Of a DNA stretch of 64,000 nucleotides, positions 1-64,000 are shown one piece after another (position 1 is the stretch's first letter; each line of letters begins with the position of its first letter). Position numbers and translations under genes: made by a program. This DNA is from Meloidogyne chitwoodi (lineage: Eukaryota; Nematoda; Chromadorea; Rhabditida; Meloidogynidae): contig JACZZP010000003.1 in NCBI GenBank assembly GCA_015183035.1, positions 558,001 through 622,000 of the forward strand. The letters run 5' to 3'. The notes beneath the pieces were generated by a model. It had not been told where the DNA came from and ran no database searches. It worked only from the letters and a program-made list of their open reading frames with translations.

Positions 1-50
1 TGTTAAATAAAATTTTGTTAAAAAATAGTTTTGTTATTTAATTTTAAAAA

Positions 51-169
51 TGCTTACGACACCTCCGATTCCCAGGACGTCTCCGTTCCAAGTACTAAGG
101 AAGCCCAACGTTGCTTAACTTGCCAGATCGGATGGGATGGCGTGCTTTCAACGTGGTATGGTCGTAAGC
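51..169 (-). rRNA. 5S ribosomal RNA gene
   Basis: Read on the minus strand this begins GCTTACGACCATACCACGTT and contains the conserved internal control region CAAGTTAAGCAACGTTGGGC, then AGTACTTGGAACGGAGACG, closing with a 3' end that pairs with the 5' end (GCTTACGAC/GTCGTAAGC). The 119-nt length and sequence match nematode 5S rRNA as I know it. It is the RNA component of the large ribosomal subunit, transcribed by Pol III from internal promoters. It lies downstream of PIG-O on the same strand as a single copy. I saw no SL1 spliced-leader gene next to it, an arrangement common in some nematodes. Confidence 0.95.
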
Positions 170-390
170 GATAAACCTGCATTTTAACTAGTATTTTAAC
201 AAAAATAATATGCCTTTCCTGTTCATTCGCAAAGGCAAAAATTGCCCTTTCCATTTATTCGCTGTTCTATAAAGTTAAATGTGCGTGAATTTTTTCAAGA
301 AAAATTTTTTATAAAAAAAAATATTTAAAATTATATTGAGATTTATAAATGTCTTAATTAAAATCACAATAAAAAATATATTTATCAATT

Positions 391-3300
391 TTAAATTGTC
401 AATAAATAAATTAAAATATTAAAGACACAACAAATGAGCAATTCAACTGCATCAAAAACAAATTTAGGAGCAAAAACTTTATAAAACATTAAATGTTTGT
501 GATGAAAAAGTGAAGCTATTACTGAGCCAAATACCTTTAAAAAATTAAAAAAATTAAATTTTCCTCATTAACCCCATTTATTCGCAAAAAAATATTTTAT
601 TTTCTCAATTAATTGTTCTGCGAATAAATGGGATGACCAGAATTTCCTCTTACTTTAATTCCCAAAAATAAAATTAAATAAAATGGAGCAGTTTCATCAT
701 CTTCTTTCTTCATATGTAAAATTAACGAAGCTAATAATTGACCAAAAAATAGTGCAATTAAAACAAATGAACCAGAAATATATTTATTTACAAAATTTCC
801 TCCAATAAATGCTGCACGCCAAGGAATTGAATTTAAAGTTTTTTGATTTCCAATTGCATAAAAACAATAACAAGAAAATAAATAAATTAACCAATATAAT
901 TGTTTATTTTCTGAAAAAATGAAGTAATTAAAAATCAAATTTTAACTCTGATTTTTTAAATTTTTGTTCTGATTTTTTCTGACTTTAATTCTGATTTTAA
1001 TTCTGGTTTTTTCTGATTTTAAATTTTAATTCTGATTTTTCTGAATTTAATTCTGGTTTTTTCTGATATTTTTCTGATTTTAATTCTGGTTTTTTCTGAT
1101 TTTTTTTCTGATTTTTTTCTGATTTTAAACATAATTTCTGAATTTTTTAAGTTTAATTCTGATTTTAAATTTCACCATTTTTAAAGAAAAAATCAACAAT
1201 AGGAAATAAAATTAAACAAAAAGACATTTTCCACCCATAATCTGCACCAACAATCATAATTAAAGGTAAACTAATCATTTGATAAATAATTTTTAATAAT
1301 TTAATTTTATTTAAATTATCATCTTTTTTATTAAATAATTTTATTATTAAAAAATGAGCTAAAGTTATTGAAAATATTGTTTTTGCTAATAATTGACTAT
1401 AATTCTCCAATAAATTAATTGTAGAAGAAAATTTAGGAGTTGAAGAAGGCTATAAAAATGAATTAATTATTATTTTATTTAAATTTAAAATTTTTTAATT
1501 TTTTTTTTTGACAATTTTATTGAACCCTCTCTACTTTTTTATTTTTATTTTGTTCCCTTCCTTCAATAAGTGTTGTTCCTTTCGCACTATATATGTTCCC
1601 TAACCTCTACGTGAGTTTGTTCTTTTCACACTTGTTCCTTTCAAAGTGTTCCCTTCCATCTATATAATGTTCCCTTCCCTTTATAAGTATTGTTCCCTTC
1701 CCTCTATGTTCCCTATCCTCTACATAAGTTGTTCCTTTCACACTTGTTCCTTCCAATCAATGTTCCTTTCCCTCTATAAATATTGTTCCCTTCCCTTTAT
1801 ATTCCTTTTTGATCCTATTAATATTACCCTTAAGTGTATCTCTCCCAATTGTTCCATTTATTTTATATATTTATTTTATTAAAAAAATTATTTTCTTCTT
1901 TACCTCTCCTCTCTTCATTCTTCTACAAGTTAAATCAAAAGTCCAATGAAAACATAAAAGAACAACTAATGGCCAAATAAAAAGTTTATTTAATTTAGAA
2001 GACTTCCATTTATCTTCTAATAAAAAAACTGTGCAAATTATGCTAGCAAGAACACTCCAAGGGAGTATTTGTTCTGTTGTGAATATATAAGGGTTACATT
2101 CTACCTATTAAAAAAATTAAAAAATACATTTAAGAATTTTTAAAAATTAAACCTGTTCTTCCCTGCAACTTTCAAAAGGTTTTAAAATTAATAATGCAGA
2201 AAGAACAATAAATGTATGAAAAATAAATATTTTAGAATTTGTTGAAAGTCTGTAGATTGAAAATTCTCTAAAAAAATTAAAAAAAAAATTGGAGAATTTC
2301 TAAAAATATTTTTTTTATCTTCGTAAAAAAAATATTTATGACTCTCTACTCTAAGGATTTGAATTTTAAAAAATCAGAATCAAAATATAAAAAATCAGAA
2401 AAAACCAGAACATTAAAATCAGAAAAAAATCAGAATTAAAATCGAAACAAAAATCAGAAAAATGTTTTAAAAAATCAGAAAAAAAACTCAGAATAAAATA
2501 AAAAAAATCAGAATTAAAATCGAAACAAAAATCAGAAAAATGTTTTAAAAAATCAGAAAAAAAACTCAGAATAAAATAAAAAAAATCAGAATTAAAATCA
2601 GAACAAAGGGAGAGTCAAAACTAATTAAATAAATAATTAAAAAATTTACCTATTAATATTAAAATAATTAATTAAATTAACCAAAATTAATGTTTGAATA
2701 AAAAAGCGAATAATATCAGATTCATAAATAATAAAACTATTTGAAAATGATAAAAAACAAAAAAATATAATTTGACCAAAAAATGAAATAAAATTAAAAT
2801 TAAATAATTTCTTTAAATTAATATTATTTAATTGACCATTAATAATAATTAATATAAAATATATTTTAGAAACAAAAAGACTTGTAGTTGTAAATATAAT
2901 TTGGTCAAAACTTGGTTTTTCAGCAAAAATTAGACTTAGCTGGAAAAATTAAAAATAAATTAAAATTAAAATAAAATTAAAAATAAATTAAAATATTTTT
3001 TTAAATTAAATTTGGGGTTTTATGGCCAAAAAAAAATTAAAAAATTAAATAAAGATGGACTAAAAATCAGAAATTTCCTGCCTATTCTCCCCTCTAAAAT
3101 TAAATAAAAAAATTAAAATTAAAAAAAACCTGTAATAAAATCATCGCAGAACGAAAAATCCAAAGACAAAAAGGAGGTGTTCTTCTATTTTTTGCTTCAC
3201 AAATTAAAAAATAATTAAAAAATAAAGAGTCAATTAATGACAAAATTCCAACCAAAGTCAAATAAAAATTAAATTGATCCAAAGAAGATCTAATTAAATT

Positions 3301-5738
3301 ATTTATTAATTTTATTATTTTTATATTTAAATTAAAATCATTTTTATTATTTATTGTTGATGTAATACTGTCATAATAACGAACAATTTGAGAAAATTGT
3401 TCCTGAAAATAAAATTAAAATAATTTTATTTTTTAATTTTTTTTTTGCGGATAAAATTTGCGGATATTTGAAGAAAAAGAAAAAAATAAATTTAATTTTT
3501 TTAAATTAAGAAAATATTTTTTTGAACAAATAATTGGATCAGAAAAATACCCAAATATTAATTAATTAATTTAAAAAAAATATACCCTTAATTCAATTTT
3601 ATTTTTAATATATTCTTGTGCATATCTAAACATTTGAAAAACATTTAAACTCATTTGTTCAAATAAAACATCTCCAAACATTGGTTTAATTATTTGGCCA
3701 ATATTAGAGAATGGAATTGGTAAATCCAAAAGTAAAGATAATGTTGGAACTAAATCTACCTTTAAATTAAAATTATTGTTAAAAATATTCTAATTGTAAG
3801 GACATTATTAAATTAAAATATTCTAATTGTAAGGACATTATTAAATTAAAATATTCTAATTGTAAGGACATTATTAAATTAAAATATTCTAGGCATTATT
3901 TCCTCATTTTTTTTAATTTTTAACCCAAAAGGTTTGGGTTAAAAATTAAATATTTAAAAAAAATTAATTTTTAATTACACACTTGCTAAAACATGTGTGT
4001 TTCCTTTTATTTTAATTTTTTATAAAAAAATATTTTTAAAATAATAAAATTTCCAGGCAATATTTGCTCTCTTTTTTCGAAAAAAAAGAGAAAAAACTTT
4101 TAACCCATTCCTTTAGGTTTAAATAAAAAATAAAAAACCTGATTAACCGGCTCAAAATTATTCCAATATTCTCCAGAACAATTAAATTTATTTATCAAAT
4201 TTAATTGTTCTTTTAGTGAATGAGTATAAACAAACAAAGCACTCTTTAATTCATTTAAACTGTCCCCTCCATGATCTCCACTTGCTTAAAAATTAATATT
4301 AATTAATTTTTAAAAAATTATAATTAATTTTTAAAAAATTATAAAAAAACCTGTCATTCCATGATCACCTAGAACAAATAAAATTGAATCTTTTGGAAGA
4401 GTTTGAGTCAAATTAAAAATTAAATTGTCCATTTGGAACAATTTTCTGCTCATTTCGGGATGTGCTGGGCCATAACCTTTTTCAATTTTTTAATTTAAAA
4501 AAATTAAAAATTACGATGACCAGCATGATCAACTCCTAAGCAATGGGCAATTATTAAAGACCAATCAGAACGTTCAAGTTCGGTGAAAATGTTGGCTAGA
4601 AAAATTTAAATTAAATTAAATAAAATTAAAAAAAAAACAAATTTAAATTCTTAAAATTTTTTGTCCGCAAAAGTTGTCAAATTTTATCCGCAATTAATTT
4701 ATAATTATTTTATTTTTTGAAGAAATAAATTATAAAATTGTTAATTATTTTAAAGGCAATAAATTTGCAGACTTTTGATTGGAAAATGTAAAAATTATCG
4801 AAAAATAATTTTGAAATTTAATCAAATAATTTTTAAAAAATTCAAAAAAGACTCAAATAATTAATTAAAAAATATACCAATAACAGTATTATCAACAGTA
4901 TCCAAATCTTTAATATCAAAGCTCGGCTCCTCAAAATGTCGATGAAAACGATCGGGCAAAAGTTGTAACCTTTAAAAAATAAAAAATTTGGCAAATATAA
5001 AAATTTTTTTGAGTTCACTTGAAGTTTATTTAATTACTACTTGTCCTAAACTTAATTTTAAACATCCTCTTTACTTAATAAAATAAAAAATAAAGTTAAA
5101 AAACCAAGTTTCATCTCCTAAAAGTGTAGCATTCTTTCCTTTAGCTAATAATTGATCCAAAATATTATCTTCAGAAATCTTTGTTCCATCAAAATTGTCT
5201 CCAGCTTCAATAAATGCAGGCACACTACCTGTTACTAAAGCTTTAATTCTTTGAAATGTTGTTGTTGGTGCTTCTGCAATAAAAGGAAAAAGAAGAGCAT
5301 TTTTAGGTCGTTCTCGTAGAAGTTGAGCAACTTTTGGCTAAATTTAAACTTAAATTCTTTTTTTTAATTTTATAAAAAAACCATGTGTCCATGAAAATAT
5401 TTTTCATCTCCTTCATATCTCTGATTTCTTCCCATACAATTTTCATAAGGAAAAATAAAATCATAACGAAGAGCATCAATAATTAAAATAATACTTTTAT
5501 TATACTTTGGTTTAATCCAGCAATTTTCTGAATTAACAATGTCCAAACAAGAACTTTTTAATGGAAGAACATGACGTTTTACAAGCAATCCTTTTTGAAA
5601 AATAATTAAAGAAATTGTATAGCTTAATGAAAGTGCAATAAATTTTAATATTGTAGAAAAACGAGAAGAAGGCCATGATGATAAAATTGAATTCATAAAT
5701 TTTCTAAAAAAAAAAGAATTGAAAAAATTATTTAACAA
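391..5738 (-). CDS. PIGO: PIG-O, GPI ethanolamine phosphate transferase 3
   Basis: ER multi-pass enzyme that adds ethanolamine phosphate to the third mannose of the GPI anchor precursor. Seen: an N-terminal membrane segment, then the alkaline-phosphatase-like metal-binding core with IILIIDALRYDF (about 5470), EAPTTTFQRIKALVTGS (about 5250), LGDETW, IAHCLGVDHAGHR (about 4520), LGDHGMT (about 4370) and SGDHGGDS (about 4270). Many hydrophobic exons follow, with FYAIGNQ and IPWRAAFIGG (about 830). The last exon (534-391) reads HLMFYKVFAPKFVFDA, matching the family's C-terminal end; it is joined by a GTAAGAGG donor at 653. Without that splice the frame would run on into an inverted repeat and stop at 609. 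The in-frame ATG at 5696 is an alternative start, giving an N-terminus closer in length to the human protein. At least ten short introns; several hold tandem repeats. Confidence 0.9.
535..653. repeat. Inverted repeat in last PIG-O intron
   Basis: CCCATTTATTCGCA (about 572-586) is mirrored by TGCGAATAAATGGG (about 618-632), a perfect inverted repeat with a short AT-rich loop, inside the 119-bp final intron. CCATTTATTCGC also occurs at about 250-262. Probably a MITE end or a small foldback element. Confidence 0.6.
950..1170. repeat. Degenerate CTGATTTT tandem repeat (PIG-O intron)
   Basis: Roughly fifteen irregular copies of a TTCTGATTTT / TTCTGGTTTT unit fill the intron between the exons at about 654-925 and 1165-1430. 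The reverse complement of the same motif fills a second intron at 2370-2606. Confidence 0.7.
1540..1830. repeat. TTCCCTTCCCTCTATA minisatellite (PIG-O intron)
   Basis: Imperfect tandem repeats of GTTCCCTTCC(C/A)TCTATAA or GTTCCTTTCACACTT type, pyrimidine-rich on the plus strand. An open frame through it is low-complexity and not a gene. Confidence 0.7.
2370..2606. repeat. AAAATCAGAA tandem repeat, inverted relative to 950-1170
   Basis: Units of AAAAATCAGAATTAAAATC and AAAAATCAGAAAAA type, with one duplicated block of about 80 bp. It is the reverse complement of the array at 950-1170, so a transcript crossing both could fold back. Confidence 0.65.
3785..3895. repeat. Four tandem copies of ~33-bp unit with TTCTAATTGTAAGGACATT
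   Basis: Direct repeats in a PIG-O intron. Each contains ATTCTAATTGTAAGGACATT, which closely matches the terminal inverted repeat of the MITE at 15701-16275. Confidence 0.75.
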
Positions 5739-5987
5739 AAAAATAAGAAAGACAAAAAAATAATTTTTTAATGTTTGAAAATTATTAAAAATTAAATCAT
5801 TGGCAAAACGTTTTCAGTATTTACTCCTCAAGTTTGTTCTCTCGCCTATTCTCTTTTTCCCTAACCTTCTCTCATAACTTTACATACTCTCTTCTGTAAA
5901 TCCATATTTTGAAATAACCATGGTTGCATTTTTTAAAGTTTTTTTTAATTATTTAGACCGTCTAATTAAATATTCAATATGTTTTTA

Positions 5988-6449
5988 ATGAAAAGGTTAA
6001 TGTCGAATGTTCCTGACTTAATCTCTGGCTCTGCTTGGTGGAAAAAACCGTTAGTTTGTTTTTAATTTTTCGATAAAATCTGACGTATTTTTAGACTTTA
6101 TTACAACCCAGTTGTACACCCATTGAATAGAGGACCTGATTTTAGTTTTTTGGATGGTCGCAAGCCAGCAATTACTACAAAATTTGAATTGCGAAGAAGG
6201 AAAAAACAAGTTGAACTTGGGGTATATTTTTTTATCATTTAAACAATAAATAGAACTGATTTAAAAAGACATTTAAAAGATTTATTAATTTCATTCAAAT
6301 ATCTTTTTCAGAAACAAATTGTCCATTATCTAAACGAAATAAAAATTGCTGAACAACTTTATGAGGAACAACAGATGCTTAAAACACTTAGAGCGGAAAA
6401 AATAGAACAGAGCAAGCCTAAAGAGAAAGGAATTGAGAATGTATTTTAA
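5988..6449 (+). CDS. mrpl-52: Mitochondrial ribosomal protein L52 (mL52)
   Basis: Small basic subunit of the mitochondrial large ribosomal subunit. Three exons assemble cleanly: MKRLMSNVPDLISG.. ending in an AAACC exon with donor GTTAGT (about 6050); the middle exon gives NRGPDFSFLDGRKPAITTKF followed by LRRRKKQ; after an intron ending TTTTTCAG (about 6312) the last exon is a charged helix to the stop at 6449. The LPDWSYADGRPAP-like core followed by LRRK is the family signature, and the overall length of about 110 residues fits. A short N-terminal extension could be a mitochondrial presequence. It is divergent from PIG-O, with about 250 bp between start codons. Confidence 0.75.
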
Positions 6450-6612
6450 TTTAAATGTGTTTTTTGTTCAGAATTAGATAAATTTTAAAATTTTATTTCG
6501 TTTTTAATATCATTGTTTAAAAACACATTTTATTATCTTATTATTAATTTTTTACTTTTCTTAAGTTTTTCATTATTGTTATAAATTTAATTACTTAAAC
6601 AAAGTTGTTGAA

Positions 6613-7226
6613 ATGCCAGGTACAAGCCAAGTTCGTGAGGGAGGTGATATTGAAGAGGTTTTTAATTTTTTATCAGAGTTGAAATCCAAGAAAACTTTCA
6701 GTTTGTTCTTGTTCTCGATCCTATTAGAAATAAGGAGATTGAGTTTCCTCTTAACAAAGATGGAACTCTTCCAATAACTAAACTTACTTTCTATTTTCCT
6801 GGTGCTTATGGTCTATACTATAAACATGAAAAGTTTGTCGAAAAATGTTTTGTTGGGTATGTTTATTTAAGTGTATTCAAAATTAACGTTTGCATTATTT
6901 ATAGTTTTGATAATAAAAAGAACGCTTTTTTGGCACCATCAGATGGATGGGTTGGAAAATTGTTCAATGTCACTTACAAAGGTTTCATTTTAGACATTGT
7001 AAACTTCAATCAATAATTTATTATTAATGTTAATTATAAAAAATTAAACTTAATGAGTTTTTATAGTTTAAAATTATATTTTAGATAATCGTCAGCGACC
7101 AAAATCTCCCCAAATACTTGGTATATTTTTAATTTCTAATTAATTTTAGATTCGCCTTGCCCTGTAGCTATAAAAAAATTTATTTTAAAGAAAATGGACT
7201 TCACTCACGTGCAGTTGCTGAAATGA
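6613..7226 (+). CDS. TDP-43 N-terminal-domain-like protein, array copy A
   Basis: First of five tandem paralogues. Exon 1 encodes a short polar N-terminus (MPGTSQVREGGDIEE). After a phase-0 intron ending TTTCAG, exon 2 gives FVLVLDPIRNKEIEF, DGTLPITKL and FPGAYGLYY; exon 3 gives FDNKKNAFLAPSDGW and FNVTYK. The pattern resembles the ubiquitin-like N-terminal domain of TDP-43 (family knowledge from memory). A short basic tail exon (DNRQRPKSPQ) begins at about 7085. With the next predicted intron removed, the frame ends at TGA 7224-7226, overlapping the ATG of copy B as ATGA; the 3' end is therefore uncertain. No signal peptide, RRM or membrane segment. Function unknown; oligomerisation is an inference from the fold resemblance. 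Confidence 0.7.
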
Positions 7227-8010
7227 GTAGGGGTGAAATAGGCCAGTCTGTTCGTAAAGAAGTTTTGCAAGACCAAGTTTTAATTAAATTTTTATTTAAT
7301 TTATAATTCAATTTTCAGTTCATTCGTGTTTATGATTCTATAAGCAATGAGACTATTGAGATTCTTCTTGGCAAGGATGGGAATATGCCAATAGCTAAAC
7401 TTAATCGTAGATTTCCTGGTGCACATTTTCTAGAATTTATAAATCCAAAAACTGGTTACAAACGCGATGTTGAGTACGTTTATTGAACTTAATATTAAAT
7501 ATATGTTTGCATTGTTTACAGTTTTGATGAAGAGAAAAAAGTGTTTTTGGCACCTTCTGATGGATGGGGAGATAAGACATTTGATGTTATTTGTAGAGGT
7601 TATTTTTAATTTAAAATTATTAAATTATGTGATTTTTGTTTTATGAAATACTGAATTTTAATAAACATTTTTACATCAAGTCTGTAATAGTTTACATTCT
7701 AGTTCATCTTCATTTTGAGATAATTAAGTTTAAAAATGTTATTTTAGAAGAACAACGTCAACCTCAAAAGCGTGTTTATCCTTATCAGTATATTTTTAAT
7801 TTCTATTTTCTAAAAAATAAAATAATAATTAAATTATTAGAATAATTAAACTCTTTATAATTCAGAACAATAGAACCGAGACTTCCAAATCCTTATTATG
7901 CAAAGCGTTCTTATTCCACAACACCACCGGCACTTATTATTTCTTCTCCTACTTATTCCCCAACACCACCGGAACTTTCAGCGTCTTCTCCTACTTATAG
8001 CTTTACCTAA
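7223..8010 (+). CDS. TDP-43 N-terminal-domain-like protein, array copy B
   Basis: Starts MSRGEIGQSVRKEVLQDQ, intron, FIRVYDSISNETIEILL, DGNMPIAKL, FPGAHFLEF, intron, FDEEKKVFLAPSDGWGD and FDVICR. Intron positions and phases match the other copies (0, 2, 1). After the domain come a basic exon (EEQRQPQKRVYPY) and a final exon with a short Pro/Ser/Thr/Tyr repeat (SPTYSPTPPEL then SSPTYSFT), ending at TAA 8008-8010. This is the longest tail of the array. The start codon lies in the shared context ACAAAGTTGCTGAAATGAG or close to it, which recurs before each copy. Nothing suggests secretion. Confidence 0.75.
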
Positions 8011-8366
8011 ATAATGGTATATTTTTAATTTCTATTATCTAAAAATAAATAAAATAATAATTAAATTATTAGAATAATTAAATTTATTTATAATTCAGGA
8101 CAACAGAATCTCGTAACTATTTTTAACTTTGATGGAATAAATGAAATTCGATTCGTATATTTAATTTTATATAACCTTATAAAAATAGCAGTCTATTTAT
8201 GTTTTTAAATTTTTCTCCTTTATATACTCTTTTTAATTTAGATAAATTTAAAAATCTTATTTATTTTTCTTATTGAATTGTTGAATAATACATTTGATTA
8301 TTTTATTGTTAATTTTACTTTCATTTTTAAAACTTTTCAGTAATCATCATTTACAAAGTTGCTGAA

Positions 8367-8931
8367 ATGAGTGCGATTGAAACAAACAAATCTGTTCGTA
8401 AAGAAGTTTACATGCAAGACCAGGTTTTTAATTAGACTTTTATTAGATTTAAAATTCAATTTTCAGTTCATTCGTGTTTTTGATCCTATCAAAAGTGTGA
8501 CTGTTGAGATTCTTCTTGACAAAGATGGGAATATGCCAATAGCTAAACTTGATCGTAGATTTCCTGGTGCATATTGTTTAGAATATACACATCCAAAAAC
8601 TGGCTACAAACGCGTTGTTGAGTACTTTTATTTAAATGTAATATTAAAATATATGTTTGTTTTATTAAATAGATTTGATGATAAGGAAAGAGCTTTTTTG
8701 CCACCATCAGATGGATGGGGTGATAAAACATTTGATGTTATTTTTAGAGGTTATTTTTTAATTTATTTTATTTTTGTTTTATGAAAAACAAGCTTAATAA
8801 ACATTTTAAAATCGAGTTTTTAATAATTAAAATTTTAGTTTATATTAACTTTTAAAATTATTTTAAATATTTTAGAAGAACGACATCATCAATATCCATA
8901 CTCAACAGGACCTAGATATATCCCGTGCTAA
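8367..8931 (+). CDS. TDP-43 N-terminal-domain-like protein, array copy C
   Basis: MSAIETNKSVRKEVYMQDQ, then FIRVFDPIKSVTVEILL, DGNMPIAKLDRRFPGAYCL and, after the second intron, FDDKERAFLPPSDGWGD with FDVIFR. This is the closest relative of copy B: exon 2 is nearly the same protein. The last exon reads EERHHQYPYSTGPRYIPC and stops at 8929-8931. That end has been altered by an insertion: AGGACCTAGATA occurs at both ends of about 210 foreign bases (8927-9120), and the ancestral sequence evidently continued from the first copy to the intron start now at 9138. The protein therefore probably has a new, shortened C-terminus. Confidence 0.75.
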
Positions 8932-9132
8932 GAAAATTGGTCAGTTAAGGAACAGTTCATAAAGTCACAAGAAAAAACAAAAGTCTTGGAAAACACAAAA
9001 ATACATAAAAGTATTTGTGTAGTTTTTAGAGTTCGCCCCCGGTGGGCGGGGATAGCTTTTACTGGGAACGGGACGAGAAATGTCGCCGGGGACGATCCGG
9101 GGTTGAGAAGAGTAAATTTCCAGGACCTAGAT
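8927..9132. mobile_element. ~210-bp insertion with 12-bp direct repeats and a GC-rich core
   Basis: The direct repeat AGGACCTAGATA ends before TATCCCGTGC at about 8920 and recurs before CATGGTATATTT at about 9120-9132. The insert holds a GC-rich core (CGCCCCCGGTGGGCGGGG, then GGGAACGGGACGAG) that stands out in this AT-rich DNA. The long target duplication would fit a reverse-transcribed insertion, but I recognise no parent sequence. Confidence 0.5.
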
Positions 9133-9515
9133 ACATGGTATATTTTTAATTTCTATTATCTAAAAAATAAATAAAAAATAAATTAAATTAGAATAATTAA
9201 ATTTATTTATAATTCAGGACAACAGAATCTCGTAACTATTTTTAACTTTGATGGAATAAATGAAATTCGATTCGTATATTTAATTTTATATAACCTTATA
9301 AAAAAGTTTTCCATATATGTTTTTCAATTTTTGTTTTTCTTTTATATACTCTCTTTTTTAATTTGATAAATTTAAAAATTTTATTTAGATTTTAATCGAA
9401 TTGTTGAATAATACATTTGATTATTTTATTTTTACTTTCTTTACACTTCATTTTTTAAACTTTTCAGTATTCTTTTCTGATCAACTTTAAATTCTTCATT
9501 TACAAAGTTGTTGAA

Positions 9516-10065
9516 ATGAGTTCTAGTGAAACAAGCCAATCTGCTCGTACTAAAAGTGACATTCAAGAGCAGGTTTTTAATTAAATTTTGAGGAGTTATA
9601 ATCAAAAAATAAAATTTTCAGTTTATTCTTGTTCTTGATTCTAGCATCAACCACAGCTTTATCAGCAAGGAGCTTAATGAGATTCTTCTTGCCAAAGATG
9701 GGACTTTGCCATTAGCGTCTCTTGATCGTAGATTTCCTGGTGCCCATTGTCTGATATATACAAATCCAAAAACTGAACGCAACCGCGCTGTTGAGTATGT
9801 TTATTTAAGTTAATTTTAAATGTTTGCATTATTTACAGGTTTGATGAGGAAAAGAAAGCTTTTTTGGCACCATCAGGTGGATGGGGTGATAAGAAATTTA
9901 CTGTTCTTTATAAAGGTTATTTTTAAATTAAAGTTTATTAAATTACATAATTTTTTTTTAGAAAACTAATATTTTACTAATTTTTCGCTTTAAACATTTT
10001 AAAATTAAATTTTAGAACGACGTGAACCTCCACCGCCTCCAAAGCCGTCTATTACTTACTATTAA
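9516..10065 (+). CDS. TDP-43 N-terminal-domain-like protein, array copy D
   Basis: MSSSETSQSARTKSDIQEQ, intron, FILVLDSSINHSFIS followed by KELNEILLAKDGTLPL, LDRRFPGAHCL, intron, FDEEKKAFLAPSGGWGD and FTVLYK. It carries an insertion of about six residues between the first and second strands compared with B, C and E. The tail is short, basic and proline-rich (ERREPPPPPKPSITYY), ending at TAA 10063-10065. Splice phases are those of the other copies. The upstream ~100 bp, including TTTACAAAGTTGTTGAAATG, is conserved with the other copies and may be a shared promoter or 5' UTR. Confidence 0.75.
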
Positions 10066-10581
10066 TTAAATATACATGGTATATATTTAATTTCTATTGT
10101 CTAAAAATAATAAAAATATTCCTTTTATGAATCTAAGATTTTTGGAGGGCAAAAAGGGTTAATTTTAAGAATGTTGTGTTAACAAAGAATGGGGTGTAGA
10201 AGAAGCCGTTTAGTATCTAAAAACAAAAAAATAATAATTAAATTTAGACTAAAATAATGAGAATTTTTTATAGTTAAGAACGACAGATGGCATTGAATAT
10301 TAGATGGAATATAGGATATAATAATTTATTTTCAAATATTGTTTGATCTCTTTATTTGTTTTATTGTAAATTTTTGGCTGCCTTTAATTTTATCAGATAT
10401 CAAATTATGATTTCGAATTATATTTTTGAATGTCTAATTAATTATATTGAAATCAATTTTTTAAAGGATTGTTTAATAATACATTTGATTACTTTTAATT
10501 TTATTTTCCACTTTTCATTTTTTAAACTTTTCAGTATTCTGGTAAAATTATAAATTCTTCATTTACAAAGTTATTGTTGAA

Positions 10582-11100
10582 ATGAGTTCGAGTGAAACAA
10601 GCCAATCTGTTCATACGGAAAATGCAATTCAAGACCAGGTTTTTATTTAAATTTTTATCTTAGGTGCAATTCAAAATTTAAGTTCATTCTTGTTCCCGAT
10701 CCTGACAAAGCTAACAAATTGCCTATTGAGATTCCTCTTACCAAAGAAGGGACTGTGCCATTGCCTTTTCTTGAGCGTAGATTTCCTGATGCAATGTGTT
10801 TAGAATATACAAATTCAAAAACTGGCCGCAAACGCGCTGTTATGTGCTTATATTTAAATTAATATTAAATATATTTTAATAATTTACAGGTTTGATGAGG
10901 AGAAAAACGCTTTTTTGGCACCCTCGGATGGATGGGGTGATAAACTATTTACTATCATTTATAAAGGTTTTTTTTAATTTAAACATCTAAAATCACAATC
11001 TAGTTTATACTAACTTTTATATATAATTAAATTTTAAAATTGTTTTATTCTAGAAGAACGACGTCAATTTACTCCTTGGCTTGGTCGTACTCAGAGTTAA
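10582..11100 (+). CDS. TDP-43 N-terminal-domain-like protein, array copy E
   Basis: MSSSETSQSVHTENAIQDQ, intron, FILVPDPDKANKLPIEIPL, EGTVPLPFLERRFPDAMCL, intron, FDEEKNAFLAPSDGWGD and FTIIYK, tail EERRQFTPWLGRTQS, stop 11098-11100. PIEIPL is very like the corresponding strand of TDP-43. It is the last gene before CDC5L, and the same neighbour relation is preserved as a relic at 50.8 kb. Exon 1 is almost identical to copy D, while exon 2 has diverged. Confidence 0.75.
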
Positions 11101-11430
11101 TTAAATATAGGGTATATTTTTAATTTGTATAATCTAAAAACAGAAAATAATAATTAAATTATTAAACTAAAATAATTAAAATTCTTTATAATTAAGAAAG
11201 ACAAATGGCATTGAATATTAGATGGAATAGGATATAATAATTTATTTTAAAATATGTATTGTTTGATCTCTTTTTCTTTATTTATAATTTGTTTTATTGT
11301 AAATGTTTGACTACCTTTAATTTTTAATTAACTCGGATATCAAATAATGTTTACGCATTATATTTTTTACATTTCTTATTTAATTAATTTAATTTTTTAG
11401 AATTATTTTTTAAATAATATTTTCTGAGAA

Positions 11431-18115
<6,685 letters not shown>

Positions 18116-19202
18116 ATTTTTTTTATTTTTTTTTTATTTTTTTGAAAATAAATAATCAGAAAAAAAAAAAACATTTTTTTTCAAGTTCAATTGTAAAAGG
18201 GATTTTCTTTTTTATAATTTAAAATCGCCTCTTGACCGTTTTTTTATTCTTTTTATTTTTTTTGACCTTCAAGACTTTAAATAAAAATAAAATTTTTTTT
18301 ATTTTAATTAGCCGCATAAATAATATATTAAAAATTAATTCCTGAAGAGAAAAAAAATATATTATTTAGTAGAATTTTTAGAATTTTTTTCTCTCTTTTT
18401 TATATTAATCCGATTATTCTGAAACAAAAAAAAAAAATTTTTTTTTTTTTGGTAAAATAATTATTTAATATATATTTAAATTGATTATTTTTCCCCTATT
18501 TTTTTTAAAAATTAAAAAAAATATTTTTTAATTTTTAAATCGAAGTATTTATTTATTATTAAAAAATAAAAGAAAAAAACATCAAAAAAATAATTCTTTT
18601 ATTTAATTATTCTCTTTTTATTTTTTTAAAGATAAAATTATTAGATAAAATAATAAAATTGTAAAACAGCTGTATTATAAATACAAATGAATTATTTTGT
18701 GCGAAAATAATCTTTTTTAATAAAAATAAATAAATAAACTTAAATATATATCAAAGTTTTTAAATAAACTTTTTAATATAACTTGGTGGTTAAGTCGGTA
18801 GTGTGTTCCACTTTGAATGCGTGTGATGCTAAGTTCGAGAACTCGAAAGGGTTTAAATAATTCTAATAATTTAAAAAAACAAATTTAAATTTATTTAAGT
18901 GTTTTTTAATAAAAAATAATTTAAAAATATTTTAAATAAAATAATTTTTATAAAGCTATTTTTTATTTAATTAATTAATTAAATTTTTAGAAATAAAAAA
19001 ATAAAAATATAAAAATTTTGGTAAAAATAAACAGTCAATTAATTTATATATTTACAAAATAAAATAATATAGTATAAAAAAAGAAATTTTTTTATATTAT
19101 TGCGCATTTTCTCAAGTAGTAACAACTAAAAAACATGTGAATGAGTATAGAGATATTTTAACCGGTACAGTATTATTTATAAGGGTAGAGAGAAAAACAA
19201 AT
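18116..19202. other. AT-rich gap between CDC5L and POU gene 3' ends
   Basis: Convergent intergenic region, extremely AT-rich. It holds a degenerate tRNA-like stretch at about 18783-18850 (TTGGTGGTTAAGTCGGTAG .. AAGTTCGAGAACTC) and otherwise nothing I can identify. Confidence 0.6.
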
Positions 19203-22200
19203 TTAAAGGAAAAAATTGTTATTGTTGTTTGGTGTTTGTTGTTGTAAATTTTCAAATGTTTGTTGAGTTGGCAAACATTTGTTTGTTGACATGTTTGTTG
19301 TTGTATTTTCATTTTTTCTACTAATGTTGTTTTCATCTTCTGCTTCTAAAACAAACATTTGTTGTTGAGAATTATTATTATTAGTAAAATTGTTTTGTTG
19401 AAGCATAAAATGTTGTAAATAATTGTTTGGATTATTAACCTCTATGTTTTGACTATTTAAAGGAAATGTTGTTGTTAATGGATTATTACTGCTGGACTCA
19501 GAATCGTCATCAAACATCGAAAAATTAAAATAAAAAATATTAAGTAAAAATAATTATTTATTTATGTACTTGATGTTGGGGTGTCATTCTCTTTTCCTTC
19601 TGCCGCCTATTACAAAACCAAACACGTACAACTTCTTTTTCCAAATTCATTTGTGAGGCTATATCAGCAATCTCTTGAGCACTTGGTTTCGCTCCCTTAA
19701 TTATTAAAAAATAAATATTTATTTTTTCTTTCATTATAAAAATATTTTATATTTATTTTTTTCTCTTGCCCCTACCTGTCTTTGTACCTGTTGAAAAAAA
19801 TGTTCTAAACTTGTTTTTATATGTGTTTCTATAGAAGTTCTTTTCTTTCTACGTCTATTAGAAGAAGAAGAGGAAGAAGGATTTACACCTCCACCAACAC
19901 CAAAAGAAGAAGAAGAAGGTCCTTTTGGGTCATAATCATAATTACAACTTCCTCCTGCATATTCTGGTGGTCCTAGGTCTGACGCTCTTTCTAGCCAGTT
20001 TTGTAATAATGGGCGTAATTTACACATGTTTTTGACTGATAATTGTCTAAAATTATGTTTATTTAAAACAAGTTTATTTAAAAACAAGTTTTATTTAAAA
20101 ACAAGTTTTATTTAAAACAAGTTTATTTAAAAACAAGTTTTATTTAAAAACAAGTTTTATTTAAAAACAAGTTTTATTTAAAAACAAGTTTTATTTAAAA
20201 ACAAGTTTTATTTAAAAACAAGTTTATTTAAAAACAAGTTTTATTTAAAAACAAGTTTTATTTAAAAACAAGTTTTATTTAAAAACAAGTTTTATTAAAA
20301 TATTATTTGTTTGTTTGTTTTTTAAACAACGCTTTATCTAATAACATGTTTTTTGTTTAAAATAAGTTTATTAAAAACAATCAAATAAATAAACTTACAA
20401 TGCTTCAAAACGGCAAATTGTTGTCTGTGAAAAAACTTGTCCATAATATTGACCTGTGTTTAAAAAATTATTAAATAAATTCCAAATATTTTGCTGTCTT
20501 TTATTTTTTATTATAAAAACCAGTTTTATAGAAGAAAATAATTTTTCTATTAAATTATATACCTAATTGTTGGCCAACATCTGCTTGTGTATAACCCATT
20601 TTTATTCTTTTTTGCTTAAATAATTTTGAAAATTCCTCCAAATGTTGTGTCAACTTTTTAAGAAAAAAAATTAAAAATATTTTTTAATTTTTAACCTCTT
20701 CAGAAGGGAATTGTTCATCTGGCCCAAATTCAACATTATTATTAATTAAAGGGCTAAATTCTATAATTTTATTATTATTGATTTCTTGTGCTTCTTGTTT
20801 TTGTAGTTTTTTCTCACTGTCAGAAACATGTCTTTCAATTATTGGTGTTGTCGAAACATTTATATTTGATGATGTTGTAGAGGAAGAGGAAAGTTGTTGT
20901 TGATGTTGTTTTTCATCTGTTATAAAAAACAAATGTTTAATGTTTTAAAAAAATGTTTTGAAATAAACAAGTTTATTTTGTGAGTAATAAGTTTAATAAA
21001 AACATGTTTTATTCTAAACAATTGTTTAAAACAATTTAAAAAAAGTTTCCGTTTTTTAAATTTTACCTTTAGAATTTAATGGGAAAATTATTTCTTCTCT
21101 TTTTTCCATTCCCCCAGCCCAAGAACATGAGGTAACAGAAAAAGGAGAAGACTCAGCCTCATCATTTATTGGCTGAAAGCCAAATTGGTTAGAAGTTTCG
21201 ACAGTAATTGTTGTTGGGGCAGTAGAAGAAGTTGATGAAGATGAAGTAGAACATTTTATTAATGTTTGTTGTGATTTTAAAGCTTCTGTTCGTTCTACAA
21301 TTACAGTTGAGGGTGTAGATTGGAGAAATGTAGAATTAGAAAGGTTACAAGTTGTTTGTGGTAAATGTTGTTGTTGAGTAAAAGACTAAGAAAAAAACAA
21401 GTTTTAATAAAACAAAATCAACTAAAGTTTTAGAAACAAGTTTATTTAAAAACAATTTTATTTAAAAAAAAGTTTATTTAAAAACAAGTTTTATTTAAAA
21501 ACAAGTTTATTTAAAAACAAGTTTATTTAATAACAAGTTTTTTTAATAATAACTTAGCTAATTTAGAAAATGTTTGAGTATATAAGCTTACTTGCGTTTC
21601 ATTAATTTCTCTATTTTCTACCATACAAAGTTGTCTATTATCAGATCCATTATAACTCGAAATAACGCCTTGCCCAACAAATGGAAGATTAATAAATTGT
21701 GAAGGATTGCCTAAACCATCTGCCCATTGTTGTAATTGTTCTTCATTTGAGAATATAGGGAATTGATTAATTAAGGGTTGTTGATTTAATCCTTCAAAAG
21801 CTGATTGATAATTTATTCCAATATCTGTTGGATTATTCATTAAATGTGCTGCAGCAGCAACGGCTACTTGTTGATAAGCAGGATCACTACTACAACCTGG
21901 ATTTGTTGCCCAATCTGAAGCAAAAAGAAAGGGTTGAGAGGCAGCCATTTGTTGTTGTTGTGGATCTAACCACCAATAAGCTGATGAAGACTTTAAAAAA
22001 TTAAAAAATAAATTTTAACAAATTAAAAAGTTTACCTGAATAGCTTCAATTGCAGTCATTGCATGATGAGGTAAATGTTGTATTCCTCCACTATTTTCAA
22101 TATTTTGATGAGATAATTCGGTCATTGAAGGACATATTGCAATTTGTGGTATCCATTGATTATTAAAATAATCAAAAGAATTTAATTGAGTAGAACAATA

Positions 22201-22674
22201 AATATTATTATTATTAATATTATTGTCATTATTTAATATTCTTTCAGTCGGGCAACGTATAATAACAGGTGTTTGAGTGTTTGTAGAACATTCTAAAGAG
22301 GAAGAAGGATTTAAATGATTATTTAATGAAATATTATAGTCTAGAGAAGTTAGAGAATTATTATTTATGTTGTTAACAACAACACTTTGTTGTGAATTAA
22401 ATAATTCATGTTTTTCTTGTTGTTGTTCAAGTTTTGAATAATTTAAAAAAGTTGGTAATGTTTGAGTATTTGTTGTTGTTTGTTGAATAACTGGAATTGA
22501 AGAAAATGTAGTTGATAATGTTTTTGTTGTTTGGTGGTTTGTTATGTTTGTTTGAATGTTTGTTTGAATTGGAATGTTTGTGTTTATTGGAATGTTTGTT
22601 TGTATGTTTGTTAAACTTGATTTAGCTCCGCCTTCTTCTCCTCTTCCATTGTTAGAATTTTTATTATTATTCAT
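19203..22674 (-). CDS. POU-homeodomain transcription factor
   Basis: Nuclear DNA-binding regulator. A long Asn/Gln/Thr/Ser-rich N-terminal region (22674 to about 20690) precedes the POU-specific domain: [20 protein letters not shown] (about 20640-20580), [19 protein letters not shown] (about 20455), [19 protein letters not shown] (about 20045). After a Ser/Gly-rich linker comes the homeodomain: [20 protein letters not shown] (about 19855), then [20 protein letters not shown] and [14 protein letters not shown] (about 19690-19590). VWFCNRR is the POU-type recognition helix. Features are between POU classes II and III; C. elegans ceh-18 or ceh-6 are candidate orthologues. The frame can stop at HQVHK* (about 19570), or splice from that GTAC donor into the N/Q-rich exon ending at 19203; I favour the latter because phase is kept (HQ|SSSNNPL). 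Introns carry AAACAAGTTTTATTT repeats. Confidence 0.85.
20045..20335. repeat. Minisatellite AAAAACAAGTTTTATTTA (POU gene intron)
   Basis: About fourteen tandem copies of an 18-19-bp unit, AAACAAGTTT(T)ATTTAAA, in the intron within the POU-specific domain coding region. Shorter runs of the same unit lie at 21425-21545 and degenerate ones at 20930-21050. Confidence 0.85.
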
Positions 22675-25600
22675 GTTTTTGGCTGCCGGCAGTGATTTGC
22701 ATGTGTTTTTCTTACTAAATTAGAGAAGATAGAGATATGTAAAGAGAAGAAGTGTGTTGAGAGTCTCTACTGAATAATAAATAAATAAAACATTTAAATT
22801 TTTGGCAATATAAAAAGGAAAGGGTAAAATTTAGGCAAAAATGAATATGCGCATATGAATGTATTCAAATTGGGTTTAGTCAAAAATTGGGAGAATAAAG
22901 TGGGCGGGTCCTTTCCCCTTTTATTTTCCATGTCTTTCATTCCAAATAATGCCTTTCATTCATTCTTCAATTTAAGTTTTATATATTTATTTATTTTCAC
23001 AATTTAGGAAATTTAATTTAAATTAAATAATTTTATTATTTTTAAAGACTGAAAAAATATTAATTTTTAAGAAAATATTTTTTTTAGTTTTGTTATTTTT
23101 ACTTAAAAATATTTTTTTTAATTTTTACATACTTATTAATTTTTTTAGACCGTTCCCTAGCAAAAAAAAATTAAAAATATTTTTTTTATTTTCCCCTAAT
23201 TTTTGTCTTTCTTCGAATTAATGAAAAAATAATAAATTTTTATTTTATTTTTTAAATTAAAAAAATAATAACAAAAAATATAAGGACCGTTTAAGACAAA
23301 AAATAAATAAAATGGCTATAAACTAAATATATTTTTATTGCTACTGGATGAAATGATGAAAAATGTCCCTTTCTATGACAGTTGATGCGAAGAGAAATGA
23401 TGAGCAACGGTTTGTTCGAGATATTTAAAAAATAGGCGGAGACTGTGAGAAAATAAATAAATATACAACAAAAACAAAACATTAAAATCAACAAATAAAA
23501 CTTAAAACATTTCTTTAACAAACAAACAACAAAAACATCAAACATTTTATTCAAACAAAAAACATTAAAACAATTCAACAAACAAACAAAAAACATCAAC
23601 AGACAAAACATCTAAACAAAATTTCTCTCTTCCAACAAACATAACATTTTTTTCTCTTTCAAAAAACATTCAAACAAAACATTTTTCTCTCTATCTTTCT
23701 TCCTTTTTATTTTAAAAGTTATTAAGATCATGAGTTTACCTATATTAAATAAAGAAAATGTTTTAGAGTGAGAAACTAAAGACTTTAAGAAACAACTAAA
23801 AATAGGCGGAGTTTATTAAAAAGGAATTATTTTATCCAATCATAATTATTAAAATATATAAAATTTTTATTTTTTAAGTTAAATTTTTAATTATTTAAAA
23901 AATAATATATTTAATAAAAATTATTTTCTTTATTTTAATTTATTAAAAATATTTAAATTAGCTTAAAGGGTTTTTAACCAAAAAAGAGAAAAAAATTGAC
24001 TGACACTACCATTTTATTTTATTTTTTTACAGGCATTCCTTCAATCCTTATTTCTCCCTTTTAACCCTTTAACCCATCTCCATAAATGGTTTTTGTTGAA
24101 AAAAAGAGTAAAGGGGAAAGGATCGGCTGCCAACACAGCAACAACAAAAATTTCTTTTTTTTTAATTTTTCTTCTTATTTTTTTACCTTTTTTCTTTCCA
24201 TTAAAATAAATAAATACTTACCCCAAAAAATCATTCCAACACCATCTAAAAATAAAAAAAAAAATTTTCTTTTTTTTCACAAAAATTCTTGTCCACAACT
24301 AAGTAGAAAATAAATAAATTTTTAAGAGAGAAGAGAAAAAAGAGGCGCAAAAATGGGAGGATTATGCAAATTGAATTTTGTTGTCCCGCATCCTCTTTAT
24401 TTTATTTTTTATTTTTTCCTACCACCTATAATACGTACCGGTGGGCAGTAGTAAGAGGAGAAAGAGTAAAGTGGTTGTTTGGGAAATGAAAATTTATTTT
24501 TTAAAGGATTGAGTGGTTTAATATTGTGTTTACTATTTTTTGTGTTAATATTTTTATTTTGTTAATGACTGAAAAATTAAAAAATAGGTTGATTGGAATT
24601 TTTTTGTTAAGGCCAAAGATTTTTTTTTATTAAATCTGAGAAATTTTAAAATAATTTTTATAATAAAATAAGAACATATTTATTTTTTAAATCGTAAAAA
24701 TTGCCCTAAGAGGAAATTAAATACCTAAATATTTATTTGAGTTTTAAAGGTTAGAATAATGTTTATATAGTATAATATTGTAGTAATAAACTTGTTTTAA
24801 ATAAAAATGTTTTATTAAAATGTTTTTAGCAAAACATGTTTTTAAAATAAACTTGTTTTTAGAAATATGTTTTAAAATAAACTTGTAAATGTTTTTACTA
24901 AAACTTGTAACTTATTTTAAATAAACTTGTTTTATTTAAAATATTTTTACTATAACTTGTTTTTAAAAACATGTTTTAAAATAAACTTGTAAATGTTCTA
25001 CTAAAATATATTTTTCTAAAACATGTATTTATAACAATATCAATGTTTAAAAACATTGATAAACTTTGTTTTTGAATAATAAGTTTCTTCAAAATAATAA
25101 ACTTGTTTTTAATAAACTTGTTTTGATTATTAAATAAATGTTTTGTTAATATAATTTAATATTTATTTTCACATTTGACTATACTATTTACAAATAATTT
25201 AAGAAAAGAAACATTTAAATATAATAATTTTTACTTGTTGGCAATAAATGAACGATAAATGCCAGTCTTTATTTTTCCACACTAATTTATTCCTGTTTTT
25301 AATGCGAAGAGGTTATTAATATTTTTAAATTGGTAGTTTATTTATTTAATATAATTTTAAAAATAAATAAGGGGAAAAATCCCTATTTTTAAGGCAAAAA
25401 TCTGCCCAAAACAAATTAAAAAATCTTTTTTAGAAATTTAATCCATTTTTATATTTATTTTCCGGTAACTTTTACTTCTCTCTTTTATTTATTTTTAAAA
25501 TATAACTTTTTTAATAAAAAAAAGCGGAAATTCTTTTTCTTTTAAATTATTCATGAGAAGCTATATAGCCAAATATTATATACCTATAAAAATCAAAACT

Positions 25601-25744
25601 GTTTGGAATATTAAATATTAAAAAAATAAAAATAATAGTACGAGAAAAAGACGAGAGCAGAATTGAAAAATAAATTAAAAAATAATAAAATAAATTTTAA
25701 AAATTAAAAAAAATGTTAAAAATAATTTTAAAAAATATTAATAA
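22675..25744. other. 3-kb intergenic region upstream of POU gene
   Basis: Separates the divergently placed POU gene 5' end from the 3' end of ced-12. The proximal part (22680-22960) has less biased sequence with ATGCGCATATGAATG and GGGCGGGTCC and is a plausible promoter. At 23450-23690 is an ACAAACAAAACATT low-complexity tract, and at 24780-25140 a degenerate ATAAACTTGTTTT repeat tract. Open frames at 23291-23611 and 24086-24313 are low-complexity. I see no gene. Confidence 0.6.
24780..25140. repeat. Degenerate AATAAACTTGTTTT repeat tract
   Basis: Repeated AAACTTGTTTT, ATGTTTT and ACATGTTTT words, in the reverse orientation of the AAACAAGTTTATTT unit in the POU introns. Spacing is irregular. 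Confidence 0.6.
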
Positions 25745-28700
25745 TTAAATCCAACTAAAATCTGTACATAAATCCACAATTTTTAATTTTTCTTCTAATT
25801 TTGGAACATCAATTAGGCGAATATTAATTTGTAAATTTAATAATTGATCAACCTAAAAATAATTTTTTATTAAATTTTTAATAATTAAAAAACCTCTTTT
25901 TGAATATTTTTATTATTTTTTAATGATTTTTGAGGCCAACATAAACAATTAATTGCTTCATACCAATCAGAAAATTCTTGTTCATTTTGTGCACAAAGTA
26001 AAAATTCAGTGGAAGAATTATTATTATTATTACATTCAATAAAAATACCACAACTAGAAATAAATTAATTTAAAAAAAATTTAAAAATTACCGTAAAATA
26101 TTTTGACTTTTTTTGTATAATTTTCCAGACCCATGTTGTTGATTTAAATGTGAAATTAATTCTTGCCCAATAAGAATATTTTTAATATCAGAAATTAACA
26201 ATTTTCTAAAAAACAAATAAACTTGTTTTAAAACAAACAAATAAACTGTTTTAAAACAAATAAATAAACTTGTTTTAAACAAATAAATAAACTTGTTTTT
26301 CAAACAAATAAATAAACTTGTTTTAAAACAAATAAATAAACTTGTTTTAAACAAATAAATAAACTTGTTTTAAAACAATTAAATAAACTTTATTAAAAAC
26401 AAACTTTTCCATTTCAAGTTTTGTTGTTTGTTTTGCACTATTTAAGTTGCAATTACAAAAACATAAAAACTTTTCGTTTTCATCTAAACACCAAAACCAA
26501 TATTGTTGTTGTTGATGTTGAGGCTATATTTAAAAAACAAGTTTTAATTAATAAAAACAAACAAATACAGAATTTAACAATCCTGAAGAGTGAACAGGTG
26601 AATTATGAACAGAAACAGAGGAAGGAAGAGCAAGCATTGAATTTTCTAAAAAAGAAATAAATTTAAAAACAAATTTAATAAAACTAAAAAAAACCTTTTA
26701 TTGGTTTAGAAGGTAAAATTCTGTGAAAAATCATTCCTTTTTTTAATAAAGAAATTCTTCGACGAATGGCTAAATTTTCAATTTCTGGACGTAAATGATC
26801 CTTTAAAGGTCTGAAAAAATTTAAAAAAAATAAATATAATTGAAATATTTACTGAATATTTTCACTATTTAATTCCAATTCCTCCTGTTCTAATTGTTCA
26901 CGTTTCCAAATCTATTTCAAATTAATAAAAATATTTTATTATTCTAAAAACTATGGAGAAATTTAAGAAAATTCTATTTTAATTAAAAATCGAAAAAAAG
27001 TTTGTTTCCCTATTTTCCCATGTAAAATATCAAATAAATAATTTAAAAAAATATTTAAAATTTAAAAAAACCTTTTGCATATTAAAATAAGAGAACTTTT
27101 TTCTTAACATTTCCTTTTCAAACAATTCCAAAGAATTTGGATTTTCAAATAGTGAACGTTCAAATTGGTCTTGTACAGCATTATAGACTTTATTAATTTC
27201 ATCTAATCTAATATAAAATGTTTTTTAATAAATAAATAAAAAAGAACAAACTTTGCATTCATATCATTCCATGTTCGACAAAAAAGTTCAACAAGAATAC
27301 GAAATAATTCAAGAAAAGGACGTTCACATTGAAGAACGAGACGAAAGAAACGTGAAACTTTTGAAAGGCCAAAACGACGAACAACTTTATTTTAAAATTA
27401 TTTAAAAAAATTAAAAATATACCACTTGAACTTTCACTACAAATTCCAAGAATTTCAACTAAAATAGAAGCCAAATGAAAAAGAATTTGTGGAAGAATAG
27501 TTGGCCTCATAATAAAATGGGTATTTAACTTTAAAATAAATAATAATTAAATTAATTTTTAATTTAATTAAGAAAAAACCTCTTTTAATTTATTCAAAGC
27601 AATATTTGAAGGGTTTAATGTTTCTTCTCCTAATTGATTTCCACAAGGAGAAGAAAGCTGCTTTGTATGTGTTAAACTAAAAATAAAATATTAATTAAAA
27701 ATATTTTTAATTTTTTTTTAATTTACTCAATTATTGCAAATATTGCTAAAAGTCCTGGAGGTGTTTTTTGAACCTTAAAAAAGGTTAAAAATTCAAAAAT
27801 TAAAAAATACCATTTCCTTAAGTGTCAACCAATCATCTTCTTGCTGTTGAATTATTTTTTGATCATAAAAATCAGTAGATAAAGTTGTGTTGTTTGAAGT
27901 TTCAATAAAACCAAATTCGTTACCGATAGCCTTTAAAATAATTTTTTAAAATAAATTTAAAGAATATTTTAGGAAAGAAAGAGTAAAAAATCGAATTTTT
28001 GACCAATTTCAAAATATTTAAAAAATATAAAACCTTGAGAAAATCAATTTCTTTTTCTGTTGGAGTGCGTAAAGCTAAAGCAGAAATCTAAAAAATAAAT
28101 TTCTTAAATAAAAAAATAATTTTAAAAGAACCTCATCAAAACGAATATGTTGAAGACGAGCAAGTTGTTCATAAAGTTTTGATTTAAATGAAGTTAATGT
28201 TTCATCATTATTTTGTTTTTCTTCTTCACGGTTTAAAACACGTCCAATTGCAGAAATAAAAGGTCTTTCGTGAAGTAACTTAAAAAATCTTTTTTTAAAT
28301 TATTAAAAAAATGACCAAAATAATAAATTTTTAACATTTAAAAAGACAATAAAAAATATTTAAAATAACCTTGACATACTTTCACAATATTTATTCTTTC
28401 CTCACGATCAGCTAACACATAAATCGAACCAATTAAAGAAATTGAACCTAACATTACTCTTTCGTTTGAATTGTCCAAATGTCTGATTAGCAAGTCTACA
28501 GGTATTTCAGATTTAAGACATTCATTTAGATGCTCACTAAAAATTATAATTAAATTTTAATTATATTAATATTTTAGGATTAAAAAAAGTCAACAAAAAG
28601 AAGCTTTAGATTTTAAAAGTAAATTGAAAAGGAGAGAAAAATCTGTCATCGAAAAGGCTCGAACTTTCAACCAAACAGTGAATAGTCGGAGACTCTACCG

Positions 28701-29853
28701 ACTGAACAAACAAGGGATATAACTGTCTCGCGCTTTTTCCATTTATAAATAAATCTTTAATCTTTTAACTCTATTACTTGAACTATCCCACAAAATACCC
28801 AAAATTCAATAAAAAAATAATTAAAAAAATAAGAAAACCAGTGTTCTGAAATAATCAAAAGCATTTCCAAAGCCAAAGCTCTCGTCTCATTTTGTTCCAA
28901 TTTTGCTTGACCATTAACGAAAAAAGAAATTTTACGTACAAATTGAGAAGATAAATCTGACCAAGGAAATAATTGAGGAAATGATTGCATTAATTGAAGA
29001 AGAATATTTAATAAACTTAAATTAATTAAACTAAAAAATGAAAAATAAATTAATAAATATTTTAAAATATTAATAACCTATGTAAATTGTCAGTTTCCTC
29101 AATTATTTTAGTAAGACGTTGAATACCCTTAAAAATTTTAATAAAATATTTAATATTTTAAAATAAAACCTTTAAATTATAAAAATTTTCAATAAATACT
29201 GGATCCTGACAAAGAGAAGAAAACAGAGATAATTGTTCTGTTGTTAATGAAGACAATTTTTCAAAAAAATAAGTTGCATAAATGCTTGGGGAAACAGTTA
29301 AAATAAGAATGAAGCCCTGCCAAAAAAGAAATAAATTTCTTTATTTAAAAATAAAGAAACCTGATTAATTAAATTTTTATTTGTTTCGGTAACAAAATTA
29401 ATTCTGTCATCAAAGATTAATGCCAAATGTTTAGATATACTTTCATTATTAAACGAGTTCAATTCAATTCCAAATTGTTTACAAAGTTGAGCAACAAAAT
29501 CTGTCAATGACTGATCCTATAAAAATAAAAAATAATTTTAAATGTTTTTAACAGCGAAGATGCTCGTCTACTAAAAAACTTCAAATAATAAAATGTTAAA
29601 TTTTTTATATACCTGCCTATCAAAAGTTGCAAAAATTGTAGTATTTAATCCGATAGACTGGCCATATAAAGTGCTAGGAAAGTTAAGGCCCTCAATTTGC
29701 AAATACTCCATCAAATTAGGGTCCATTTTAACAGCACCCTAAAATAATTAAAAACACTGAAAACTATTTAATAAAAAAAACCTTCAATTCAGTTGCTTTT
29801 GGTCTTGTATCAATAAAATTTAACACTTTAGAAGAGAAATGAAAGCTCGTCAT
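25745..29853 (-). CDS. ced-12: CED-12 / ELMO engulfment and cell motility protein
   Basis: Scaffold that works with CED-5/DOCK180 as a Rac exchange factor in engulfment of dying cells and cell migration. The N-terminal part gives FILILTVSPSIYATYFFEKL and FIENFYNLKGIQRLTKIIEE, then Armadillo-like helices. The ELMO domain region includes KTPPGLLAIFAIIE (about 27760), RPFLELFRILVELFCRTWND followed by MNAK (about 27280), and NAVQDQFERSLFENPNSLEL (about 27150). The C-terminal PH domain has LRPEIENLAIRRRISLLKKG (about 26770), YWFWCLDENEKFLCF (about 26490) and EFSDWYEAINCLCWP (about 25950). The last exon (LNLQINIRLIDVPKLEEKLK) ends at 25745. Start at 29853 (MTSFHFSSKVLNF). Some twenty exons with short introns. 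The order of segments matches human ELMO1 throughout, so the gene looks complete. Confidence 0.9.
26205..26400. repeat. AAACAAATAAATAAACTTGTTTTA minisatellite (ced-12 intron)
   Basis: Seven or so tandem copies of a ~25-bp unit, related to the ACAAGTTTATT family in the neighbouring POU gene. Confidence 0.8.
28650..28725 (-). pseudogene. tRNA-like sequence in ced-12 intron
   Basis: On the minus strand, GTTCAGTCGGTAGAGTC looks like a D-arm and GAAAGTTCGAGCCTTTTC a well-paired T-arm, but the acceptor ends do not pair and the anticodon stem is weak. Probable decayed tRNA or SINE fragment. Confidence 0.35.
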
Positions 29854-30255
29854 GATAAATTTTACTTATTATATACTTGGAAACAAGTTAAAAAAAGTGA
29901 AAAAGTAAAATTCGGAAACATAATTTAATATCCGATAAAGTTAAAAATTAAAGGAAGTCAAAAATTTATAAATAAATATTAAATAAAATATACATTAACG
30001 AAAAAGAGATCAAAACAATATTGCGAATTAATGTTCAATGTCATTTTTGAAAAACATTTAATAAATCCAAAACAAAAAATTAATAAGTCCAACTTTTTTT
30101 ATTCTAAAATTAAATTTTCTAAAAATTAATATTTTAAAATAACCTTTAAGTCATAAAAAATTTTGATAATAACACGACAAAAAAAAGATGACAAAATAAC
30201 TATTGTTGTTATTTTAAAAGTAATACATTGTTGACTGGAGAAACAATAAAGAATA
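29854..30255. other. Intergenic, no feature seen
   Basis: AT-rich spacer between the ced-12 start and the stop of the minus-strand protease-fusion gene, so it should hold the ced-12 promoter. No recognisable element. Confidence 0.5.
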
Positions 30256-33200
30256 TCATTGGAAAAAAACTGGAGTAGGTTGTTTAAATTCCTAAAAAAA
30301 TTATTATTATTTTTAAATTAGAAAACATACAGCTAAAGCTTTTAAAAGTGTATTAGCCATGACTATGTAATTTCTGATATCAAAGCGTGCAGCATTTGCA
30401 ATACGTTCGTTGACATCTTCCTTTGGTTGGGAAGAAAAGTTTTCGAATCCCATAATTATACCAACAAGGCAGTCTCCATCCCAAACCGAAGAACCGCTAT
30501 CACCAGGTTTTATATTATTTGTACAAAGTGTAAAAGGTCCACAAATTGTATCAGATCCTAAAAAATTTATAATAAATTTAAAAATTAATTTATGTTAACC
30601 AAGATGATTCAAACCACCAAAAAAGTATTCTTCGCCTTTATGAACAATTCCATTAATGAAAGAAAGTTCGGAACTTCTATTGCCACGTCCAGCTAAAGTA
30701 ACTCTTTGCCCAGAACATTTTAAGCGAGATATTGGCGTGTTTTTCTCCATTATTTTTTGATTACTTTTGATAATAATAAAATCCAAATTTTCACAAATGA
30801 ATTCAATCACAGAATTAAAAGTTTGAGATCCATCGTCTGAGTGTATTTGAAATTCATCTCCAATCTTAAACTGCGAATGAGTTCCGTGACGAAAAGTTAT
30901 AAAGTGGGAATTATCAATTGGAGTGACACACGACTTATTGCCATTTTCGTTTATGTAGAAGCAATAAATAATTAGATCCTTTCCATTAGGTGGAGAGACT
31001 AAAATTATAATAATTCTAATGGTTCAAAATTAAATACAATATTAATTTAAATCAATTTTTAATTGCTCAGATATCAAAATAAAAAATACCTGGAACAGTT
31101 GCGTAGGGCGAAGAAGTTCTTTCACGAGCTAAAATATATTTTAAATTAAAAAATTCATCAGGCTTCTTTCAAATTTTAGAAAATTATTTATTGTCATGTT
31201 TCTAAATTATATGATAATGACTAGTGCCCGGTAAAATCGAGTTTTCCGGATTCCGGACCGGATTTAGATTTTGTGAATAGAGCCGGACCGGATCCGGCCG
31301 GATCCGGTGGGTATAATCCGGTCCGGAATGAATCCGGAGATTTTTAAAATCCGGATCCGGATGAATTTGTCCGGATTCCGGACCGGATTTTGGTTTTTTA
31401 TTAATTTTTCAAAAAAATGTAAAAATATTGGTAAAAAACTTCATTTTTCAAAATAAGCAACAATAAAATTTTATTAATAAGAGTAATTCAATTGTGGGAT
31501 TGCTTTGTTCAAAAAAATCAAATATTCAGCATTTTCTGGTGTATGATTGGACCTTCCTATAATCAAATACATCTCTTACTACACTGAAAATTTCCTCACT
31601 TTCAACATTTGTAGGAGTTGTCAAAAGTTAGCAAATTGTGGATTATTTTATGATTCTTTTCCACAGGTCTAGTGGGTCAGATCGCCGCGGGTTGAGCTCA
31701 AGTGTTGAGTTTCGGGACGGATAAATTTTCACAAATTTCTAGTAGTTTTAGCGCCGCAGGCAAAATTTTAGAGATTTTTTATGCTCCTGCTACCAAAAGT
31801 TCATCTTTTTATTGCCATTGGTGAAAATTTTTTACATCCTCTTGTAAAAATTTCCCTTAAGCGCCGCAGGCGAAAAATTAAAAAAATTTTAAATCTCTGT
31901 TGCCGAAAATTTCACTTTTTTGTGTCGCAGGCGATTTATTTAAATTTTTTTCAAATAAGCCAATTTGAAATATTTTATGCCAAACCATCTCTAAATAAAT
32001 ATCATGCATTGATAATCGCAATTAAAATATAAAATAAATGCAATAATTTATGTAAAAAGAGAAAAATTAATTTACTACAGTAGTAACCCCACCCCATTTG
32101 TCCGACCTTGAAAAGGTTTCGGACAAATAGGGATGGGAAAAGCCAAAACCTAAAGGACGATTCGCACATTTTGGAAGGAAAAAGCGGTAAAGATCAAAGT
32201 GAAGCCAAGACCTATTGGAGGATTTCGTGTGAAAAAACCACCAATTTGTCCGACCTTGAAAAGGTTTCGGACAAATTGGAGGAGGAAAAGCGGCAAAATT
32301 AAAGAGAAGCCAAGACCTAAAGGACGATTCGGACATTTTGGATGAGCAAAAACCAAAATCAAAGGGAAACCAATACCTATTGGACGATTTTAAGAGGAAA
32401 CCAAGACCTTTTGAATGATTGATTGATAGGTACATATGTACCTATCATAAATGATTGAGTGATTGATTGCCAGGTGATTAATTAATAATTTGATTCTCTG
32501 GAATTACCCCTCCCCAACATAATTGATCTTTCTGGGTTCCAGATATTTTTTGGATTCCAGTTATTTTTTAAAAACTATTTTTCGCGTGCGAATGATCCAA
32601 GAATAATACAGTATACATTTAAATAAATAAATTAAAAATTAAATAAAAATTAAATTAAAAATAAAATATTATTAAAGATATGGGAGGAAAGGGCGGAGAT
32701 AAAAAAAGGTCGAAAATCATTAAAAATAAAAAAATGATTTTTTGATCTTGGGAGGGATAAGAAAATAAGCCTGGCCACGCCCTTTTTGGATTAAACCAGC
32801 ATTCCTTATATTATTACAATGGTGAAAATGTCAAACTTACATAATATCAAAACGTCAAAATGTCAAACTTACATAATATCAAAAAAGTCAAAATGCCAAA
32901 TGTTCAAATTTTATTATTAAAGAAGAGAAGGAAATAAAAAATAGTTGAAAAATATTAAAAAACTACAAATGATTTTGATCTTGGGAAGGATAAGAAAATA
33001 AGCTTGACCACATCCCTTTTGGATTATATAATTTTATCATATTAGTAAGTGGTTATCTTTTGGATATTTTCTTGGTGATCTTCTGGGTGTGCTATAATTT
33101 AAAGTATTCTAGAACGGTCGACCTTGAACATACCAATAAATTGCTCGAAAGCAGGAGTATAAAAGCCGAGGTTTTTTGTCATTCTTCCATTTAAAATAAA

Positions 33201-36200
33201 AAATTAAAAATCTCTATTTAAATAAAATTATTAAAAATGTCTTTTAATAATTGTCCTCCAGCTAGCAAGCGACCACGCTTCTTTATACAAAATGTGGTAC
33301 CTCACCTATTTATTCAAGAGGGTTCTGGTACTGAAAATTTTAATAAATATTATAGACAAATAGATTATGAATCTGACTACAGCAGAAAATTTAAAATGAT
33401 GAAAACAACTGGAAAATTTATTATTGAAAAAATACCTGAAAATCCAGAGGAATTACTAAGAAAAATAATGAAAGAATGCATGGATAAAACCATCAAAGAA
33501 TCGAGAAATAAATCAATTGAGCCGGATCATTTAGGTGCTCTAATTTCTTCAAAATTATTAGACAACGATATATGGATACCAATTAGAAAAATTCAACAAG
33601 ATACTATTGAAAACATTTTAACTCGTTTTCAACTTGTTTCGCAATCAAAAATAGAAAAAGGATCGCTTCTTGGACAGCCATTTACAATAACTTTTCAGAC
33701 ACTTGGTGTCTCTTCGCTTCCAACGAATTCTTCAATTAGTGGTCGAGCACCACGAGAATCTACAAATTTAAATATTCGAATAAATGATGCTAGTTTAATA
33801 AAAATTAAAAACCAAAACAACTTATGCCTTTTCTATGCTCTGGAAATAACTAAAAAATATGCTACAAAAGAATTAGGTGATAGAAGAAGATTTTCCGACT
33901 ATTTGAATAATGATCACCGTCAATTGAAGGATGTTTTAAATCTTCTAAAAGATACAAAAATACCAAACGATCTTCAGGAATATGATGCCGTGAAATTTGT
34001 TCCAATTATCTCTGACTTTTGGAACAATCAATATAAAGATTCAGGATTAAAATTCAAAGTTTTTGTGTTTGGAGGTGACAGTGAAAATCCGAAATTTAAA
34101 TATGGAAGTGATAATTTCAACTTGGCAATATCAATTTATCACTCAAATAATCATTTCGATGGTATAAGAAATGTGGGAGGTATGTTTGGTCTACGAGAAA
34201 AATATTGCTTTACTTGTGAAAAGAAGTATCGTAAAGATTGTGATCATAATATGAAATGCATATCTAGATGTAATCTCTGTGGCCGCGTAGGGGATGGAAG
34301 TTGTATGTCAAACGGAGATTTTTTCAAGACTTGCGATGATTGTGGGAAAAAATATGTCAATGAAGACTGCTTCAACCATTACTCCTGCATCAGTTTGAGT
34401 ATCTCCATCGTCGTAATATCCTGCTACAGAGAGATATGAATTTTTTACACTTTGCGGATAAGTGAGCTCATAATCGAAAATACTTTTATAAGCCATAAGA
34501 GAATTTCCTTCAAATACTTGGGTACCATTTATACTCATTCGACAATTTTTCCAAATTGTGTGTCCAATGAGCTGACATATACCTACATTATCATCTTTAT
34601 CTATATCAACGAGCTTTCCGTCCTTTTCTTTTTTTATTCTTAGTTCAGTAAAAATATAACATTTGGCCAAATCAATATAATTTGTTGTTGCGTGAATTTT
34701 AAAATGAAACGGTGTAATATTTACAGGGTTAAGAGTTAGTAATTCGATGAAAGATGAGTTGCTAATACTAACATTTGTACTGGGAGTTTCGAAAAAAGAG
34801 AGTGCATTAGTTATTGCATTTCCAGAATCGCGATCAATTTTTTGATGAATGGACATTTTTAATTATTTAATAAAGACCGAAGGTATCTATTTTTTGACGT
34901 TTCTTTTTTTGAATAAGAGAGGGTCGTTTTCCAACAATTATTTGATGACTATTTTCCTTTGAAATTGGTGAATGACTTTGTCTTTTCCTTTTGAGGCCTT
35001 TTATACTACTTTTTCTAATGCGTAATCCTGTACCGAACTGTTTTGGCATCCCTCCTTGCTCAAGAAGTCTATCTAAGCCACGCTTTCCCTCATTTATTAC
35101 ATTCTGCTTCAGATTTAATTGTGGACTTTCTTTATCTGATTGGACATTTTCTGCATTCTCTAATATTCTCCCCCCAGTTGCTAAAGCCTCTTTAGCAACC
35201 GCTGTGCCCGCGCGTTTTGCATAAGGTAAAAGAAAGCGCCAAAAATGTCTGAGTACATCTCCGACACCACCTCCTGTTTGTCTACCGTATCCTCGTTGAT
35301 AAGGAGCAAGTCCCCGGAAATAATGTATAGGCTCATTGGAGCCTTCCCCTATCTGATTAATAGAAATGTGATAATCATCATATCCAACTGTTCTGGTGTC
35401 GAATGGAATATGAACCATGTTATGATAAATCTATGATAATTTAATTTAAAAAATGAGCAGAAATTTGAATGCTTAAATAGTAGGGTGGAAACGTATCCGT
35501 CATAACAACAAACAAATTAGGATTCTAAATTTCTATATTTAATAAATAAATAAATTTAAAACAAAAGTATTATAAAATCTATTTTTATTTATTTAAAAAA
35601 AATCTATTCTCATAAATTCATATCATTTGATGTTCCTTCTCCAGATTGTTTACAGACTTGTCTTCGACGTCTCCTCTCAGCTCCAGAACGAGCCTTTAAA
35701 AGATTATAATTTTATTCGTTATTAAAAGTAATAAATTCAGGTTAAGAGTAAACATAATTTAAATGTTTAAACGAACTTTTCCAGTTCTTTGTCCCCGGTT
35801 CTCCTGGATTATTGATGAAGTACATTCATCCATATGGACTGACTCAATCTAAAAATATTTTTAAAAAAGAAAAAGTTTTAAATTTTACGTTAAGAGGATA
35901 AATGTCCATCTCTTGGTAGGCAAGTTCATGAACAATTTCGATGGTTCATTGCTGTGAACTATTCCTGACTGTAAAATGAAATTAGAAAAATGATCAATTT
36001 AAATATTTACTAGCAGATTTTTTGAATCGTTTTCTTTTTGATGGTTGCCAATCTGGATCATTTTCATCCTCTTCTGAGAGTTCTGCATCAGTCCATTCGT
36101 TGCAGTAAATTGAAGGGGGTGCTGGTAGATCGGCCTCTGTCGAAATTTGGAAAACGGGTGTTGTTGTATCCCGGTCCAAGTGTTCAAGCACCCACTTATT

Positions 36201-39200
36201 TTTTAATTCGGTACAACCCTTAGGAAAAATAAAAATAAATTTAATAAAAATTTAAAAATATATTAATTAAAAATTATAAAAAGTTTAAATTTAATAGTTG
36301 TTGAAATATACCTCCAAGTGCGACTCGTCTTCCCAAGATAGTGCGTCAAAACCATAATTCTTCCATTTAATTAAATATTGCCGTCGTCTTTGTCCAGTCC
36401 TTTCATTTTGCACAATTCTAGTGGTTAGAATTGATTGAACTTCGAATACTCCTTCAATATTTGGAGAAGGTGTTGTTTGTCTCGGTGGAGTTGAAAGACC
36501 ATTTCTTGAAGGAGGTCGTAAATTAAACATTATTATCTTTAAAATTGATAAAAAATTAAAAATAAAAAGATTTTTAAATTCAAAAAATTATGAAATGTTA
36601 TATAATGATAAATTTTAGAAAAATGGTAAAATGCAAAATATTTAAAAATGAACTATGAAATGAGTGAAAATTAAAAGGCATAAAGTAACCAGACCAGTCA
36701 GAAATCAAGTATCCAGGCCAAAGCCGGTCCCTGAAATCAAGTATCCAGGCCAAAGCCGGTCCCTGAAATCAAGTATCCAGGCCAAAGCCGGTCCCTGAAG
36801 TCAAGTATCCAGGCCAAAGCCGGTCCCTGAAGTCAAGTATCCAGGCCAAAGCCGGTCCCTGAAGTCAAGTATCCAGGCCAAAGCCGGTCCCTGAAGTCAA
36901 GTATCCAGGCCAAAGCCGGTCCCTGAAGTCAAGTATCCAGGCCAAAGCCGGTCCCTGAAGTCAAGTATCCAGGCCAAAGCCGGTCCCTGAAGTCAAGTAT
37001 CCAGGCCAAAGCCGGTCCCTGAAGTCAAGTATCCAGGCCTAAGCCGGTCCCTGAAGTCAAGTATCCAGGCCTAAGCCGGTCCCTGAAATCAAGTATCCAG
37101 GCCAAAGCCGGTCCCTGAAGTCAAGTTTCCAGGCCAAAGCCGGTCCCTGAAGTCAAGTTTCCAGGCCAAAGCCGGTCCCTGAAATCGAGGTAGGGCCCCA
37201 AACTAAATTTAAAATTTAAATATTTTATTAAAAATGGGAACTTAGGAAAGGAAAAAATTAACCAATCTATATATAAAAGGAATGTTTGTTTGTTTTGTTT
37301 GTCCTTTTATAGACAAATGTTTGGGGGGAAGTGAAAATAAATAAATAAATATTTAAAATAAAAATAAATAAAACAAATTTAAATTAAAAATAAATAAAGA
37401 TAAAATTAAAAATAAATAAAATTAATATTTAAATTAAAAATAAATAATAAAATAAATAAATAAATTTTAATTAAAAATAAACAATAAAACAAATAAATAA
37501 AATTTAAATTAAAAAATTTAAATAAATAAATAAAAAATAAAAATATAAATGAAAATAAATGAAAAAAGTTCCATTTATATATTGAAGTCGAGGTCGTTTA
37601 TTCAATAATTTTTTATTGCACTTTTTGACTTTTGCCGACGATTTTTCTGTCAAAATGAAGACCAGAAGATCACCAGGTGGTAAGATCACCACAAACCCAA
37701 TTTTCAAAAATATTTTTAAATTAAAAGAAAGTATTTTTATTCGCGAATCAAGATAAGATCTGGAAAAGAAAATTTTAATAAAAAAAAGGAATTTTTTTAT
37801 TTTATTCACGCTTTTATCTGATCAAGGTCAATCGCATAAAAATGTCACGCACGCGAAAAATAATTCAAAATAGTTGTAAAACCCAAAAGATCACCCATAC
37901 TTAGTAGCATAGTAATTTAAAAATTTGATCATTTGAAGATTTGGCATTTTGACTTTTTGATATTATGTAAGTTTGACATTTTCACCATTGTAATAATATA
38001 AGGAATGCTGGTTTAATCCAAAAAGGGCGTGGCCAGGCTTATTTTCTTATCCCTCCCAAGATCAAAAAATCATTTTTTTATTTTTAATGATTTTCGACCT
38101 TTTTTTATCTCCGCCCTTTCCTCCCATATCTTTAATAATATTTTATTTTTAATTTAATTTTTATTTAATTTTTAATTTATTTATTTAAATGTATACTGTA
38201 TTATTCTTGGATCATTCGCACGCGAAAAATAGTTTTTAAAAAATAACTGGAATCCAAAAAATATCTGGAACCCAGAAAGATCAATTATGTTGGGGAGGGG
38301 TAATTCCAGAGAATCAAATTATTAATTAATCACCTGGCAATCAATCACTCAATCATTTATGATAGGTACATATGTACCTATCAATCAATCATTCAAAAGG
38401 TCTTGGTTTCCTCTTAAAATCGTCCAATAGGTATTGGCTTCCCTTTGATTTTGGTTTTTGCTCATCCAAAATGTCCGAATCGTCCTTTAGGTCTTGGCTT
38501 CTCTTTAATTTTGCCGCTTTTCGTCCTCCAATTTGTCCGAAACCTTTTCAAGGTCGGACAAATTGGTGGTTTTTTCACACGAAATCCTCCAATAGGTCTT
38601 GGCTTCACTTTGATCTTTACCGCTTTTTCCTTCCAAAATGTGCGAATCGTCCTTTAGGTTTTGGCTTTTCCCATCCCTATTTGTCCGAAACCTTTTCAAG
38701 GTCGGACAAATGGGGTGGGGTTACTACTTACTACGTAATTGCTAAATATTTATTTGCTCCACAAAACTGAATTTTTTAATTCTCTACCGTCCTCTTTTAC
38801 ATTTTTCTTAACATTATGCCAAAAAAATAAAAAATTGAATAATCCGGAATTCGATACAAAAAACTTGCCGGATTCCGGACCGGATTTAGATTTTGTGAAT
38901 AGAGCCGGACCGGATCCGGTCGTTATAATCCGGTCCGGAATTAATCCGGAGATTTTGAAAAAACCCCGATTTTTGGGACCGGATCCGGAAAAATCCGGCC
39001 GGATCCGGTCCGGCGCCGGGCACTAATAATGACTCCTTAAAGGAATATTTTGTAAAATTTAATATTCTTAAGTGCTGAGGAATTAAAAAATTACCATGCA
39101 ATTCGTTATTAGATGAGGCAGGACTCATATTAACATCAATGGGAGAAGCAGTCCTTTCACGTTCGTCTAAAATATAACTTTAAAAATTCGTCATGTTCAA

Positions 39201-39648
39201 CTTTTTAAAATAATCATTCACTAACATTAATAATAAATTGCTAATATAATTTTAAAACGTCTAAAATGAAACCTTTGTAAACTACAGTGAACAATTTACC
39301 ATCCCATCCACCAGAAGGCGCCAAAAAAACATTTCTTTCACTATCAAAACTATAAGTAATGCAAACATCAATTTCAAATTAAACTTAAATAAACATACTC
39401 AACAAAACATTTTAAGTCAATCTCTTCATTTTTATATTGTAAACATTTGGAACCAGGAAAATAACGATCAAGTTTAATTATTGGCAGAGTTCCATCTTTG
39501 GAAAGAAGAACACCGATTGTTTCATTATTGGCAGGATTAATAATACGAACGAACTGAAAATTGAGTTGTTGGATTTCAAATCTTTAAAAATTTAATTAAA
39601 AACCTCTTCACTGTCACCTCCCTCACTAACTTGGCTTGTACTTGGCAT
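30256..39648 (-). CDS. TDP-43-NTD-like domain fused to trypsin-like protease, locus 1
   Basis: Exons at 39648-39604 (MPSTSQVSEGGDSEE), 39553-39409 (FVRIINPANNETIGVLL; FPGSKCLQY), about 39350-39275 (FDSERNVFLAPSGGWDGKLF) and about 39165-39095 (DERERTASPIDVNMSPASSN). A giant intron follows, then a related short exon at about 31131-31092 (RERTSSPYATVP) and the protease exons 31000-30256. The protease part shows an S1/PA-clan triad: FITFRHGTH, NLDFIIIK and PGDSGSSV. It has no signal peptide or propeptide. All junctions I checked around the giant intron are phase 1, so the frame survives the ~7.8-kb transposon nest inside it. Substrate and role unknown; the fusion suggests an oligomerising intracellular protease. 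The two ERERTxSP exons look like an exon duplication. Confidence 0.7.
31474..31630 (-). pseudogene. hAT transposase C-terminal dimerisation domain, frameshifted
   Basis: Minus-strand reading gives NVESEEIFSVVRDVFDYR, then after a one-base shift SNHTPENAEYLIFLNKAIP and a stop at 31474. This is the typical hAT C-terminal pattern (S.ERIFS...., ..R..L.PEN.E.L.FL..N). The shift near 31550 and the absence of upstream parts mark it as dead. Confidence 0.75.
32079..32905 (+). repeat. Maverick left terminal inverted repeat
   Basis: About 0.8 kb, matching 37925-38728 in reverse. The outer part has internal repeats (GACGATTCGGACATTTTGGA; TTTGTCCGACCTTGAAAAGG). The inner part, with CCACGCCCTTTTTGGATTAA and ACATAATATCAAAA, is duplicated by one extra ~30-bp unit compared with the right copy. 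Open frames through it are repeat artefacts present in both ends. Confidence 0.85.
33158..33165 (+). promoter_or_regulatory. TATA box upstream of Maverick polymerase fragment
   Basis: TATAAAAG in the context GGAGTATAAAAGCCGAGG, 71 bp before the ATG at 33237. Confidence 0.45.
33237..34439 (+). pseudogene. Maverick DNA polymerase B, N-terminal fragment
   Basis: An uninterrupted 400-codon frame. The first ~190 residues are poorly characterised. It then has CLFYALEITKKYATK, NNHFDGIRNVGGMF and a Cys/His-rich part (YCFTCEKKYRKDCDH, RCNLCGRVGDG, CDDCGKKYVNEDCFNHYSC), the arrangement found before the exonuclease/polymerase core in nematode Maverick type-B polymerases (family knowledge). The reading runs out at about 34385, where it meets the capsid gene tail to tail. 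No exonuclease or polymerase motif (for example a DTDS-like active site) follows, so catalysis is lost. Confidence 0.65.
34308..34856 (-). pseudogene. Maverick major-capsid-like protein, 3'-truncated
   Basis: 182 codons starting at 34856. FHFKIHATTNYIDLAKCYIF and NCRMSINGTQVFEGNSLMAY then FDYELTYPQ resemble the N-terminal jelly-roll part of Maverick/adintovirus hexon-like proteins (in nematodes, F54H12.2-like). The family protein is normally several hundred residues longer. This one is cut at about 34385 by the deletion that also truncates the polymerase, and its last codons are antisense polymerase DNA. It starts 10 bp after the stop of the next gene upstream. Confidence 0.6.
34867..35418 (-). 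CDS. Maverick minor capsid/core-like protein
   Basis: An intact 183-codon frame. GLAPYQRGYGRQTGGGVGDV then a helix LLPYAKRAGTAVAKEALATG is the pattern of the small Gly-rich, basic virion-core/minor-capsid proteins (PX/pX-like) encoded beside the capsid gene in Mavericks and adintoviruses. The C-terminus is highly basic (GLKRKRQSHS, KKKRQKIDTFGLY), fitting DNA binding. The assignment rests on this short pattern and the neighbouring capsid gene. Confidence 0.6.
   Translation of the reverse strand: MVHIPFDTRTVGYDDYHISINQIGEGSNEPIHYFRGLAPYQRGYGRQTGGGVGDVLRHFWRFLLPYAKRAGTAVAKEALATGGRILENAENVQSDKESPQLNLKQNVINEGKRGLDRLLEQGGMPKQFGTGLRIRKSSIKGLKRKRQSHSPISKENSHQIIVGKRPSLIQKKKRQKIDTFGLY
35606..36530 (-). 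CDS. Chromodomain protein carried by the Maverick
   Basis: Exon 1 (36530 to about 36300) starts MFNLRPPSRNGLSTPPRQ and contains a chromodomain: FEVQSILTTRIV, RQYLIKWKNYGFDALSWED and the aromatic/acidic positions expected (W-K-N-Y, W-E). A second exon (about 36215-36010) gives LKNKWVLEHLDRD and an acidic stretch ending SKRKRFKK. Further possible exons at about 35965-35606 give MDECTSSIIQENRGQRTGK and ARSGAERRRRRQVCK. Chromodomains in mobile elements usually sit on integrases and guide them to heterochromatin. Here no integrase core is present, so it may be an integrase tail remnant or an independent gene. Exon structure is tentative. Confidence 0.5.
36702..37186. repeat. 32-bp minisatellite, 15 copies, in the Maverick
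   Basis: Near-identical 32-bp units with core TCAAGTATCCAGGCC and AAAGCCGGTCCCTG. Variants are AAATC/AAGTC at the unit start, GTATCC/GTTTCC and CCAAAG/CCTAAG. Much more GC-rich than its surroundings. Confidence 0.9.
37262..37560. repeat. Helitron-like 5' end and AAATAAAT tract
   Basis: CTATATATAAAAGGAATG then GTTTGTTTG resembles the left end of the element at 16310. It is followed by some 200 bp of AAATAAATAAA low-complexity sequence. Confidence 0.35.
37925..38728 (-). repeat. Maverick right terminal inverted repeat
   Basis: Reverse complement of 32079-32905 with only scattered differences over about 800 bp, implying fairly recent insertion or gene conversion between the ends. Confidence 0.85.
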
Positions 39649-40499
39649 TTCAGCAACTTTGTGAAAGTGATAATTTATGAAAATAATGAAAAATTTAATA
39701 AAAGGAAAAAATTAACAATAAAATAATAAATGTATTAAACAATTCAACATAAAAATAAATTTAAAACATATAATATGCTCTATTCTTTTTTTGTAAAATG
39801 CTTTACATATTTATAATAAATTATAAAATAAAAACTAATATATAAAATTAAATATATGAATCGAATTTCATTTATTCATTCCATCAGAGAAAGTCAAAAA
39901 TAGTCGTCATGAGCACTCGATTCTGTCGTTCTGAATTATAAAAATTGTAATTATTCTGTTTATTTTTTTAGTTTAGACAATTTAAAAAAGTATTCGTAAA
40001 TCAAAAATCTAAAAAAAAATTTTGAGGAAAAAACGTGTCTTATACATCAAAAAGAACATTAATAAATATTAAAAAATATTTGTTTCCTAAAAAAACCTTG
40101 TAAAGCCCAATTTTTAAAAGATTAGTTTCGCTTGTAGTTTCAGAGGCACTCATTTCACCAATTGTGAATGAAGAATTTATAATTGATAAGATTACTGAAA
40201 AGTTTAAAAAATGAAGAATAAAAAAGTAAAATTATTCAAAATAAAAAATAAATTAAAAAAATTTAATTTTATCCAATTTTAGAAATTAGAGAGTAAGAAA
40301 AGGTTAGAGAAAAAAGAAAATTCACAATGCCAAATACGATATTTTGAAGCACTATTTCAAAAACCGTTTGCTTTCAATGTTTTTCTCAATAAACCTCTTT
40401 TATTTTATTTTAAGGTTATTTTTATGTTTATTCTTATTTTCATCGTTTCTAATAGCAACTATATGCTTTCTCAACATAATTTATTTATTTTTGTTAAAA
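39649..40499. other. Family-type intergenic block with a relic first exon
   Basis: Minus strand: a conserved family spacer (TCAGAACGACAGAATCGAG, ATGGAATGAATAAATGAAAT at about 39940-39870). Before it, at 40154-40083, lies an orphan first exon MSASETTSETNLLKIGLYK followed by a donor-like GTTTTTTTAG. The rest of that paralogue is missing. The sequence TTGGGCTTTACAAGGTTTTT at its end also forms the 3' end of the zhp-3-like gene at about 48259. Confidence 0.55.
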
Positions 40500-42563
40500 A
40501 TGGGAACAGTGCGTTTCCTAAATGATGATGGAAAAGGAGAACAAAAAAATGGAAAACGTTATTCTTCTGTACCTCGTTCGTCAATAGGAACTCAAAGTGA
40601 TCTAATTGTTTATTCTACTTCAGGGACAGGTTTCTTAGAATATTTTTAATCTAAAAAAATAATAATTCCAAAGATCCATTAAAAGCCCCTGAACGTGGTA
40701 CTCAGACTGACACTGAATATTTACTATGGAATCGTTTAGCAGCAAATTCTCTTCGTATTTCATCAAATTTAGTTGATATGTTGCTTAATGAATTGCATAA
40801 TATTTCTACAGAACAGCCTCTTTTTAAAACTTATGAACGCTCTATTTGGGGAAAGCATTTTGAGATTGAGCGTACAAGACGTATTTTTATACAACCTTTA
40901 CGAGAAGTTGAATTACCAAAGGTTTCATTTATAAATCGGACAGTTTACTGTTTAGACTGGAAGTAAATAGTTAATTTTAGAAATGGAGTTAACGAGAATG
41001 AATTGCTCAGACTCGAACTGACCACTTTCATTTTCCAGGCTGAAGGCTTATCACCAACATTTTTTCCTTTCGCAATTCGCTGTGGGCTAGGTTCTCGAGT
41101 TGCTGTACTTTTTGCTAAATCTGAACATGACTCTTACTGTACAGAACATATTGGCCACATAATATTAACTTTGCGTCGTCGCCCAAGTAACTGGATTCAA
41201 TTACCAGCTTGTCCTAGTGATGGAATTTTTGGTCGTCATGGAGAGGTTTATTTTTTAGAAAATTTGAAATTTTTAGATTTTCCTAGTTGGTCTTTACAAC
41301 GGCGAATTTTTGTTATTTTCGACTTTAGAAGGAAGTATTGGGCAAGTTCTATGGAGTGGTGGTGGTCCAACTGCTGGAATGAATACGAGGGCAATTACAC
41401 AACTTCAATGGATTGATGAACATAAAGGAATAATTTTAAGTATTGGATTAGACGGAAAAGTGATCAAAAGCAGGTTTGATTATTAAAAATATTGTTTGGG
41501 AATTGGATGGGAGTATTAGGATTTTTTGCTTATTTCTCTAAAAAATCAAGAATTAAGGCTTGAACCTAATAATCAAGTGAAATCATTGGATAGCACACAA
41601 ATAACTCTTGCTGATTTGCCAAAACATTTATGTCGAGACAAGGTTGTGGAAGCAACGGCTAATCGAAGTGTTGGACTTGTTGGTGCATCAATATTTAATA
41701 ATTGGGAAAATAAGCAACAATTGTGGATTGCAAGTATTTTATTTATAAAATTTTAAATTAGACAAAAAAAAATTTTTTAGCTGAAACGGGTGTTTTAATA
41801 CAACTTGGAGAACAGTTAAATGATATAAAACATTCACAAACATTAATTAATAATGAAAGCTTTTGGGAAGGAGGAGCAGAACAATTTTTATCTTTACCTT
41901 CTGGGAATGATGGAAAGGAACGAATTTTTATTTGGCGTACTTCAGATGGAAGGATTTTGCAAAATTCTAAACCTGAAGATGGACAACATGTTACTTCTGA
42001 AGCTCAAAAACTTTTGCCAATAGGTTATTAAATTATTTAATTTGGTTGGATTTTGGACATTTTTACCCTTTTTTATTTTAACTTTTTATTTTTATCCTAA
42101 TCTATTTTTTAATTAAAAATATGGGCATCTTGACATTAATTTTTTAAATTGAAACTCAAGAGGGAGGGACAGTTGAAAAATCATTTAATTTTTCAGGTCG
42201 TAGCAAAAGTGAATTTATTCTTTCCGACAACTCAAACCTACTCTTTACACTTTGTAACAAAACAAAACAAAAAACAAATACAAGAAAAATTGGAGAAAAG
42301 AATGAATTAATTGTTTGGGATGTCTCAAATGGTATCAATTTTAGAGGCATTAATTTAGTATAAAAATTAATTTTTAAAAAAAAGGTGAATTACTTTTACG
42401 TGATACCCAAATAGATGAGAATTTGGAAGCAATTACTCTTGATAAACGTGCAGGAAATATATTGGTTGGAATTACTAATAGAGAGGATAATGACAGTACA
42501 AAATCAATTGGAGAACGACAAAAAAAACATTTTTTAATTTTTTACGAAATTGTTATTGAATAA
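40500..42563 (+). CDS. WD-repeat protein, WDR34 (dynein-2 intermediate chain)-like
   Basis: MGTVRFLNDDGKGEQ, then TQSD and RGTQTD motifs, a helical stretch NSLRISSNLVDMLLNELHNI, and beta-propeller-like exons: EGSIGQVLWSGGGPTAGMNT and ITQLQWIDEHKGIILSIGLD then GKV (about 41330-41460), KQQLWIATETGVLIQLGEQL (about 41720-41810), ELIVWDVSNGELLLRDTQID (about 42310-42410), ending FYEIVIE at 42563. The TQT-rich N-terminus, a helix before the propeller, and the W..G...HT..V.Q..W....LS...DGKV-type repeat recall DYNC2I2/WDR34, a subunit of the motor for retrograde transport in cilia. WDR60 or another WD protein remains possible. Exon borders near 40950-41040 are unclear. Confidence 0.5.
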
Positions 42564-42840
42564 ATTTTAAAATAAAATTAGGCTTGTATAAAATTTAAAT
42601 TATATAAAAAAGAACTAATTTTTTATTCTCGAAAATAATACATAATATTGTGTATAGTGTACAAACAAATAAATTTCAAGATGAACACAAGTATTATATT
42701 CCAAATTACGTTGTAGAAAATTAGCCATATATTGCACATACAAAAACAAAAAGGGAGAGGAAAGATGAATTTTTATTAATTCTTTCAAAAAATTATTTTT
42801 ATTATACTTTGTTGCTCCTTTCAACGTCTTGGTAGTTATT

Positions 42841-44530
42841 TCACTCCTCTGGGGCTTCATCTTCCTCAGTTGCTTTCTTCTCTTCTTCATTTTCCTTTTC
42901 TTCATCTGCTCTCGTCTCCCCAGTTGTATCATCGCCAATTGCTGTCTTTGCCCCTGCTCCTCCCCTCTCTTTTGGTTCGTCCTTTTCAGTGCCGCTCCCT
43001 TCTTCTTTTGGGACTGCAGTCTTTGTTCCGCTGAAAAGTTAAAGAAAAAATAAATTTAACTTTTTATCCTATTCATACCCTTCCTCTCCAGGCAAAGCAG
43101 TTTTAGCATCATCACGACCTTCGTCTTCATCTTCCAAAACTAAAGCCGTCTTAAATCCGCCACCTCTTTTGCTACCAATGGCCGTTTTGACTTCCATTTC
43201 TTCTCCCGATTTCGAGATTGCAGTGCCTTCAGAGCCTGGAGCAAGTGAAAAAAGTTCTGTTCCAGATCCCATTGCTGTCTTTGCTCCCATCGTTGACTTT
43301 GTTTTTCTGAAAAAATTAAATAATAATACAAATATTTTATATTTTCCTTACTCGTCTTTAGTGTAGTCTTCCTTTTTTCCATCTTTTTCTTCAAAAGTTG
43401 GTTCTACTTCTGTTGTCCTAGAAGAACCGCCGTCCGTTAGATCTTGTTTCTCCAAATCTTTTTTCTCGTCTGCTGATTTCTTTAGATTTCTCAATATACA
43501 ACAGACAAAAACTGCTAACAGAGCAAGAACCAAGCCTATGATAAGGACATATAAAACCCAATTGCTCCCGCTTTCTGTGCTTTTTATTGCCGGTGGTGAT
43601 TGTGTATTTGATGTTTTTTTATCGTCTGTTGCTTTATCGGTTGACTCTGAGGAACCTTCTACTGGCAACGACGATTCAACAACTGACGGTTCTGTTGACT
43701 TTCCCTCTAACGGCCCCGAGGATTCCACATTTGGTGTCGAAAGTTCGGAAGTTCCGTTATTTGGTGAACTAAAATTAAATTTTAATCAGCATATATCATA
43801 TTTAGTTTACCCTGTGGTGGAATTTTGACCGAGCGATTCAGTTGTATTAAATGTTGAACTGACCGAATACGTTGAACTCTCTGGTGGCCTGAAATAACAA
43901 AGATTGAGTTACCAGTTAAAAGTTTATACCCTGTTGTGCTCTGAACGATCTCAGGGTCTTCTCTGTTACTGTCACCCTGGTTAACTTCATATTCTTCATC
44001 GTTGTTCTCCTCCTCATAATCTTCGGAGAGTTCATCCTCTTCCTGTACTATATCATCGTTCTCTTGAATCTGTTCCCCGTTATCGATCTGTTCAACTTCT
44101 TTTGTACTCATTTGTTGAACAGTAGATTTATCATTGTTGTTCTTCCTCTCCGACCCTTCGGAGAGTTCACCCCCGTCCTTTACTATGCCCCCGTCCACTT
44201 TAACCTGTTCCGTGCTACTGATCTGTTGAACTTTTTTCGTGCTCATTTGGTGAAGAGCAGATCTATCGTCCTTCTTCTCATCCTCAGACTTTTCGGATAA
44301 TTCACCTTTCTTTACTATGCCCTCGTCCACCTGAACCTGTTCCGTTCTATTGATCTGTTGAACTTCTTTTGTGCTCATTGGGAGACTTTGGTTTGTGCTA
44401 TTACTTTGTTGAACCTGCTCCGTGCTATTGCTATAAAATATATATTTAATCTTTAACAAAATAATTTAAGATTTAACCTTGCATTACAAAACTGACAGAT
44501 TAGCATCAACAAACTGATAGAAAAGCACAT
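42841..44530 (-). CDS. Nematode-type single-pass membrane protein with repeats
   Basis: Signal peptide MCFSISLLMLICQFCNA at 44530-44480. The extracellular part has three imperfect ~42-residue repeats (MSTKEVQQI, TEQVQVDEGIV, GELSE cores; about 44410-44020), an acidic stretch and a Ser/Thr/Glu-rich stalk. A membrane segment WVLYVLIIGLVLALLAVFVC (about 43550-43490) is followed by a basic stop and a cytoplasmic tail containing repeated KTA(M/I/V) motifs (GAKTAMGSG, EVKTAIGSK, DAKTALPG, GTKTAVPKE, AKTAIGDD), ending in a Glu-rich tail at 42841. I recognise the topology, not a family with known function. The tail KTA repeats could be phosphorylation or docking sites (inference). It is head-to-head with the PP1-like gene, 290 bp apart. 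Confidence 0.7.
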
Positions 44531-44821
44531 CGTAATTGTGCGTTTGAATGTCGTAGAACACGAAAACATGACTGAAGTTGGCAGATTTTGAAATTGACAA
44601 AAAGAAGAATGAATTGACGTTTTCAGAATGTATAAATATTAAACTTTTATATTTCAAATTTTTTGGTTGGCATTATGTATTTTGTCATTGTGAATTTTCC
44701 TTTTTCTCTAACCTTTTTCTCTTTCAATACAGTATGCTGAAACTCCTAAAATTCTTTATATAAAAACTTGATTATTTCCTCAATTTGCTTTCTACTAAAC
44801 AATACCAAAATCATTCAAAAA

Positions 44822-46542
44822 ATGGCAGATGCTAATACAGCTGTTGGAACTTCTAATGTAGATGCAGGAAAATCTATTGCCGTTGATAAAGGTGTCGCTA
44901 CAACTCTGAGTATGAACAGTGGAAGCGTAAAAGAACCGACGTTTATTTTGGACAAATTTCTTGAAAAGCATTTACGCTATACAAAGAAACGGGTTTTTCC
45001 TTTATATTTTAGTTTAATTAAAATCTTTTTTTTAACTTAAGATTGTCTATCATCCTAGCGAGTTAACAACACTTTGTTTGACTGCTGAAGCTGCCTTCAA
45101 GAAGAATTTCAAAGATGATTCATGTATGGTCAAAATTAGGCAAATGCCAATCTACATTGTTGGTGATCTTCATGGGGAGTGGCGTGATCTCTTGCGAATA
45201 TTTAATGCATTGGGTATGCCTGGAGAGAAGACATATTTGTTTCTTGGAGGTTTGTCTAAACTCCTCTTTGGGCAAATTGGGAAGGTTTATAAATTTCTTG
45301 AGGGAACTTCTGACTGAAAAATTTCTTTAGCAAAGTATATTTTTCAGATTATGTTGATCGCGGTTTGCGTTCTGTTGAAGTTATTAGTTTGTTGGTTTCT
45401 CTCAAAATCAAATACCCGAAAAAGGTTAAAAATTTATATTTTTCATTATAAAAACGAATCATTTCAGATTCATCTTCTTCGTGGCAATCACGAGACGGGT
45501 TAGTTCTTGGGACTTGAATTGCTGAAAATTATTAGTTTTTTAGACTACACCAATGCATGTTATGGATTCAGAGAGGAGATCAAAACCCGATTCAATCAAG
45601 GAGATAGTGATTCTGTTTACAAACACTTCAATAATTTGTTCAAATGTTTTCCGCTCTGCGCTCTAGTTGCTGGTGAGAATTTAAAATTTTTCACCATTGA
45701 AAATCTTTGTATTACCTTCTAATGTTAAAGGAACTTGATTTTAAAAATAATAAATTCATCCTCTTTAAAGATCACATCCTGTGTATGCATGGAGGTCTCT
45801 CACCACTCTTAAATCGCTTTAGCGATCTTTACAAGGTTTTTCTATTATTTTTATTTGAAAAACATAATTTTTGTAGATTAAAATTCCAAGGGATATTGTT
45901 GCCCAAGATGCGGGAATGGATTTGGATTTGCTTTGGTCTGACCCTAAAGTTAGTTTATTAAATAACTATCTCAGTTTCTCTATTTTAAGGGAGATGTAGA
46001 AAAATTCGAAGTTAACGAAACACGAGCGTGTTCTTTCGTTTTTGGACCTCAAGATGTGTATGCAACTTGTGAGAGACTTGGTCTTAAACTTATTGTACGT
46101 GCCCATCAGGCTTTCAATCGTGGTTTTGGCTTCTTTGCGGGAAAAAGATTGGTCACTGTTTTCTCTGCTACAAACTATGCAACAAAGGTTTATTAGTTTG
46201 CTTTAAGATAATATTTAATTTATTAGGGTAGCCTTGGTGCAGTTCTACATATTCAATTGGCCAAAGCTGAGGATAAGAAAGGCAGGCCAACTGGAAAACT
46301 TGAATTCCAAGCTGGGATCATTCTCTTCCGTCCTGCCACTAAAGAAACTAAAGGAAAGCGAAAATTCATCCAGGAATTTGAGGAAATGGCCAATCCTACA
46401 GAAGAAGAGGATGAGGATACAAGACTTGAACGTATTGGAAAGGTTAAATTTAATAAATGATGAGTTTTTATTTAATTTCTTTTAAATTTTCTTTTTCTAG
46501 ATGCCAACTGAAGAGGAATTGAGAGATTCAATGCAGGAGTGA
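44822..46542 (+). CDS. Divergent PP1-type serine/threonine phosphatase
   Basis: Metallophosphatase of the PPP family. Signature motifs in order: VGDLHGEW (about 45160), FLGDYVDRGLRS (45245/45350), LLRGNHET (about 45475), MHGGLSP (about 45790), LLWSDPK (about 45945), RAHQAFNRGFGFF (about 46105), FSATNYATK (about 46165). The metal ligands D, H, D, N, H and H are present. It differs from canonical PP1 at GNHET (usually GNHEC) and SATNYATK (usually SAPNYCGEFDN). It has an N-terminal extension (MADANTAVGTSNVDAGKSIA) and an acidic C-terminal tail ending MPTEEELRDSMQE at 46542. Such divergent PP1-like genes are expanded in nematodes, often sperm-expressed (general knowledge, not shown here). Short introns; the frame is intact throughout. 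Confidence 0.85.
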
Positions 46543-46784
46543 ACTAAGAAAAATATGCCTGGACCATTCTGTGCTATAATAATTAGATTATAAAACATAA
46601 ATAATTGTATAATTTATATAAGTATTATATTTAATATATTAACTTTGTATAAATGTGTTTTTGTTAGAATTTTTTTAAATTTAATTTCGTGTTTTTTTAA
46701 CACAATTCTATTTAATTTTGATTTTCTTTAATTCGATTTCAGCTATATCTTTAATAATCTGAATTTTTAAATTAATTTTATTAC

Positions 46785-48280
46785 ATGCACACTAGTTTGC
46801 AAAATTGGATACATTGTAAGTTGTTTGTTAATTTATAGTAAAACGACTTGAGTCCTTGACCGAAAGTATTATAATTAAAAGAACTATCTAAAAACATTTA
46901 ATCTTTTCGGTCAGGATATTTGCTTAAAAGGCATTAATATAGAATGTATTTAAATATGATGCTAATTATCTCTTGCTATTTTTTCTTTTAATCATTTTAA
47001 TTTAAAGGTAATAAATGTTTGGTGCAACCATCGAAAAGCAATTTATCCTTTTGGATGTGTTCTTGTGGGCATATTTTCTGTAAGGATTGTATTGAAGCAG
47101 ATTTAAATGGATGTAACTTACTATCAGGTTAATATGAATTTAGTCATTTATTAGAATATTATTGGGCGCTTATCAAGCGTAATGTATTATTTTTCAAAAT
47201 TACCAAAATTTGTTAAAATAAGTAGTTTGTTTTCTCTAAAATTTTATAATTTTTAAAGATGAGAATACAACTTCTGCCAAGTCTCTTTTACAATGTTTTG
47301 TTTGTAGTAAACAAGTTCAACTTGTTCAAATTAATCGTTCTATGCGGAAGGATTTGCTTGAAATGTTTAAACCTCCAACATCATTTGTTGGGGATTCTCT
47401 CAAAAAAGCAAAGTCTATTGTTGAATTTCAATCAATGCATCATCAAAGATTGCTTAAATGTCTTCAAGAAAAGGTTTATTTAATTAATAAATGTTTTTAA
47501 TAATTTTTTAGAACCAAAAAAGCGTTCTGAATCTTCGAAAAATTCAAAAAGAATTAGACGAACGAGAGGACCGTATAAAAATGTTAGCAATGGAAGGTGA
47601 TGAATTTAAGGCTGAACTCGGCAATACAAAGAGAACAATTGTAGAATTGCAAAAAACGTGAGTATATACGAATTATTAATAACTTATTTTGTATAGAATA
47701 TCAGAACGTGAAAGAGAACTTTATCATTTACGTCAAATGCAACAATTGAGTAATAGTCAAAAGAAAATGAATTATAAACGCATAGGTTTGTATTTTGATT
47801 TAAAAAAAGGGGGAAACTTTTTCATAAACATTTTGTTGATTTTTGTTAGACTCAAAAGCACCTGCCTATTTTTTCTCTTATTTTGAAAGAATATTTTTAC
47901 TTTTAGCAATTCACAACGCAATTGACTCTCGATTTTCGAATTCTGGATTTTCTTTTCTAAATGTAGGAGACAATGCTCAATTGCCTCAATTTAATAATAA
48001 TGCAACACAACAAACGGTTTATTTAAAATAAATTTATTTAAAATTTTCTCATTCATTTTAGAGTGACTTTCATTTAAATATGCAATTTGAAAGAGAAGAA
48101 AATATTCCAGTAAATAATGATAATGTTTTGCGAACAGATTCACGTCCTGACCTAAATCTTCAAAATCTTATGAATACTTCAACAGGAAGTGGAGACACTG
48201 CAGCTGATGTTGTTCGTGGAAATGTTGGAAAATGTTTGCAGAATACTGCAACACTTTTGGGCTTTACAAGGTTTTTTTAG
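46785..48280 (+). CDS. zhp-3: ZHP-3 / RNF212-like meiotic RING-finger protein
   Basis: Exon 1 is tiny (46785-46815, MHTSLQNWIH plus one base) with donor GTAAGT. Exon 2 starts at 47008 and completes the first RING cysteine, giving CNKC..FWMCSCGHIFCKDC, later CFVCSKQ (about 47290). WIHCN at the very start is the hallmark of the ZHP/RNF212/Zip3 group. Then LLEMFKPP, VEFQSMHHQRLLKCLQEK and a coiled coil (LRKIQKELDEREDRIKML, RELYHLRQMQQL) lead to a polar, Asn/Ser-rich tail. These proteins are SUMO or ubiquitin ligase-type factors that mark crossovers on meiotic chromosomes. The last codons (LLGFTRFF, stop 48278-48280) lie in sequence shared with the relic at 40.1 kb, so the natural C-terminus may have been altered by a rearrangement. 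Confidence 0.75.
46816..47007. other. First zhp-3 intron with small hairpin
   Basis: TCCTTGACCGAAAG (about 46854) is complementary to CTTTTCGGTCAGGA (about 46903), forming a 13-14-bp stem with a loop of about 36 nt. Confidence 0.5.
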
Positions 48281-48913
48281 GAAACAAATATTTTTTAATA
48301 TTTAAATTAAATCCGCTTTTTATGTATATAAGAAGCGTAAAAGGTATTCAAAATTGGAAGATTGAAAAATTTTTTTCTCAACATTTTTTATATTTTTGAC
48401 TTAGAATATACTTCTTTAAATTCTCACTACAAATAAAGTAAATAATAATTAAAATTTTTCCTAACTCAGAACGACAGAATCAACTGCTCATGATGACTAT
48501 TTTTGACTTTTTCTGATGAAATGAATAAATGAAATTGGCTTCATATATTTAATTTTATATATTAGTTTTTATTTTATAATTTATAGATGTAAAGATTTTA
48601 TAAAAAAAGAATAATGCATATATCAGGGATCGCACCGAAAAAATCCAATTCCCGATTTTCGGGAATTCCCGACCAAAAAATCGTCGGGAATTCCCGATTT
48701 TTGGGAATCGGATCGTTGCGATCCTTGGCATATATGTATGTTTTAAATTTTGGTTTGCTTTAATCTTTTCTAAAATTAAATTTTTTAAATTTATTTTTTT
48801 ATTTATATATGTTTGTTAAATACATTTGATTATTTTATTGTTAATTTCTTTACTTTTATTTTCTTAGACTTTTCATATTGCTAAAAATATATTACTTTCA
48901 CAAAGTTGCTGAA
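48281..48913. other. Duplicated family spacer with MITE
   Basis: Contains TCAGAACGACAGAATCAAC and ATGAATAAATGAAATTGG at about 48470-48540, homologous to 39840-39945 in inverted orientation and to the array spacers, then the hAT MITE and the pre-ATG block TTTCACAAAGTTGCTGAAATG. Confidence 0.65.
48624..48727. mobile_element. 104-bp hAT-type MITE, GC-rich
   Basis: Ends CAGGGATCGCA and TGCGATCCTTG are inverted; both flanks carry GCATATAT (48616-48623, 48728-48735), an 8-bp target duplication. The interior is nearly palindromic, built from GGGAATTCCCGA and TCGGGAATTCCC words. No coding capacity. Confidence 0.9.
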
Positions 48914-50387
48914 ATGTCAAGTACAAGCCAAGCTCGTGAGGGAGGTGATATCGGAGTGAAGGTTTTTAATTTATTTTTTATCAGAGTTGAAATCCAGTAA
49001 CAATTTTCAGGTCGTTGGTATTATTAATCCTGCCAATGATAAGACTGTCTGTGTTCCTATTTCAAAGGATGGAAATCTTCAATTGTCTTCGCTTAAGCGT
49101 GCAATTCCTCGTGCTTATGGATTAAACTTTAAAAATAAAATGAATGAACTAATATATTCTGTTGAGTACGTTTATTGAAGTTTAATTTAAAATTAATTTT
49201 GAATTATTTAGTTTTGATAAGAAAATAGACGCTTTTTTACCGCCTGATGGTGGATGGGGCTCAAGATTATATAATGTCATTTTCAAAGGTTATTTTTAAA
49301 TTACTCTTCTTGTTTAAGAGTATTTTTATGCTTTAAACATTTTAAAATTCTTTAAGTAATTTATAATTAATGTTGTTATAAAAGATTAAATCTGATGAAT
49401 TTTTAGATTTTAAAATTATATTTTAGAAAATTATCTTCGACCAAAGTCGCCATACCGAACCGTTCAAGGTATATTTTTAAATATTTAAAATTCTGTCGGA
49501 ATTTTCTGAAATATCTACAATAAAACAATGGGATGATTAATTTTGCCCGCTAATCATTTATAAATTTTAGCCAAATTACCTGGAAAAGAGGATCTTGAAA
49601 AATATTTATACACTATCATCGAAAAAAATCATGTCCGTTCCTGTGTTTGCTTTATTAAAAAAAATTATTTTTCAACGTTTTTCCATGGAATCCATCAAAA
49701 GTATGAACGTGGTGTATCGATTAAAGTATATTCTTCTGATGAAAAAATTTGTTATGATACGAAAGTTATAAGCACTAACAAACGATTGGACTTTGTTATA
49801 CTCAAGACTATAAAAGAGATGGAGCTTGTTGGTCCTCCTCTTTGTGAATATCAATGTACTATAGTTAATCTCTTGCTTTATGGTAGAGGAAACAAGAATA
49901 ATCAACTTTGCACCAGTGATGGATTTTCACATATGATGCAGATATTTGAAGGTTAGAATTTTCTTTATAAGAAAGTAAATGTATATTCAGAGCCAAAAGA
50001 AATGGGTCCATTTATGATTGGCACAATAGATGTTACGAGTGGTGATTCGGGCGGTCCAGTCGTTGATGGTCATGGTTTGTTTGGCATGAATCTGGGGCGC
50101 TTATCCTATAAACAAAAATCTCAAATTAATACAAATGAACTTGCATCTACTATCAAACGTTCAGATGATCCTTCTCCTAAAAATTATATGGTTATTACGA
50201 GAGATTTACTGTTGGCCATAAATGTATGATTTTTTTAATTATTAAAATACTTTTTCCAAGTAAGTATATTATGAATTTTTAACATAAAAAACAAGTTTTA
50301 ATCAATAATGATTTTTAGAATGATGAGGGTCGTGAATATAGAAAAAGGAAAAGAAGTGAATCGCCTTCTGGAGATCTTTACCTTTAA
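48914..50387 (+). CDS. TDP-43-NTD-like domain fused to trypsin-like protease, locus 2
   Basis: Exon 1 (48914-48961, MSSTSQAREGGDIGVK), exon 2 from 49011 (VVGIINPANDKTVCVPISKD; IPRAYGLNF), exon 3 (FDKKIDAFLPPDGGWGSRLY, NVIFK) and a basic linker exon (ENYLRPKSPYRTVQ, compare copy A's DNRQRPKSPQ). A protease domain follows from about 49570: FIKKNYFSTFFHGIHQKYER (His), TNKRLDFVILKT (Asp) and VTSGDSGGPVVDGHGLFGMN (Ser). The last exon is strongly basic, REYRKRKRSESPSGDLYL, a likely nuclear localisation signal, stop at 50387. No secretion signal. The triad and GDSGGPV match S1/PA-clan peptidases; HtrA-type intracellular proteases are a possible comparison. The TDP-like half lacks the FPGA motif (here IPRA), so it is more diverged than the array copies. 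Confidence 0.75.
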
Positions 50388-51236
50388 TTAGTGAAAAATT
50401 TAATATAATTGTTTCTCCAATGCAAATTTTTTTTTTAAAATAACAACAGAGAGTTATATTTGTTTTCTTATTTGTCTGATCCAGTATTTATTAAATTTTT
50501 ATGATTTAAAGGTTATTTTAAAATATTACTTTTTGGAAAATTTTATTAAATTTTAGAACAGAAAGAGGTTAATTTATTAAAGTTTTTGCCATGGATTTAT
50601 TAAATGTTTTTCTTTTAAATTGATGTTGAACATTAGTTCTGTTGTTTGATATGTTTATTCTTTGATGTATAAATTTATTTCTTTAATTTTTGACTACCTT
50701 TGTTTTTAATTGTATCGGATATTTATATTTCCAAATTTTATTTTTTTAACGTTTTTTGTTTTGTTTTTCCATTATATACTTGTAAATCAGCAAAATAATG
50801 CAAAGCTCGTTGGTATGAGTGGCTTGATCCTCGAATTAAAAGACTGAATGGTTACGATAGGAAGATGAAGAGCTTCTCCATTCATTCAAAAGTGTTAGAT
50901 TTTATTGATCAAGACCAAAAGCAACTGAATTGAAGGTTTTATTTATAAGTAAAATAGCTTTTAATATTTTAATTATTTTAAGTGGCTGTTAAATTGGATC
51001 AGAATTTGATGGATTATTTGAAAACTAAACTAATTTTTGGAATTATTTAAACAATTTTTAAATCCAGAAAATTTACGCGATTTTTTGAGAGAAGTTTTTA
51101 AAAAATTTCATAGGAACGATCCGATTTGACTAGTCCTTCAAATCCTGCAAAACCTAAAAATAGCAGGATTTTTACTTTAATTTTCAATTTATTTTCATAT
51201 TTTAGTGATTTTTTAAAATATTTTATTTTCTTTAAA
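50388..51236. other. Intergenic region with CDC5L-derived relic
   Basis: The first half resembles the DNA before CDC5L (TTTGACTACCTTTG..TCGGATAT at about 50690 compared with 11310-11345). A broken CDC5L exon follows at 50787-50905. The remainder is AT-rich and upstream of the alanyl-tRNA synthetase. Confidence 0.6.
50787..50905 (+). pseudogene. CDC5L second-Myb exon fragment
   Basis: AAATCAGCAAAATAATGCAA then CTCGTTGGTATGAGTGGCTT is nearly identical to the CDC5L exon at about 11597-11640. The copy then degrades: one base is missing in the AAAAAGACTGAATGG stretch and the reading frame is lost. It shows that the neighbouring protease-fusion gene was copied together with part of CDC5L. Confidence 0.85.
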
Positions 51237-53596
51237 ATGCCTGCTAAAATATTAAATTCGGCTAATGATGTTCGGCGAGCATTTATTGACTTTTTTGCTG
51301 GTAAAGAACATTCTTATTGTCATTCATCTTCAGTGGTAAACATTTTTTAGTATTAGTTTTTACAGGTATTTTGTAGATTTCTTATGATGATCAGACGCTT
51401 CTTTTTACGAATGCTGGAATGAATCAATTTAAGCCTGTATTTCAAGGAACTATTGATCCAAATAGTGATTTGACAAAAGGGAAAAGAGCAGTTAACACAC
51501 AAAAATGCATCCGTGCCACTGGCAAACACAATGATTTGGACTATGTAGTAAAAGATGTTTATCATCATTCTTTTTTTGAAATGCTTGGAAATTGGTCATT
51601 CGGTGATTATTCTAAGGTTAATTTTATATAAACAATATTAAATTTTTGTGAGAATATTTAGAAAGAAATGTGTAAATGGGCATGGGAATTCCTTACACTT
51701 TGGTTACAAATTCCTCCAGAGCGTTTGTATGTTACTTATTTTTGTGGTGATATCTCTGCTGGATTGGTTCCTGATGAGGAATGCAAGTAAGTACTAAAAT
51801 TGATATAAATTTAATATTATAATTTATTTTTAAATATTATAGAGAAATTTGGCTTTCTCTTGGTATTAATCCGACTCATCTACTTCCATTCGGAATGAAG
51901 GACAATTTCTGGGAAATGGGTGATACTGGTCCTTGTGGTCCTTGCTCTGAAATTCACTATGATCTTATTGGTAATAGAGATGCTTCTTCTCTTATAAATT
52001 CTGAGGATTCAATGGTTGTAGAACTTTGGAATTTAGTTTTTATTCAATTTAACAGGTTTTCTTATGCTAATTATTAAAATATTTGTTTTTATTTCAAGAG
52101 AAGAAGGAGGTATATTAAAACCTCTTCCTAAAAAATACATTGACTGTGGACTTGGACTCGAACGATTGGTGGCTGTTGTTCAAAATAAAATATCTAATTA
52201 TGATACAGATTTGTTTACTCCTATATTTCAAGCAATTCATGAGGTTTTTGAATTTTTTATTTTTTTATTTACGTTTTTAAGGCAACTGGTATTCGTAAAT
52301 ATGAAGGCAAAGTTGGAGTAGAAGATATTGAAGGTATTGATACAGCCTATCGTGTTGTTGCCGACCACATTAGAACATTAACGATTGCAATAGCTGATGG
52401 ATGTGTTCCTGATTCTACTGGAAGAGGGTTTGTATTTTTTATTTTCTTTTTAGTAATGTGAATAAACTTTGTGGAGTAGATTTTAAGAATAATATTATTA
52501 AATTTAAAAAACTTTATCTTTATATTGGTTTGGTTAAGTGGTAGTGTTCTAGTTTACACATAGAAAATTAAGTTGTGGATTAATGTTTTGCTAATGACGA
52601 GAATAACACGACGGTCTTCTTAGAGAAAATCTGCTGTTAACTTTTGTGTTTCTGAAGCAAGACAATTTTTATAATATTTGCTAAATTTTAATTTATTATT
52701 TTATTTTTATAGTTATGTTCTTAGTCGGATTTTACGCCGCGGAGTTCGTTATGCAACTGAAAAACTAAATGCAAAACCTGGATTTTTTGCTTCTCTCGTT
52801 CCTGTCGTTATTGGAATTTTGGTAAAAGTTATTTTAAAATTTAATTTAAATATTTTTTGTTTAATTTAAGGGTGAAACATTTCCAGAATTAAAAAAAGAT
52901 CCACAATTAATTCGTGAAATTATAAATGAAGAAGAAACTTTATTTCTTAAAACTCTTCGTCGTGGTCAAATTTTATTCGAAAAGGCTGTAAAAACGTTAC
53001 CTTCTGATTCTAAAATAATTTCTGGTTTTTAAGACATTTTTTTAAATTAAAATAAAATTAGGACAAATTGCCTGGCGTCTTTACGACACATGTGGATTTC
53101 CAATTGATTTAACTTCATTGATGGCCGAGGAGAAAGGACTAAGTGTTAATCTTGTAGAGTATGAAGAATGCCGAATGAAGCAAAATGACATTTCTGAATT
53201 TATTAAAATATCACAGATTTATTCAAACATTTCTTTTGAGGGCCTAGGCCAATTATTGGGTGTTTCGGTTAAAGAGGTTTATTTTTTGACTTTAATTTTT
53301 AAAAACAAAAATATTTAAGGCAGAGAAGGTTGCCTCTCAAATGATTTCAGACGATAAAATTAATGGAAAGATTGATCAATTGAATGGAACTGTGTCTTTT
53401 GAAAGTAAAGTAGATTTTTTATAGCAATTTTTAAATATTTTTTTAAGATTCAACTAATAATTATTCTGATCCTCAAATTGTTTCAATCTGTGAATTAGCG
53501 AACTCAATAAATGAACAATTGGCAACTCGTTTTCCAGAATGGCATACTGAAACGCTTAAATTTTTTCAAAGTGGTAACAATAAAATTGAAGGATAG
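51237..53596 (+). CDS. aars: Alanyl-tRNA synthetase lacking the editing domain
   Basis: The class-II catalytic core is complete: [46 protein letters not shown] (about 51560), [20 protein letters not shown] (about 51895), [25 protein letters not shown] (motif 3, about 52145), then the tRNA-recognition helices [32 protein letters not shown] and [20 protein letters not shown] (about 53080). The family continues with an editing domain (HxxxH and CGGTH motifs) and the C-Ala domain. Here, after [15 protein letters not shown], only a short helix-rich tail remains ([20 protein letters not shown]), reminiscent of the end of the family, and then a stop at 53596. The gene looks intact otherwise. It charges tRNA-Ala with alanine, but this copy should not clear Ser or Gly. 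It may be a specialised paralogue or a product of internal deletion. Confidence 0.85.
52520..52610 (+). other. tRNA-like fragment in AARS intron
   Basis: TTGGTTAAGTGGTAGTGTTC looks like a D-arm, in an unusually long intron (52430-52712), but no convincing T-arm or acceptor stem follows. Similar to the fragment at 18783. Confidence 0.25.
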
Positions 53597-53906
53597 AATG
53601 GATTGTTAATTAAATCTTTTGACTTTCTTTGTTTTTAATTTATTTTTAAAAATGTTTAAAAAATTAATTTTTATTATTAAAAACTGAACTTGAATACTTG
53701 GAATATTTTTAACTTTTTTTCTAGTTCTGCCCCTTAAGTGCAAGAACTGTTTGATGTTCTCAAAAATTATTTTATCACAAAAATTTTTTATTAAAGAATT
53801 TTATTTATTTAGAAAAGTAAAAATGAATTGTAAAAATTAAGATATGCCCTATTCCATTGTCAGTTTTATAAGTTTCTTTTTCATCTAATTTAAAAATTTT
53901 ACTAAA
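53597..53906. other. Convergent intergenic gap, nothing identified
   Basis: AT-rich spacer between the stop codons of the alanyl-tRNA synthetase and 6-phosphogluconate dehydrogenase genes; it should contain both polyadenylation regions. Confidence 0.5.
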
Positions 53907-56441
53907 TCATGCAGAGTAAGCATTTGATGTAACACGTCCTCCTTTACCCGTCCAGTTTGTGTGAAGTGCGGTACCCGGATTAGAAAGCAGCTCATAGCAA
54001 TGGGCCCCAAAATAGTCACGTTGGGCCTTAAAATTGTTAAATTTATTACCAAAAATATTATTAAAATAAACCTGTAATAAATTTGCCGGTAACACTTCAG
54101 AACGATATCCATCAAAAAATGCAAGTGCAGCACTGAAAGCTGGCATTGGAATACCAAGTTGAATAGCAGTTGCTAAGATATCACGCCAAGCGTTCTTTTT
54201 AAAGTATTTAATTATTTTTAAGTATACAAATTAAAAAAAACCTGCGCATTTTTTATTGCATCAAGGAAAAAATCGTCCAAAAGAAGATTTACTAACTTTG
54301 GATTTTTTTCAAAAGCATTTTTAATTCTGCCTAAAAATCGTGAACGAATAATACAACCTCCTCTCCACATCATTGCAATAGCTCCATAATCAAGCCCCCA
54401 ATTGAAATGAGCACTAGCCTCAGCAAGAAGCATAAACCCTTGGGCATAACTGACAACTTTGGATGCGTATAAAGCCTTTTTGAATAATTTTAAAATTTTT
54501 ATAAAATTTTAAAAACCTGTCCAATATTTTTAATAAATTCATTCGTATCTTTAACAACATCTTTAACACCTTTTTGAGGTCCAGGCAATACTTTTGATGC
54601 ACTGACGCGTTGTTTTTTTAGTGAAGATAAACAGCGTGCAAAAACTGCTTCAGCTAAAAAATTAAATTTAGAAATAAATATTTAATTTAAAAAAAACCTA
54701 TTAAAGTCACGGGAATGCCATATTCAAGTGCTGCAATGCCTGTCCATTTGCCAGTTCCTTTCTAACAAATAAATTTTATTTTTTTAATTTAAAGACAATT
54801 TTAAAGAAAAATAAATTGTTCTCAGCATGGTTTTTCCCTAAAGGTCAGAATCCCATTAGAACTACCCAGCGAGCAGGAATATGCTGAACCGCCCGAAAGC
54901 ATTTGCTATACGAAAAGGTGGATCGAAACTGCTATAAATTAAAGCAATTCGAATTATCCACACTGCCAACCCTAATGGAGGTTGACAACTTTTCGATAAA
55001 AGAAGAGGAAACTAAAACACTACCACTTGACCAGAAAGGTATATTTGAAAAATTCCTAAAAATTTTATTAGGAAGATTAAAGATCACTTAAATACATTCA
55101 AAAACAAAAAAATTTAGGATATTTTAGATCAGAAAAATTAAAGAAAATATTAAAATTAAAAAACCAAAAAATAAAATCTAAAAATAAATAAACCTGTTGA
55201 GCAGAGTCAAGTATTTTCGGCACCATCGGTTGCCCATCTTCATCTTTATATCGTAAAATCTTTGCAGTGATTTCTATCAAAAAAGAGTCAAGTTCTCCTT
55301 TATTCCAATCTTCGAAAATCTTTAAAAAATAAATAAAAATAACATAAAAATGTTTAAAAAAAACCTCTGCCATTTTATTATAATCAAGTCCTAATCCTTT
55401 GCTCATTAAATGAAAAGCCTCGCAAATTAATTGCATATCTCCATATTCAATTCCATTATGAACCATTTTAACAAAATGTCCAGAACCAGCAGTACCTACC
55501 CATTCACAACAGGGTAGACCATCTGGTGCTTTTGCTGCAATTCCTTGAAAAATTGGTTTTAAATGCTCCCAAGCTTGTATAGAGCCACCAGGCATTAAAG
55601 AAGGCTAAAATTGTTAGAAACACTTATTTATTTTGCTATTAAGCAATTTTTGAAAGTTTTTAAAATTAGAATTGATAATTAATTTTAAGTAAAATCTTCT
55701 CTGAAATATTTATAAAATATTAAAAAATAACCCCATATCTAGCTCCTTCTTCACCACCACTAACACCAGACCCGACAAAGCAAATTCCTTTTTTTGCCAA
55801 TTCATCAAATCTCCTCTGAAAAATATTAAAAAAGTAAAGTTAGTGTTGCATAAAATCCAAGACTTACATATAGTTTGAACAAATACAGAAATATTATTAT
55901 TTATTTATCTAATCTAACTTTTACCTATGCTACATAACGCCCAAAATCAGGTCCCAATAATTAATTCAAAGCGGGACAAAATGTCCAGAACATAAATTAT
56001 AAAATAAACCTTACATTGGAATCATTATAATCACTATTTCCTCCATCAATAATAATATCACCAGCTTCTAAAAGCGGAACAATTTTATCAATCATATCCT
56101 GAACAGCACTTCCAGCTTTTACCAAAAGCATTACTTTACGAGGGCGTTTTAGAAGTCTTAAAATAAATTTTTAATCATTTTTACTAATATTAATTAAACT
56201 AACTGAACCATGTGTTCCAAAGATTTTGCACCAACTATTTTAGTACCTTTAGCTTCATTTGAAAGAAATTCTTCAACTTTTTGAACTGTTCTATTAAAGG
56301 CACAAACCTATAAAAATTGTAAAAATAATTATTTAAAAAAATAAATTAATTAACCACAAATCCATGATCATTCATGTTTAAAATTAAATTCTGACCCATT
56401 ACTGCAAGTCCAATAACTGCAATATCAGCTATTGGTTCCAT
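53907..56441 (-). CDS. PGD: 6-phosphogluconate dehydrogenase, decarboxylating
   Basis: Third enzyme of the oxidative pentose phosphate pathway: 6-phosphogluconate + NADP+ gives ribulose 5-phosphate, CO2 and NADPH. In order: the Rossmann start [20 protein letters not shown] (56430), [22 protein letters not shown] (about 56040), [20 protein letters not shown] (about 55760/55600), [20 protein letters not shown] (catalytic Lys and His/Asn, about 55470), [16 protein letters not shown] (about 54450), [11 protein letters not shown] (about 54370), [14 protein letters not shown] (about 54010) and a C-terminus ending TSNAYSA. All domains are present and of normal order, so the gene appears functional. 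The intron at about 54765-55195 is longer than its neighbours and holds a foreign, coding-like fragment. Confidence 0.95.
54815..55045 (+). mobile_element. Foreign coding-like fragment in PGD intron
   Basis: Plus strand, composition less AT-rich than the neighbourhood. One frame reads [20 protein letters not shown] then YTKRW; another reads [20 protein letters not shown] then [20 protein letters not shown]. The overlapping halves in two frames suggest a frameshifted relic of a transposon or captured gene. I do not recognise the parent protein. Confidence 0.4.
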
Positions 56442-56855
56442 TATTTTTAATTGTGCTAAAAAATATTTAAAATAATTTAATTTTAATTATAAAAATTAAA
56501 AGTTTAAAAGATTGGCATTATTTTTTATAAAAATGTCTTTATTTATTAATTTTAACAAAGAAAATACACGAAGAAATAAATCATTCCACTAAATTGGTAA
56601 AAAATAACCATATTGATAAGAAAAAACAGAACACACGCTCACAAGAAGAACTAAGAAAGCATTTATTTTATGAAGACTCAAATGTATTCAGACTCAACTT
56701 TTATTAATTAATATACATATTGCCAAAAATTGGCGTTAATATAAAAATTTTTTTTGGTCGTTCCCTTATGTTTTTATACGGAGAATTTTTCAAAAACATT
56801 TTATTTCTAAAGTTAAGGAAGATTTTTAGATGTTATTTTATTTAAATTAGAAGTT
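56442..56855. promoter_or_regulatory. Bidirectional promoter region, PGD and HBS1
   Basis: The 414 bp between the divergent start codons at 56441 (-) and 56856 (+). AT-rich, no element I can name, but it must carry both promoters. Confidence 0.45.
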
Positions 56856-59800
56856 ATGTCAAGACACAGGAATGTTCGTAAGCTAAATATCCAGGAAGGT
56901 TATTTTTTAATTAAATTTTGAAATTAAATATTTATTTAAGAACTTGACGATGATTATGAAGACGATTATGATTATGATGATTATGAAGAAGAAGGAGAAG
57001 AGCCACAAAATTGTATTTAGTATTTTTTTTATTAATTTTGAATAGTTTTTAAGGGAAAATATCCAAGAAATTCTATTTATTTTTAACAGTTGAACAAACC
57101 CTGAGATCTTTCGATAAATCGACAACAAAAAAGTCTACACCTTTGTTAACAACACAAACAAAATCTCCTTCCAAAAATGAACAAATTAAGGTTTTTTTAA
57201 TATTTTTATTTAAATTATTTTTTGAAGCAAAATTTGGCAATTGCTCCAACTATAGAGAATTTACGAATAGACGCAAGTTATTCTAATGATCGTTCAAATT
57301 CAAAATCTCCAAATCGTGCATTAACTCCCAAACAAACGTTGACAAATCTTGAGATGGCTATTGCTGCTGTTCCAAAATATAGGCAATATTTATGGTTTTA
57401 TTAAATTTATAAATGAAACCTAAATTCTTAAGTTTATTTAAACTTATTTTCTTTAAAATTTTATTTGTTTTGAGAATTTTTGACTAAAATTTTCAATTTT
57501 TCACCACCTTTCTATTCTCTATTTTTTATTAATTTATTGTCTGTTTCCATAGATTAATTAACTTTAAAATTTTTTTAGGAAACGAACGCGCCCAGAAGAA
57601 TCGAAATCCGCGTTAAATTTAGTTATTGTTGGACATGTAGACGCTGGTAAAAGTACTCTAATTGGCCATCTACTCTACCAAGTTCGGTTATATTTATTTA
57701 AAAAATTATTAACAAAATTAAAAACAATTGACCCCGGCCGGGTTCGAACCGGCGACCTTCAGTGTGTAAGACTGACGTGATAACCGCTACACCACGAGGC
57801 CCGATGGGTGATTTCTCTAATACATTAAAATATGTCTAGAGAAAAGGCGTTTTATTTGCTCTTTTTGTTCTTTTTTCCTTACGCAATTATAAAACTGAAA
57901 AATTAATAAAAAAAAATTAATTTTTTTTTCAAATTTAAAAATATTTTTATTTAGTTAGGTAATGTGGATGAACGTGCAATGCATCGTTACAAACAAGATT
58001 CTTCAAGATTGGGAAAATCTTCTTTTGTTTTTGCTTGGATTTTGGACGAATCTGAAGAAGAACGTTCTCGTGGAGTTACAATGGTTTTATTTTAATTTTT
58101 TATTTAAAAAATATAATTTTGAAATATTAAAAAGGATATTGCTAAAACAATTATTGAGATTCCTTCTGGCAAAAAATTTTATATTTTTGATGCTCCTGGT
58201 CATAAAGATTTTATTCCAAATATGATAAGTGGAGCAACGCAAGCAGATGCTGCCCTTTTAGTTGTTAATTCAACACGTGGAGAATTTGAGACAGGTTTTG
58301 ATCAGGGCGGACAGACAAGAGAACATGCTTTGCTCGTTAGAGCACTTGGTAAAATTATTAATTTTTTTATAATATTTTATAAAATTTAGTTGGGAAAGAT
58401 TTTTATAAAAAAATAAATTTATTTTTATAGGTGTTAGTCGTTTAATTGTTGCTGTAAACAAACTAGACACTGTAGATTGGTCAAAAGAACGTTATGATGA
58501 ACTTTGTTCTATTCTTTCCATTTTTCTTCACAAACGTGCTGGTTTTGAATTTGTTCAATTTGTTCCAGTTTCTGGACTTTTTGGAATTAATTTGACAAAA
58601 AATCCACCAACAGATTGTTCTTTATCTACTTGGTATAAAGGAGAAAATTGTCCCACACTTATTGAAGCATTGGGTTAAATTTTTTGGAATTTTTTTAAAA
58701 TATTCTCTCATTTTTTAAAGATTCAATTCCACTAACATCAACTTCAAATGCCGAACAACCCCTTAGAATTGTTGTCAATGACATTATTCGTACATCCCAA
58801 ACATTGCTTTTTGTTACCGCAAAAGTTGAGGGTGGACATGTTGAAACGGGTGATAAACTTTTTTTGATGCCTGAGGCAATTGCTGTTACTGTTAAAGGTT
58901 TTTTTTAATAATTCTTTTTTAAATAATTTGATATTTTAGCATTATCCATTGATGAATCTTTACCCGTCTCATTATCCTCAAAAACAGCGTCAACAGCAGA
59001 TCAACAGGTTTAAAAAATACTCTTTAATTTCCTTTTAATTACCTCATCTTTTTTATCCTTCACATATAAATGATTAAAGAATATATTTTCTCATATTAAT
59101 CATTAAAGATTAAATTAGTATAATTGCCTGACAATTATATGAATATTTGACTTTTATATTCTTTGACTATTTATAAGTGAAGGAGGTAAAGATGGAAGGG
59201 GAATTGACAGGAAATTAATAAATAAAAATATATATAATTTTAAAGATTTGTTTTGGAGGTGATCAAGTAACCCTTACTTTATCTGGAACTTTTGAGCCAG
59301 ACTCTGTTTATCCAGGAAATGTTTTTTGTAGAGGAGGAACAGTTTGGTTTATTTTTAAAATTTAATTTTTTAAAATTAAAAAAGGAACTTCTTCTTCCCT
59401 GTCAATGTTTTCTTGCTCGTTTAGTTACATTTGATATTAAAATGCCTATTTTAAGAGGTGCACATGCTGAACTTTTTGTACATTCTCTACGAGTTCCTTG
59501 TATAATTAGCAGATTAAAAGCTATTCATCCAGGCTCAAAAGAACTGGAAAAGAAAAATCCAAGGTTTTTTAATTTTATTTTTTTTTTAAATTTTGTGAAT
59601 TCCGTTTAGGAAATAAAAAGGTCCCTCAAACAAATTTATAATTTTTCAGAAAATTCAAAGTCTATTTTTATAAGAAATAATTTTGTGACAATATTTAAAT
59701 AATAGAAGGTTTTTACTGGGAAATTTCTTTTTGTATTGAACTTTACTCATAAATAGATTTACATATTTTATTTGTTAAAAAATCATTTAAACGACCATAT

Positions 59801-60064
59801 TTACTCTTCAAATTAATTTATTACTAAAAAAGGAGAAGAAAGAAAATTGAATACTAACGAACACAAAAATACTTAGGGAGAGACATGGGCAATTAATTAT
59901 TTTAATATTTTAGACTTTTGCCTCGTAATGTATCCGCAATTGTTGAAATTAAAACAGAACAAGCCATTTCTGTTGAATCGTTTAATAAAAATAAACAATT
60001 GGGACGATTAGCCCTTCGCTCTAATGGAGAAACAATTGCAGCAGGAATTATAATTGATGGTTAA
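56856..60064 (+). CDS. hbs-1: HBS1-like translational GTPase
   Basis: Partner of Pelota/Dom34 in rescue of stalled ribosomes and no-go decay; an eRF3/eEF1A-family GTPase. The N-terminus [15 protein letters not shown] followed by a Asp/Glu/Tyr-rich stretch is the HBS1 N-terminal motif. A low-complexity linker precedes the G domain: G1 [20 protein letters not shown] (about 57625), switch I around [11 protein letters not shown] (58055), G3 [20 protein letters not shown] (58190), G4 [11 protein letters not shown] (58450) and G5-like PVSGLFG (58565). The EF-Tu-like domain II ([23 protein letters not shown]) and domain III ([36 protein letters not shown]) follow, stop at 60062-60064. The exons are conserved and the gene appears complete. 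Introns host a tRNA gene and a foldback MITE. Confidence 0.9.
57729..57801 (-). tRNA. tRNA-Val (anticodon TAC)
   Basis: Minus strand: acceptor GGCCTCG pairs with CGGGGTC (wobbles allowed) plus discriminator A. The D-arm is GTGTAGCGGTTATCAC, the anticodon stem-loop TCAGTCTTACACACTGA (anticodon TAC) and the T-arm GCCGGTTCGAACCCGGC. All four stems form. It is antisense within an HBS1 intron, directly after the exon encoding the P-loop. Confidence 0.9.
59018..59222. mobile_element. Foldback MITE in HBS1 intron
   Basis: The left arm TTTAATTTCCTTTTAATTAC .. TCCTTCACATATAAATGATT then AAAGAATATA is mirrored by the right arm ..TATATTCTTTGACTATTTAT .. GACAGGAAATTAA. About 200 bp with imperfect arms of ~65 bp, non-coding. 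Confidence 0.6.
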
Positions 60065-60611
60065 AATATATTTTAATTTTTAATAATTAGTATATACTTT
60101 TGTGCCTCTTTAACAGTGCTCTAAATTTATTTTATTATTTTTTTCATATCACTTGGTAAAAATAAAAGTTAATTTTGACCTTTTTAAGAAAAATTGCGGA
60201 CAAAATCTGCGGACTTTTGCCTTTTTATTTGTTTAAAAAATATTTTTAAATATTTGAGAGATTAATTTATTGAAAGAGACAAATGTCTTTTTTAAAGAGT
60301 TAAAAAAGAGGAAATTTAATTCCATTATTTTCTCTATAAATATTAAAATATTTATTTCCCTCTATTCCTTGTCATGTGCTATTAAATAAAGGTCAGAGAT
60401 TTTTTCTATTGATATGTATTTTTAATTATTATGTTTTGACTAAAACCGATTGTGGTGTAATGGATAAGGCTTCCGGTTGGTCATTTGGGATGGCTGTGGT
60501 TCGAATCCCACTGATGGTCATTATTTTTATTTTGCTTTTCTTTTAATAAAATTAAATAAAATTGTATTTTTATTTTTTTAAAAATTATTTTTAGGCTTTT
60601 TATATTTGTTA
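60065..60611. other. HBS1-lipase spacer with tRNA-like sequence
   Basis: AT-rich; contains TTGCGGACAAAATCTGCGGAC at about 60193, a motif also present near 62395-62490, and the tRNA-like sequence below. Confidence 0.5.
60447..60524 (+). pseudogene. tRNA-Arg-like sequence, degenerate
   Basis: ACCGATTGTGGTGTAATGG then ATAAGGC resembles the 5' half of a tRNA-Arg, and GTGGTTCGAATCCCAC resembles a T-arm, but the acceptor strands pair poorly and the T-stem has mismatches. Confidence 0.4.
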
Positions 60612-62359
60612 ATGTATCTTTTAATTTTTTTATTACTTCAATTATTGACTTTTATTCTTGCCAATTTGGACTTTGAAATTTCTTTAAGTTTTAATAATTT
60701 TTCAACAATTTCTTCTAAACACAATTGGACAGTTAATTATGGAAGTTGGTTAACTATTCCTGCTTTAGATTTTTCTGCTGCTGCTTATTCACCCGATCCG
60801 AGTTCTTGTCTAAAAAAACATAAAGCAAAACTTGTTTTACGTACTCAAGTGCCCTGTGATAGTCTAAGGAATGAGGTAAAATAAATAATAAATTTACATT
60901 AGAGTCTCAAATATTAATTTTAAGTGTTGGGTATTTATTGCACTATCAAAGCATTTTATTATATTTAGTGTAAGAGGAACTAGAAAAAGAACACAATTAA
61001 TAGTTGAAATTATTGAATCAATGACTGGTAAAATTAAAAAAAAATTTCTTTATTTAAATTATTCTTTAGAGCCTAAAAAGGAATTCCCTGCAGGCGGTTC
61101 TGTTCAACATTATTTTTATGAGTCACTTGAGGCTATTTGGAATGCTGGTTTTGGTAAAAAATTAGCAGAATTGAAAAAGGTAAAAAACAATTCTCTCTTA
61201 TTTTGTTAAATTTTATTAAAGATTTATACAAAATTGCCTGTTCTTTTTACTGGTCATTCTCTAGGTGGTGCCATCTCTTCCTTGGCAAGTGTTCAATTTG
61301 CAATGGAAAATAATCGGACTGTAAAGGTTAATTTTAATTAGAGTTAGGAACGGGATCGGGTCCCGATCCCGTTTCCCGATTTCCCGATCCCTTTTCCCGG
61401 TTTTTTTGAGAAACCGGGATGAAAACGGGATCGGGAATACCCGGTTTTCCCGGTCCGGGATCCCTCCCGGTCGTTCCATTCTAAAATTTCCCGATCCCGA
61501 TTTTTACAAAATTCCTAACTCTAATTTTAATTTAATATAAATCTATTAGAGTCTGAGATTTGTGTTAATTTTCCCCAATTTTTTATCCTACTTTAATGTA
61601 ACTTTAATTATCAAAATCTTTAAAATCTCAAATATAATTTATTTTTAGCCTAGAGATATTTTATTGGTTACATTTGGACAGCCAAGAGTCGGAGATATTG
61701 AATATGCGCGAACTCATCATCGTCTTGTTCCAAATTCATTTCGCATAGTGCATAGATACGGTATTTTAATTATTTAATTTTTAATGCAAAATTCAAACAG
61801 ACATTTATGACTAAAATGGTCAAACAAAGATTTATGACCAAAATGGTCAAACAGATGTTTTTGACTAAAATGGTCAAACAGATGTTTATGACCAAAATGG
61901 TCAAACAAAGATTTATGACCAAAATGGTCATAACTAATTAAATTAAAATTCAGATTTAGTGCCACATATTCCTTACTGCTATGAAACACTAAGACGTCCA
62001 CATAGGTATACCAAAAAAATAAAAATTTAAAAAATAAAATTAAAAAAAAAGATGTACAACTTTACATTCTCACGGACCTTTTCATCACCCAACAGAAATA
62101 TGGTACCCAACAGAAGATATGAATACAAATAATTCTTTATTTCGTATTTGTGATGGATTTCCAATTGGAGAAGATCAAAATTGCAGGTTTTTTTATTTTT
62201 TAAATTTAATTAAAATTTTAATTTAAAAAATTCTCTAGTAATGCCTATTTTGTTCATTTTCAAGTTGGAGATCATTTAAAATATTTTGGAAAATTAATTG
62301 ATTTATATGGAAATAATGGTTGTCCTTATGAGACTAACAGAGAAGACAACACAATTTAA
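60612..62359 (+). CDS. Secreted class-3 (fungal-type) lipase
   Basis: Signal peptide MYLLIFLLLQLLTFILA at the start codon chosen. The mature part begins with a family-typical region (SKHNWTVNYGSWLTIPALDF, then Cys-containing ASYSPDPSSC-like), followed by FSVRGTRKRTQLI (oxyanion region), the nucleophile elbow LPVLFTGHSLGGAISSLASV (Ser at about 61250), LLVTFGQPRVGD (about 61660) and FRIVHRYDLVPHIP with the catalytic Asp/His positions. Paired cysteines near the C-terminus include CDGFPIGEDQNC. Alpha/beta-hydrolase expected to cleave acylglycerols outside the cell or in the gut lumen. The C-terminal exon ends YGNNGCPYETNREDNTI at 62359. Introns contain a hAT MITE and a 27-bp repeat. Complete and apparently functional. 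Confidence 0.9.
61339..61523. mobile_element. 185-bp hAT-type MITE, GC-rich (lipase intron)
   Basis: Ends TAGAGTTAGGAA and TTCCTAACTCTA are perfectly inverted. The target duplication ATTTTAAT is at 61331-61338 and 61524-61531 (8 bp). The interior is a run of GGGATCGGG / CCCGATCCCG words. Confidence 0.9.
61793..61935. repeat. 27-bp minisatellite with palindromic core (lipase intron)
   Basis: Five copies of a ~27-bp unit with TTTATGACCAAAATGGTCAAA. Each contains the palindrome TGACCAAAATGGTCA or a near variant, so every unit can form a small hairpin. Confidence 0.85.
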
Positions 62360-62693
62360 ATTAACTTTTAAAAATAATTTTTTTGTTCACAAAAGTCCGC
62401 AAGTTTTGTCTGCAAATATTAATTATTTTGAATAAAATCAAATCTTTTGCTAAAAAAATATTATATTAACTTGCGGACAAAAATTGCGGACTTTTATAAT
62501 TATTAAAAAATTTAATTTTTATTTAAATTTATTACAAAATGTATTGCAAATAAAAAAATATAAATAAAATGCATTAAAATAAATAAAATTAAAGGCACAA
62601 AATTTCAAAAAAAAAATAAAATTATTTGAAAGAACGATACGTTCAAAAAAAATTTTTTTTAAATAATTTTTTCCCTTTTCTCATCTTCTTTTC
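62360..62693. other. Convergent gap with TTGCGGACTTT inverted motif
   Basis: AAAAGTCCGCAAGTTTTGTC (about 62391) and TTGCGGACTTTTATAA (about 62480) are partial inverted repeats, a likely small foldback element; otherwise AT-rich. Confidence 0.45.
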
Positions 62694-63600
62694 TCTATAA
62701 AATATTACAACAACGAATTAACCCAAAAGAAGAAGAATTTGAATTATTATTATTTTGTTCTTCTTTTTTTCGTATTTTTTTTGAATTATTATTTTGTTCA
62801 TTTAAAGAATTTTTACTATTAAATTTATTTTCTTCTTCTAAATTAAATGAAGAACCACCAAAATGACTACAAGACGAATTATTTTGTTCTGACTTTAAAA
62901 AAAAAATAAATAAATTATTTAAAAAATATATATAAATTTTTATTCTCATAGAGAGGTTTAGAGTTACCTTTAAAAAAGCTTAATAATTTTTTATTTAATT
63001 TTCTTCAAAAAATAATAATTAAATCTCAAGATTTAGAAACAATCAAAAAATATTTTTTAAAAAGTTAAAAATATCTTCTGATTTATAATACAAAAATTCA
63101 CTGAAAAATCTTGCAAAAAAGACAGGATATGTTTTACTTGAATATTCAAAAAATGTGTAAAAAAAAATTTTTTCTAATTCGAAACTCCCGACTCATACAA
63201 TCATTTTTTTTTAAAAAAGGTTTAAATCTTTACTTTTTGGAAAAGAAATTTTCTTTAAGAAGAAATGTGAAGGAAAGTTCTTAATTTAATTTATGAGGGA
63301 ATAAATTTATTTAAAAAAATTAAAACAAAAGAAAACCTCAAGTAAAATACTCTCAGCAATTGCCTGCATTGCTGTTTCTATTCCACGACCATTTAAAGCT
63401 TTTTTTTAATTAAATATTTAATTTTTAAAATTTAAATTAAAAAAAAACCTGAAGTCTCAAAATATTTAGCATTATTTTGTTGTTCAACAAATTGAATAGC
63501 TTCTTGTTCACTAACTTTTCTTTCTCCAGACAAATCACTTTTATTTCCAATTATAAATAATAAAATATTATTATATTCAGAATTATGTTCTAATACTTTA
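62694..63600 (-). CDS. Rab-like small GTPase, 3' part (5' end outside window)
   Basis: Seen exons give LLFIIGNKSDLSGERKVSEQ (G4 motif NKSD, about 63560), FVEQQNNAKYFETSG (G5-like ETS, about 63480), a helix LNGRGIETAMQAIAESILLE (about 63400-63325) and, after a long intron, a Ser/Asn-rich variable tail ending GLIRCCNIL at 62694. The last residues carry tandem cysteines and a CaaX-like end, consistent with geranylgeranylation and membrane attachment. P-loop and switch exons are not in the visible DNA; the sequence from 63601 to 64000 is intron or upstream and contains a MITE, so the gene continues past the right edge. The Rab subfamily cannot be assigned. Confidence 0.75.
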
Positions 63601-63734
63601 AAAATAAAATTATTAATTAAATTTTAAAGCAAAAGTTTTTTTTTTCAATTTTAAACCACAAAAAAAGGTTTTATATAAATATGGATTTTTTTAGAAAATA
63701 ATATAAATGTATATTTTAATTTAATAATTATTTA

Positions 63735-63900
63735 AAACCATAGACTGACGTTTCCAGACATTTCGTCAAACAAAATTGCACGACATTTCGTCCCAACGGC
63801 AAAAATCGTGGGCTAGGGTAAACTAAATGTAGTTTTTTTGCCTTAGTGGCGAAATGTCGTGCATTTTTGTTCGACGAAATGTACAGTCCTAGACCGACGT
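63735..63900. mobile_element. Foldback MITE with ATTTCGTC arms
   Basis: GACATTTCGTCAAACAAAATT then GCACGACATTTCG (about 63757-63790) is mirrored by CGAAATGTCGTGCATTTTTG then TTCGACGAAATGT (about 63850-63883): ~34-bp arms with few mismatches around a ~60-bp centre. It lies upstream of the visible Rab-like exons, probably in an intron. Confidence 0.7.
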
Positions 63901-64000
63901 GGAAGATTTTGGGTCAGAATTCTAGAAATCCCTCTCCCTAAATTCTTTTTTTATTTTCGGGATTTGTTCCGTGAAATCCTGCCCCGTTATTTGCCTTTTT

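What the first reader, a model, noticed from the sequence alone, without database searches (positions are those of the whole stretch)
6613..11100. Tandem expansion of stand-alone TDP-43 N-terminal-domain-like proteins
Five adjacent genes with identical intron phases encode an ~80-residue domain whose pattern (strand I.V.D....PIEI; DGT.P...L...FPGA..L.Y; L.P..GWG...F.V.Y) closely follows the N-terminal domain of TDP-43 (YIRV; PIEIPSEDDGTV; FPGACGLRY; HAPDAGWG; VVNY). In TDP-43 this domain drives head-to-tail polymerisation and is followed by RRMs; here no RRM follows. A family of domain-only proteins could form or cap filaments, or compete with the worm's own TDP-1. I know of no described family of this kind; the likeness is from memory, not from a search.
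Basis: partly seen in the sequence, partly recalled or inferred. Interest (0 to 1): 0.92.

Follow-up and report, generated by a model that had tools for sequence, protein, structure and literature searches.

The report
Escaped TDP-43 assembly domains, some protease-linked
A root-knot nematode carries about two dozen extra gene copies of the self-assembly domain of TDP-43, the protein that clumps in ALS, most as small stand-alone proteins and some joined to a trypsin-like protease.

Summary

NTD-only genes look like their protease-less siblings. Best guess: NTDs assemble head to tail; NTD-only proteins co-assemble with, recruit, cap or decoy the NTD-proteases, and perhaps TDP-1. E17, N45 and R52 are mostly kept, but E21, Q34, R55 and N76 are lost. 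Polymerisation, expression and protease activity are untested.

The parts
6613..7167 (+). W1: NTD-only gene; exons 6613-6657, 6702-6856, 6905-6981, 7085 on; terminal exon and stop uncertain
   Evidence: E17 kept but head residues changed (N45H, S48F, R52C)
7223..8010 (+). W2: NTD-only gene, 156 aa; exons 7223-7276, 7319-7473, 7522-7598, 7748-7787, 7866-8010; Ser/Thr/Pro/Tyr-rich tail
8367..8931 (+). W3: NTD-only gene, 114 aa; exons 8367-8423, 8467-8621, 8673-8749, 8876-8931
9516..10065 (+). W4: NTD-only gene, 118 aa; exons 9516-9572, 9622-9794, 9839-9915, 10016-10065
10582..11100 (+). W5: NTD-only gene, 113 aa; exons 10582-10638, 10683-10843, 10890-10966, 11054-11100
39273..39648 (-). W6: NTD copy, exons 39604-39648, 39399-39553, 39273-39349; a linker-like exon follows, then a repeat array
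30326..31128 (-). Trypsin-like protease copy with linker exon (31128-31090) and two protease exons; no NTD match close upstream, the W6 NTD lies about 8 kb upstream on the same strand
48914..50229 (+). W7: NTD-linker-trypsin-like protease gene; exons 48914-48961, 49011-49165, 49212-49288, 49427-49468, 49571-49951, 49991-50229 (stop included)

Best explanation
Shown: the array belongs to a lineage-expanded family of TDP-43-type NTDs that shares an NTD intron with this worm's tdp-1. It comes in two main forms in this genome: NTD-only, and NTD-linker-trypsin-like domain. Inferred: the NTD keeps its ancestral job of reversible head-to-tail self-assembly. NTD-proteases cluster or dimerise through their NTDs, which sets their activity or place. 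NTD-only proteins co-assemble as extra subunits, scaffolds, caps or decoys, much as pyrin-only proteins tune pyrin-domain filaments and as dimerisation sets FAM111A activity. Cross-talk with TDP-1 is possible because some contact residues are kept.
Confidence: 0.42

Rival explanations
1. The NTD-only proteins act mainly on TDP-1: they insert into or cap TDP-1 chains and so tune its splicing work.
For: TDP-1 is present; E17, N45 and R52 are shared by TDP-1 and most copies. W1 keeps E17 but has changed N45, S48 and R52, which would fit a one-sided cap.
Against: The NTD-protease siblings offer a nearer partner in the same cluster. TDP-1 keeps an acid at position 21; of the 17 cluster copies only W3 does.
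Confidence: 0.2
2. A neutral by-product of segmental duplication: domains copied with a neighbouring cdc5l-like piece, mostly non-functional and drifting.
For: cdc5l-like pieces at four places in the cluster, near NTD copies; median dN/dS 0.70, 18 of 173 pairs above 1; repeats near W6, the 588k protease copy and C8:1695k.
Against: 21 of 22 modelled NTDs are stop-free, the other being a script overrun; simulated neutral drift at distance 0.2 leaves an NTD stop-free with probability 0.11; exon 3 length is constant; triad kept in 6 of 6.
Confidence: 0.2
3. A selfish or conflict-driven pair: the NTD-protease is the harmful member, NTD-only siblings neutralise it by co-assembly.
For: Tandem, fast-evolving sets sharing one interaction domain; toxin-antidote elements are reported in another nematode (PMC12680543, search listing only).
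Against: No genetic data; protease activity unproven.
Confidence: 0.06
4. Secreted parasitism proteins that act in the plant.
For: Fast evolution in a plant parasite.
Against: No hydrophobic leader seen by eye in the first exons read (no signal-peptide program run); an NTD-only relative is listed for Plectus, which I recall as free-living.
Confidence: 0.04

Closest known systems
TDP-43 / nematode TDP-1
   Same: The NTD: profile, fold of a close relative and, for this worm's TDP-1, the same phase-2 intron.
   Different: No RRMs in the C23 cluster; short tails or a protease instead.
Auto-named 'TAR DNA-binding protein 43 N-terminal domain-containing protein' and the like: M. enterolobii P0001, M. 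hapla P0003, Plectus sambesii P0006
   Same: Short NTD-only records; P0001 is the close relative of C23:1418k, 73% identical, with the same tail.
   Different: Few copies listed and no protease fusion seen, in a search limited to short proteins; P0003 is a 77-aa record that ends inside the domain.
FAM111A/FAM111B
   Same: Ubiquitin-like domains ahead of a Trypsin_2-type serine protease (PMC9798293, passages); FAM111A is a dimerisation-dependent protease (PMC10920703, search listing).
   Different: FAM111 has two UBLs; here one TDP-43-type NTD. No sequence kinship tested.
Pyrin-only proteins (POPs)
   Same: Domain-only proteins that inhibit filament assembly of longer relatives (PMC10803020, abstract).
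   Different: Another fold (recalled); analogy only.
DIX domain proteins
   Same: Head-to-tail polymerising domains whose monomer and polymer structures PMC5491494 likens to the TDP-43 NTD (passages).
   Different: Very low sequence likeness according to that paper; analogy only.

Membership tests
TDP-43 N-terminal domain (PF18694) | Profile score over the curated cut-off | tested here: met
   5 of 5 genes of the array over the cut-off; 24 of 24 A2 rows match at E <= 0.01; of 26 single-exon genome matches 24 are over the cut-off
TDP-43 N-terminal domain (PF18694) | Ubiquitin/DIX-like fold of TDP-43 NTD | tested here: met
TDP-43 N-terminal domain (PF18694) | Shared intron position and phase with tdp-1 | tested here: met
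   22 of 22 copies spliced; not examined there: two C8 copies, C29 and one palindrome arm; C29 is open across that point, so it lacks the intron
TDP-43 N-terminal domain (PF18694) | Head-to-tail polymer interface | tested here: inconclusive
   E17, N45, R52 mostly kept; E21, Q34, R55, N76 kept in 0 of 17; set-wise p 0.31
TDP-43/TDP-1 protein family | RRMs after the NTD | tested here: not met
   None of 90 RRM_1 matches lies in C23:426-640 kb
PA-clan trypsin-like proteases (W7 and five others) | His/Asp/Ser triad with GDSG | tested here: met
   Invariant in 6 of 6
PA-clan trypsin-like proteases (W7 and five others) | Pfam Trypsin_2 curated cut-off (27.6 bits) | tested here: not met
   6 of 6 match at E <= 1, best E 2.8e-4; the scores printed, 17.0-21.9 bits, are all under the cut-off
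PA-clan trypsin-like proteases (W7 and five others) | Double beta-barrel fold | tested here: inconclusive
FAM111 | Two ubiquitin-like domains before the protease | tested here: not met
   One NTD found in each of the four fusion proteins scanned
Active protease | Proteolytic activity | not testable with these tools
   -

The most novel reading that the evidence does not exclude
A previously undescribed filament-gated protease system in nematodes: the TDP-43 polymerisation domain was captured as an assembly module, fused to an intracellular trypsin-like protease, and amplified as NTD-only subunits that switch the protease by co-polymerisation or capping, a ubiquitin-fold counterpart of CARD/pyrin-caspase platforms and their CARD-only and pyrin-only regulators.
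Probability: 0.22. Interest if true: 0.92.

Novelty: new variant of a known kind. Interest (0 to 1): 0.74.

Why it matters
The TDP-43 NTD polymerises; this is needed for splicing and counters pathologic aggregation (PMC5491494, passages). A natural set of NTD copies, open and spliceable, with graded loss of the two polymer faces would let the rules of NTD assembly be read from evolution, and shows that the domain can be separated from RNA binding and joined to an enzyme-like domain. If the NTD-only proteins cap or decoy, they are natural modulators of TDP-43-type polymers.

Tried and rejected
Rejected: chance likeness (profile, fold and introns agree). Rejected: a simple broken copy of tdp-1 for the array (no RRM match in the cluster; own tail exons). 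Not supported: wholesale conservation of the polymer interface (p 0.31). Positive selection not claimed: 76-83 codons in the pairs printed, NG86 only; the pair W3/W5 (dN 0.32, dS 0.14) may be gene conversion. Origin of the protease: no relative in the protein database (0 of 1151 candidates at E <= 1; the search needs shared 5-residue words and similar length) or among viral contigs (85 pattern matches, 0 confirmed). A PDB profile search gave 22 hits, E 0.46-4.7: alphavirus-type capsid proteins (self-cleaving chymotrypsin-like, recalled) and other serine or HtrA-like proteases, none significant. Profile against DegP/DegQ/DegS aligns the triad in register but P 0.084; against DegP alone only 29 columns align. 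Protein tree: 2 of 25 inner branches well supported, so the order of protease gain and loss is not settled. C8:1695k and one palindrome arm were left out of A2 and of the tree. Papers: I saw none on this family among the rows listed (8 of 108, 1 of 1, 10 of 33, 8 of 99; open-licence PMC only).

Full report
What is there. The window is G000:C23:558001-622000 of a genome of 47,477,280 bases in 30 contigs. A meeting abstract gives 47.47 Mb in 30 contigs for Meloidogyne chitwoodi Race 1 (PMC9871597, one passage), so I take it to be that assembly; relatives from M. enterolobii and M. hapla fit. Five genes on the + strand between 6613 and 11100 each splice into one short protein (113-156 residues for genes 2-5; the end of gene 1 is uncertain). 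Each holds a single domain that matches Pfam TDP-43_N at 53.8-60.1 bits against a cut-off of 27.1. The best 8 of 10 solved-structure hits of gene 2 are TDP-43 chains.

How far it extends. The genome has 26 TDP-43_N exon matches at separate places, 24 over the cut-off on their own (counts are lower bounds). C1:130.6 kb is the worm's own TDP-1: NTD, basic stretch, two RRM-like stretches and a Q-rich end can be read in the frames, and Pfam finds the NTD and one RRM_1 over the cut-off in my rough model. Two are the arms of a 1.05-kb palindrome on C1, about 80% identical to tdp-1. C23:1418 kb is the relative of the M. enterolobii NTD-only protein P0001 (73% identical, same tail). C29:323 kb pairs in the tree with Plectus P0006 (90/75 support), so an NTD-only protein is listed also outside Meloidogyne. 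Seventeen lie in C23:426-640 kb: runs of three, five and five, plus four scattered. None of the 90 RRM_1 matches lies in that stretch. In 17 of the 26, by my reading, no other domain was seen; five run into a protease; C10 has a transmembrane-like stretch nearby.

Gene structure. The intron inside the NTD is in phase 2 and at the matching place in all 22 copies that I spliced, TDP-1, C30 and C10 included. The boundaries had been picked by best profile score among GT/GC-AG pairs. Two C8 copies, C29 and one palindrome arm were not in that count; C29 reads open across the point, so it lacks the intron. By my reading TDP-1 has one more intron, after GWENK, that the cluster copies lack. Exon 3 is 77 nt in the copies measured. 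No stop lies inside 21 of the 22 modelled NTDs (TDP-1's was a script overrun). First exons begin with a start codon in 16 of 16 copies read (546k not read) and carry no hydrophobic leader by eye; no signal-peptide program was run.

How the two kinds relate. After exon 3 comes a phase-1 intron and a short tail or linker exon in both kinds. A donor-like motif (GTATATTTTTAA and variants) follows in W7 and in six NTD-only copies (545k, 547k, W2-W5); the script found none in 636k and C8:1695k and printed no row for nine others, though I see it by eye in W1, 427k, 428k and 639k. W3, W4, W5, 545k and 547k stop before it; W2 splices on to another exon. This fits NTD-only genes being siblings that lost, or never gained, the protease; the tree does not settle the order. 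cdc5l-like pieces (name recalled) at four places in the cluster near NTD copies, two identical and two diverged, point to segmental duplication.

Interface. Using the contacts of the TDP-43 polymer crystal (PMC5491494, passages; PMC5830921, passages), the 17 cluster copies keep E17 in 15, N45 in 14, R52 in 14 and S/T48 in 13; 14 keep both E17 and R52. E17, N45 and R52 are three of the four best-kept polar residues. But E21, Q34, R55 and N76 are kept in none, E14 in 5, and the nine interface polar sites are not significantly better kept than 23 others (p 0.31). This worm's TDP-1 has also lost R55, Q34 and N76 while keeping E14, E17, R52 and an acid at 21. So the central contact is mostly kept and the flanking E21-R55 bridge is gone on both sides (only W3 has an acid at 21). 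W1 has lost the head residues but kept E17; W6 and W7 have lost both E17 and R52.

Selection. Among 21 copies, median pairwise dN/dS is 0.70 over the 173 of 210 pairs with dS under 1.5; 18 exceed 1. Simulated neutral drift of W3 leaves the NTD stop-free with probability 0.29, 0.11 and 0.05 at distances 0.1, 0.2 and 0.3. The genes look loosely constrained rather than freely decaying.

Mechanism. My reading: NTD assembly has been reused to bring proteases together, and NTD-only siblings set the length, place or dose of that assembly. Identity as TDP-43 NTD is shown (I would put it at 0.97); the fusion to a trypsin-like domain is shown at gene-model level; assembly, cross-talk and activity are inferred. 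Analogies are pyrin-only proteins (PMC10803020, abstract) and FAM111 (PMC9798293, passages; PMC10920703, search listing). No paper on this family was seen among the rows listed.

Noticed in passing
G000:C1:2898.3-2899.4 kb (L015:2836-3874): A near-perfect 1.05-kb palindrome (97%) holds two inverted copies of tdp-1 NTD exons, about 80% identical to tdp-1; a transcript could fold into a long hairpin related to tdp-1 RNA.
   Followed up: partly
window 11433 on; about 50799-50930; L011 minus strand: cdc5l-like gene (name recalled) next to the array, with one further identical Myb-like exon and two diverged pieces near other NTD copies, a trace of segmental duplication.
   Followed up: partly
L019 (C10:1032k): An NTD copy followed, in nearby frames, by a transmembrane-like and coiled-coil-like stretch; a possible membrane-anchored form. 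Exons not confirmed.
   Followed up: partly
L013 (C29:323k) and P0006: NTD-only protein whose nearby frame carries a tail (GSYENASKQFERSVN) shared with Plectus P0006: an apparently old nematode NTD-only family without the shared NTD intron.
   Followed up: partly
window 7866-8010: The tail of W2 holds Tyr-Ser-Pro-Thr-like repeats that recall the RNA polymerase II C-terminal repeat (recalled, not tested).
   Followed up: no
window 31205-31440 and just downstream of W6 on the minus strand: CCGGATCCGG-rich repeat stretches lie beside both W6 and the nearby protease copy on the same strand; an NTD-protease gene may have been split by repeats.
   Followed up: no
L016 near 2201-2290 and L009 near 427k: A TTTGTCCGCAAAA-type repeat lies next to two NTD copies.
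   Followed up: no
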